NCBI GenBank assembly: GCA_017934275.1
Contig: JAGBJT010000020.1
Coordinates: 1 to 34,982, forward strand
Reading direction: 5' to 3'
Length of the DNA: 34,982 nucleotides
DNA from: Cardiobacteriaceae bacterium
GTDB taxonomy: Bacteria > Pseudomonadota > Gammaproteobacteria > Cardiobacteriales > Cardiobacteriaceae
In this document: piece by piece, positions 1-34,982 of the stretch
Layout: each line of letters begins with the position of its first letter
Position numbering within the stretch: position 1 is the stretch's first letter
The notes under the pieces: model-generated
What the model was told of the DNA's origin: nothing
The model's input: the letters and a program-made list of their open reading frames with translations, nothing else
Database searches by the model: none
Made by a program: the position numbers and the translations under genes

Positions 1-140
1 AGATGGTAATGCCAGGCGACAACATTAAGATGGAAGTTCAATTGATTCACGCTATTGCTATGGACGAAGGTTTGCACTTTGCGATTCGTGAAGGCGGCAA
101 AACCGTCGGTGCTGGCGTTGTAAGTAAGATTGTTGAGTAA
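1..140 (+). CDS. tuf: Elongation factor Tu, C-terminal fragment (5' end outside window)
   Basis: The first 140 bases, read from base 3, encode the last 45 residues of EF-Tu and end in TAA at 138-140. The segments [10 protein letters not shown] and [15 protein letters not shown] are hallmark residues of the third beta-barrel domain of EF-Tu, the GTPase that delivers aminoacyl-tRNA to the ribosome. The gene stops 15 bases before rpsJ, so str-operon transcription probably continues into the S10 cluster, a layout known from Pseudomonas and many beta/gammaproteobacteria. Only the C-terminus is visible, so the two copies of tuf usual in such genomes cannot be told apart. Confidence 0.97.
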
Positions 141-155
141 TGGACGGACAGCTTT

Positions 156-470
156 ATGGCTAACAAACAAAAAATCCGCATTCGTTTAAAATCTTACGAC
201 CATCGTTTGATTGATCTTTCTGCCAAACAAATTGTTGAAACGGCGAAGAAGGCAGGGGCACAGGTTAAAGGTCCTATTCCCTTGCCAGTTAAGAAAGAAA
301 TTTACACTGTATTGATTTCTCCGCATCTTAATAAAGATGCACGGGATCAATACGAAATGCGGACACATAAGCGCTTAATGGACATTATCGACCCTACTGA
401 AAAGACGGTAGATGCGTTGATGAAGTTAGATTTAGCTGCTGGTGTTGATGTAAATATTGAAGTGCGTTAA
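156..470 (+). CDS. rpsJ: 30S ribosomal protein S10
   Basis: S10 lies in the 30S head and, as NusE, also binds NusB in antitermination complexes. The 104 residues (103 in E. coli) contain the family blocks [24 protein letters not shown] and [13 protein letters not shown], and end in VDVNIEVR. The start follows the tuf stop by 15 bases with only a weak GGA upstream, so translation may be coupled or driven from str-operon mRNA. Unlike the rest of the cluster, it is followed by an 81-base gap that holds two hairpins (separate entry). Confidence 0.98.
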
Positions 471-534
471 AATAAGCATTCTTTATTTTGAGTATGAGAC
501 GAAGAGGGTTTTCCCGCCCTCCTCTCGTCTTTTT
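469..534 (+). terminator. Tandem hairpins with T-run between rpsJ and rplC (attenuator candidate)
   Basis: Two stems lie between the rpsJ stop and the rplC ribosome-binding site. The first pairs AAAATAA (469-475) with TTATTTT (483-489). The second pairs GACGA-GAGGG (498-508, one bulged A) with TCCTCTCGTC (520-529) around an 11-base loop and is followed at once by TTTTT (530-534), as in an intrinsic terminator. Because rplC-rplD lie downstream in the same direction, partial termination or attenuation is more likely than a true operon end. Control by L4 is known in E. coli, but there the leader precedes rpsJ; applying it here is inference. Confidence 0.65.
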
Positions 535-551
535 GATTTTGAGGAAAATTT

Positions 552-1199
552 ATGACAATGGGTTTATTGGGTCAGAAACTAGGAATGACCCGTATCTTCA
601 AAGAAGACGGTACAGCTATTCCTGTAACCGTTATTGAAGTTAAGCCGAACATCATCTCACAAGTTAAAACTGTTGATACTGACGGTTATAACGCGGTGCA
701 GGTGAGTGTTGGCGAACGCAAACAAAGTAAAGCAAATCCAATTCCGAAAGCACAAGCTGGACATTATGCGAAAGCTGGCGTTCCTGTTGCGCTTTTAACT
801 CGTGAATTTCGGGTTGAAGCTGATGAAATTGGCTCTTATGCCGTTGGTAAGCAAGTAGAATTGTCTTTGTTTAGTGAGGGACAACGAGTTGATGTTCGTG
901 CTCGCAGCATTGGTAAAGGTTTTGCGGGAACGATTAAACGGCATAATTTCAAAGGTCAGCGTCAAACTCACGGTAATTCTCTTTCGCACCGTGTTCCAGG
1001 TTCAATTGGTCAAAACCAAACTCCAGGTCGTGTTTTTAAGGGTAAAAAAATGGCTGGACATTTGGGTAATGAAATGTGCAGTGTGCAAAATCTAGAAGTT
1101 GCGAGAATTGATAACGAACGCAATTTGATTTTGCTTAAAGGTGCAGTTCCTGGAAGTAAGGGCGGTTTTGTAATGATTCGTCCCTCGGTTAAGGCGTAA
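552..1199 (+). CDS. rplC: 50S ribosomal protein L3
   Basis: L3 is an early-assembly 50S protein whose long loop reaches the peptidyl-transferase centre. Seen here: [13 protein letters not shown] at the N-terminus and [17 protein letters not shown] at about residues 151-167, the loop that carries the glutamine methylated by PrmB in E. coli. The protein is 215 residues (209 in E. coli). GAGG at 541-544 is seven bases from the ATG at 552, which supports this start over the second ATG at 558. rplD follows after 9 bases. Confidence 0.98.
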
Positions 1200-1208
1200 G
1201 GAGGCAGT

Positions 1209-1820
1209 ATGGATATTCAATTTAAGAATGCTTCTGGCTCGGTTGCGGTTGAAGATAGTGTTTTTGCGGCAGAATTTAATGAATCTTTGGTTCATCAGAT
1301 TGTGGTTTCATATTTAGCAGGTGGTCGTAGTGGTACCAAAGCGCAGAAAACTCGTTCTGAAGTTTCTGGCGGTGGGGTAAAACCGTGGAAGCAAAAAGGC
1401 ACTGGTCGTGCGCGGGCTGGGACGATTCGTTCTCCTTTGTGGCGTACTGGTGGTATTACATTTGCGGCTAAACCTCGTGATTATTCGCAAAAAGTAAATC
1501 GCAAGATGTATCGTGGTGCTTTGCGGGCGATTTTTTCTGAATTAAATCGACAAAATCGTTTGGTAGCCTTGAATTCGTTAGCATTAGCAGAAGCGAAGAC
1601 TAAAAAGTATTTGGAATTTGCAGCACAAAATCAATTGAATGAAAGTGTTTTATTTATTGCTGGTGAGGTTGATACTAACTTTTATCTTGCATCTCGCAAT
1701 GTTCCAAAAGTTACGGTAATTGATGTCGAATCAATTAACCCCGTAGTTTTACTGCGCCACGAACAAGTAGTTGTTGATGAAGCGGCTTTGAAAAAAATAA
1801 GCGAGTGGTTATCAATATGA
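1209..1820 (+). CDS. rplD: 50S ribosomal protein L4
   Basis: L4 (203 residues; 201 in E. coli) is an assembly initiator whose extended loop lines the exit tunnel. In E. coli it also represses the S10 operon and inhibits RNase E. The loop signature is clear: [18 protein letters not shown] followed by [10 protein letters not shown] strong AAGGAGG lies just upstream of the ATG. The stop overlaps the rplW start as ATGA (1817-1820), so the two are probably translationally coupled. Autogenous control here would be inference; the nearest leader-like structure lies upstream of rplC. Confidence 0.98.
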
Positions 1821-2122
1821 TGAGAGAAGAATATTTAACCCAGATTATTAAAGCAACGCATGTAACTGAAAAGTCGCAACGCGTTGCAGGTAATAAACAG
1901 TTGGTTTTTAGAGTTGATCGCAGAGCTAGCAAAGATGATATTCGTGAAGCGGTTGAAACTCTGTTAGATGTAAAAGTTGCGGCGGTAAATACTCTGAATG
2001 TGAAAGGTAAAGTTAAGCGTTTTGGAGCTCGTCTTGGTCGCCGTAAAGATTTTAAGAAAGCCTATGTAACTCTTGATAAATCGGTAGATATTGAAAAATT
2101 ACTTGCCGATCAGCAGGTTTGA
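1817..2122 (+). CDS. rplW: 50S ribosomal protein L23
   Basis: L23 sits at the tunnel exit and is the docking site for trigger factor and SRP. From the ATG at 1817 the protein is 101 residues (100 in E. coli), beginning [20 protein letters not shown] and containing [19 protein letters not shown]. An in-frame GTG at 1805 would add four residues but lacks a ribosome-binding site. The ATG at 1817 overlaps the rplD stop as ATGA, the usual coupled arrangement, so I prefer it; the adjacent ATG at 1820 cannot be excluded. Confidence 0.97.
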
Positions 2123-2132
2123 GGAATAGACA

Positions 2133-2963
2133 ATGGCAATTATTAAGCATAAACCTACTTCTGCTGGACGGCGTTTTGTAGTTGATGTAACTCGTCCAGA
2201 ATTGCACAAAGGTAAGCCGTTTGCTGCATTGGTGCAAAAGCAAAATCGTGGTAGCGGTCGTAATAATTTAGGACGCATTACCGTTCGTCATCGTGGTGGC
2301 GGACATGCTCATAAATATCGCATTATTGATTTCAAACGGCAAAAAGACGGTATTGACGGTGTCGTTGAACGCTTGGAATACGATCCAAATCGCACCGCAT
2401 TTATTGCGTTGATTAAATATCTTGATGGGGAACGCAGATACATTATTGCTCCTCGTGATATTACGGTTGGTGAGGTAATTCGTAGTGGTGATGACGCTCC
2501 GATTAAAGTCGGTAATTGTTTGCCTTTGCGTAATATTCCTGTCGGTGCGGTAGTGCATTGCATTGAAATGAAACCTGGTAAAGGTGCGCAGTTGGCTCGT
2601 AGTGCTGGGGTTTCGGTGCAAGTTGTTGCTCGTGAAGGAAAATATGTAACCTTGCGTTTGAAATCGGGTGAGCGTCGTAAAGTTTTGAGCGATTGTCGTG
2701 CGGTTATTGGTGAAGTTAGCAATCACGAACATAGCTTGCGTTCGCTTGGTAAAGCAGGTGCAAAACGCTGGCGTGGTATTCGTCCGACGGTTCGCGGTGT
2801 AGTAATGAACCCAGTAGATCACCCGCATGGTGGTGGTGAAGGTCGCACATCAGGTGGTCGTCATCCAGTAAGTCCTTGGGGACAACCGACCAAGGGTAAG
2901 AAAACCAGAACTAACAAACGCACTGACAAGCTTATTGTTCAGCGTCGTAAGAAGAGAGGCTAA
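2133..2963 (+). CDS. rplB: 50S ribosomal protein L2
   Basis: L2 is needed for subunit association and peptidyl transfer. The 276 residues (273 in E. coli) carry the C-terminal signature [20 protein letters not shown], which includes the conserved histidine near the catalytic centre, and the basic tail [25 protein letters not shown] precedes the ATG by about eight bases. Only three bases separate its stop from rpsS, whose ribosome-binding site (AGAGAGG) lies within the end of rplB. A long antisense reading frame across this gene is a by-product of its codon use. Confidence 0.98.
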
Positions 2964-2966
2964 TAT

Positions 2967-3233
2967 ATGGCTCGTTCATTGAAAAAAGGCTTCTTCATTG
3001 ATTTGCATTTGGCTAAAAAAGTTGATGAAGCGGTAGCCAATAAAAGTAAAAAACCGATTAAAACTTGGTCGCGTCGTTCTATGATTATTCCTGAAATGAT
3101 TGGACTGACTATTGCGATTCATAACGGTAAGCAACACATTCCTGTGTTAATTAGCGAAGATATGATTGGACACAAATTAGGTGAATTTGCGCCAACTCGT
3201 AACTATCGCGGGCATGCTGCTGATAAGAAATAA
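2967..3233 (+). CDS. rpsS: 30S ribosomal protein S19
   Basis: S19 binds 16S rRNA in the head together with S13 and contributes to the B1a intersubunit bridge. The 88 residues match the family throughout: [14 protein letters not shown] at the N-terminus, [19 protein letters not shown] in the middle and [19 protein letters not shown] at the end. The E. coli protein is 92 residues; the copy here lacks only the last lysine-rich residues after ADKK, which is common. It sits 3 bases from rplB and 11 from rplV. Confidence 0.98.
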
Positions 3234-3244
3234 GGGAGATTGAA

Positions 3245-3577
3245 ATGGAATCTATTGCCAAATTAAATGCTGCCCATATTTCTGCGCAAAAAGCTCGTTT
3301 GGTTGCTGATCAGATTCGCGGTAAGCATATAAATGAAGCGATTGAAATTTTATCGTTTAGCCGTAAAAAAGCTGCTGCCATTATTTTGAAAGTTTTGAAT
3401 TCAGCGATTTCAAATGCGGAAAACAATAACGGTGCAGATATTGATGAACTCTATGTTGAGGAGATTCAAATCGGCGAAGGTATTACGATGAAGCGCTTTG
3501 CAGCGCGTGCGAAAGGTCGTGGAACACGAATTTTGAAACGCACTAGCAATATTTTTATCCGCGTAAAAGAACACTAA
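3245..3577 (+). CDS. rplV: 50S ribosomal protein L22
   Basis: L22 lines the narrow part of the exit tunnel and touches all 23S domains. At 110 residues it equals the E. coli length. Recognised segments are [16 protein letters not shown] near the N-terminus and the beta-hairpin [18 protein letters not shown] that reaches into the tunnel, where macrolide resistance changes are known in other species. No insertion or deletion is apparent in that hairpin. GGGAGA lies just upstream of the ATG. Confidence 0.98.
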
Positions 3578-3590
3578 GCAGGAATTTAAT

Positions 3591-4313
3591 ATGGGTCAAA
3601 AAGTTCATCCTATCGGCTTCCGCTTGGGAGTTTCAAAAGATTGGGTATCAAAATGGTATGCCGAAGGTCGCAATTATGCTGACTATTTGGAAAAAGACTT
3701 CGAAGTTCGGGAATATATCCGTAAAAAATTAGCACATGCTTCGGTAAGCAAAATTCAAATTGAACGCCCACGCAATGGCGCGCATATTACGATTTTTACG
3801 GCTCGTCCAGGAATTGTTCTCGGTAAAAAAGGCGAAGCTATTGAAGCTTTGAAAACAGAAGCTGGCAAGATTCTTGGAGTGCCAACTTCAATCAATATCG
3901 AAGAAATTCGCAAACCGGAATTGGACGCTTATTTAGTGGCTGAATCAATTGCACAACAACTTGAAAAACGGGTTATGTTCCGTCGTGCAATGAAAAGAGC
4001 AGTCGCTTCAACTATGCGCCTTGGTGCTTCTGGAATTAAAGTTGCGATTTCAGGTCGTTTGAATGGTGCGGAAATTGCGCGCACTGAATGGTATCGTGAA
4101 GGTCGTGTGCCGCTTCATACTCTTCGTGCTGACATTGATTATGGTTTAGCAGAAGCGCACACAACTTACGGAGTTATCGGTGTAAAAGTATGGATTTTCC
4201 GTAGTGAAAATACTTCTGTTCCTGCTGAAACTAATAACGACAACGAAGAAAAACGCAAGCTTCGCCGCCCTAGCGGTTCTCGTCCATCGCGCAGCAAGAG
4301 TAAAGGTGAGTAA
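3591..4313 (+). CDS. rpsC: 30S ribosomal protein S3
   Basis: S3 forms part of the mRNA entry channel and its helicase activity. The 240 residues (233 in E. coli) start [17 protein letters not shown] and contain the KH-domain loop [14 protein letters not shown]. Next comes the C-terminal domain motif [20 protein letters not shown], then a low-complexity basic tail rich in R, S and K from about residue 215 that accounts for the extra length. AGGAA precedes the ATG; rplP begins two bases after the stop. Confidence 0.98.
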
Positions 4314-4315
4314 AA

Positions 4316-4729
4316 ATGTTACAACCTAAAAGAACCAAATTTAGAAAGCAACATAAAGGTCGCAACCGTGGTTTGGCACAATCTGGTAACAGAATTAGTT
4401 TCGGTGAATTTGGATTGAAAGCTACGACACGCGGACGCATTACCGCTCGACAAATTGAGGCGGCTCGTCGTGCGATTAACCGCCATATTAAACGGGGTGG
4501 TAAAGTCTGGATTAGAATTTTCCCTGATGTTCCAGTAACCAATAAACCTTTGGAAACTCGTCAAGGTAAAGGTAAAGGTAATGTGGAATATTGGGTAGCC
4601 AAAGTTCAACCTGGCACCGTGCTTTATGAAATGGAAGGTATCAGCGAAGAATTAGCTCGTGAAGCTTTGAAATTAGCGGCGGCTAAACTTCCTGTTCAAA
4701 CTGTATTTGAAACTCGTAAGGTGATGTAA
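4316..4729 (+). CDS. rplP: 50S ribosomal protein L16
   Basis: L16 stabilises tRNA in the A and P sites and is one of the last proteins to join the 50S. The 137 residues (136 in E. coli) show the N-terminal block [13 protein letters not shown], the loop [20 protein letters not shown] and the segment [19 protein letters not shown], which contains the arginine hydroxylated by RoxA in E. coli. The stop TAA shares its last base with the ATG of rpmC. Confidence 0.98.
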
Positions 4730-4923
4730 TGAGTTTGCAAGATTTGAAAGGCAAAAGCGTTGAGGATTTACGCAAAGAATTGCTCGAATTGAGACAAACC
4801 CAATTGAAATTGCGTTTGCAAAAAGCTAGCGGTCAGTTGGAAAAAACTCACCAAATCCGTCAAGTGCGCCGTGATATTGCCCGTATCAAAACGCTTCTCG
4901 GACAACAAAATGTCAAGGTGTAA
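4729..4923 (+). CDS. rpmC: 50S ribosomal protein L29
   Basis: L29 is a small helical-hairpin protein next to L23 at the tunnel exit. Its 64 residues (63 in E. coli) show the family pattern: [21 protein letters not shown], then [30 protein letters not shown]. The ATG overlaps the rplP stop by one base (TAATG), so translation is probably coupled, with AAGGTG just upstream. rpsQ follows after two bases. Confidence 0.97.
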
Positions 4924-4925
4924 CA

Positions 4926-5189
4926 ATGAGTGAAGAAGTAAAAAATCAACGGACATTGCAGGGTATTGTGTCTAGTAATAAAGCGGACAAAACTATTACC
5001 GTGCGTGTTGAAAGAAAAGTAAAACACCCTTTGTATGGAAAGTTTATTAAGCGCACACTTAAATGCCACGCTCATGATGAAAATAATGAGTGCAATATTG
5101 GCGATACGGTGTTGATTGCGCAATCTCGTCCGATTTCTAAAACTAAAACTTGGCGTTTAGTCGAAATTGTCGAAAAAGCAAAAGATTAA
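4926..5189 (+). CDS. rpsQ: 30S ribosomal protein S17
   Basis: S17 is an OB-fold primary-binding protein of the 30S body. The 87 residues (84 in E. coli) show [36 protein letters not shown] and [20 protein letters not shown], all diagnostic. AAGGTG precedes the start at a usable distance inside the end of rpmC. The gene closes the S10 half of the cluster; rplN follows after only 9 bases, so there is no visible break between the S10 and spc segments. Confidence 0.97.
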
Positions 5190-5198
5190 GGTGTAAGA

Positions 5199-5567
5199 AT
5201 GATTCAGATGCAATCAAGACTCTCCGTTGCCGACAATAGCGGCGCGCGCGAGTTGCAATGTATAAAAGTGCTCGGTGGTTCGCACCGTCGTTATGCGGGA
5301 ATTGGAGATGTTATTAAAGTTTCCGTGAAAGAAGCGATGCCGCGCGGACGGGTTAAAAAAGGCGATGTTTATAACGCTTTGATTGTCCGCACTCGTAAAG
5401 GTGTTCGTCGTGCAGACGGTTCTGTTCTGCGTTTTGACGGTAATGCTGCGGTATTGTTAAATACTAAACTTGAACCGATTGGTACTCGTGTATTTGGACC
5501 AATTGCCCGTGAGTTGCGTAGTGAAAAATTTATGAAAATTGTTTCACTTGCACCAGAAGTTTTATAA
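5199..5567 (+). CDS. rplN: 50S ribosomal protein L14
   Basis: L14 lies at the subunit interface and contributes to intersubunit bridges; it is also the docking site of the silencing factor RsfS. The 122 residues (123 in E. coli) begin [18 protein letters not shown] and contain [20 protein letters not shown] and [19 protein letters not shown] precedes the start. In E. coli this is the first gene of the spc operon, but no separate promoter is evident in the 9-base gap here. Confidence 0.98.
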
Positions 5568-5576
5568 GGAGTTGCA

Positions 5577-5888
5577 ATGAAACGCATTAAAAAAGGCGAT
5601 GAAGTCATTGTTATTGCTGGTAAAGCTGACAACAAGGGCAAACGCGGTAAGGTTTTAGCGGTTCACGGTGATCGGGTTTTGGTTGAAGGATTGAATATGG
5701 TTGTAAAACATGTCAAACCAAATCCGCAACTTGGCATTGAAGGCGGAATTGTGCGTAAAGAAGCAACAATTCATATTTCCAATGTAATGTTGTTCAATCC
5801 TGCAACTGGCAAAGGCGATCGTGTTGGATTTAAGTTTGAAGACGGTAAAAAAGTCCGTTATTTCAAATCTAACGGTGCGTTAGTTTGA
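5577..5888 (+). CDS. rplX: 50S ribosomal protein L24
   Basis: L24 nucleates 50S assembly at the 5' end of 23S rRNA. The 103 residues (104 in E. coli) show the KOW motif near the N-terminus ([20 protein letters not shown]) and [20 protein letters not shown] in the middle. AAGGAG lies before the ATG. The stop TGA overlaps the GAGG used by rplE, leaving 7 bases between the genes. Confidence 0.98.
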
Positions 5889-5895
5889 GGTGAAT

Positions 5896-6435
5896 ATGTC
5901 CCGTTTGGAAGAAATTTATAAAAAAGAAATTGTTCCTGCTTTGCAACAAAAGCTTGGTTTGGGCAACATTATGCAGGTTCCACGCTTACAAAAAATCACT
6001 CTGAATATGGGAGTTGGTGAAGCGGTTGCGGACAAAAAAATTATGGACAATGCCGTTCGTGATTTGAGTTTAATTACTGGTCAAAAGCCGATTATCACTA
6101 AATCAAAGAAATCTATTGCTGGTTTCAAAATTCGTGATGGCTGGCCGATTGGTTGTAAAGTAACTTTGCGTCGCGACAAAATGTATGAATTTTTAGATCG
6201 TTTGATTAATATTTCGATTCCTCGCACTAGAGATTTTCGTGGTTTGAGCGCGAAATCATTTGACGGTCGTGGAAATTACAGTTTTGGCGTTAAAGAGCAA
6301 ATCATTTTCCCTGAAATTGATTTTGAAAAAACTGATGCAATTCGCGGTATGGATATTACTTTTACCACCACTGCGGCTAATGATGAGCAAGCAAAAGCAT
6401 TGCTCGACGCTTTTGGCTTTCCATTTAGAGGTTAA
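5896..6435 (+). CDS. rplE: 50S ribosomal protein L5
   Basis: L5 binds 5S rRNA and contacts the P-site tRNA. Starting at the ATG at 5896 it is 179 residues, exactly the E. coli length, beginning [16 protein letters not shown]. An in-frame GTG at 5890 would add two residues, but it forms part of the GAGG ribosome-binding site (5887-5890), so I reject it. Diagnostic segments are [34 protein letters not shown] and [20 protein letters not shown]. In E. coli S8 represses this operon by binding near the rplE start; I could not identify that site with confidence. Confidence 0.98.
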
Positions 6436-6437
6436 TA

Positions 6438-6746
6438 ATGGCTAAAAAAAGTATGGTAAATCGCGAGTTGAAGCGTATTAAAATGGTTGCAAAATACGCT
6501 GAAAAACGCGCCAAACTTAAAGAGATTATTCGCAAAATTGATTCATATTCTGATGAAGAACGCTTGGCAGCACAAGAGCAATTACGCAAAATGCCGCGTG
6601 ATGCTTCTCCTGTAAGATTGCAACGCCGTTGTCGGATTACTGGTCGTCCGCACGCCGTGTATCGTCGTTTTGGGCTTTCTCGGAATAAATTGCGCGAACT
6701 CGCTATGCGTGGCGAAGTTCCAGGTGTAAGAAAAGCTAGTTGGTAA
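6438..6746 (+). CDS. rpsN: 30S ribosomal protein S14, zinc-free type
   Basis: S14 completes the 30S head next to S3 and S10. This is the long, zinc-independent form: 102 residues (101 in E. coli) with no CxxC pairs, a variable middle (about residues 30-55), and the conserved C-terminal half [20 protein letters not shown] ending in GVRKASW. Only two bases separate it from rplE. It is followed by a 64-base gap with palindromic repeats (separate entry), the longest break in the spc segment before secY. Confidence 0.97.
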
Positions 6747-6757
6747 CAATTAGCATT

Positions 6758-6783
6758 CTTTAAGTTCCAAGAACTTTAAGTTC
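6758..6783. promoter_or_regulatory. Overlapping palindromes and direct repeat in the rpsN-rpsH gap
   Basis: The 10-mer CTTTAAGTTC occurs twice, at 6758-6767 and 6774-6783. Read together they give two dyads: AAGTTC-caa-GAACTT (6762-6776) and GAACTT-t-AAGTTC (6771-6783). Such nested symmetry can be an operator, an RNA hairpin or a processing site. The location 28 bases before rpsH (S8, the known autogenous regulator of the spc operon in E. coli) is suggestive, but no S8-type helix was recognised. Function unknown. Confidence 0.4.
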
Positions 6784-6810
6784 TGATACTGAAATAGAGG
6801 TAATTTTTAT

Positions 6811-7200
6811 ATGATGATGGATCCTATTGCTGATATGCTCACGCGTATCCGCAATGCCCAAAGTGTTGGGCGTTCATTAGTAACTATGCCATCTTCAAAG
6901 CAAAAAGTTGCGATTGCGAAGGTTTTGCAAGAAGAAGGCTATATTCTTGGTTTTGAAGTTTCGTCTGATGTTAAACCAGAATTGACTATTAGTTTGAAAT
7001 ACTATCAAGGCAAACCAGTTATTGAGTTATTGCAAAGAGTTAGTCGTCCTGGTTTGCGTATTTTTAAAAATGCCAAAGAGTTGCCCCGTGTACAAGGCGG
7101 CTTGGGTGTTGCCATAATTTCTACTTCTAAGGGCGTAATGAGCGATTTGCAAGCCCGTAAGAATGGTATTGGCGGCGAAGTTATCTGCTTTGTGGCATAA
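6811..7200 (+). CDS. rpsH: 30S ribosomal protein S8
   Basis: S8 binds the central domain of 16S rRNA and in E. coli represses the spc operon. The 129 residues (130 in E. coli) begin [17 protein letters not shown] and contain [30 protein letters not shown] and the C-terminal [20 protein letters not shown]. Three consecutive ATG codons lie at 6811-6819. AGAGG at 6796-6800 is ten bases from the first, which I therefore choose, though the second is possible. Confidence 0.97.
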
Positions 7201-7209
7201 GGGGGAAAG

Positions 7210-7743
7210 ATGTCTCGTATTGGTAAGCAACCTGTTGTAATTCCAAAAGGTGTTCAAATTTCGATTGATAAGCAAAAAGTTAGTGCAAAAGGTGCAAAAG
7301 GCGAGTTGAAGTTAGAACTACACCCTTTTACTACTATTGAAGAAAATGACGGTCGTTTATTGATTAAACCAGTTGAAGAAACGGCTGAACACTGGATGAT
7401 GACAGGAACGATGCGTGCATTGGTCAATAATATGATGATTGGTGTTAGCGTTGGTTTTGAGAAGAAATTGCAATTAGTCGGTGTTGGTTACAGAGCACAG
7501 GCGCAAGGTGGAAAATTGAATTTATCGCTTGGTTTTTCGCATCCGATTGAATTTGCGGTTCCTGCTGGTATTGCGGTTGAAACCCCGTCTCAAACTGAAA
7601 TCCTTATCAAAGGTAACGATAAACAGTTAGTCGGTGAAGTTGCGGCGAAGATTCGTGCTTATCGACCGCCTGAACCTTATAAAGGAAAAGGTGTTCGCTA
7701 TGCTGATGAACGCGTAATCATCAAAGAAACCAAGAAAAAATAA
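7210..7743 (+). CDS. rplF: 50S ribosomal protein L6
   Basis: L6 sits near the sarcin-ricin loop and the GTPase-factor site. It is 177 residues, equal to E. coli, with the N-terminal SRIGKQPVVIPKGV, the central VGYRAQAQGGKLNLSLGFSH and the C-terminal RAYRPPEPYKGKGVRYADE. GGGGG just before the ATG is a strong ribosome-binding site. The two repeated alpha/beta domains expected for the family are both covered by this length. Confidence 0.98.
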   Translation: MSRIGKQPVVIPKGVQISIDKQKVSAKGAKGELKLELHPFTTIEENDGRLLIKPVEETAEHWMMTGTMRALVNNMMIGVSVGFEKKLQLVGVGYRAQAQGGKLNLSLGFSHPIEFAVPAGIAVETPSQTEILIKGNDKQLVGEVAAKIRAYRPPEPYKGKGVRYADERVIIKETKKK

Positions 7744-7755
7744 CGGGGTAAAAAG

Positions 7756-8115
7756 ATGAATCAGAAAAAAATCAACCGTATTCGTCGTGGCAAACGCACT
7801 CGTTTGAATATCCGTGAATCTGGTAAGGCGAGCTTGATTGTTAATAAAACCCCGCGTCATATTTATGCACAACTGATTAGCGGTGGTGATGAAAATCGTG
7901 TGTTGGCTACGGTTTCTACTGTGCAATCTGCGGTAAAACAAGGATTGAAATACACAGGTAACATCGAAGCGGCTAGCAAAGTCGGTAAATTGATTGGCGA
8001 AAAGGCTAAATCTTTGGGTATCGCAGAAGTGGCGTTTGATCGGAGCGGTTTTCCGTATCACGGTCGTGTGAAAGCGTTGGCAGAAGCTGCGCGTGAAGCT
8101 GGATTACAATTTTAA
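7756..8115 (+). CDS. rplR: 50S ribosomal protein L18
   Basis: L18 delivers 5S rRNA to the 50S together with L5. The 119 residues (117 in E. coli) contain the basic N-terminus [40 protein letters not shown], and the C-terminal [20 protein letters not shown], which is strongly conserved. The gene lies 12 bases after rplF and 9 before rpsE. Nothing unusual is visible. Confidence 0.97.
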
Positions 8116-8124
8116 GAGGTTATT

Positions 8125-8640
8125 ATGGCTCAACAAAAAGAACGCCAACAAGAAAACGAGTTTTTAGAAAAATTAGTTGCCGTTAATCGGGTTACGAAAG
8201 TTGTTAAGGGCGGTCGGCAATTTGCTTTTGCTGCCTTGGTGGTTATCGGTGATGGTAAAGGTCGTGTCGGATTTGGATACGGTAAGGCAAAAGAAGTTCC
8301 AGTTGCAATTCAAAAAGCAATTGAACAAGCCAAAAAGAGTTTAGTTACCGTTTCTTTGAATAATGATACTTTGCAATATGCGGTTATCGGCACACACGGA
8401 GCAGCGAAAGTATTTATGCAGCCTGCTTCTGCTGGTACAGGAATTATTGCTGGCGGTGCGATGCGTGCGGTATTTGAAGTTGTCGGGGTAAAAGATGTCT
8501 TGGCAAAATGTATCGGCACTCGTAATCCAGGTAATGTAATTCGTGCAACGATTAACGGTTTAATGTCAATGAATACAGCACAAGAAGTTGCCGATAAACG
8601 CGGTAAATCTTTGGAAGAGGTGTTAGCTAATGTCCGATAA
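8125..8640 (+). CDS. rpsE: 30S ribosomal protein S5
   Basis: S5 shapes the mRNA entry site and influences decoding accuracy. The 171 residues (167 in E. coli) show the double-stranded RNA-binding block [38 protein letters not shown] and [20 protein letters not shown]. The coding end overlaps the start of rpmD by 11 bases, an unusual overlap within the cluster that implies coupled translation of L30. Confidence 0.98.
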
Positions 8641-8815
8641 GAAAATCAAAGTTACACTGGTAAAAAGCCTTAACGGTCGTTTAGAAAACCATAAGTTGTG
8701 TGTAAAAGGCTTGGGCTTGCGCAAAATGCACCAGTCTCGTGAAGTTCTCGATACTCCTGAAAATCGAGGAATGATTAACAAAGTTGCATATTTGCTGAAA
8801 GTCGAAGAGGTTTGA
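8630..8815 (+). CDS. rpmD: 50S ribosomal protein L30
   Basis: L30 is a small 50S protein restricted to some lineages. The 61 residues (59 in E. coli) read [39 protein letters not shown] and a hydrophobic end, [14 protein letters not shown], which together match the family. The ATG at 8630 lies inside the last codons of rpsE, with AAGAGG about six bases upstream. The stop is followed after two bases by the rplO ATG. Confidence 0.96.
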
Positions 8816-8817
8816 AA

Positions 8818-9252
8818 ATGCGTTTGAATACATTAAAACCTGCCGAAGGTTCTCATCAATCGAAAAAGCGTTTAGGACGCGGTATCGGTTCTGGTTTAGG
8901 TAAGACTAGCGGTAAGGGACATAAAGGTCAAAAAGCTCGTTCTGGTGGCTACCATAAAGTTGGCTTTGAAGGCGGACAAATGCCTTTGCAACGCCGTTTG
9001 CCAAAACGCGGTTTCCGTAGTCAAAAGCGTGCTGATACGGCTCGTGTGCGTCTGCAAGAATTGAACGCGTTGTCTGTTCAAGTTATTGATTTGCAAGCAC
9101 TGAAAGATGCTGGGATTGCTCCGATTTTGGCGACTTCTGCGAAGGTTTATTTGCAGGGTGAAATTTCTAAATCGGTAACCTTGAAAGGAATTTCGGTAAG
9201 CAAAGGTGCGAAAGCGGCAATTGAAGCTGCTGGCGGTAAGGTAGAGGAATAA
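8818..9252 (+). CDS. rplO: 50S ribosomal protein L15
   Basis: L15 organises the 23S core. From the ATG at 8818 the protein is 144 residues, exactly as in E. coli, beginning [20 protein letters not shown]. The Gly/Lys-rich arm [20 protein letters not shown], then [18 protein letters not shown] and the C-terminal [16 protein letters not shown] are diagnostic. An in-frame TTG at 8812 would add two residues but overlaps the rpmD stop and sits closer to the GAAGAGG site (8804-8810), so the ATG is preferred. Confidence 0.98.
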
Positions 9253-9258
9253 AACTCT

Positions 9259-10593
9259 ATGGCACAGCCTGCTTCAAATCCGTTCAAGGAACTAACTGCT
9301 CGTTTGTGGTTTTTGATTATTTCCCTAATCATTTACCGTATCGGTGTGCATATTCCCGTGCCAGGTGTTGATTTGGCGAAGATACGGGATATGTTCGAAG
9401 GTGGTTCTGGCTCGCTGTTTCAATTATTCAATATGTTTTCTGGCGGTGCATTGTCGAATGCTTCGTTGTTAGCATTGGGCGTTGCGCCGTATATCAGTGC
9501 ATCGATAATTATGCAGTTGGTTACGCATATGTATCCAGCTTTGAAAGAACTACGGCAGCAGGGCAGTTCTGGGCAGAAGAAGATAATGCAATATACGCGT
9601 TATTTGACTTTGTTTGTGTCTGTTGTGCAAGGTTTAGCAATATCGCGTGCGGTTATGAACGGCGGAATGAAATTAGACACGGTTGCGGCTTCGCAATTTG
9701 TTCTGATTACGACTATCGGTTTGACCACTGGTGCTATGTTTATGATGTGGCTCGGTGAGCAGATTACGGAACGCGGTATTGGTAACGGTATATCGATGTT
9801 GATTTTTGCGGGTATTTCCGTAAATATGCCGACAGGAATTGGGGCGATGGTTTCGCAAGCAAAAGATGGTTCTTTGTCTTATGGCAAATTTTTCCTGATT
9901 TTAGGCTTGATTGTCGGTCTGTTCGCACTGATAGTTTATGTTGAAAGAGCACAGCGCAAAATTGCAATTCATTATGCGAAGAGAACTCAAGGTGCTTCTT
10001 TGGCAGCGATGAATGATAAGCAGCATATTCCGTTAAAAATCAATATGGCTGGGGTCATTCCTGCGATTTTTGCTTCTGCGATTATTACCTTGCTGGTTTC
10101 AGGTTTTGGTTTGTTTGCTGGTAGCACAAGCACTGTCGGTCGTTTTTTGAGCGAGCTTGGCAGTAGTTTTGGTCCTGGTAGCTGGTTATATATCGCAAGC
10201 TTTACCTTGTTAATCGTGTTGTTTTCGTTCTTCTACACTTCAATGATGTATGAAAACCGCGAACTGGCTGATAACTTGAAGCGTTCCAATGCGTTTATTC
10301 AAGGTTTTCGTCCTGGTAAGCAAACGGCTGAATATTTGGATATGGTGCAAGAGCGTCTGACATTGCTTGGCGCGATATATGTAGCGTTTGTTTGTATTTT
10401 GCCATCTTTGATGAATATTGGTTCGACTGCTGGACAGATACTTTTCCTCTTCGGTGGAACATCGTTATTGATTGCGGTTGTGGTTGCAATGGATTTTATG
10501 TCGCAAGTGCAATCTCATATTCTCTCGAAGCAATATGAAAGCTTAATGCGGAAAGCTAATTTATCTGGATTTGGCGGGCAGTATCACCGTTAA
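9259..10593 (+). CDS. secY: Preprotein translocase subunit SecY
   Basis: SecY is the membrane channel of the Sec translocon, working with SecE, SecG and SecA. The 444 residues (443 in E. coli) give about ten hydrophobic segments. Landmarks are YRIGVHIPVPGVD in TM1, the plug region with NMFSGGALSNASLLALGVAP, YISASIIMQLV, and GIGNGISMLIFAGI in the middle. The cytosolic loops carry ERAQRKIAIHYAKR and GFRPGKQTAEYLD, which bind ribosome and SecA in E. coli. GAGGA at 9244-9248 is ten bases from the ATG. No infA follows. Confidence 0.98.
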   Translation: MAQPASNPFKELTARLWFLIISLIIYRIGVHIPVPGVDLAKIRDMFEGGSGSLFQLFNMFSGGALSNASLLALGVAPYISASIIMQLVTHMYPALKELRQQGSSGQKKIMQYTRYLTLFVSVVQGLAISRAVMNGGMKLDTVAASQFVLITTIGLTTGAMFMMWLGEQITERGIGNGISMLIFAGISVNMPTGIGAMVSQAKDGSLSYGKFFLILGLIVGLFALIVYVERAQRKIAIHYAKRTQGASLAAMNDKQHIPLKINMAGVIPAIFASAIITLLVSGFGLFAGSTSTVGRFLSELGSSFGPGSWLYIASFTLLIVLFSFFYTSMMYENRELADNLKRSNAFIQGFRPGKQTAEYLDMVQERLTLLGAIYVAFVCILPSLMNIGSTAGQILFLFGGTSLLIAVVVAMDFMSQVQSHILSKQYESLMRKANLSGFGGQYHR

Positions 10594-10629
10594 GTGGTAA
10601 CCGCTGAAAATAATTTTTTGGAGTATTCA

Positions 10630-10743
10630 ATGAAAGTAAGTGCTTCTGTAAAAAAAATGTGCCGTAATTGTCGGATTATTCGCCGACACGGCAGTGTTCG
10701 TGTAATCTGCACTGATAAGCGTCATAAACAACGCCAAGGTTGA
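10630..10743 (+). CDS. rpmJ: 50S ribosomal protein L36, zinc-binding type
   Basis: A 37-residue gene starting [20 protein letters not shown] and ending RHKQRQG (38 residues in E. coli). It keeps the full zinc ribbon: C11, C14, C27 and H32. This is therefore the ancestral zinc-dependent paralogue rather than the zinc-free one that is induced under zinc limitation in other bacteria. GGAG (10619-10622) lies seven bases before the ATG. The direct secY-rpmJ-rpsM order without infA is the gammaproteobacterial layout. Confidence 0.97.
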
Positions 10744-10754
10744 TTATTTATTCC

Positions 10755-10776
10755 GATTTGTTGATATTTACAAATC
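10755..10776 (+). promoter_or_regulatory. Hairpin in the leader of rpsM
   Basis: GATTTGT (10755-10761) pairs perfectly with ACAAATC (10770-10776) around an eight-base loop, in the 51-base gap between rpmJ and rpsM. No T-run follows, so it is not a terminator. In E. coli S4 represses the alpha operon through a pseudoknot at this same position; the short stem here could be part of such a leader, but I cannot draw the pseudoknot and the link is inference. Confidence 0.35.
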
Positions 10777-10794
10777 AATTTAGGAGAATTTTTT

Positions 10795-11151
10795 ATGGCT
10801 CGTATAGCCGGTATCAATATTCCAACTCAAAAACATACCTTTATTGCTTTGACGGCAATTTACGGTATTGGAGTGCCTAGAGCTCGTGCTATTTGTGCGG
10901 CTGCTGGTGTTCCAACTGATAAAAAAGTTCGTGATTTAACCGATGCTGAAGTTGATGCTTTGCGTCAAGCGGTTGGTGAATATCAAGTGGAGGGCGATTT
11001 ACGCCGTAAGGTATCGATGGATATTAAACGCTTGATGGATTTGGGCTGCTACCGTGGTTTGCGTCATCGTCGCAGTCTTCCTGTGCGTGGTCAGCGCACT
11101 AAAACGAACGCGCGCACTCGTAAAGGTCCGCGTCGTCCGATTAAACGCTAA
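10795..11151 (+). CDS. rpsM: 30S ribosomal protein S13
   Basis: S13 lies in the 30S head and contacts the P-site tRNA and 50S bridges B1a/B1b. The 118 residues equal E. coli. [49 protein letters not shown] and the basic end [14 protein letters not shown] are all family-typical. GGAGAA lies before the ATG. It opens the alpha segment; a short hairpin with T-run overlaps its stop codon. Confidence 0.98.
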
Positions 11152-11166
11152 TTTAGCGATTTTTTT
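11146..11166 (+). terminator. Short hairpin plus T-run at the rpsM stop (attenuator candidate)
   Basis: CGCTA (11146-11150) pairs with TAGCG (11154-11158) across a three-base loop, followed by A and seven T (11160-11166). The left arm overlaps the rpsM stop codon. The stem is only five base pairs, so termination is probably weak. Since rpsK, rpsD and rpoA follow in the same direction, this would be an attenuator at most. Confidence 0.4.
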
Positions 11167-11181
11167 AAGTGAGTTATTTTT

Positions 11182-11586
11182 ATGGCTAAAACTACTGCTG
11201 GTAAACAACAGAAACAAGTAAGAAAAAAAGCAAAGCGTGTTGTTGTGGATGCTGTTGCGCATATCCACGCTTCATTTAACAATACCATTGTTACCATCAC
11301 TGATGGACAAGGTAACACGCTTTCTTGGGCAACTGCCGGTGGTTCGGGTTTTCGAGGCTCGCGCAAAAGTACTCCTTTTGCAGCACAAGTCGCAGCCGAA
11401 CGCGCCGCTACTGCCGCCAAAGAATATGGCGTGCAAAATGTTGATGTAAATATTAAGGGACCTGGTCCTGGGCGTGAATCAGCTGTTCGTGCATTGAATG
11501 CGAGCGGTTTCAATATTCATAGCATTACTGACATTACTCCGATTCCTCATAACGGTTGCCGTCCTCCTAAAAAACGCCGTGTGTAA
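11182..11586 (+). CDS. rpsK: 30S ribosomal protein S11
   Basis: S11 forms part of the platform at the mRNA exit. The 134 residues (129 in E. coli) contain [34 protein letters not shown] and the C-terminal [17 protein letters not shown], with the NG pair that is isomerised to isoaspartate in E. coli. The extra residues are in the lysine-rich N-terminal arm. The upstream ribosome-binding site is weak (AAGTGAG). Confidence 0.97.
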
Positions 11587-11613
11587 TTATTTTGAATAAG
11601 GAAATTTATATTT

Positions 11614-12234
11614 ATGGCTAGATACATAGGTCCAAAATGTCGTTTGGCGCGCCGTGAGGGTGTAGATTTAGAGTTGAAATCGCGCGTTCGTGATTTGAAA
11701 TCAAAATGCAATATGGACACGGCTGCTGGTCAGCACGGTGCTCGTCGTGGCAGATTGTCGGATTACGGTGGTCAGTTACGTGAAAAACAAAAAGTTAAAA
11801 GAATTTACGGTGTTTTAGAACGCCAATTCCGTATTTACTACAAAAAAGCGGCGCAACGCAAGGGTTCTACGGGCGAAAATTTGTTACAAATTTTGGAATG
11901 CCGTTTAGACAATGTTGTTTATCGTATGGGATTTGGTTCAACTCGTGCAGAAGCGCGTCAATTAGTTTCGCACGGTGCGATTGAAGTAAATGGACAGCGG
12001 GTAACGATTGCTTCTTATCAAGTGAAGGCGGAAGACATTATTTCGGTTCGTGAAAAATCTCGCTCACAAGTTCGGATACAAACATCTCTTTCTTTGGCTG
12101 AACAACACGGATTTGTTGATTGGGTTGAAGTTGATACCAAGAAAATGAGCGGTCAATTCAAGCGTATTCCAGAGCGGATTGACTTATCTCCTGACATCAA
12201 TGAGTCGCTGATTGTTGAGCTTTATTCGAAATAA
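11614..12234 (+). CDS. rpsD: 30S ribosomal protein S4
   Basis: S4 initiates 30S assembly and, in E. coli, represses the alpha operon. At 206 residues it matches the E. coli length. [45 protein letters not shown] and the S4 RNA-binding domain block [20 protein letters not shown] are all present, ending in [14 protein letters not shown] lies upstream. rpoA follows after 22 bases. Confidence 0.98.
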
Positions 12235-12256
12235 TTGTTGAGATGGTGTTTTTGTT

Positions 12257-13207
12257 ATGTCGTTATCCGAGTTATTAACTCCCCGTATCGTTCAAATTAA
12301 AGAAATTGCGCCGAATACTTCTCGTGTAACCTTGGAGCCGTTGGAACGCGGTTTTGGTTACACATTAGGCACGGCATTGCGTCGCGTTTTGCTTTCTTCG
12401 ATTGAAGGTGCAGCAATTACCGAGTGCTCTATTACAGGTGTTCAGCACGAATATTCTGCGATTGACGGCGTAACGGAAGATGTTATTGATGTTTTGTTAA
12501 ATCTGAAAGGTGTTGCGCTTTCGATGCCTACTATGGAACGGGCGCATATGACCTTGAAAGTTGAAAAAGCTGGGATTGTTTGTGCTAGTGATTTTGACTT
12601 GCCTGCTGGTGTGGAATTATTTAATCCTGATCACATCATTGCGCATTTGACCAAAGATACTGTTTTCGAGTTGTCGGTTTTGGTTGAGAAGGGCAGAGGT
12701 TACCGTGTTGTTGCGCAAAATAATGATGATGAGGAAACAGTTCAATCACAGATTTTGCGTTTAGATGCCTCGTTTAGTCCGATTCGTCGCATTAAATATG
12801 ATGTTGAGCAGGCACGGGTAGAGCAACGGACAGATTTAGACAAACTGATTATCGAAATTGAAACTAACGGAACGATTGCGGCTGATGAAGCAATTCGCAG
12901 AGCGGCGACGATTCTTTATAAGCAATTGCGCGTATTTGTAAATCTTGAATCTACGGAAGAGGAAACTACCGAAGTTGTTGAAGATATCAATGTTGATCCG
13001 CGTTTTGCTCGTGCGGTAGAGGAATTAGAGCTTACCGTTCGTTCATTGAATTGTTTGCGTGCAGAAGGTATCAACACTGTTGGTGATTTAGTTCGTCGTA
13101 GTGAAGTAGATTTATTGAAGCTTGCTAATCTCGGTAAAAAATCTCTGGTTGAGATTAAGAGTGTGTTAGAGCGCGATGGTCTTTCGTTAGGAATGGATAT
13201 TGATTGA
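12257..13207 (+). CDS. rpoA: DNA-directed RNA polymerase subunit alpha
   Basis: The alpha dimer scaffolds RNA polymerase, and its C-terminal domain binds UP elements and activators. Seen: [20 protein letters not shown] in the N-terminal domain, [20 protein letters not shown] in the dimer core, a glutamate-rich linker (about residues 230-245), and the C-terminal domain with R262 and N265 in [12 protein letters not shown] plus NLGKKSL (K295), equivalent to the E. coli DNA-contact residues. K271 of E. coli is replaced by Arg. The protein is 316 residues against 329 because it stops at GLSLGMDID, without the E. coli tail. The ribosome-binding site is weak. Confidence 0.98.
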
Positions 13208-13209
13208 TG

Positions 13210-13232
13210 ACCGTGAATTTCGCGGTTTTTTT
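13210..13232 (+). terminator. Intrinsic-terminator-like hairpin between rpoA and rplQ
   Basis: ACCGTG (13210-13215) pairs with CGCGGT (13221-13226, one G-T pair) around AATTT, followed by six T (13227-13232). It begins three bases after the rpoA stop and ends two bases before the GGAG used by rplQ. With rplQ only 36 bases away and normally co-transcribed, partial termination that lowers L17 relative to rpoA is the likely effect; complete termination would require a separate rplQ promoter, for which there is no room. Confidence 0.6.
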
Positions 13233-13243
13233 GGAGAATTTTT

Positions 13244-13621
13244 ATGAGACACAAATTATCGGGTCGTAAGTTCAATAGAACTTCTGCGCACCGTCAAGCG
13301 ATGTTTAAGAATATGTCGGTGTCGTTGATTGAGCATGAGTTGATTAAAACGACTTTACCGAAGGCAAAGGATTTGCGTCGGGTGATTGAACCGATTATTA
13401 CTCACGCGAAAAATAACGATACGGTTGCGGCTCGTCGTTTAGCTTTTGCGCGTTTGCGTGATCGTAAGGCGGTAGTCAAATTATTTGCTGAACTTGCACC
13501 GCGTTACAAAGAGCGTCCAGGTGGTTATGTTCGGATTTTGAAATGTGGTTATCGTGCAGGTGATAGTGCGCCGATGGCTTATGTTGAATTGGTGGATAGA
13601 CCGCTACCGAACAATGACTAA
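13244..13621 (+). CDS. rplQ: 50S ribosomal protein L17
   Basis: L17 lies around the tunnel exit and ends the alpha operon. The 125 residues (127 in E. coli) begin [20 protein letters not shown] and contain [20 protein letters not shown] and [24 protein letters not shown] lies eight bases before the ATG. A strong intrinsic terminator follows the stop directly, marking the end of the ribosomal cluster. Confidence 0.98.
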
Positions 13622-13628
13622 ATCTATC

Positions 13629-13657
13629 GAGCCCCGCGAGTAGGGGCTCTTGTTTTT
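13629..13657 (+). terminator. Intrinsic terminator closing the ribosomal cluster
   Basis: GAGCCCC (13629-13635) pairs perfectly with GGGGCTC (13643-13649) around a seven-base loop, followed by TTGTTTTT. It lies seven bases after the rplQ stop and ends two bases before the hemH ATG, so hemH either depends on read-through or has a promoter overlapping this structure. Confidence 0.9.
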
Positions 13658-13659
13658 CG

Positions 13660-14694
13660 ATGCAAGAAGAAATCAAAAGCGCACCGTTAGTTTTACTAGT
13701 CAATTTAGGAACTCCTGAACGCTTGACGGTAAAGGCGGTGCGTAATTATTTGTCTGAATTTTTGTCGGATCGGCGGATTATTGATTTACCGCGTGGCTTG
13801 TGGTATTTGATTTTGCACGGCATTATTTTGCGTATTCGTCCGAAGAAGAGTTTGCGGCTTTATCAGAAAATTTGGCGAGAAGACGGTTCGCCATTGATTT
13901 ATTTTTCGAAAAAGCAAGTTATTGCTTTGCGGGAATATTTCGACGGTAAAGCGGAAAATACGGACATTGACGGTAAAAATCTTGCGGTGAAGAATATTCA
14001 TATTGATTATTGCTGTCGTTATGGCGCGCCGAATGTGCGAGAAAAAATTCTTGGATTTGTGAGAAATGGCGGTAAGCGGATTTTGATTATTCCGATGTAT
14101 CCGCAATATTCCTCGACTACAACGGCGAGCGTTTTAGATGCGGTTTGTCGGACGATGTTTGACTTGCGTTCTGTTCCAGAGTGGCGGTTTATCCGTGATT
14201 GGCATTGTCATCCCTTATACATTTCGGCTTTGGCGGATAGTTACCGTAAATATGAAAAAGAGCACGGTAAGCCTGAAAAATTGCTTTTATCTTTTCACGG
14301 TATTCCCAAGCGTTATTGCGAAGAAGGTGATGATTACCGCGAGCAGGTTTTGGCGACGGCAAAGCTTTTACGGCAGAAGCTTAATTTTTCGGAAGATGAA
14401 TTAGCGGTGATTTTTCAATCGCGATTTGGTTGGGAAGAATGGCTGAAACCTTATGCCGAAGAGGAATTAGTGCGGCTCGTGAATTCAGGTGTGAGAAAAA
14501 TTGCGGTGATGTGTCCTGGATTTTCTGCGGATTGTTTAGAGACTTTGGAAGAGACGGCAATTCGCAATCGGGAAGTATTTTTATCGGCGGGCGGTAGCGA
14601 ATATCACTACATTCCAGCGTTAAACGATGATAAAGCGCATATTGGTTTGCTTGCGGATTTGATTAGCTCGGAGCTTAAAAATTGGGAAAAATAA
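13660..14694 (+). CDS. hemH: Ferrochelatase (protohaem ferro-lyase)
   Basis: Inserts Fe2+ into protoporphyrin IX, the last step of haem b synthesis, at the inner face of the membrane. The 344 residues show the N-terminal LVLLVNLGTPE, the central PMYPQYSSTTTASV, the metal-site histidine H213 in LSFHGIPKRY, and CPGFSADCLETLEE (about 285-298) with the conserved glutamates. The ATG is two bases after the terminator of rplQ and has no convincing ribosome-binding site. The N-terminus fits the family, so the start is probably right but may be translated from a leaderless or very short leader mRNA. Its last 13 bases overlap the next gene's TTG start. Confidence 0.93.
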   Translation: MQEEIKSAPLVLLVNLGTPERLTVKAVRNYLSEFLSDRRIIDLPRGLWYLILHGIILRIRPKKSLRLYQKIWREDGSPLIYFSKKQVIALREYFDGKAENTDIDGKNLAVKNIHIDYCCRYGAPNVREKILGFVRNGGKRILIIPMYPQYSSTTTASVLDAVCRTMFDLRSVPEWRFIRDWHCHPLYISALADSYRKYEKEHGKPEKLLLSFHGIPKRYCEEGDDYREQVLATAKLLRQKLNFSEDELAVIFQSRFGWEEWLKPYAEEELVRLVNSGVRKIAVMCPGFSADCLETLEETAIRNREVFLSAGGSEYHYIPALNDDKAHIGLLADLISSELKNWEK

Positions 14695-15563
14695 CGGTGC
14701 AAAGACGCAAGCCTTCGATTTTGATTACGGGCTGTTCTTCGGGAGTTGGTTACGCTGCGGCGAAAGCTTTGCACGCGCGCGGTTGGTTGGTAATTGCGAC
14801 CGCCAGAGAAGCGCAAGATGTCGAACGCTTAAAGCGCGAAGGTTTGAATGCGGTGCAGCTTAATTTGCAATCTTCGGATTCAATTGCGATGGCGATGGAT
14901 TGGGCGTTACGGCTGACTGACGGCAAAATTGATGCCTTGTTCAATAATGCTTTTTTTGCTATTCCCGCGGCTTTGGAAGATTTATCCCGCACCGCTTTTG
15001 CCTATCAACTTGATTCCTGCCTTCTGGGAACGCACGAGCTTTCGTTGTCGGTTTTGCGAGTGATGCGTAGGCAAGGTTACGGCAAGATTATTAACGCGAG
15101 TTCGGTTTTAGCAATTGCGCCGATGCCGTATCGCGGTGCTTATATTGCGGCTAAATATGCCTTGGAAGGACTAACCGATGTTTTGCGTTTGGAGCTTCAC
15201 GGTAGCGGGATATCGGTGAGCTTGCTAGAAATGGGAACGGTTCGCAGTAATTTTCGTAAAAATAGTTATGACAATTTTGCCTTGTGGATAAATGCCGATA
15301 GAAGTTTGCATAAATTAGCGTATTTGCAAATGTTGCAGAGATTGCAAAGTGAGCAATATCCGCGTTCTGCTTTGTCGGCGGAGCAAGTTGTCAAAGTTTT
15401 GATTAAGGCTTTGAATGCGAAAAATCCTCGTGCTCGCTACCGTGTTGGAGCGGCGACAAAGCTTGCGGCATTAGGAAAAAGATTTTTATCAACCGCGATG
15501 ATGGATAAATTGATTTTGCGAGCTGCTCGCATTGAAAATCAGCATTACGGTCAGAAAAAATAA
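14682..15563 (+). CDS. Short-chain dehydrogenase/reductase, YbbO-like
   Basis: Classical SDR fold: glycine motif TGCSSGVG at about residues 16-23, catalytic serine in INASSVLA, and the YxxxK pair in GAYIAAKYALEGL, followed by LRLELHGSGISVSLLEMG. The motif usually read as NNAG is NNAF here (FNNAFFAIPAAL), an uncommon change next to the cofactor. Predicted NAD(P)-dependent oxidoreductase, substrate unknown; the overall pattern resembles E. coli YbbO. The TTG start has GGAG eight bases upstream (14670-14673). A GTG at 14697 (288 residues) is an alternative that would abolish the overlap with hemH. Confidence 0.85.
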   Translation: MGKITVQRRKPSILITGCSSGVGYAAAKALHARGWLVIATAREAQDVERLKREGLNAVQLNLQSSDSIAMAMDWALRLTDGKIDALFNNAFFAIPAALEDLSRTAFAYQLDSCLLGTHELSLSVLRVMRRQGYGKIINASSVLAIAPMPYRGAYIAAKYALEGLTDVLRLELHGSGISVSLLEMGTVRSNFRKNSYDNFALWINADRSLHKLAYLQMLQRLQSEQYPRSALSAEQVVKVLIKALNAKNPRARYRVGAATKLAALGKRFLSTAMMDKLILRAARIENQHYGQKK

Positions 15564-15607
15564 AAAATTTAACCACCAGCAATTTTTATTTCAAGAGAGT
15601 TTCATAA

Positions 15608-16408
15608 ATGAATACAGAAAACAATCTTCATATTCCAGATGTGCAAGGTTCGCCTGATAAGCGCGAGTTGCCGATAACCCGAGTTGGAGTTCGTGATATT
15701 CAGTTGCCGATAAAGTTTAATGACGGTCAGACGGTGCAGCAGACGGTCGCGATGGCGGAGATGACGGTGCATTTACCGCACGACAAAAAGGGCACGCATA
15801 TGTCGCGCTTTATTGAAATTCTCAATGAAACGGCGGAATTTAGTTTGGATAATTTGGGAGAAATTCATTCGAAAATGCTTAACCGTTTGTCGGCAGAAGA
15901 GGGGACGATAAATTTAGCTTTTCCGTATTTTTTAGAAAAAGCCGCTCCTGTTAGCGGTATGAAAAGTTTGATGAATTATGAAGTGCGGATTAGTTCTGAT
16001 GGCGGTGCGGACGATTACGGTGTTTATGCGGAAATTACCGTGCCTGTAACGAGTCTTTGTCCTTGTTCGAAGGAAATTTCCGAATACGGTGCGCACAATC
16101 AACGCTCGCACATCATTATTAGTATTTTGTATGACAGAAATAATCCGATAACTTTGGCGGAATTAGCAGCGATTGGAGAGAACGGTGGTTCTTGTCCGAT
16201 TTGGGCGACGCTCAAACGCCCAGATGAAAAATTTGTAACCGAACGGGCTTATGAAAATCCGAAGTTTGTGGAAGATATTGTCCGTGATGTTGCGATTGCT
16301 TTGAATGCGGACGATCGGATTTCTTGGTATAGCGTGTCGTCGGAAAATTTTGAGTCGATTCATAATCATTCGGCTTATGCAATTATTGAATGCGACAAGC
16401 GAGCATAG
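15608..16408 (+). CDS. folE2: GTP cyclohydrolase FolE2 (type IB)
   Basis: Converts GTP to 7,8-dihydroneopterin triphosphate, the entry to folate and queuosine synthesis. It is unrelated in sequence to zinc-dependent FolE and can use other metals. The 266 residues carry the family features: VGVRDIQLPI near the N-terminus, GTHMSRFIEILNE (62-74), and the active-site stretch TSLCPCSKEISEYGAHNQRS (148-167) with its cysteines and histidine. AGAGAG lies before the ATG. It follows the dehydrogenase by 44 bases and precedes trmB by 27, probably one transcription unit. No folE is in the window. Confidence 0.93.
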   Translation: MNTENNLHIPDVQGSPDKRELPITRVGVRDIQLPIKFNDGQTVQQTVAMAEMTVHLPHDKKGTHMSRFIEILNETAEFSLDNLGEIHSKMLNRLSAEEGTINLAFPYFLEKAAPVSGMKSLMNYEVRISSDGGADDYGVYAEITVPVTSLCPCSKEISEYGAHNQRSHIIISILYDRNNPITLAELAAIGENGGSCPIWATLKRPDEKFVTERAYENPKFVEDIVRDVAIALNADDRISWYSVSSENFESIHNHSAYAIIECDKRA

Positions 16409-16435
16409 TTTTATTTTTTACGGTAAGGAATAAAA

Positions 16436-17104
16436 ATGACCAACCGTAGTTTTGTTATCCGTCAAGGTCGAATTACCGCGCGGCAGGAGCGAGCTTTAAG
16501 CGAACTTTGGCCGCGTTTTGGGATTGATGTTGCAGAAAATGAAATGCTTGATTTCCAAAAAATCTTCCCGTCTTACCGTGAAATTGTGGTGGAAATTGGT
16601 TTCGGTAACGGTGAAAGTTTGCTGGAAATGGCGGCTAGTGCGGCGGATACGGGATTTGTTGGGATTGAAGTTTATCCGCCTGGAATTGGCAGAATTTTGT
16701 CGGAAATTGAGCTGCGCGGGATTGAAAATGTGCGGATTTTGCGCGGTGATGCGGCAGCGTTTTTTACGAATAATTTTCCAGATGAAACAATTGACCGTGT
16801 GCAAGTGTATTTTCCTGATCCTTGGCATAAATTACGGCATCACAAACGGCGTTTGTTGCAGCAGGAATTTTGCGATAAATTGTGGAAAAAAATAAAGAAA
16901 AACGGCTATTTACACATCGCGACTGACTGGCAAAATTATGCGGAAAGTATTCGTGATTTTTTACTTCCTGACGCAAAATGGAAAAATCTCGGTAACAGTG
17001 AAGGTTTTATCGATAAACCAGAATTTCGTCCTCTAACAAAATTTGAGCAAAGAGGTATAAAAAAAGGACACGGTGTCTGGGATTTGCTCTATCAAAAGCT
17101 GTGA
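16436..17104 (+). CDS. trmB: tRNA (guanine-N7)-methyltransferase (m7G46)
   Basis: Uses S-adenosylmethionine to methylate G46 in the variable loop of tRNAs. The 222 residues show the SAM-binding motif VEIGFGNGESLLEMA (52-66), the acidic end of strand 2 in GIEVYPPG, and the family signature VYFPDPWHKLRHHKRRL (124-140), followed by HIATDWQNYAE. AAGGA precedes the ATG. An inverted-repeat element begins ten bases after the stop. Confidence 0.96.
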   Translation: MTNRSFVIRQGRITARQERALSELWPRFGIDVAENEMLDFQKIFPSYREIVVEIGFGNGESLLEMAASAADTGFVGIEVYPPGIGRILSEIELRGIENVRILRGDAAAFFTNNFPDETIDRVQVYFPDPWHKLRHHKRRLLQQEFCDKLWKKIKKNGYLHIATDWQNYAESIRDFLLPDAKWKNLGNSEGFIDKPEFRPLTKFEQRGIKKGHGVWDLLYQKL

Positions 17105-17113
17105 TTTTTTTAC

Positions 17114-17220
17114 TATAGTCGTTCCATTTCAAAATAATACTTCGTTAGCTTCGCCTCGCCGTATTCTAGATACTGTCTTCGGCTAGCTGCCCTGTCTTAT
17201 TTTGAACTGAAACGACTATA
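17114..17220 (+). repeat. 107-bp inverted-repeat element, copy 1 (MITE-like)
   Basis: The element begins TATAGTCGTTCCATTTC and ends with the near-complement GAACTGAAACGACTATA. The terminal inverted repeats are about 27 bp with a few mismatches, and the ~50-bp core includes TCGCCTCGCCGTATTC and ACTGTCTTCGGC. No reading frame of note. Copies 2 and 3 are in the opposite orientation and about 95% alike by eye; copy 4 is more diverged. If TA is the duplicated target, the empty site joins TTTTTACTA (left flank plus TA) to TAGTAAAAA (17227-17235) across GAACAG, an inverted repeat. TA duplication and outline recall Correia elements of Neisseria; homology is inferred, not shown. Confidence 0.9.
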
Positions 17221-17224
17221 GAAC

Positions 17225-17255
17225 AGTAGTAAAAATATAAACTACTCATTTTTTT
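17225..17255 (+). terminator. Weak hairpin with T-run after trmB
   Basis: AGTAGT (17225-17230) pairs with ACTACT (17241-17246) over a ten-base A/T loop, followed by CA and seven T. The stem is short and A/T-rich. It may terminate the hemH-trmB unit before argA, now separated from trmB by the inserted repeat. It overlaps the right arm of another inverted repeat described under copy 1. Confidence 0.45.
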
Positions 17256-17275
17256 AATATTCTTTGGAAAAAGAA

Positions 17276-18568
17276 ATGCATACCGCTGAATTTTTAAGTT
17301 TCTTTTATCAAGCCGCACCGTATATTCACGCGCATCGCGGTAAAACTTTTGTAATTCATTTTGATGCTGATTTTGCCGATTCTTATTTAGAAAATATTCT
17401 GCAAGATTGTGCAATTTTGCAAAGTTTAGGAATAAAGCTGATTTTAATTCACGGTATTCGAGCGGAAATTGATAGAAATTTAGCAAAGGGTGGAATTATT
17501 TCTCATTTTTCGAATGATAAGAGGATAACTAGTAAGGAAATGATTCCCGAAATTTTGAACGCGGCGGGAAGCGTCAGGCTCAAAATTGAGGCGGTTTTGT
17601 CGATGAATATTGTCAATTCACCGATGCAAGACGCGGAAGTAAAAATCGCAGGTGGAAATTACATTACCGCTCGTCCTTTGGGGGTGATCGGCGGTTGTGA
17701 TTTTGGTTATACGGGAGAAATTCGCAAAATCAATGAATTCGCGATTAAATCCGCTTTGTCTGATGATGAAATTGTTTTGATTTCACCGATTGGTTACGCT
17801 CCGACGGGCGAGATTTTTAATCTTGATAGCGAAGAAGTTGCTAGCACAATTGCCGCTGAACTGGCAGCCGACAAGCTGATTTATCTCTGCGAAGGAATAG
17901 CAAATTTACGGGCAAGCGAACGCTTACATCAACTGACTCCTGATTTAGCTAAGAAAAAAGAAGTGGAAAATTCGGGAATTCGTCGCAGAATGCGGGCAGC
18001 AGCGAGTGCTTGCGAGGCGGGAATTGCACGGGTGCATTTGGTGGAAAAAGATAATCAAGGTGCGCTTTTGCAGGAGCTTTTTACTCGCGACGGTGCGGGA
18101 ATAATGATAACTGCGGAGTTATACGATATCTTGCGTCCTGCGACAATTGATGACATAAATCATATTATTGCTTTAATTCGTCCGTTAGAAGCAAACGGTA
18201 CCCTGATACCGCGCAGCCGTGAAATCTTGGAAGCGGATATCGATAAGTTTTATGTGCTAATTCGCGACGGTAGCATTATTGCCTGCGTTGCGCTTTATCC
18301 TTATGTAGAAGAGAAAACGGCGGAGCTTGCTTGTTTGGCGGTTGCACCTGAATACCGTAAGCATCGGCGGGCGGATTTTCTACTCGAACAATTGTCGCAA
18401 ATTGCACGACAAAAAGGTATGGAAAGTTTATTTTTACTCACCACGCAAACCGCACAATGGTTTGAAGCGCGCGGATTTTCACGGATTGAAATCGAAGAAT
18501 TACCCGAGAAAAAACGCGCGAAATATAACCGTGAGCGCAATTCACGGGCATACCGTAAATTTTTGTAA
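17276..18568 (+). CDS. argA: Amino-acid N-acetyltransferase (N-acetylglutamate synthase)
   Basis: Acetylates glutamate with acetyl-CoA, the first step of arginine synthesis. From the ATG at 17276 it has 430 residues (443 in E. coli). The N-terminal amino-acid-kinase-like domain (about 1-280, LILIHGIRAEIDRNLA, GVIGGCDFGYTGEIRKI) binds arginine for feedback control in relatives. A C-terminal GNAT domain (about 285-430) has LACLAVAPEYRKHRRADFLL at the acetyl-CoA loop and WFEARGFSRI. A TTG at 17264 would add four residues but has no ribosome-binding site, whereas TTTGGA lies seven bases before the ATG. Confidence 0.93.
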   Translation: MHTAEFLSFFYQAAPYIHAHRGKTFVIHFDADFADSYLENILQDCAILQSLGIKLILIHGIRAEIDRNLAKGGIISHFSNDKRITSKEMIPEILNAAGSVRLKIEAVLSMNIVNSPMQDAEVKIAGGNYITARPLGVIGGCDFGYTGEIRKINEFAIKSALSDDEIVLISPIGYAPTGEIFNLDSEEVASTIAAELAADKLIYLCEGIANLRASERLHQLTPDLAKKKEVENSGIRRRMRAAASACEAGIARVHLVEKDNQGALLQELFTRDGAGIMITAELYDILRPATIDDINHIIALIRPLEANGTLIPRSREILEADIDKFYVLIRDGSIIACVALYPYVEEKTAELACLAVAPEYRKHRRADFLLEQLSQIARQKGMESLFLLTTQTAQWFEARGFSRIEIEELPEKKRAKYNRERNSRAYRKFL

Positions 18569-18597
18569 ATTTTGCTGAAATATAACTAGGAGATGAT

Positions 18598-19425
18598 ATG
18601 AACGCTAATACGACGGTTAAATTGCAAGAAAAATGCGATAAGGGTGAAAAAATCATAATGCTGACTTGCTATGACTATTGCACGGCGAAAAATATGGACG
18701 CGGCAGGAGTTGATGTGCTTTTAGTCGGTGATTCGCTTGGTCAGGTGATGCTTGGTTATGAAAGCCCCGTGCAAGTTACGATGGAAGATATGATTCATCA
18801 TTGCAAGGCGGTGGCGCGGGGTGCGGAAAAAGCGATGGTGCTTTGCGATATGCCGTTTTTGTCCGTGCAAACTAATACAGATGATGCAATTCGTAATGCA
18901 GGTCGCTTAATTCAAGAGGGCGGTGCAGAGGCGGTAAAAATCGAAGGTTCGCTTTATGTCGCCGACAAAATCGCGGCGATTGTTAGAGCGCAAATTCCCG
19001 TTTGTGCGCATATTGGTTTAACGCCGCAGTCGGTTTTGGCATTCGGCGGTTTCAAAACTCAAGGCAAAACTTTGCAAAGAGCCCGCGAAATTATTGATGA
19101 TGCTTTGCGGATTGAAGATGCGGGCGCGTTTATGGTGGTGTTGGAGGCAATTCCTGCGGAACTTGCGGAAATTATTAGCGATAAATTGACAATTCCGACG
19201 ATTGGTATCGGTGCGGGAAATAAATGCGACGGTCAAGTTTTAGTTTGGCAAGATATGCTGAATATGTTTCCTGATTACCGTCCGAAATTTGTAAAAATAT
19301 TCGGTGATTGCGGTTTAGAAATGCAAAACGGGGTAAAAAAATATCGCGAAGAGGTGGAAAAAGGAATATTTCCAGCCCCAGAACATTCTTATCAATTAGC
19401 AAAAGAAATAGTTGAAGAACTATAG
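18598..19425 (+). CDS. panB: 3-methyl-2-oxobutanoate hydroxymethyltransferase (stop codon supplied by a repeat)
   Basis: Transfers the methylene group of 5,10-methylene-THF to ketoisovalerate, giving ketopantoate (pantothenate pathway). The 275 residues keep the magnesium ligands D45 (LVGDSLG), D84 (LCDMPF) and E116 (KIEGS) and the catalytic E183 (VLEAIPAEL). AGGAGAT is an excellent ribosome-binding site. The last codon and TAG stop (19423-19425) lie in the TATAG that begins repeat copy 2. Without the element the frame would read through 13 more codons to a TAA inside panC. The residues after PEHSY are beyond the conserved core, so activity should be intact. Confidence 0.95.
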   Translation: MNANTTVKLQEKCDKGEKIIMLTCYDYCTAKNMDAAGVDVLLVGDSLGQVMLGYESPVQVTMEDMIHHCKAVARGAEKAMVLCDMPFLSVQTNTDDAIRNAGRLIQEGGAEAVKIEGSLYVADKIAAIVRAQIPVCAHIGLTPQSVLAFGGFKTQGKTLQRAREIIDDALRIEDAGAFMVVLEAIPAELAEIISDKLTIPTIGIGAGNKCDGQVLVWQDMLNMFPDYRPKFVKIFGDCGLEMQNGVKKYREEVEKGIFPAPEHSYQLAKEIVEEL

Positions 19426-19527
19426 TCGTTTCAATTCAAAATAAGACAAGGCAGTAAGCCGAAGACAGTATGCCTAATACGGCGAGGCGAAGCTAACGCA
19501 GTATTATTTTGAAGTGGAACGACTATA
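19421..19527 (-). repeat. 107-bp inverted-repeat element, copy 2
   Basis: Same element as at 17114, in opposite orientation: begins TATAGTCGTTTCAATTC and ends GAAGTGGAACGACTATA. It lies between panB and panC, genes that otherwise look like one operon, and its first bases form the panB stop codon. As RNA the terminal repeats would fold into a long imperfect hairpin between the two cistrons. Related elements in Neisseria are cut by RNase III when transcribed; whether that happens here is unknown. Confidence 0.92.
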
Positions 19528-19555
19528 AAAAACAAATTGCATAAAGGGTATCTAA

Positions 19556-20407
19556 ATGCTAGAAGTTAAAAATATTGCCGAATTAAAGCAAAAGATTAAA
19601 GACTTAAAGGCGGAAAATAAAACTATCGGTTTAGTGCCGACGATGGGTTTTTTGCACGAAGGACACGGTTCTTTAATTAAACGGGCAAGAGCGGAAAATG
19701 ATATTGTCGTAGTCAGTGTTTTCGTTAATCCTAAACAGTTTGCCGCTAATGAAGATTTGTCGAATTATCCCCGTGATTTGACAAAAGATAGTGCTTATTG
19801 CCGTGAATTAAATGCCGATATTTTGTTTATTCCTGATGCGGATGAAATATACCCTGCAGGTTTTAATAGTTTTGCCGATGTTTATCAACTTGGCGATAAC
19901 TTATGCGGAATAAAAAGAGCGGGGCATTTTCGAGGAGTTTGCACGGTAATTGTTAAATTATTTAATTTAATTAAGCCGAACAGGGCATATTTTGGTCAAA
20001 AAGATGCGCAGCAACTTGCCATAATTAAAAGAATTACCGCGGATTTTAATTTTGATGTGGAAGTTATCGGTTGTCCGATTGTCAGAGAGGCGGACGGTTT
20101 GGCAAAAAGTTCCCGTAATTTTTACCTAAACAGTGAAGAGCGAAAAGCTGCCACAATAATCAATAAAGCAATGCAAACAGGGCAGAAAATAATTGCTGAT
20201 GGTGAAAAAAATACCGCGGTAGTCCTAGAAAAAATCCGCGCAATAATAGAGAGCGAAAAACTTGCCAGAATTGATTATTTGCAAGCGGTGGATTTGGAAA
20301 ATATGCAGGATATCGCTAGCGTGAAAAATAATACGCTTTTTGCTACCGCGGTTTTTGTCGGTAAAGCTCGCTTGTTGGATAATTTTTTAATCGAAAATAT
20401 TGATTAA
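19556..20407 (+). CDS. panC: Pantothenate synthetase (pantoate-beta-alanine ligase)
   Basis: Joins pantoate and beta-alanine with ATP, via a pantoyl adenylate. The 283 residues are the usual length. Diagnostic features are the HIGH-type motif HEGH (34-37) in PTMGFLHEGHGSL, VFVNPKQFAANEDL, the pantoate loop HFRGVCTVIVKLF, FGQKDAQQL, and the KMSKS-like KSSRN (184-188). AAGGG lies ten bases before the ATG. The panB-C-D order completes the branch apart from ketopantoate reductase, which is not in the window. Confidence 0.96.
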   Translation: MLEVKNIAELKQKIKDLKAENKTIGLVPTMGFLHEGHGSLIKRARAENDIVVVSVFVNPKQFAANEDLSNYPRDLTKDSAYCRELNADILFIPDADEIYPAGFNSFADVYQLGDNLCGIKRAGHFRGVCTVIVKLFNLIKPNRAYFGQKDAQQLAIIKRITADFNFDVEVIGCPIVREADGLAKSSRNFYLNSEERKAATIINKAMQTGQKIIADGEKNTAVVLEKIRAIIESEKLARIDYLQAVDLENMQDIASVKNNTLFATAVFVGKARLLDNFLIENID

Positions 20408-20426
20408 AAGTTGATTGGAAAAAAAT

Positions 20427-20807
20427 ATGTTTATTGAAGTGTTAAAGGGCAAAATTCACCGCGCAACGGTAACCGAGGCGAATTTGAATTATGTCGGCAG
20501 CATTACCATCGATGAAACTTTGATGGAAGCCGCTGGGATGCGCGAATATGAAAAAGTGCAGGTGGTTGATATCGATAACGGTGCAAGACTGGAAACTTAT
20601 ATCATTAAGGGAGCGCGAAATAGCGGAGTTATTTGCTTAAACGGTGCGGCGGCAAGGCTGGTTCAAGTGGGCGATAAGGTGATAATTATGGCTTATGCTT
20701 TTATTGATAATAATGAATATATCGAGCCGAAAATAGTAGTGGTTAATGCAGAAAATAAAGTGCAAAATACTGCTAACAGTGAAAAAGAAAAAGAAAGATA
20801 TCAATAA
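20427..20807 (+). CDS. panD: Aspartate 1-decarboxylase proenzyme
   Basis: Makes beta-alanine from aspartate with a pyruvoyl cofactor formed by self-cleavage. Starting at the ATG at 20427 (126 residues), the cleavage site falls at G24-S25 in NYVGSITID, exactly the numbering of the E. coli enzyme, which settles the start against a TTG at 20415. Other signatures are [36 protein letters not shown]. The lysine/glutamate-rich end (about 112-126) is variable. It follows panC by 19 bases with GGAAA as a modest ribosome-binding site. Confidence 0.95.
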
Positions 20808-20831
20808 TTTTTAATTTATAAATAAAGCCGT

Positions 20832-21809
20832 ATGACGAATTTTATTTGCATATTTATCGGAATAATCCTCGGATTTAGATTCGGTTTTGTAGGTGCCGTT
20901 TTGGGAGGAATTGTCGGTAATTATTTGGCGGAAGTGCTAGGAGATGTTTTTCGAGGTGCTGGCAGTTCCGCGGAGAAAATTCGTTCAAATATTTTCGGTG
21001 TTACTGGCGAAAAAAAGAGATTTACGGTAAATTTCGAATTAAATCGGCAAAGTTTTTACACTCTTTGCCTTTTTTCGATTTTAGGTCATATTGCCAAATC
21101 AAAAGGTCGAGTAAGTAAAGATGATATAGCTTTTGCGGAATTTTTAATGCGTGATTTTAACTATTCCGCGAACTTGAAAAAAATCGCCAAAGAGGCTTTT
21201 AGAACGGGAAAGATAGAAGATTTTCCATACGCAAAAGTTTTGCAGGAATTTAACCGTGTGTTCGGTTCAAATAAATTATTACTCAACGGTTTTCTGCAAA
21301 TTCAAATGCGGGCAGCATTGTTAGACGGCGTAATGGAAGCAAATGAAAAAACTATTCTGCTTAATATTGCAAGTATTTTTCACATCGACTTGCGAGTTTT
21401 TGAAGAAATTTTGTCGCAGGAACAAGCGCGTTTTAGATTTAATCAAAATTGGGAAAAAGCCAGCGAAAAGGCTAGACAGTGGCAAAATTATCATCAGCAA
21501 AAAAACTCTTATCAGCAGAGAAATCATTACCAAAATCATCATAAGAGTAGAGAAAAATATCAACAAGATTTCAATTCAACTTATTCCAAAACTAACCGTT
21601 TAGATGATGCTTTTAAGGTTATTGGCATCGCTAGAACCGATGATTTCAAAGTAGTAAAAAAAGCATATAGCAAGCAGGTTAATAAAAATCACCCCGATAA
21701 ATTGGCAGGAAAAAATCTACCGAAAGAAGAAATCGAACTTGCAAATAAAAAAATGAAAGAAATTCAAGAAGCTTATAAATATATTTGTGAATATTACGGT
21801 TGGAAATAG
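20832..21809 (+). CDS. djlA: Membrane-anchored J-domain protein DjlA
   Basis: Type III DnaJ co-chaperone that stimulates DnaK at the inner membrane. The 325 residues have a glycine-rich N-terminal membrane segment (about 4-38, FIGIILGFRFGFVGAVLGGI), a TerB-like helical domain (about 65-195: LGHIAKSKGRVSKDDI, RTGKIEDFPYAKVLQEF), a Gln/His/Asn-rich linker (about 215-255), and a C-terminal J-domain with HPD at 287-289 in NKNHPDKLAGKNLP. This order matches E. coli DjlA (271 residues); the extra length is mostly the linker. The upstream ribosome-binding site is weak. The C-terminal end, EIQEAYKYIC, is typical. Confidence 0.92.
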   Translation: MTNFICIFIGIILGFRFGFVGAVLGGIVGNYLAEVLGDVFRGAGSSAEKIRSNIFGVTGEKKRFTVNFELNRQSFYTLCLFSILGHIAKSKGRVSKDDIAFAEFLMRDFNYSANLKKIAKEAFRTGKIEDFPYAKVLQEFNRVFGSNKLLLNGFLQIQMRAALLDGVMEANEKTILLNIASIFHIDLRVFEEILSQEQARFRFNQNWEKASEKARQWQNYHQQKNSYQQRNHYQNHHKSREKYQQDFNSTYSKTNRLDDAFKVIGIARTDDFKVVKKAYSKQVNKNHPDKLAGKNLPKEEIELANKKMKEIQEAYKYICEYYGWK

Positions 21810-21818
21810 GGGCGGAAA

Positions 21819-22673
21819 ATGTTGATTATTACTGGAATGTCAGGAGCGGGAAAGTCAATTGCACTCAATTTTTTAGAGGATTTTGGTTATTACTGTATTG
21901 ATAACTTACCAGTAATATTATTAGATGATTTTGTCGAAAAAATTGTAAAAAAAACGGAAAGAAAAATTGCCGTTGCAATTGATGTGAGAAGTTCAGAAAA
22001 CATTGCCGTAATAGAAGAAAAAATTCGAAAAATAAAAGAAAAAATTGATTTACAAATAATCTTTTTAACTGCTAAACAAGAAGTTTTGGTGCAAAGATTT
22101 AATGAAACTCGCCGTCCTCATCCTTTGCATAATTGGCAGCTGAAAAATCAAAATGTTTTGTCCTTCATTGAACAAGAAAAAAATGAATTAGGAGCGTTGA
22201 ATAATTTAGCGGATATTTTGATTGACACTTCGTTTTTTAGTGCAATGGATTTAAGAGAAAAATTATCCAAACTGCTTGACATTCAAGCTAAATCATTTAT
22301 TTTCCTGCAATCTTTTGGTTTTAAGCAAGGTGTGCCTGTTAATGCAGATTTTGTTTTTGATACGCGCTGTTTGCCAAATCCCTATTGGGAGAAAAATATT
22401 CGTCATTTCAGCGGTCGGCAAAAACAGATAATAGAGTGGTTAGAAAAGCATAAGAGTGTAGAAATTTTTATTAGAAATTTAGCGCAATATTTAGAAAATA
22501 CTTTGCCAGAATTTTTGCAGCAATCGAAACAACGAGCTTATGTTAATATTTGCATCGGTTGCACTGGGGGACAGCATCGCAGTGTTTATGTGGTTGAACA
22601 ATTACATAAAATCTTATCACCGCAATTTGAATTGAATGTTGAACACCGTGATGTTGTTGATTATGTTGTTTAG
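21819..22673 (+). CDS. rapZ: RNase adapter protein RapZ
   Basis: Nucleotide- and RNA-binding adapter that in E. coli presents the small RNA GlmZ to RNase E and so controls glmS and cell-wall precursor supply. The 284 residues equal the family length: Walker A GMSGAGKS (6-13), CIDNLPVILL just after, VAIDVRSSE, RRPHPL, and the C-terminal RNA-binding signature CIGCTGGQHRSVYVVEQL. GGGGCGG lies before the ATG, 9 bases after djlA. In enterobacteria it sits in the rpoN cluster with ptsN/npr; here it does not, so the neighbours give no clue about its partners. Confidence 0.95.
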   Translation: MLIITGMSGAGKSIALNFLEDFGYYCIDNLPVILLDDFVEKIVKKTERKIAVAIDVRSSENIAVIEEKIRKIKEKIDLQIIFLTAKQEVLVQRFNETRRPHPLHNWQLKNQNVLSFIEQEKNELGALNNLADILIDTSFFSAMDLREKLSKLLDIQAKSFIFLQSFGFKQGVPVNADFVFDTRCLPNPYWEKNIRHFSGRQKQIIEWLEKHKSVEIFIRNLAQYLENTLPEFLQQSKQRAYVNICIGCTGGQHRSVYVVEQLHKILSPQFELNVEHRDVVDYVV

Positions 22674-22717
22674 TTTATGTTTAATCTATTGTTTTTACTT
22701 ATTGGAGACCATAAATA

Positions 22718-24022
22718 ATGGAAAAAATAGATAATTATTTTGGTATAACAGAGCAGAATTCTAGCTTTAAGATAGAAATAATTGCTGGAATTACTACTTT
22801 TTTAACGATGGCTTATATCGTTTTGCTCGCACCTGATACTTTGTCGGTAACGGGAATGGATAAGGGGGCGGTTTTTACGGCAACTTGTTTGATTTCCGCG
22901 ATATCTTGTTTCATTATGGGAATTTATGCGAAATTGCCCGTTGCGTTAGCACCTGGTGTTTCATTGTTATACTTTTTTGCATATTCTGTCTGCGGTAATA
23001 TGGACAAAAGTTGGGAAGTTGCTTTGGGTTGTGTTTTTGTATCGGGGATTATTTTCTTACTGATTAGCTTGTTCAAAATTCGCGAATGGATTATTGACAA
23101 CATTCCGCACAATTTGAAAAAGGCGATTGCCGCGGGTCTTGGTGGTTTTATCTTATTTATCGGTTTGCAAAAAGCTGGTTTGATTGTTAATTCGGAAGGC
23201 ACTTTGGTGCAAATCGGTGATTTTTCCGAATACAAAACCTTTATGGCAATTTTCTGCTTTCTTTTGATAATGATGTTGCAGCAGCTGCATATTACTGGCG
23301 GAATTGTGATTGCAATGTTGGTGATTACCGTCGGAGCAATAATCACAGGGCATACTGAACTTCCTGCGGGAATTGTTTCTGCACCACCTTCTGTTGAACC
23401 GATTTTGTTCAAAATGGACTGGGCAGCGGCGTTGGATATTTCGATGCTGACAATTGTTTTTGCATTTTTATTTGTAGATTTATTTGACACCGCGGGCACA
23501 TTGATTACGGTTACCGACCGTGCTGGTTTGGTGAAAGATAAAAAAATTCCGCGCTTAAAACAAGCTTTGATTTCTGATAGTGCGGCGACGGTTTTAGGTT
23601 CGATGTTTGGTGTTTCATCAACTACAAGTTATGTTGAAAGTGCATCTGGTATTGCAGCAGGCGGTAGAACGGGTTTAGTTGCGGTTGCAACTGGAGTTTG
23701 CTTTTTGCTGATTTTGTTCTTTTCACCGATTGCGCAAATTGTTCCGCCAGAAGCTACGGCTGGTGCTTTGATTTATGTCGGTATTTTGATGCTTTCCGCT
23801 CTTGGTGAAATTGATTGGACGGATATCACAGAATATGCCCCAGCACTGCTTACGGTATTCGGTATCACTCTTTCATATTCAATTGCTGACGGTATTGCGA
23901 TTGGTTTTATTTCATATGCTTTAATTAAATGCTTATGCGATAAAGCATCGGAAGTATCGATTGGTGTTTGGGTGATTGCAGGATTGTTATTGCTACGAAT
24001 ATTTTTAGTAATGCTGGCTTAA
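22718..24022 (+). CDS. NCS2 family purine permease (AzgA/PbuG-like)
   Basis: A polytopic membrane protein of 434 residues, predicted proton-coupled importer of adenine, guanine or hypoxanthine. Seen: N-terminal IIAGITTFLTMAYIVLLAP (about 21-39), the paired inverted repeats typical of the fold, DLFDTAGTLITVTDRAGL in the middle, and the signature TTSYVESASGIAAGGRTGL, all shared by E. coli YjcD/YgfQ and B. subtilis PbuG. Substrate choice cannot be read from sequence. GGAG precedes the start. A 44-base A/T-rich gap after rapZ may carry its own promoter. A strong terminator follows. Confidence 0.88.
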   Translation: MEKIDNYFGITEQNSSFKIEIIAGITTFLTMAYIVLLAPDTLSVTGMDKGAVFTATCLISAISCFIMGIYAKLPVALAPGVSLLYFFAYSVCGNMDKSWEVALGCVFVSGIIFLLISLFKIREWIIDNIPHNLKKAIAAGLGGFILFIGLQKAGLIVNSEGTLVQIGDFSEYKTFMAIFCFLLIMMLQQLHITGGIVIAMLVITVGAIITGHTELPAGIVSAPPSVEPILFKMDWAAALDISMLTIVFAFLFVDLFDTAGTLITVTDRAGLVKDKKIPRLKQALISDSAATVLGSMFGVSSTTSYVESASGIAAGGRTGLVAVATGVCFLLILFFSPIAQIVPPEATAGALIYVGILMLSALGEIDWTDITEYAPALLTVFGITLSYSIADGIAIGFISYALIKCLCDKASEVSIGVWVIAGLLLLRIFLVMLA

Positions 24023-24037
24023 TAATTATTCACTGAA

Positions 24038-24075
24038 AATAATCTCAAAGGCTTGCTTTTGGGATTATTCTTTTT
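24038..24075 (+). terminator. Intrinsic terminator after the purine permease
   Basis: A 13-bp stem pairs 24038-24050 (AATAATCTCAAAG) with 24057-24069 (TTTTGGGATTATT), including two G-T pairs, around a short loop, followed by C and five T. It ends the permease transcript and separates it from the membrane-protein gene at 24096. Confidence 0.85.
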
Positions 24076-24095
24076 ATTACTTATTCGGATAACTT

Positions 24096-24875
24096 ATGCG
24101 ACTTTTAGAGAAACCAAAAAAGCAGTCTTTATCATTCATCACGCTTTGTATTAAGGAAGGTTTTAGCTTGTTTAATTCCGAGCGGCAATTTTGGCTGATG
24201 ACAAGCTCCTGTTGCTGTGGAATTTTTCTACTCTCAACGATTTTATTTGTAACTGTTTTTAGTGTTTCGCTGATAACGATGTTCTTATTAACCGTCTTGC
24301 AGTTTGCTTTGGCGGGATTATTATTTTCTTATTTTGCCGATGAGTGTTGCGGTAAAAAAATGGAGCTTTCTCATTTACCGAACCATCTCTTGCGTTATTT
24401 TAAGGACAGTAATTTTTGGCTCTTTGTGGTATTTTTCTTTTGCGTAAAGTTGTTGATAACGCAATTATTGATGATGACAATTGCCGATATTCCGCAAAAT
24501 ATTGACCCTTCGAATATAACAAAAGAGGAATTGATAAAAATAAATATAGAAACCTTAAAAATCTCTGGAATATCTTTGATTTTTGAATACTATTTTTTCT
24601 GGTCGGTTGTTCCCTTGATGAGTATTTTGCCGCAGGAAAAGGTTTTTATTTTGATGCGCAGAACTTGGCATTCAGGCAGAATTAACATCATTAGTTCAGC
24701 AGGATTATTTTTATTTTTAATTGGAATGTTAATTCTTGGTTTTGAAATTGCCTCCTTGCTGGCAAAAATCTTACCTCTTTTAGGTCTTTTAGGATTTTTA
24801 TTATTCATTTCTGCTTATCTTCCATTTGCGGCGGCGATAGTTTTCCGTGCGGTGCGGCATATTTATATTGAATAA
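24096..24875 (+). CDS. Polytopic membrane protein of unknown function
   Basis: Not recognised with confidence. The 259 residues have about six hydrophobic segments (near 35-55, 58-85, 107-127, 155-175, 199-222, 225-250). A short cytosolic N-terminus and a Cys-rich spot (SSCCCGIF, near 37-44; DECCGKK, near 87-93) are notable. The pattern of an N-terminal EGFSLFNSERQFW amphipathic segment followed by paired helices recalls the BPSS1780 group of proteobacterial membrane proteins; this is a resemblance only. The ribosome-binding site is weak. It is 22 bases upstream of the antitoxin-like gene. Confidence 0.7.
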   Translation: MRLLEKPKKQSLSFITLCIKEGFSLFNSERQFWLMTSSCCCGIFLLSTILFVTVFSVSLITMFLLTVLQFALAGLLFSYFADECCGKKMELSHLPNHLLRYFKDSNFWLFVVFFFCVKLLITQLLMMTIADIPQNIDPSNITKEELIKINIETLKISGISLIFEYYFFWSVVPLMSILPQEKVFILMRRTWHSGRINIISSAGLFLFLIGMLILGFEIASLLAKILPLLGLLGFLLFISAYLPFAAAIVFRAVRHIYIE

Positions 24876-24897
24876 CGATTACGGACAGGAGTTTTTT

Positions 24898-25167
24898 ATG
24901 CAAGTTGTCAAACTGGTTAATGCGGACAATTGTCAAATGCTTCCTATACCAAAAGATTTTGAATTTGATAGTCAAGAGGTTGTGATTGAACGATGTAGCG
25001 ACGGTGTTTTGTTACGACCGAAAAGCGATAAGTTTGGGCAATTGCCGCAAGCGCGAAAAAGCGGTAATCTTGGAGAATTGTTGCAACAAGCATTAGAAGG
25101 TTTTGATGATGATTTCAAAATTGAACGAGAACCACAAGCTGAACAGATAAGAGAAGATATTTATTAA
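24898..25167 (+). CDS. AbrB/VapB-type antitoxin-like DNA-binding protein, no adjacent toxin
   Basis: From the ATG at 24898 (CAGGAG nine bases upstream) the protein has 89 residues. The first 45 resemble a SpoVT/AbrB swapped-hairpin domain of the VapB/VagC kind: KLVNADNCQMLPIPKDFEF, then VVIERCSDGVLLRPK. The rest is acidic, with GELLQQALEGFDDDF, the sort of tail that covers a toxin. No PIN-domain toxin follows: glk starts 13 bases later. It may be an orphan antitoxin or a regulator that acts on neighbouring genes. A longer frame from a GTG at 24847 lacks a ribosome-binding site and overlaps the previous gene. Confidence 0.7.
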   Translation: MQVVKLVNADNCQMLPIPKDFEFDSQEVVIERCSDGVLLRPKSDKFGQLPQARKSGNLGELLQQALEGFDDDFKIEREPQAEQIREDIY

Positions 25168-25180
25168 ATAGAACAAAAAT

Positions 25181-26176
25181 ATGAACAAAGACATTGCCTT
25201 AATTGCTGATTGTGGTGCGACGAATGCAAGGTTTGCGCTTTTAAATTTGCATAGCGGTGAAATATTTAATCCGCTTGTGTTGCAATGTCGTGATTTTGCG
25301 GATTTAGCGGCGGCTTGTGCTGAGTATTTAGATTGCTGTGAAGATAAAAATATTGCCAATGCCGCGATTGCAATTGCCAATCCCTTGCTTAGTGAGGAAA
25401 TTAAGTTAGAAAATAATCACTGGCATTTTTCCCGTAATTCGGTGCGAGTGAAACTTAATCTTGAAAATCTTTTTTTTATCAATGATTTTGCCGCGCAAGC
25501 TTTGGCTATTTCGCATATTTCCGAGCAGGATAAATTATTACTTCACGGTGATATGACAACGGCGGAAGATTTACCGCAAGCCGTATTGGGGCCAGGAACG
25601 GGTTTAGGTTTGGCAATTTTGCATCAAACTGCTGGAAAGACGCGGGTAATTGCTACCGAAGGCGGACATCATAGTTTTTCACCGCAAAATGAGGAAGAAA
25701 TTGCAATTTTGCGTTTTGCCCGTGAAGAATTAGGACGCAGGCGCATTACAAATGAAGATTTTCTCTCGGGTAAAGGTATTGAATTGTTATACAAAGCCGA
25801 GCTTTTCTCACAAAAATTACCGCAGAATTCTCTAACGGCAGCCGAAATTACGACAAATGCCTTACAAGGTGATGCGTTTGCAATTATGGTTTTACAGCGA
25901 TTTTGCGGTTTGCTAGGCAGTTTTGCGGCGGATACGGCACTTGCAACTGGCACGCGCGGCGGAATTTATCTCTGCGGTGGAATTTTGCCGCGCATCGAAA
26001 AGATTTTGAAAAAAAGTGAATTTTGTGCTCGTTTTGATGCCGCGGACGGAAATATCGCGCAATATTTACAGCCAATTCCGATTTATTTAGTCCGTAATAA
26101 TCTTTCTGGTCTGATTGGTGCGGCGGAATTTATGCTGGAAAAATATGCGGCGATGAAGCTTAATCAAAATTCATAA
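25181..26176 (+). CDS. glk: Glucokinase
   Basis: Phosphorylates glucose with ATP to glucose 6-phosphate in the cytoplasm. The 331 residues (321 in E. coli) show the phosphate-1 motif DCGATNARFAL (10-20), the catalytic base D102 in FINDFAAQAL, the glucose/ATP motif LGPGTGLGLA (136-145), EGGHHSF (E160 and H163 bind glucose in relatives), and CGGILPRIE near the C-terminus. These are features of the bacterial Glk family rather than ROK kinases, which would have a zinc cluster. There is almost no ribosome-binding site. The gene ends eight bases before repeat copy 3. Confidence 0.93.
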   Translation: MNKDIALIADCGATNARFALLNLHSGEIFNPLVLQCRDFADLAAACAEYLDCCEDKNIANAAIAIANPLLSEEIKLENNHWHFSRNSVRVKLNLENLFFINDFAAQALAISHISEQDKLLLHGDMTTAEDLPQAVLGPGTGLGLAILHQTAGKTRVIATEGGHHSFSPQNEEEIAILRFAREELGRRRITNEDFLSGKGIELLYKAELFSQKLPQNSLTAAEITTNALQGDAFAIMVLQRFCGLLGSFAADTALATGTRGGIYLCGGILPRIEKILKKSEFCARFDAADGNIAQYLQPIPIYLVRNNLSGLIGAAEFMLEKYAAMKLNQNS

Positions 26177-26183
26177 CGGCATT

Positions 26184-26290
26184 TATAGTCGTTTCAATTC
26201 AAAATAAGACAAGGCAGCAAGCCGAAGACAGTATCCAGAATACGGCGAGGCGCAGCTAACGCAGTATTATTTTGAAGTGGAACGACTATA
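26184..26290 (-). repeat. 107-bp inverted-repeat element, copy 3
   Basis: Begins TATAGTCGTTTCAATTC and ends GAAGTGGAACGACTATA. It differs from copy 2 at only a few core positions (such as CAGCAAGCC against CAGTAAGCC), so these two are the youngest pair in the window. It lies directly after glk. The flanks (GGCATT before, CAACGC after) form no obvious hairpin when joined through a single TA, unlike the sites of copies 1 and 4. Confidence 0.92.
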
Positions 26291-26356
26291 CAACGCAATA
26301 GCTGTGTTTTTCCGCCAAAATAACCGTAAATTATGAAATTTTTGTAAAAAAATCGG

Positions 26357-26372
26357 TTTTTTTTTTTTTTTT
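26357..26372. repeat. Run of 16 T upstream of the small membrane-protein pair
   Basis: Sixteen consecutive T follow AATCGG, 66 bases before the ATG at 26439. AACCG (26322-26326) can pair with the CGGTT that starts the run, so it may be the over-long U-tract of a weak glk terminator. It could also be a slippage-prone tract next to the promoter of the following gene; possible promoter bases such as TTGCAA and TTTAAT lie just downstream. Length should vary between isolates if it is hypermutable. Confidence 0.6.
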
Positions 26373-26438
26373 CTGCTGTTACACTGATTTGCGCATTCAT
26401 TGCAAGGTTTAATTCAAAATTCATTAAAAGGATAATTT

Positions 26439-26885
26439 ATGACGGATATAGAAAATCCATATTCCGCACCGCAGGGAAATACGGAAAGTACTCAGCACTA
26501 TGACGGAAATTTAATAACTCCAAAATCATTAAAGCTTTTGAAATCAGCAGGAAGATGGTCGATGTTTTTATTTATCGTGCATCTTTTTAGTCTGATATTT
26601 CTTCCATTTATTACGATTGCTTTATTAGCATCAAAGGATGGTTTCAGTAATGGCGTTGGCTCTTTTATTTCTTTTCTAATCAGTATTTTTCTGGTTGTAT
26701 TTTTTTGGCAATATTCCAGAGCTTGCAAGAAAATGCAAACAATCCAGGATTTAGAAACTCTTGCCCGTGTTTTTAATAAACATACTGCTGTGCTAAAAGT
26801 ATGGGGATTGTCATTTTTATTGACGGCTGGTTTTGTGATTATTCTTATTGTCGTTGTGAGTTTTATGTTTGCGAACGGGAGATAA
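26439..26885 (+). CDS. Small membrane protein with N-terminal NPYSAP motif
   Basis: Function unknown. The 148 residues start with a soluble segment containing NPYSAP (6-11), a motif seen at the N-terminus of many small bacterial membrane proteins. Three or four hydrophobic helices follow at about 38-64, 72-92 and 116-143, with a basic/amphipathic loop FWQYSRACKKMQTIQDLETL between the second and third. AAAGGA lies before the ATG. The next, frameshifted gene has the same layout and is probably a tandem paralogue. No catalytic motif is visible. Confidence 0.75.
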   Translation: MTDIENPYSAPQGNTESTQHYDGNLITPKSLKLLKSAGRWSMFLFIVHLFSLIFLPFITIALLASKDGFSNGVGSFISFLISIFLVVFFWQYSRACKKMQTIQDLETLARVFNKHTAVLKVWGLSFLLTAGFVIILIVVVSFMFANGR

Positions 26886-26888
26886 ATT

Positions 26889-27303
26889 GTGGAATTCAGA
26901 AAACATTTAGCTAAAGCTGCGTTTTGGTCAAGAGTGTGTTCTTGGCTTTGGGGGGCTATTTTTTGCTGCTTCATTTCTTGTTTTTCTTGGAACTGTTTTA
27001 GCCGCCTTGTCGGGAGGAAAAATAGCTAAAGAATTCTATGAGAGTGATTCCACAGGTATGTATGCAGCAATTATTGGTGTATTTATTTTGCTAGTTATTC
27101 TTTATTACATTTATGCATGTTTTCGAAAATATGCCAAAGAATGCGATCGTGGAATAGAAAATTTTTCAGCTCAGCAAATAGAACAAATACTTTTGCGGCA
27201 AGTAAGAATTATTAGATTGTATGGTTTGTATAAATTGGCTTATGTTCTCTTTTTTGTCATTTTCTTTTTAATTGGATTTTTTGGATTTTTAGCAACAAGA
27301 TAA
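26889..27303 (+). pseudogene. Frameshifted paralogue of the small membrane protein
   Basis: A GTG at 26889, six bases after GGGAGA, starts VEFRKHLAKAAFWSRVCSWL. That frame ends 45 codons later. After a run of six G (26950-26955) the protein continues in the next frame as LFFAASFLVFLGTVLAALSG and on to YKLAYVLFFVIFFLIGFFGF, stopping at 27303. With one G fewer the product would be one 137-residue protein with the same helix-loop-helix plan as its upstream neighbour (AKECDRGIENFSAQQIEQIL is the matching loop). A recent mutation, phase variation at the G run or a sequencing error could each explain this. The distal frame lacks a good start of its own (TTG at 27007). Confidence 0.7.
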
Positions 27304-27308
27304 AAATA

Positions 27309-27336
27309 AAAAACCCCGTATTAAGACGGGGTTTTT
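27309..27336. terminator. Bidirectional intrinsic terminator between convergent genes
   Basis: AAAAACCCCGT (27309-27319) pairs perfectly with ACGGGGTTTTT (27326-27336) around ATTAAG. T-runs are present on both strands, so it can end the + membrane-protein unit and the - secreted-protein gene, whose stop is at 27367. Confidence 0.92.
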
Positions 27337-27366
27337 ATTGTTTTCAAAAGATTTATTCAATTGAAA

Positions 27367-28710
27367 TTAGTTTTCCGCATTTTGAATTTCGTCGATGATT
27401 TGGAAAACTCTTTGCATCAACTGAGCAGTGCTCTCAGCACTTTTTTCATCAGGAAGAACTAATTCACCGCTCTGATTCCAGAATTTAGTTTCGCCACGCA
27501 CGAATTCACCGCCTTGGAGTACAAATCGAGCATAAGCTTGACCGTCAGTGCGGTAGAGAGTTAAATCGTTGCGACCTTCTGGGCTTTCCACGAGGTATCC
27601 GAGGATTGTCGCGCCATCGTCGTAATAGAAAACTTGCGAGCGTGTATCAACTTGTGCGATTAACTTACCGTTTTTGTAATGCGCTTGCATTGTGAGTGGA
27701 TTTGATTCTTCATCGAGGATTAAAGCACTAGTCAAAATTCCTTTACGGTTATACCAAGCAACTAAACCTTGATTTTCGCTCACCGAGAAATCTTCCACAT
27801 TTCCGTCTTTGCGCACGAGGAATTTATTAGTTTGCGGAGTTTTGGTGTCTTGATAAAAATCTTGTGCGACGAGCAAACCGTTTTCATCTTTACCTAAAAC
27901 TTGACGGTAATAACCTTTTTCATCTGCTTTATCGGTTAATTTTCCTTCGGCAGAGAAATACAAAGTTTTCGGCTCTTTATCGGCGGTGAATTTGAATTCG
28001 TCTTTGTAATCTTGTGCTTTTTTGGTGATGAGTTTTTCGCTGAATTCTGGTTTAGGAATGCCTAAATCTTGCGTAGTTGGAACTAAATTTTCCGCTTCTT
28101 CTGTATTGGTAACGGCTTTTTGTTCAGGTGCTTGTTCAACTTTTTCTACTTCTGCGGCTTGTTCAGTTTTTTCTACCGCCTCGGTTTTTGGCGCAGTTTC
28201 CGTATTCGGCATTTGGTTTGGCACTGTTTCCTTGGCAGGCGCGATATTTTCTGCTGGCTGTTCTGCTGGCACATTTTCAGGATTTTTAATTGCCTCAATT
28301 GCCTCGGCGGCTTCTACCGCGGTTTCGGTGCTTTTTACCGCGACCACGATATCGGCAGCTTCTTCTGCGGTTTTAGTTTCTTTGATTGCTTTGATAACTT
28401 TTTCGGCAGCTTCTTGATTTTCTATTTCACCTTTGTTTTTGAAAATTGATCTTGGTGGACGACTAGTGTCAATTTCGTTAGATTTTTTGGGATTGATATC
28501 GGTTTTGGAAGGAGCTTCTTGGGTGGAAGGAAGTTGTAATTCTTCTTGGGTGGCGTTGATGGTTGGTTCGCCTTTTTCGATTTTTGCTTGAATTTCAGCT
28601 TCTTCTTGAGGATTTGCTTGTTGGGCGGGTTCGGTATTTTCCTGATTTTGAGCTTGCACGCTTAAAGCGACCGCGCCTAAAAGAAGCATTGCTAAAAGTT
28701 TTTTCTGCAT
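27367..28710 (-). CDS. Secreted Ala/Glu-rich protein with C-terminal MORN/YwqK-like region
   Basis: Function unknown. The 447 residues begin with a signal peptide (MQKKLLAMLLLGAVALSVQA, likely cut before QNQ). Residues about 21-230 are low-complexity, rich in Ala, Glu, Thr and Pro, with three imperfect 16-17-residue repeats at about 101-150 (AAEKVIKAIKETKTAEE, AADIVVAVKSTETAVEA, AEAIEAIKNPENVPAEQ). From about 233 a folded part alternates Tyr/Gly/Asp-rich strands (YFSAEGKLTD, YNRKGILTSA, HYKNGKLIAQVD), like MORN-2/YwqK repeats. No lipobox is present. CGGAG precedes the ATG. Probably periplasmic or surface; a link to the envelope is inference. Confidence 0.8.
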   Translation of the reverse strand: MQKKLLAMLLLGAVALSVQAQNQENTEPAQQANPQEEAEIQAKIEKGEPTINATQEELQLPSTQEAPSKTDINPKKSNEIDTSRPPRSIFKNKGEIENQEAAEKVIKAIKETKTAEEAADIVVAVKSTETAVEAAEAIEAIKNPENVPAEQPAENIAPAKETVPNQMPNTETAPKTEAVEKTEQAAEVEKVEQAPEQKAVTNTEEAENLVPTTQDLGIPKPEFSEKLITKKAQDYKDEFKFTADKEPKTLYFSAEGKLTDKADEKGYYRQVLGKDENGLLVAQDFYQDTKTPQTNKFLVRKDGNVEDFSVSENQGLVAWYNRKGILTSALILDEESNPLTMQAHYKNGKLIAQVDTRSQVFYYDDGATILGYLVESPEGRNDLTLYRTDGQAYARFVLQGGEFVRGETKFWNQSGELVLPDEKSAESTAQLMQRVFQIIDEIQNAEN

Positions 28711-28736
28711 AGTTTTGTCTCCGTTAATTAAAAAGT

Positions 28737-28779
28737 AAAAAACGCTTGAAAAATGTGCTTTTTTTAGCGAATTTCAAGC
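28737..28779 (-). terminator. Terminator-like hairpin downstream of mvaD (- strand)
   Basis: Read on -, GCTTGAAA (28779-28772) pairs with TTTCAAGC (28751-28744), followed by GTTTTTT. The 20-base loop can itself form a small AGC/GCT stem. It lies between the mvaD stop (28817) and the secreted-protein start (28710), so the latter gene probably has its own promoter overlapping or just after this structure. Confidence 0.6.
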
Positions 28780-28816
28780 TATGACCGTTGATTTTATTTG
28801 CAATTTTGTCCGTTAT

Positions 28817-29824
28817 TCATTCAAAGGGATTGACAAATATCGCGGAATGAAAGTTTTTTTCGATTATTTCTCGTGTATCCGAGTTTTCTTCAAAGAGCAA
28901 TTTCAGATTTGGACCTGCATCGATAGTGAAAAATATTTCCGCAGCACTTTCCCGTAAATCCCAAACTTTCCGCATTGCCGTGATAGTTTCGGATTGTAGA
29001 TAGAGCAAACTTGGTCGTGCGGCGAGCATTGCCGCGTGCATAGCAAGAGCGTTTTCTTCGGCGAGTTGGAGGAGTTTTCGGAGATTACCGTTAGTTATTG
29101 CCGCTTCGATTTTGGTCAGTTCCAGCTCGGCGGTTTCAATCCAAGCTGAAAAATACGGTGAAGTGCGGGCGGTATGAATCATTGCGTCGCGGCTAGGATT
29201 TTTTTTCGCTTTGTCATCGATTTTGACTAGTGCTAGACGAAGTTTGCGGCTTGGAGAATTTTCTGAAATGTCGAGTAGTTCGGCGTAAGAGTCCGTTCCG
29301 TCGTTTTTTTCGCCGCGCTTCCATTTCACAAACCCTTGCCAAAACGAACGAGCCGCTGAACCGCTACCGATACGGGCAATTGCGGAAAGCGTGTTGCTCT
29401 CTAAATCTAAATTCCAAAAATCATTTGCAGCGAGCGTGAGTGCGGCAAATCCTGATGCACTTGATGCCAAGCCTGCGGCGGTCGGAATATTGTTTTCGGT
29501 GATGACTTCAATTGCAGTGTTTCCAAGGTTTGCGCGGAAATAATCCAAAAAATTGATAACTTTTGCCGCAAATGGTTTATCTAACGGTATTTCTTCACCG
29601 TTTAACACAACACGGTCGCGGCTACTTTTTTGCAAAGTAGTGCTCGTGCCGAGACCGCCAAGAGAAATAGAAATGCTGGAATTGCAGGGAAGATTTAATT
29701 CCACATCGCGTTTTCCCCAATATTTCGCAAGCGCGATATTGCTAGGAGCAAATGCCGTTGCTTCATCGCGAGGGGAATTGCCTTTGCCTTGTAGAACTTG
29801 ACGGAAGAATTCTTGTTTATTCAT
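28817..29824 (-). CDS. mvaD: Diphosphomevalonate decarboxylase
   Basis: Last ATP-dependent step of the mevalonate pathway, giving isopentenyl diphosphate. From the ATG at 29824 (AGGAAAC upstream) the protein has 335 residues; a longer frame from further upstream crosses the ligA terminator and is rejected. GHMP-kinase features: SNIALAKYWGKRDVELNLP, then IPTAAGLASSASGFAALT, GSGSAARSFWQGFVKWKRG, SRDAMIHTARTSPYF, and the catalytic aspartate in FTIDAGPNLKLL. All decarboxylase residues I know are kept, so mevalonate 3-kinase-type activity is less likely. No other mevalonate gene is in the window. Most gammaproteobacteria use the MEP route, so this suggests a transferred pathway. Confidence 0.93.
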   Translation of the reverse strand: MNKQEFFRQVLQGKGNSPRDEATAFAPSNIALAKYWGKRDVELNLPCNSSISISLGGLGTSTTLQKSSRDRVVLNGEEIPLDKPFAAKVINFLDYFRANLGNTAIEVITENNIPTAAGLASSASGFAALTLAANDFWNLDLESNTLSAIARIGSGSAARSFWQGFVKWKRGEKNDGTDSYAELLDISENSPSRKLRLALVKIDDKAKKNPSRDAMIHTARTSPYFSAWIETAELELTKIEAAITNGNLRKLLQLAEENALAMHAAMLAARPSLLYLQSETITAMRKVWDLRESAAEIFFTIDAGPNLKLLFEENSDTREIIEKNFHSAIFVNPFE

Positions 29825-29887
29825 AAATATTGTGTTTCCTGATTTTTTGTAGGGCGTATCTAAAAATTCATTTTTTACCGCTCTCCG

Positions 29888-29938
29888 AAAAAAAAAGAGA
29901 GGGGCTTGTGGGGCGGCTGCCCCACTCCCCGCTTTTTT
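29888..29938. terminator. GC-rich terminator between ligA and mvaD
   Basis: GTGGGGC (29908-29914) pairs perfectly with GCCCCAC (29919-29925), with an outer GGGG (29901-29904)/CCCC (29927-29930) helix. On - it is followed after a few bases by nine T (complement of 29896-29888), ending the ligA transcript. On + six T follow (29933-29938). If strong, mvaD needs its own promoter in the 60 bases that remain before its start, within 29825-29888. Confidence 0.8.
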
Positions 29939-29963
29939 GAATTTGCAAATCAACCGTCAAATA

Positions 29964-33343
<3,380 letters not shown>

Positions 33344-33399
33344 AAAAATAAAATTTAACCGTCAAATCGAAAATTATAAAAATTGATACATTCACAAAA
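33344..33399. promoter_or_regulatory. Divergent intergenic region, MATE gene / ferredoxin
   Basis: The only head-to-head gap in the window: 56 A/T-rich bases must hold promoters for both directions. TTATAAAAATTGATAC contains possible -10-like words for +, and the complement has TATAATTTTCGATT for -. Neither strand shows a ribosome-binding site before its ATG, so short-leader or leaderless mRNAs are possible. No operator dyad is seen. Confidence 0.4.
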
Positions 33400-33669
33400 A
33401 TGAGTAATCAAACTAATTACAGCGTAAAAATCGCGGATAGAAGAATTTATATTTCCAGCGGAGAAACTTTATTGGAAGCAATGGAAAATGCGGATATTCC
33501 TTGTGAATACCAATGCCGTCAAGGTTATTGCGGACATTGCCGAATGCGGCTGGTGCAGGGAAAATATTCTTACCGCGACACTCCTCTTGCATATATTCGT
33601 GATGGAGAAATTTTGCCCTGTTTAGCGCAAATAGAAGCAGATATGGAAATTGCAAAAGTTACGGAATAG
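33400..33669 (+). CDS. yfaE: YfaE-type [2Fe-2S] ferredoxin
   Basis: Plant-type ferredoxin of 89 residues (84 in E. coli YfaE), which maintains the diferric-tyrosyl cofactor of class Ia ribonucleotide reductase NrdB. The cluster cysteines are C39, C44 and C47 in YQCRQGYCGHCRMRL, plus C74 in GEILPCLAQ. The segment TPLAYIRDGEILPC matches YfaE closely (PLAFIQPGEILPC). In enterobacteria it follows nrdAB; here it precedes dnaQ with no nrd gene in the window. The role is inferred from the family, with moderate certainty against other small ferredoxins. Confidence 0.85.
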   Translation: MSNQTNYSVKIADRRIYISSGETLLEAMENADIPCEYQCRQGYCGHCRMRLVQGKYSYRDTPLAYIRDGEILPCLAQIEADMEIAKVTE

Positions 33670-33708
33670 TTTTTTATATAAATTTGAATAAGTATTAAAG
33701 GAATATAG

Positions 33709-34497
33709 ATGAAAAAAATAATCTTCGATACCGAAACCACAGGTATGTTCCGAGGAGATAGAAATGATGTCGCGAAAGGTCATTACATTGTCGAACTCGG
33801 TGCGATAAAAATTCAAGATCGCCGTCCGACTGGTGAGGAATTGCATCTTTTCTTCAAACCGAAAATCAAAATGGACGAGGAAGTTATCCGTATTCACCAA
33901 ATTACCAATGAATTTTTAGCTGACAAACCGACTTTCGCCGAACAACTCAGCATAATTGAAGCGTTTTTTAACGACCCCGAAGTTGATGAAATCATCGCGC
34001 ACAATATTGCTTTCGACCAATGTTTTATGAATACGGAATTAAAGCGCGCTAAATCGAAATTAAAACTCATCGAGCCGCGTTTTGTTATTACCGATAGCCT
34101 AAAAATCGCCCGCGCTAATCTCAAAGACATCAAGAAACATAACCTCGATGCACTTTGTAAGTATTACAACATCGATACAAGTGAGCGGGAAACGGAAGGA
34201 CACGGTGCATTACTAGATAGCAAATTACTACTAAAAGTGTGGCTGAAATTAACGGGCGGACAACATAATCTCTTTGCTGAAAATCAAGTTGAAAATACAA
34301 GTGAAAAAAGACTTGAAGAACCTGAAAATAATGCTTCTTCCCAAGCTAAAAATAAAGATGAGGAGTTAGACCAAGCCGCTGAAAAAATTATGCTGTTGAT
34401 ACAAAAAAATAACAGTGGTTTTAGCTGGAAGAAAATAGAAAATAAAGCAGAAGATATTGAACTACATCAGAAAATATTGGAAAAAATAAGAGCTTGA
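33709..34497 (+). CDS. dnaQ: DNA polymerase III epsilon subunit (3'-5' proofreading exonuclease)
   Basis: Proofreading subunit of the replicative polymerase core. The DEDDh residues are all visible: D7 and E9 in FDTETTG, D103 in HNIAFDQCFMN, H165 and D170 in HGALLDSKLL. After the nuclease domain comes GGQHNLFAE, whose QHNLF (185-189) is a canonical beta-clamp-binding motif (QTSMAF in E. coli). A long charged tail (about 190-262) should bind the alpha subunit. At 262 residues it is longer than E. coli epsilon (243). AAAGGA lies before the ATG. A bidirectional terminator follows. Confidence 0.96.
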   Translation: MKKIIFDTETTGMFRGDRNDVAKGHYIVELGAIKIQDRRPTGEELHLFFKPKIKMDEEVIRIHQITNEFLADKPTFAEQLSIIEAFFNDPEVDEIIAHNIAFDQCFMNTELKRAKSKLKLIEPRFVITDSLKIARANLKDIKKHNLDALCKYYNIDTSERETEGHGALLDSKLLLKVWLKLTGGQHNLFAENQVENTSEKRLEEPENNASSQAKNKDEELDQAAEKIMLLIQKNNSGFSWKKIENKAEDIELHQKILEKIRA

Positions 34498-34524
34498 GGG
34501 AATGTTTATTTGTTTTAGTTTTAT

Positions 34525-34569
34525 AAAAACAAACGGCAAGAATTTTTTACCTCTTGCCGTTTTGTTTTT
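34525..34569. terminator. Bidirectional intrinsic terminator after dnaQ
   Basis: CGGCAAGA (34534-34541) pairs with TCTTGCCG (34552-34559); the stem extends outward through AAAAACAAA against TTTTGTTTTT with one bulge. The loop is ATTTTTTACC. T-runs on both strands allow termination from either side. Confidence 0.9.
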
Positions 34570-34858
34570 CTACCATTCAAACTTTTTTCTTTGATGACGG
34601 TTCGGATGATAATCTTCTTCCATAATTTATATGGAATATTTATCCGCTTCGACCAAGCATATTGTTCTTTTGATTGTATAAGCCTCCTCTGAAAGTAAAA
34701 CAATAAATATGCTTGGTTAAATTTGCCAGATTTAGCGATATAGTCGTTCCATTTCAAAATAATACTGCGGGAGCTTCATCGCCGTATTCTGTATACTGTC
34801 TTTAAGCTCGCTGCCTTGTCTTATTTTGAATTGAAACGACTATAAATCTGGCTTTTTT
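34570..34858 (+). ncRNA. Candidate small RNA region with anti-SD loop and repeat-interrupted terminator
   Basis: Between the dnaQ terminator and the next hairpin no protein gene is convincing. ACCAAGCATAT (34652-34662) pairs perfectly with ATATGCTTGGT (34707-34717), and the loop contains CCTCCTCT (34683-34690), complementary to a strong Shine-Dalgarno sequence. Then GCCAGATTTA (34725-34734) would pair with TAAATCTGGC (34843-34852) before six T if the intervening repeat copy were absent. Hairpin, C-rich loop and terminator on + are small-RNA features, but no promoter is clear, and on - the loop would instead read AGAGGAGG. Speculative. Confidence 0.35.
34739..34844 (+). repeat. 106-bp inverted-repeat element, copy 4, inside a terminator stem
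   Basis: Same orientation as copy 1: begins TATAGTCGTTCCATTTC, ends GAATTGAAACGACTATA; the core is the most diverged (GGGAGCTTCATCGCCG, CTTTAAGCTCGC) and one base shorter. Removing it with one TA joins GCCAGATTTA-GCGA to TAAATCTGGC and TTTTTT, a perfect 10-bp intrinsic terminator. This indicates insertion at TA with TA duplication and gives the element boundaries as TA-TAGTCG...CGACTA-TA. Confidence 0.92.
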
Positions 34859-34870
34859 ATATAAACGCCT

Positions 34871-34904
34871 AAAAAGACAAAACCGACAAGTTTCCTTGTC
34901 GGTT
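34871..34904 (-). terminator. Intrinsic terminator reading on -, near the window end
   Basis: AACCGACAAG (34881-34890) pairs perfectly with CTTGTCGGTT (34895-34904) around a four-base loop. On - it is followed by TTGTCTTTTT (34880-34871), on + by GTGTCG. It should therefore end a transcript coming from beyond the right edge on -. Confidence 0.85.
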
Positions 34905-34982
34905 GTGTCGCTGGGTTATGAAGTTGTTTATGGTCAGTGGATACCAGTCCTACCACGCGAGCTCCATTCTTAATAAAGAATG
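34905..34982. other. Unassigned right edge of the window
   Basis: No gene assigned. A frame open to the edge exists on - (reading NGARVVGLVSTDHKQLHN), but it would run through the terminator hairpin to a TAG in repeat copy 4, so it is doubtful. The last 18 bases form a small dyad, CATTCTT-aata-AAGAATG (34965-34982). I see no tRNA or rRNA match. Confidence 0.3.

Follow-up and report, generated by a model that had tools for sequence, protein, structure and literature searches.

Gene context at the contig end

The element that concerns us here lies at the right-hand end of the window, by which we mean the whole 34,982-nucleotide stretch of DNA that was analysed. Reading from the left, dnaQ is followed by a terminator hairpin of its own (34531-34562), which has a T-rich tail on both strands. 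Then, on the plus strand, come the last codons of cysK (34594-34625, reading ...DGSDDNLLP and a stop; cysK was identified by TIGR01139, above the cut-off), and these open a segment that is shared with positions 1-285 of contig C37. Behind them stands an interrupted intrinsic terminator, which is the cysK terminator over again, brought in with the last cysK codons, and not dnaQ's own. As read from the sequence, its 5′ arm GCCAGATTTA occupies 34725-34734 and its loop GCGA 34735-34738, all on the plus strand, and after a TA at 34739-34740 the body of a Correia-like MITE (TAGTCG...CGACTA) runs from 34741 to 34842, that is, over 102 bp without the duplicated TAs and 106 bp with both. The second TA (34843-34844) opens the 3′ arm of the terminator, of which the remainder, AATCTGGC, lies at 34845-34852 and is followed by a T6 tract at 34853-34858.

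The contig closes in a dispersed repeat (34871-34982) that brings its own, convergent terminator on the minus strand (34881-34904). This repeat was also seen in the same genome at both ends of C37, at the end of C45 and in C20 and C47, and in a congener in C11 and C62; several contigs break within it, and one of its frames reads MAFFIKNGARVVGLVSTDHKQLHNPATQPTR. No Rfam family was matched in the window or in the repeat regions.

Empty sites and the borders of the element

Deleting the element together with one TA, so that 34725-34740 is joined to 34845-34858, recovers GCCAGATTTA-GCGA-TAAATCTGGC-TTTTTT, a hairpin with a perfect 10-bp stem, a GCGA loop and a T6 tract (-14.3 kcal/mol, with 0 of 200 shuffles as stable), in which the target TA is the part of the 3′ arm nearest the loop and makes up the two uppermost base pairs. 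The initial annotation had claimed precisely this restoration, and the bases are indeed as it gave them. The restored site combines a GC-containing stem, a short loop and a U-tract with a position 3′ of a gene and conservation in a relative, as expected of an intrinsic terminator. The hairpin alone cannot separate duplication of TA from duplication of TATA, because either leaves a 10-bp stem.

Real empty sites do separate them. We searched the joined flanks of the insertion site in 40 genomes, among them the genome of the window itself (G000) and its sole congener in the set (G001), which we take for RGIG4814, a MAG of a Cardiobacteriaceae bacterium from the reticulum of roe deer. An empty site in the genome's own contig C37 (1-285) is identical at 282 of 285 positions, without gaps, to 34594-34982 minus the element, and has a single TA; another, in the congener (G001:C11:336-624), aligns at 89% identity with no gap at the join, again with a single TA, and reads GCCAGATTTAGCGATAAGTCTGGC followed by T8. 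In both, the intact hairpin lies directly 3′ of cysK and matches the one that had been predicted for related genomes. Duplication of TATA is ruled out by the single TA of these sites. The pattern is a general one, since across 20 congener stretches 14 sites, the present one included, align over the join with a single TA; two further interrupted terminators (L086 and L106) likewise have empty hairpins with a single TA in the congener. In addition, a nested copy (L089) splits another copy of the element at CTTGTCT-TA-TTTTGAA, and its removal with one TA restores the family consensus. The insertion site, the TA duplication and the element borders, all proposed initially from this one locus, are thus secure, with 13 further single-TA empty sites beside those of the present insertion. 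Some insertions predate the divergence of the two species, because the copy between leuD and ilvE (C37:6490-6599) occupies the same position in the congener.

Is the junction behind dnaQ real?

Why the cysK terminator should recur behind dnaQ is a fair question, and the segment may either have been truly duplicated or owe its place to an assembly junction. In the latter case the contig end would be a chimera or stem from a variant strain, with the filled terminator belonging behind cysK in another strain and the dnaQ junction at 34593/34594 being an assembly product, a possibility that we take seriously while thinking it rather doubtful. It would fit with an assembly in 63 contigs that is 73% complete, with the fact that C11 and C37 break off at one and the same base of the dispersed repeat, and with the congener, where no empty site was found directly behind dnaQ and the DNA there (L010, reverse strand) is unrelated, with several short hypothetical frames. 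Against it, the left flanks are wholly different apart from a common ATGACGG at the junction, which is short for a k-mer chimera, and the shared segment carries three mismatches, which point to a second copy that has diverged. What follows dnaQ varies in any case, since in place of the window's cysK tail the congener carries unrelated DNA, and the comparison of filled and empty sites stands, being independent of whether the junction is real.

A sister family of the Correia elements

The element belongs to a large family. Its end pattern gives 148 matches per strand in the 1.4-Mb genome of this rumen bacterium, as against at most one for a reversed control, and the 111 distinct copies that were extracted are 105-108 bp long with a mean identity of 94.7% to a consensus that is a full-length palindrome without coding function; our family analyses used stretches around about 110 copies of the roughly 148 genome matches. 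Some features of individual copies and relatives deserve mention in their own right. Alignment columns 14 and 96 represent one position of an otherwise complementary inverted repeat that varies on both sides and forms a mismatch when the consensus of either strand is folded, which may be a subfamily marker or be of relevance to the transposase. The copy at 19421-19527 lies between panB and panC and provides the panB stop codon (...VEEL and then the TAG of TATAG); in the congener, which lacks this insert, PanB ends further on (...VEQLKAQLA). To the left of the copy at 502 (L061), the flank holds an exact repeat of 31 bases around GAGATTTTTCGCCTACGGCTCAAAATGACGG that recurs in most of the fetched congener stretches, and weaker relatives of the element turn up at five places (L040-L048) in G008, from another genus of the Cardiobacteriaceae, at 72-81% identity and partly over half the length.

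How, then, should the family be classified? The consensus aligns end to end with a 107-bp Correia element of N. gonorrhoeae (73% over 107/107 bp, E 3e-6), and the homologous core reads GCGTT..CCTCGCC..GCCGTA..TACTGTCTTCGGC..GCCTTGTC. Of the two Correia length classes that we considered (104-108 and 153-157 bp), the shorter (PMC2649163) takes in both this 107-bp element and our copies of 105-108 bp. Further traits common to both are TATAG...CTATA ends, a TA target that is duplicated on insertion (as the 14 single-TA empty sites and the nested copy attest), a palindrome over the full length, the lack of coding function and more than 100 copies. As to the RNase III processing of Correia (CREE/NEMIS) transcripts, a long stem is predicted for transcripts of the present element. 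Unlike in Neisseria, the host is a member of the Cardiobacteriaceae, IS630 elements with similar ends reside in the same genomes, and the inverted repeat runs on CGTTCCAYTTCAAAATAATAC instead of GGATTAAATTTAAACC. Indeed, published variants of the Correia inverted repeat start tatagtggattaa (PMC5039591), and the best of these 26-bp variants (tatagtggattaa...) matches the MITE at 14 of 24 positions. Because homology holds for the core while the inverted repeat has diverged, we call this a Correia-like sister family and not a strict CREE. The biology is ordinary and well documented.

A likely mobiliser

Both genomes, that of the window and that of the congener, encode IS630-family transposases (PF13358), and the ends of the resident IS630-family insertion sequences, TATAGTCATTCNNNANCAAAATAGC, are identical to the MITE at 18-20 of the 24 outer positions of the inverted repeat, as would be expected for a MITE mobilised by IS630, although the two differ at 4-6 positions within those 24 bases and also beyond them. 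From these shared ends, the co-resident IS630-family insertion sequences appear to be the likeliest mobiliser of the MITE. The same argument named IS630-Spn1 as the mobiliser of RUP in Streptococcus pneumoniae, a MITE of about 107 bp with a TA target whose IS630-family partner was deduced from shared ends (PMC2229807); we liken the two by description, whereas the partner proposed here was assigned by end comparison within our own analysis. The mechanism that mobilises Correia elements was described in 2009 as undetermined (PMC2649163).

Does the interrupted terminator still work?

The initial annotation also suggested that the insertion may have altered the termination of whatever is transcribed from the left. 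The gene on that side is dnaQ, and its transcription already meets a terminator at 34531-34562. The predicted fold of the filled site is one long stem (-52.1 kcal/mol, z -8.4) in which AATCTGGC pairs with GCCAGATT, and GCCAGAUU/AAUCUGGC would still be paired beside the U-tract, continuous with the stem of the element over a 6-nt bulge; other interrupted terminators are likewise predicted to retain their basal stem. Termination is probably kept, because the predicted RNA retains an 8-bp basal stem next to the U-tract, perhaps with less efficiency or with added RNase III cleavage.

That the insertion abolishes or weakens the terminator, so that transcripts read through into the next unit, we consider unlikely. 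The top two base pairs are lost, the 110 nt from GCGA to TA now part the two arms, and an arm that lies 118 nt away may pair too late while transcription proceeds. However, eight basal pairs persist beside U6 in the predicted fold, stacked on the element's own stem, the convergent terminator of the dispersed repeat follows, and transcripts from dnaQ meet the earlier terminator.

Are hairpins preferred as targets?

A final suggestion of the initial annotation was that the element prefers hairpins. We removed the elements first, called terminator-like hairpins on both strands, and compared the insertions with other noncoding TAs. Among the 81 insertions in noncoding DNA, 8 lie in such hairpins, compared with 114 among the 2248 remaining noncoding TAs (OR 2.05, p 0.07); at dG <= -9 the comparison gives OR 2.54 (p 0.022), and other settings give p 0.055-0.22. 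Several insertions do sit at a loop or apex, with 5 of 110 at the apex of terminator hairpins against about 2.5 expected (p 0.05-0.74). Overall, terminator-like hairpins contain 8 of 110 insertions, which leaves more than 90% outside them, and among the bases around the target TA only an A/T excess at -3 and +3 stands out. The enrichment over other intergenic TAs is thus about two-fold with a borderline p of 0.02-0.22, and it is weak evidence because it comes from low counts and from more than one threshold, with only those insertions visible that survived selection, so that the proposed preference is not established, although a factor of two would still accommodate a mild one. Precedents exist, since some ISs target REP palindromes (PMC1525189) and YPAL of Yersinia reportedly inserts within dyad symmetry or next to it (PMC2229807), though the duplication here is TA and not 3-26 bp as for YPAL; in the literature on insertion into terminators we found no report of a MITE that targets them. 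Active targeting of hairpins, be they terminators or extruded cruciforms, is to us a quite improbable reading, with p values that rise under other settings, most insertions lacking such a hairpin, and selection likely to favour terminators among survivors even without targeting. The terminator hit, which may be coincidence, is as expected or about twice as expected for a TA-inserting element in AT-rich intergenic DNA, a difference that is weakly resolved.

What the insertion tells us

We are fairly confident of the picture as a whole, namely a Correia-type MITE at a TA in a terminator, probably moved by IS630, hitting terminators as often as chance would have it or about twice as often, and probably leaving termination intact. 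The non-autonomous MITE inserted at the TA at the loop-proximal end of the terminator hairpin and duplicated it, as seen from the empty sites. An IS630-family transposase, from an IS sharing the outer inverted repeat, probably moves the MITE in trans, and the hit would come about simply where a TA happens to sit in a hairpin, for an element inserting at TA in AT-rich intergenic DNA. The element transcript is predicted to fold into a long stem that would reunite the arms of the terminator, with GCCAGAUU/AAUCUGGC forming next to U6, and the terminator probably still works.

A clean pair of filled and empty sites within one genome, with another empty site in a relative, fixes where the elements of a Correia-like family, high in copy number and outside Neisseria, begin and end, and the locus illustrates how a terminator can stay foldable around a palindromic insert. 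Genomes that carry both the MITE and an IS630 with similar ends are a place to test what moves elements of the Correia type. More tentatively, and with less conviction, we can imagine a sister lineage of Correia whose IS630-family mobiliser is still resident and whose palindrome lets it sit in terminators without damaging them. If this is true, the resident IS630 transposase would show what kind of enzyme lies behind Correia elements.

Follow-up and report, generated by a model that had tools for sequence, protein, structure and literature searches.

The end of the window, by which we mean the whole stretch of 34,982 nucleotides analyzed here, raises the question whether a hairpin with a C-rich loop located downstream of an exonuclease gene gives rise to a regulatory RNA, and how this hairpin came to lie there. 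The window corresponds to contig C11 of G000, a MAG of 1.40 Mb in 63 contigs that is 73% complete, and was mainly compared with G001, the likewise incomplete MAG of a sister species; contigs C37, C45, C11, C16, C20 and C47 belong to G000, and the separately numbered contigs C6, C11, C32, C62 and C74 to G001. The hairpin described in an earlier note was confirmed, with a perfect 11-bp stem formed by ACCAAGCATAT (34652-34662) and ATATGCTTGGT (34707-34717), a 44-nt loop (34663-34706) and the anti-Shine-Dalgarno word CCTCCTCT in this loop (34683-34690), and so was the interrupted terminator behind it, which consists of the arms GCCAGATTTA and TAAATCTGGC followed by TTTTTT. The stem actually comprises 12 perfect base pairs (34652-34663/34706-34717, with 34663 pairing to 34706) and leaves a loop of 42 nucleotides, and 13 pairs are reached if the G-U pair at 34651/34718 is counted. 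Perfect 11-bp inverted repeats with a loop of at most 60 nucleotides were found at five start positions in the window, corresponding to four separate stems, as compared to a mean of 0.95 positions per window (range 0-4) in 20 shuffled sequences that kept the composition in blocks of 200 nucleotides. Two of the four stems fall within 34498-34982, namely this hairpin and a terminator-like one at 34531-34562; short matches to the region 34517-34573 recur in G000 and G001.

The comparison of the two genomes indicates that hairpin and terminator are the 3'UTR of a cysK gene, intact at the cysK locus on C37 and likewise placed behind cysK in the sister species. Window positions 34594-34740 agree with C37:139-285 at 144 of 147 bases and with positions 477-624 of contig C11 of G001 at 91% identity. 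The stretch on C37 comprises the end and the 3'UTR of the gene for a complete 315-aa protein ending in NDGSDDNLLP, which was identified as cysteine synthase A (CysK) by TIGR01139 (382 bits, cut-off 351), and the arrangement in G001 is the same, with the cysK tail followed by the hairpin and the terminator. As in a 3'UTR-derived small RNA, the hairpin at both loci belongs to the 3'UTR of a protein gene, and gene and hairpin have one terminator in common. Within the Cardiobacteriaceae, a cysK match at an E-value of 1e-60 was obtained in 9 of 12 genomes, including G000 and G001.

Judging by the same alignment, the window carries an additional, partial copy, in which the last codons of cysK and the 3'UTR are present without the cysK gene (Table 1). 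This copied tail lies directly downstream of the gene for a DnaQ-like exonuclease, which has one orthologue in G001, where different DNA follows. The copy in the window is probably a relic. Because its own gene has been lost and no promoter is recognizable, it is most likely a passenger in the duplication of the guide-RNA unit described below. A search of 57 genomes with the 147-bp block returned matches only at three places (C11 and C37 of G000 and C11 of G001), and the idea that the hairpin is another dispersed mobile element was rejected on these grounds. The view that the 485 bases behind the exonuclease gene contain no convincing gene holds for proteins but not altogether, because positions 34871-34982 on the minus strand resemble the end of an RNA gene.

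Table 1. Features of the window end and of related loci in G000 and G001. Positions without a contig or locus label refer to the window.
Feature	Position	Strand	Remarks
DnaQ-like exonuclease gene (RNase_T)	33709..34497	+	Pfam RNase_T, E-value 1.7e-26
Terminator-like hairpin	34531..34562	- (strand reported by scan)	Between exonuclease gene and cysK tail
17-codon frame MEEDYHPNRHQRKKFEW	34570..34623	-	Antisense of cysK tail and junction; no gene
Orphan last codons of cysK with stop	34593..34625	+	Only DDGSDDNLLP and stop kept; intact gene has N as the first of these codons; match to C37
cysK 3'UTR hairpin	34652..34717	+	12-bp perfect stem, CCTCCTCT in loop; 1 substitution and 1 indel between C37 and G001
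cysK terminator split by MITE	34725..34858	+	Arms 34725-34734 and 34843-34852, T-run 34853-34858; uninterrupted in C37
102-bp MITE	34741..34842	.	Ends TAGTCGTT.../...AACGACTA; TA duplicated at 34739-34740 and 34843-34844
Putative gene for a natural Cas9 single-guide RNA, 3' end	34871..34982	-	Hairpin, nexus-like core, terminator 34881-34904; 100% match to C20
cas9 of G000	C47:5826-9389		1187 aa; TIGR01865 708 bits; HNH_4, RuvC_III
Solitary guide tail, diverged	C47:9426-9522 (L106:9426-9522)	-	Right after cas9, convergent
Dispersed single-spacer units, ends or full copies	L109:496-706, L110:532-782, L121:209-440		Resemble natural single-guide RNA genes
Dispersed single-spacer unit, end or full copy	L119:23-265	-	Resembles a natural single-guide RNA gene
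Type II cas1-cas2 pair, side by side	G001 C74, L130:1011-2241	-	cas9 elsewhere, on C32
Second cas1 in G001	C6, L126:1104-2339	-	Highest scores from general and type I models; frame broken by a stop codon

The interruption of the copied terminator is due to a MITE. The corresponding site on C37 is empty (GCCAGATTTAGCGATAAATCTGGC), which together with the TA duplication shows that the element was inserted. At least 41 other near-full-length places with 86-97% identity were found in G000, a count that may be a lower bound, as 40 of 192 first-look candidates were scored. With its terminal inverted repeats, the TA duplication relative to the empty site and its multiple copies, the element qualifies as a TA-type MITE. 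The 102-bp element resembles TA-duplicating MITEs of the Tc1/mariner-IS630 type in its palindromic ends, its TA target duplication and its many further places. In an RNA fold of the filled terminator (z = -7.6) the MITE folds into a structure of its own and the outer stem ahead of the T-run is retained, so that termination may survive the insertion. The filled terminator was not listed by the consensus terminator scan.

The constraint on the hairpin was assessed between C37 and G001, that is, in two species only. Hairpin and terminator showed 2 substitutions in 103 aligned positions plus one indel, as compared to 51 differences at 155 fourfold sites of cysK (p = 4e-11) and 6 differences in the first 24 bases of the UTR (Fisher p = 5.5e-4). 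The latter block ends 5 bases before the hairpin; these 5 bases, 3 of which differ, were included in neither block. Among the 11 bases past the terminator, 4 differ and 2 gap columns occur. No substitution was observed in the 44 positions of the hairpin loop, which contains one indel. Three changes affect paired positions (34651, 34652 and one in the terminator), and all of them stay paired via G-U on the cysK strand, whereas on the opposite strand they would give A-C. These three pair-compatible changes are too few to be called covariation, the hairpin being carried by two species only. The sequence is thus constrained over its background in this pair of species, as is expected of a 3'UTR-derived small RNA.

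Folding of the window hairpin alone was only modestly better than that of shuffled sequences (z = -1.86; 12 of 200 as good), while hairpin and terminator together reached a z of -4.3 for the C37 copy (none of 200 shuffles as good) and of -2.9 for the sister species (2 of 200). Conservation is the stronger evidence for the hairpin. None of seven cysK genes taken from family members outside this genus had CCTCCTCT or both arms within 420 bases, and CCTCCT was present in one of them. A 20-nt pattern of the loop gave no match in viral contigs and matched a single stretch in the genome collection, which was taken as the sister MAG. According to these comparisons, the hairpin element is constrained and is confined to one genus among the genomes searched.

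The hairpin, the exposed anti-Shine-Dalgarno word and the terminator, being real and constrained, fit a regulatory RNA, and it is plausible that such an RNA is made from the cysK 3' end. The explanation that we consider probable on balance is that the cysK 3'UTR hairpin gives rise to this RNA, that the window copy is a passenger and that the end of a Cas9 guide unit adjoins it. At the cysK locus, a transcript would pass through cysK into the hairpin and end at the terminator, and its 3' end of about 95 nucleotides (hairpin, U-rich linker and terminator) would be released or retained as a regulatory RNA that pairs via CCUCCUCU with purine-rich ribosome-binding sites. The copy in the window, its gene gone, would have been carried along when a guide-RNA unit was duplicated, and the MITE would have entered the loop of the copied terminator.

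3'UTR-derived small RNAs form a general class in gammaproteobacteria. The present case resembles them in the stem-loop and Rho-independent terminator that end a protein gene and in an exposed loop able to pair with ribosome-binding sites, but differs in that the hairpin occurs in one genus only and is known here from sequence alone; no cysK case was found among those described in the accessible portions of the open-licence literature. C-rich-loop regulatory RNAs, likewise a recognized class, also carry CCUCCUCU in a hairpin loop, whereas the present element is found at one place per cysK locus and without an Rfam match at gathering, and its targets are putative. Of the C-rich-loop layout claimed initially, the conserved hairpin and the terminator hold up, while the independent gene has to be replaced by the 3'UTR of cysK. 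Rfam gave no match in the window at gathering and, at E-values up to 5, seven matches in 33700-34982, all far below gathering. The consensus promoter scan of 34480-34982 on both strands returned no site, as compared to 1.4 in shuffled sequences. The complement of 15 nt of the loop, with at most two mismatches, was found twice more in the genome, no more often than the reversed control (two), and no target set emerged. The search of 5' leaders proposed in the earlier note was no more successful, since only 1 of the 43 gene leaders in the window contained at least seven bases in agreement with the complement of the CCUCCU part.

It is conceivable, albeit unlikely, that the hairpin acts solely in cis, within the cysK mRNA, where it would shield the 3' end against exonucleases or aid termination. 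Its location between stop codon and terminator, the conservation of both stem and terminator and the lack of an excess of target sites would agree with such a role; a protective stem, however, needs no exact loop, yet the loop is free of substitutions apart from its one indel. It is improbable that the RNA is functionless and that the block owes its conservation to a reason at the DNA level or to a recent exchange between the species by recombination or gene conversion. Only two species carry it, and the adjacent repeat units have leaders and tails common to several loci, but the flanks differ within about 30 bases on both sides, which calls for a very short tract, and the changes at paired positions preserve the pairs on the cysK strand only.

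We regard it as quite improbable that the junction of exonuclease gene and cysK tail is an artefact of assembly or strain mixing. The window stops within a repeat where its contig ends, and this repeat is a breakpoint of C37, C45 and C11 alike; a misjoin at identical words is nevertheless contradicted by the three bases in 147 at which the window copy differs from C37 and by its MITE. The second cysK tail might come from another strain represented in this MAG. It is very improbable that the locus is an intergenic small RNA gene of its own on either strand or that a small protein is encoded on the minus strand. Stem, C-rich loop and terminator would suit such an RNA gene, but the intact locus is the 3'UTR of a gene and the consensus scan gave no promoter-like site in the window copy. 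The 17-codon minus-strand frame, which had been put forward together with the preceding AGAGGAGG, is present but antisense to the C-terminal cysK codons and the junction, and was therefore rejected both as a feature and as a small protein.

The preferred explanation, a cysK-derived regulatory RNA whose copy in the window is a passenger, leads to the unit that adjoins this copy. Positions 34871-34982 on the minus strand are the putative 3' end of a Cas9 guide-RNA gene. They show no difference from the tail of the complete C20 unit or from the start of C37, fold with a z of -4.2 and end in a terminator listed by the terminator scan; the spacer and the repeats of this unit lie beyond the contig end. 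The C20 unit is non-coding and about 490 bp long. The units consist of a leader of at least 230 bp, a palindromic repeat ending in GGCTATAAT, a unique spacer, a second repeat starting with GTTATAGCC (ATTATAGCC in one unit) and, after a linker, a tail with GTAATAAGAGC, the core GCTCGCGTGGTA...GGTATCCACTGACC (with an additional T in C16) and a terminator. The leader is conserved far beyond the extent of a promoter, and it is also found at contig ends without a readable spacer (L047, L048, L108, L111, L112, L114, L115).

Eleven spacers were readable, seven in G000 and four in G001, and all of them are different; 8 of the 11 have 30 bases and 3 have 31. The units are dispersed over both genomes, with cas9 located apart from all 11. 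With up to three mismatches, the 23-nt repeat core was detected at 19 places in G000 and G001, once or twice per unit, and the repeats are spaced by 66 or 67 bases in the seven units where both keep the core. Four units (C16 and C20a in G000, C11 and C62 in G001) are complete through the terminator and show the layout of a natural single-guide RNA, that is, spacer, repeat, anti-repeat, tracr-like tail and terminator, and the other seven are truncated at the ends of contigs. The repeat pairs with the anti-repeat segment before AATAAGAGC in all five scaffold folds despite differing linkers, and in four of five when the spacer is included, the pairing being lost in C20a. Two guide scaffolds folded with a z of -4.5. 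Among four units, one stem of the tail occurs in three different and perfectly complementary versions (GTTTATGG/CCATAAAC, GGTTATGG/CCATAACC and GTGTGG/CCACAC). The exact tail pattern was found in 2 of 32 genomes of the order, namely G000 and G001, and the guide scaffold had no match in plasmids. At gathering, Rfam gave nothing for three guide-unit loci or the cas loci, and a known Rfam RNA was rejected as the identity of the repeat at the window end; at E-values up to 5, one guide unit gave weak and implausible matches below gathering.

In G000, the unit next to cysK probably extends into the end of C37 or that of C45, and the spacers at both ends are unlike that in G001. If so, the spacers of the cysK-adjacent units differ between the species, and single spacer slots would be rewritten. 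For G000 we infer the contig order C45-unit-C37-unit-C11.

Both genomes carry a cas9 gene, and the presence of a Cas9 with HNH and RuvC domains assigns the system to type II. The two Cas9 proteins share 77% identity, and the closest solved chains to that of G000 were 8hnt and the 6jdv set, 6jdv being the meningococcal II-C Cas9. No multi-spacer array beside cas genes was found in G000 and G001, and the repeat core is absent from the cas9 contigs; an array could be hidden by diverged repeats or in unassembled parts of these two incomplete MAGs. No repeat or spacer was seen before the solitary guide tail behind cas9. Likewise, the G001 contig with the cas1-cas2 pair gave no match to the 23-nt core with up to three mismatches, and no cas1 was found in the 73% complete G000.

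The scattered one-target guide-RNA genes appear to serve the Cas9 of this bacterium. We consider it fairly probable that they represent a dispersed type II system in which separate single-guide RNA genes replace the array, cas9 stands alone, the spacer slots are rewritten and the cysK tail was dragged along. The window unit would be transcribed on the minus strand as one RNA made of spacer, repeat and tracr, the transcript would stop at 34881-34904, and this single-guide RNA would load Cas9 without a separate tracrRNA. The TATAAT in which the upstream repeat of the units ends is a possible promoter box. Two results count against the dispersed system, namely the fold of C20a with its spacer and the consensus promoter scan of C20a, which gave two sites versus 1.5 by chance, neither of them using the TATAAT at the repeat end. 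When 20-mers of 7 of the 11 spacers were compared with IMG/VR, one exact match was obtained, which extends to 26 of 30 bases overall and is possibly due to chance. Three whole spacers had no match to phages over 80% of the query, and neither had a 106-base stretch containing a fourth spacer.

In the accessible portions of the open-licence literature, no description of dispersed one-spacer fused guides was found. The parts of the reports available describe tracr-L of Streptococcus pyogenes as a natural single-guide RNA directing Cas9, which is transcribed from the tracrRNA locus and autoregulates through an 11-nt match to the cas promoter (Workman 2021, via PMC8616872 and PMC11417352). It shares with the present units the combination of guide and tracr parts in one Cas9-directing RNA, here predicted from the sequence, but there are 11 dispersed units with different spacers of 30 or 31 nt and a repeat on each side of the spacer. 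The scaRNA of the meningococcal type II-C system is, in the accessible part of its description, Cas9-bound and sgRNA-like, with a repeat:antirepeat-like part and stem-loops, and acts on efeO mRNA (PMC13431127). The likeness lies in the putative type II-C setting and the sgRNA-like RNA, Cas9 binding of the present units being predicted; the difference lies in the action on mRNA, and no family of units with changing spacers was found described in that part. Type II-C CRISPR-Cas of Pasteurella pneumotropica, as far as covered by the accessible text, has four 36-bp repeats and 30-bp spacers next to the cas genes (PMC7708072). Cas9, the repeat period of 66-67 bp, the palindromic repeat and the tracr-like tail are alike, whereas here no multi-spacer array was found, cas9 lies apart and the tracr part is fused to each guide. 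In viral mini-CRISPR arrays and solitary repeat units, according to the accessible text, a single spacer is likewise flanked by two repeats (PMC8616872), but the present units lie in bacterial contigs and each has its own tracr-like tail. IscB, a transposon-encoded nuclease related to Cas9 with the gene for its omega RNA adjacent, also uses a small guide RNA encoded as one gene, as stated in the available part of the report (PMC8730458), whereas a full Cas9 and many guides elsewhere in the genome are found here.

Taken by itself, the hairpin is one more candidate for a 3'UTR-derived small RNA, and its conserved loop gives a clear prediction in an uncultured genus. If the dispersed system is true, ready-made single-guide RNAs encoded as separate genes would be a natural counterpart of the laboratory sgRNA. 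It could then be tested directly by which route a solitary slot receives or swaps its spacer, whether the system can do without RNase III and a separate tracrRNA, and whether duplication and recombination disseminate the scattered guide genes, as suggested by the copied flank in the window.

The cas9 contig of G000 also carries restriction-modification genes. An in-frame stretch of its cas9 (L106:6190-6400) resembles dispersed genomic repeats of the TCATTTTGAGCGAAGCGAAAAATC type, and the Cas9 of G001 varies at this repeat-like stretch, too. In addition, AGGCTGCCTGAA-like words occur at L106:9398-9410 and at about 10146-10162, which we take to be reminiscent of the DNA uptake sequences of Neisseriaceae.
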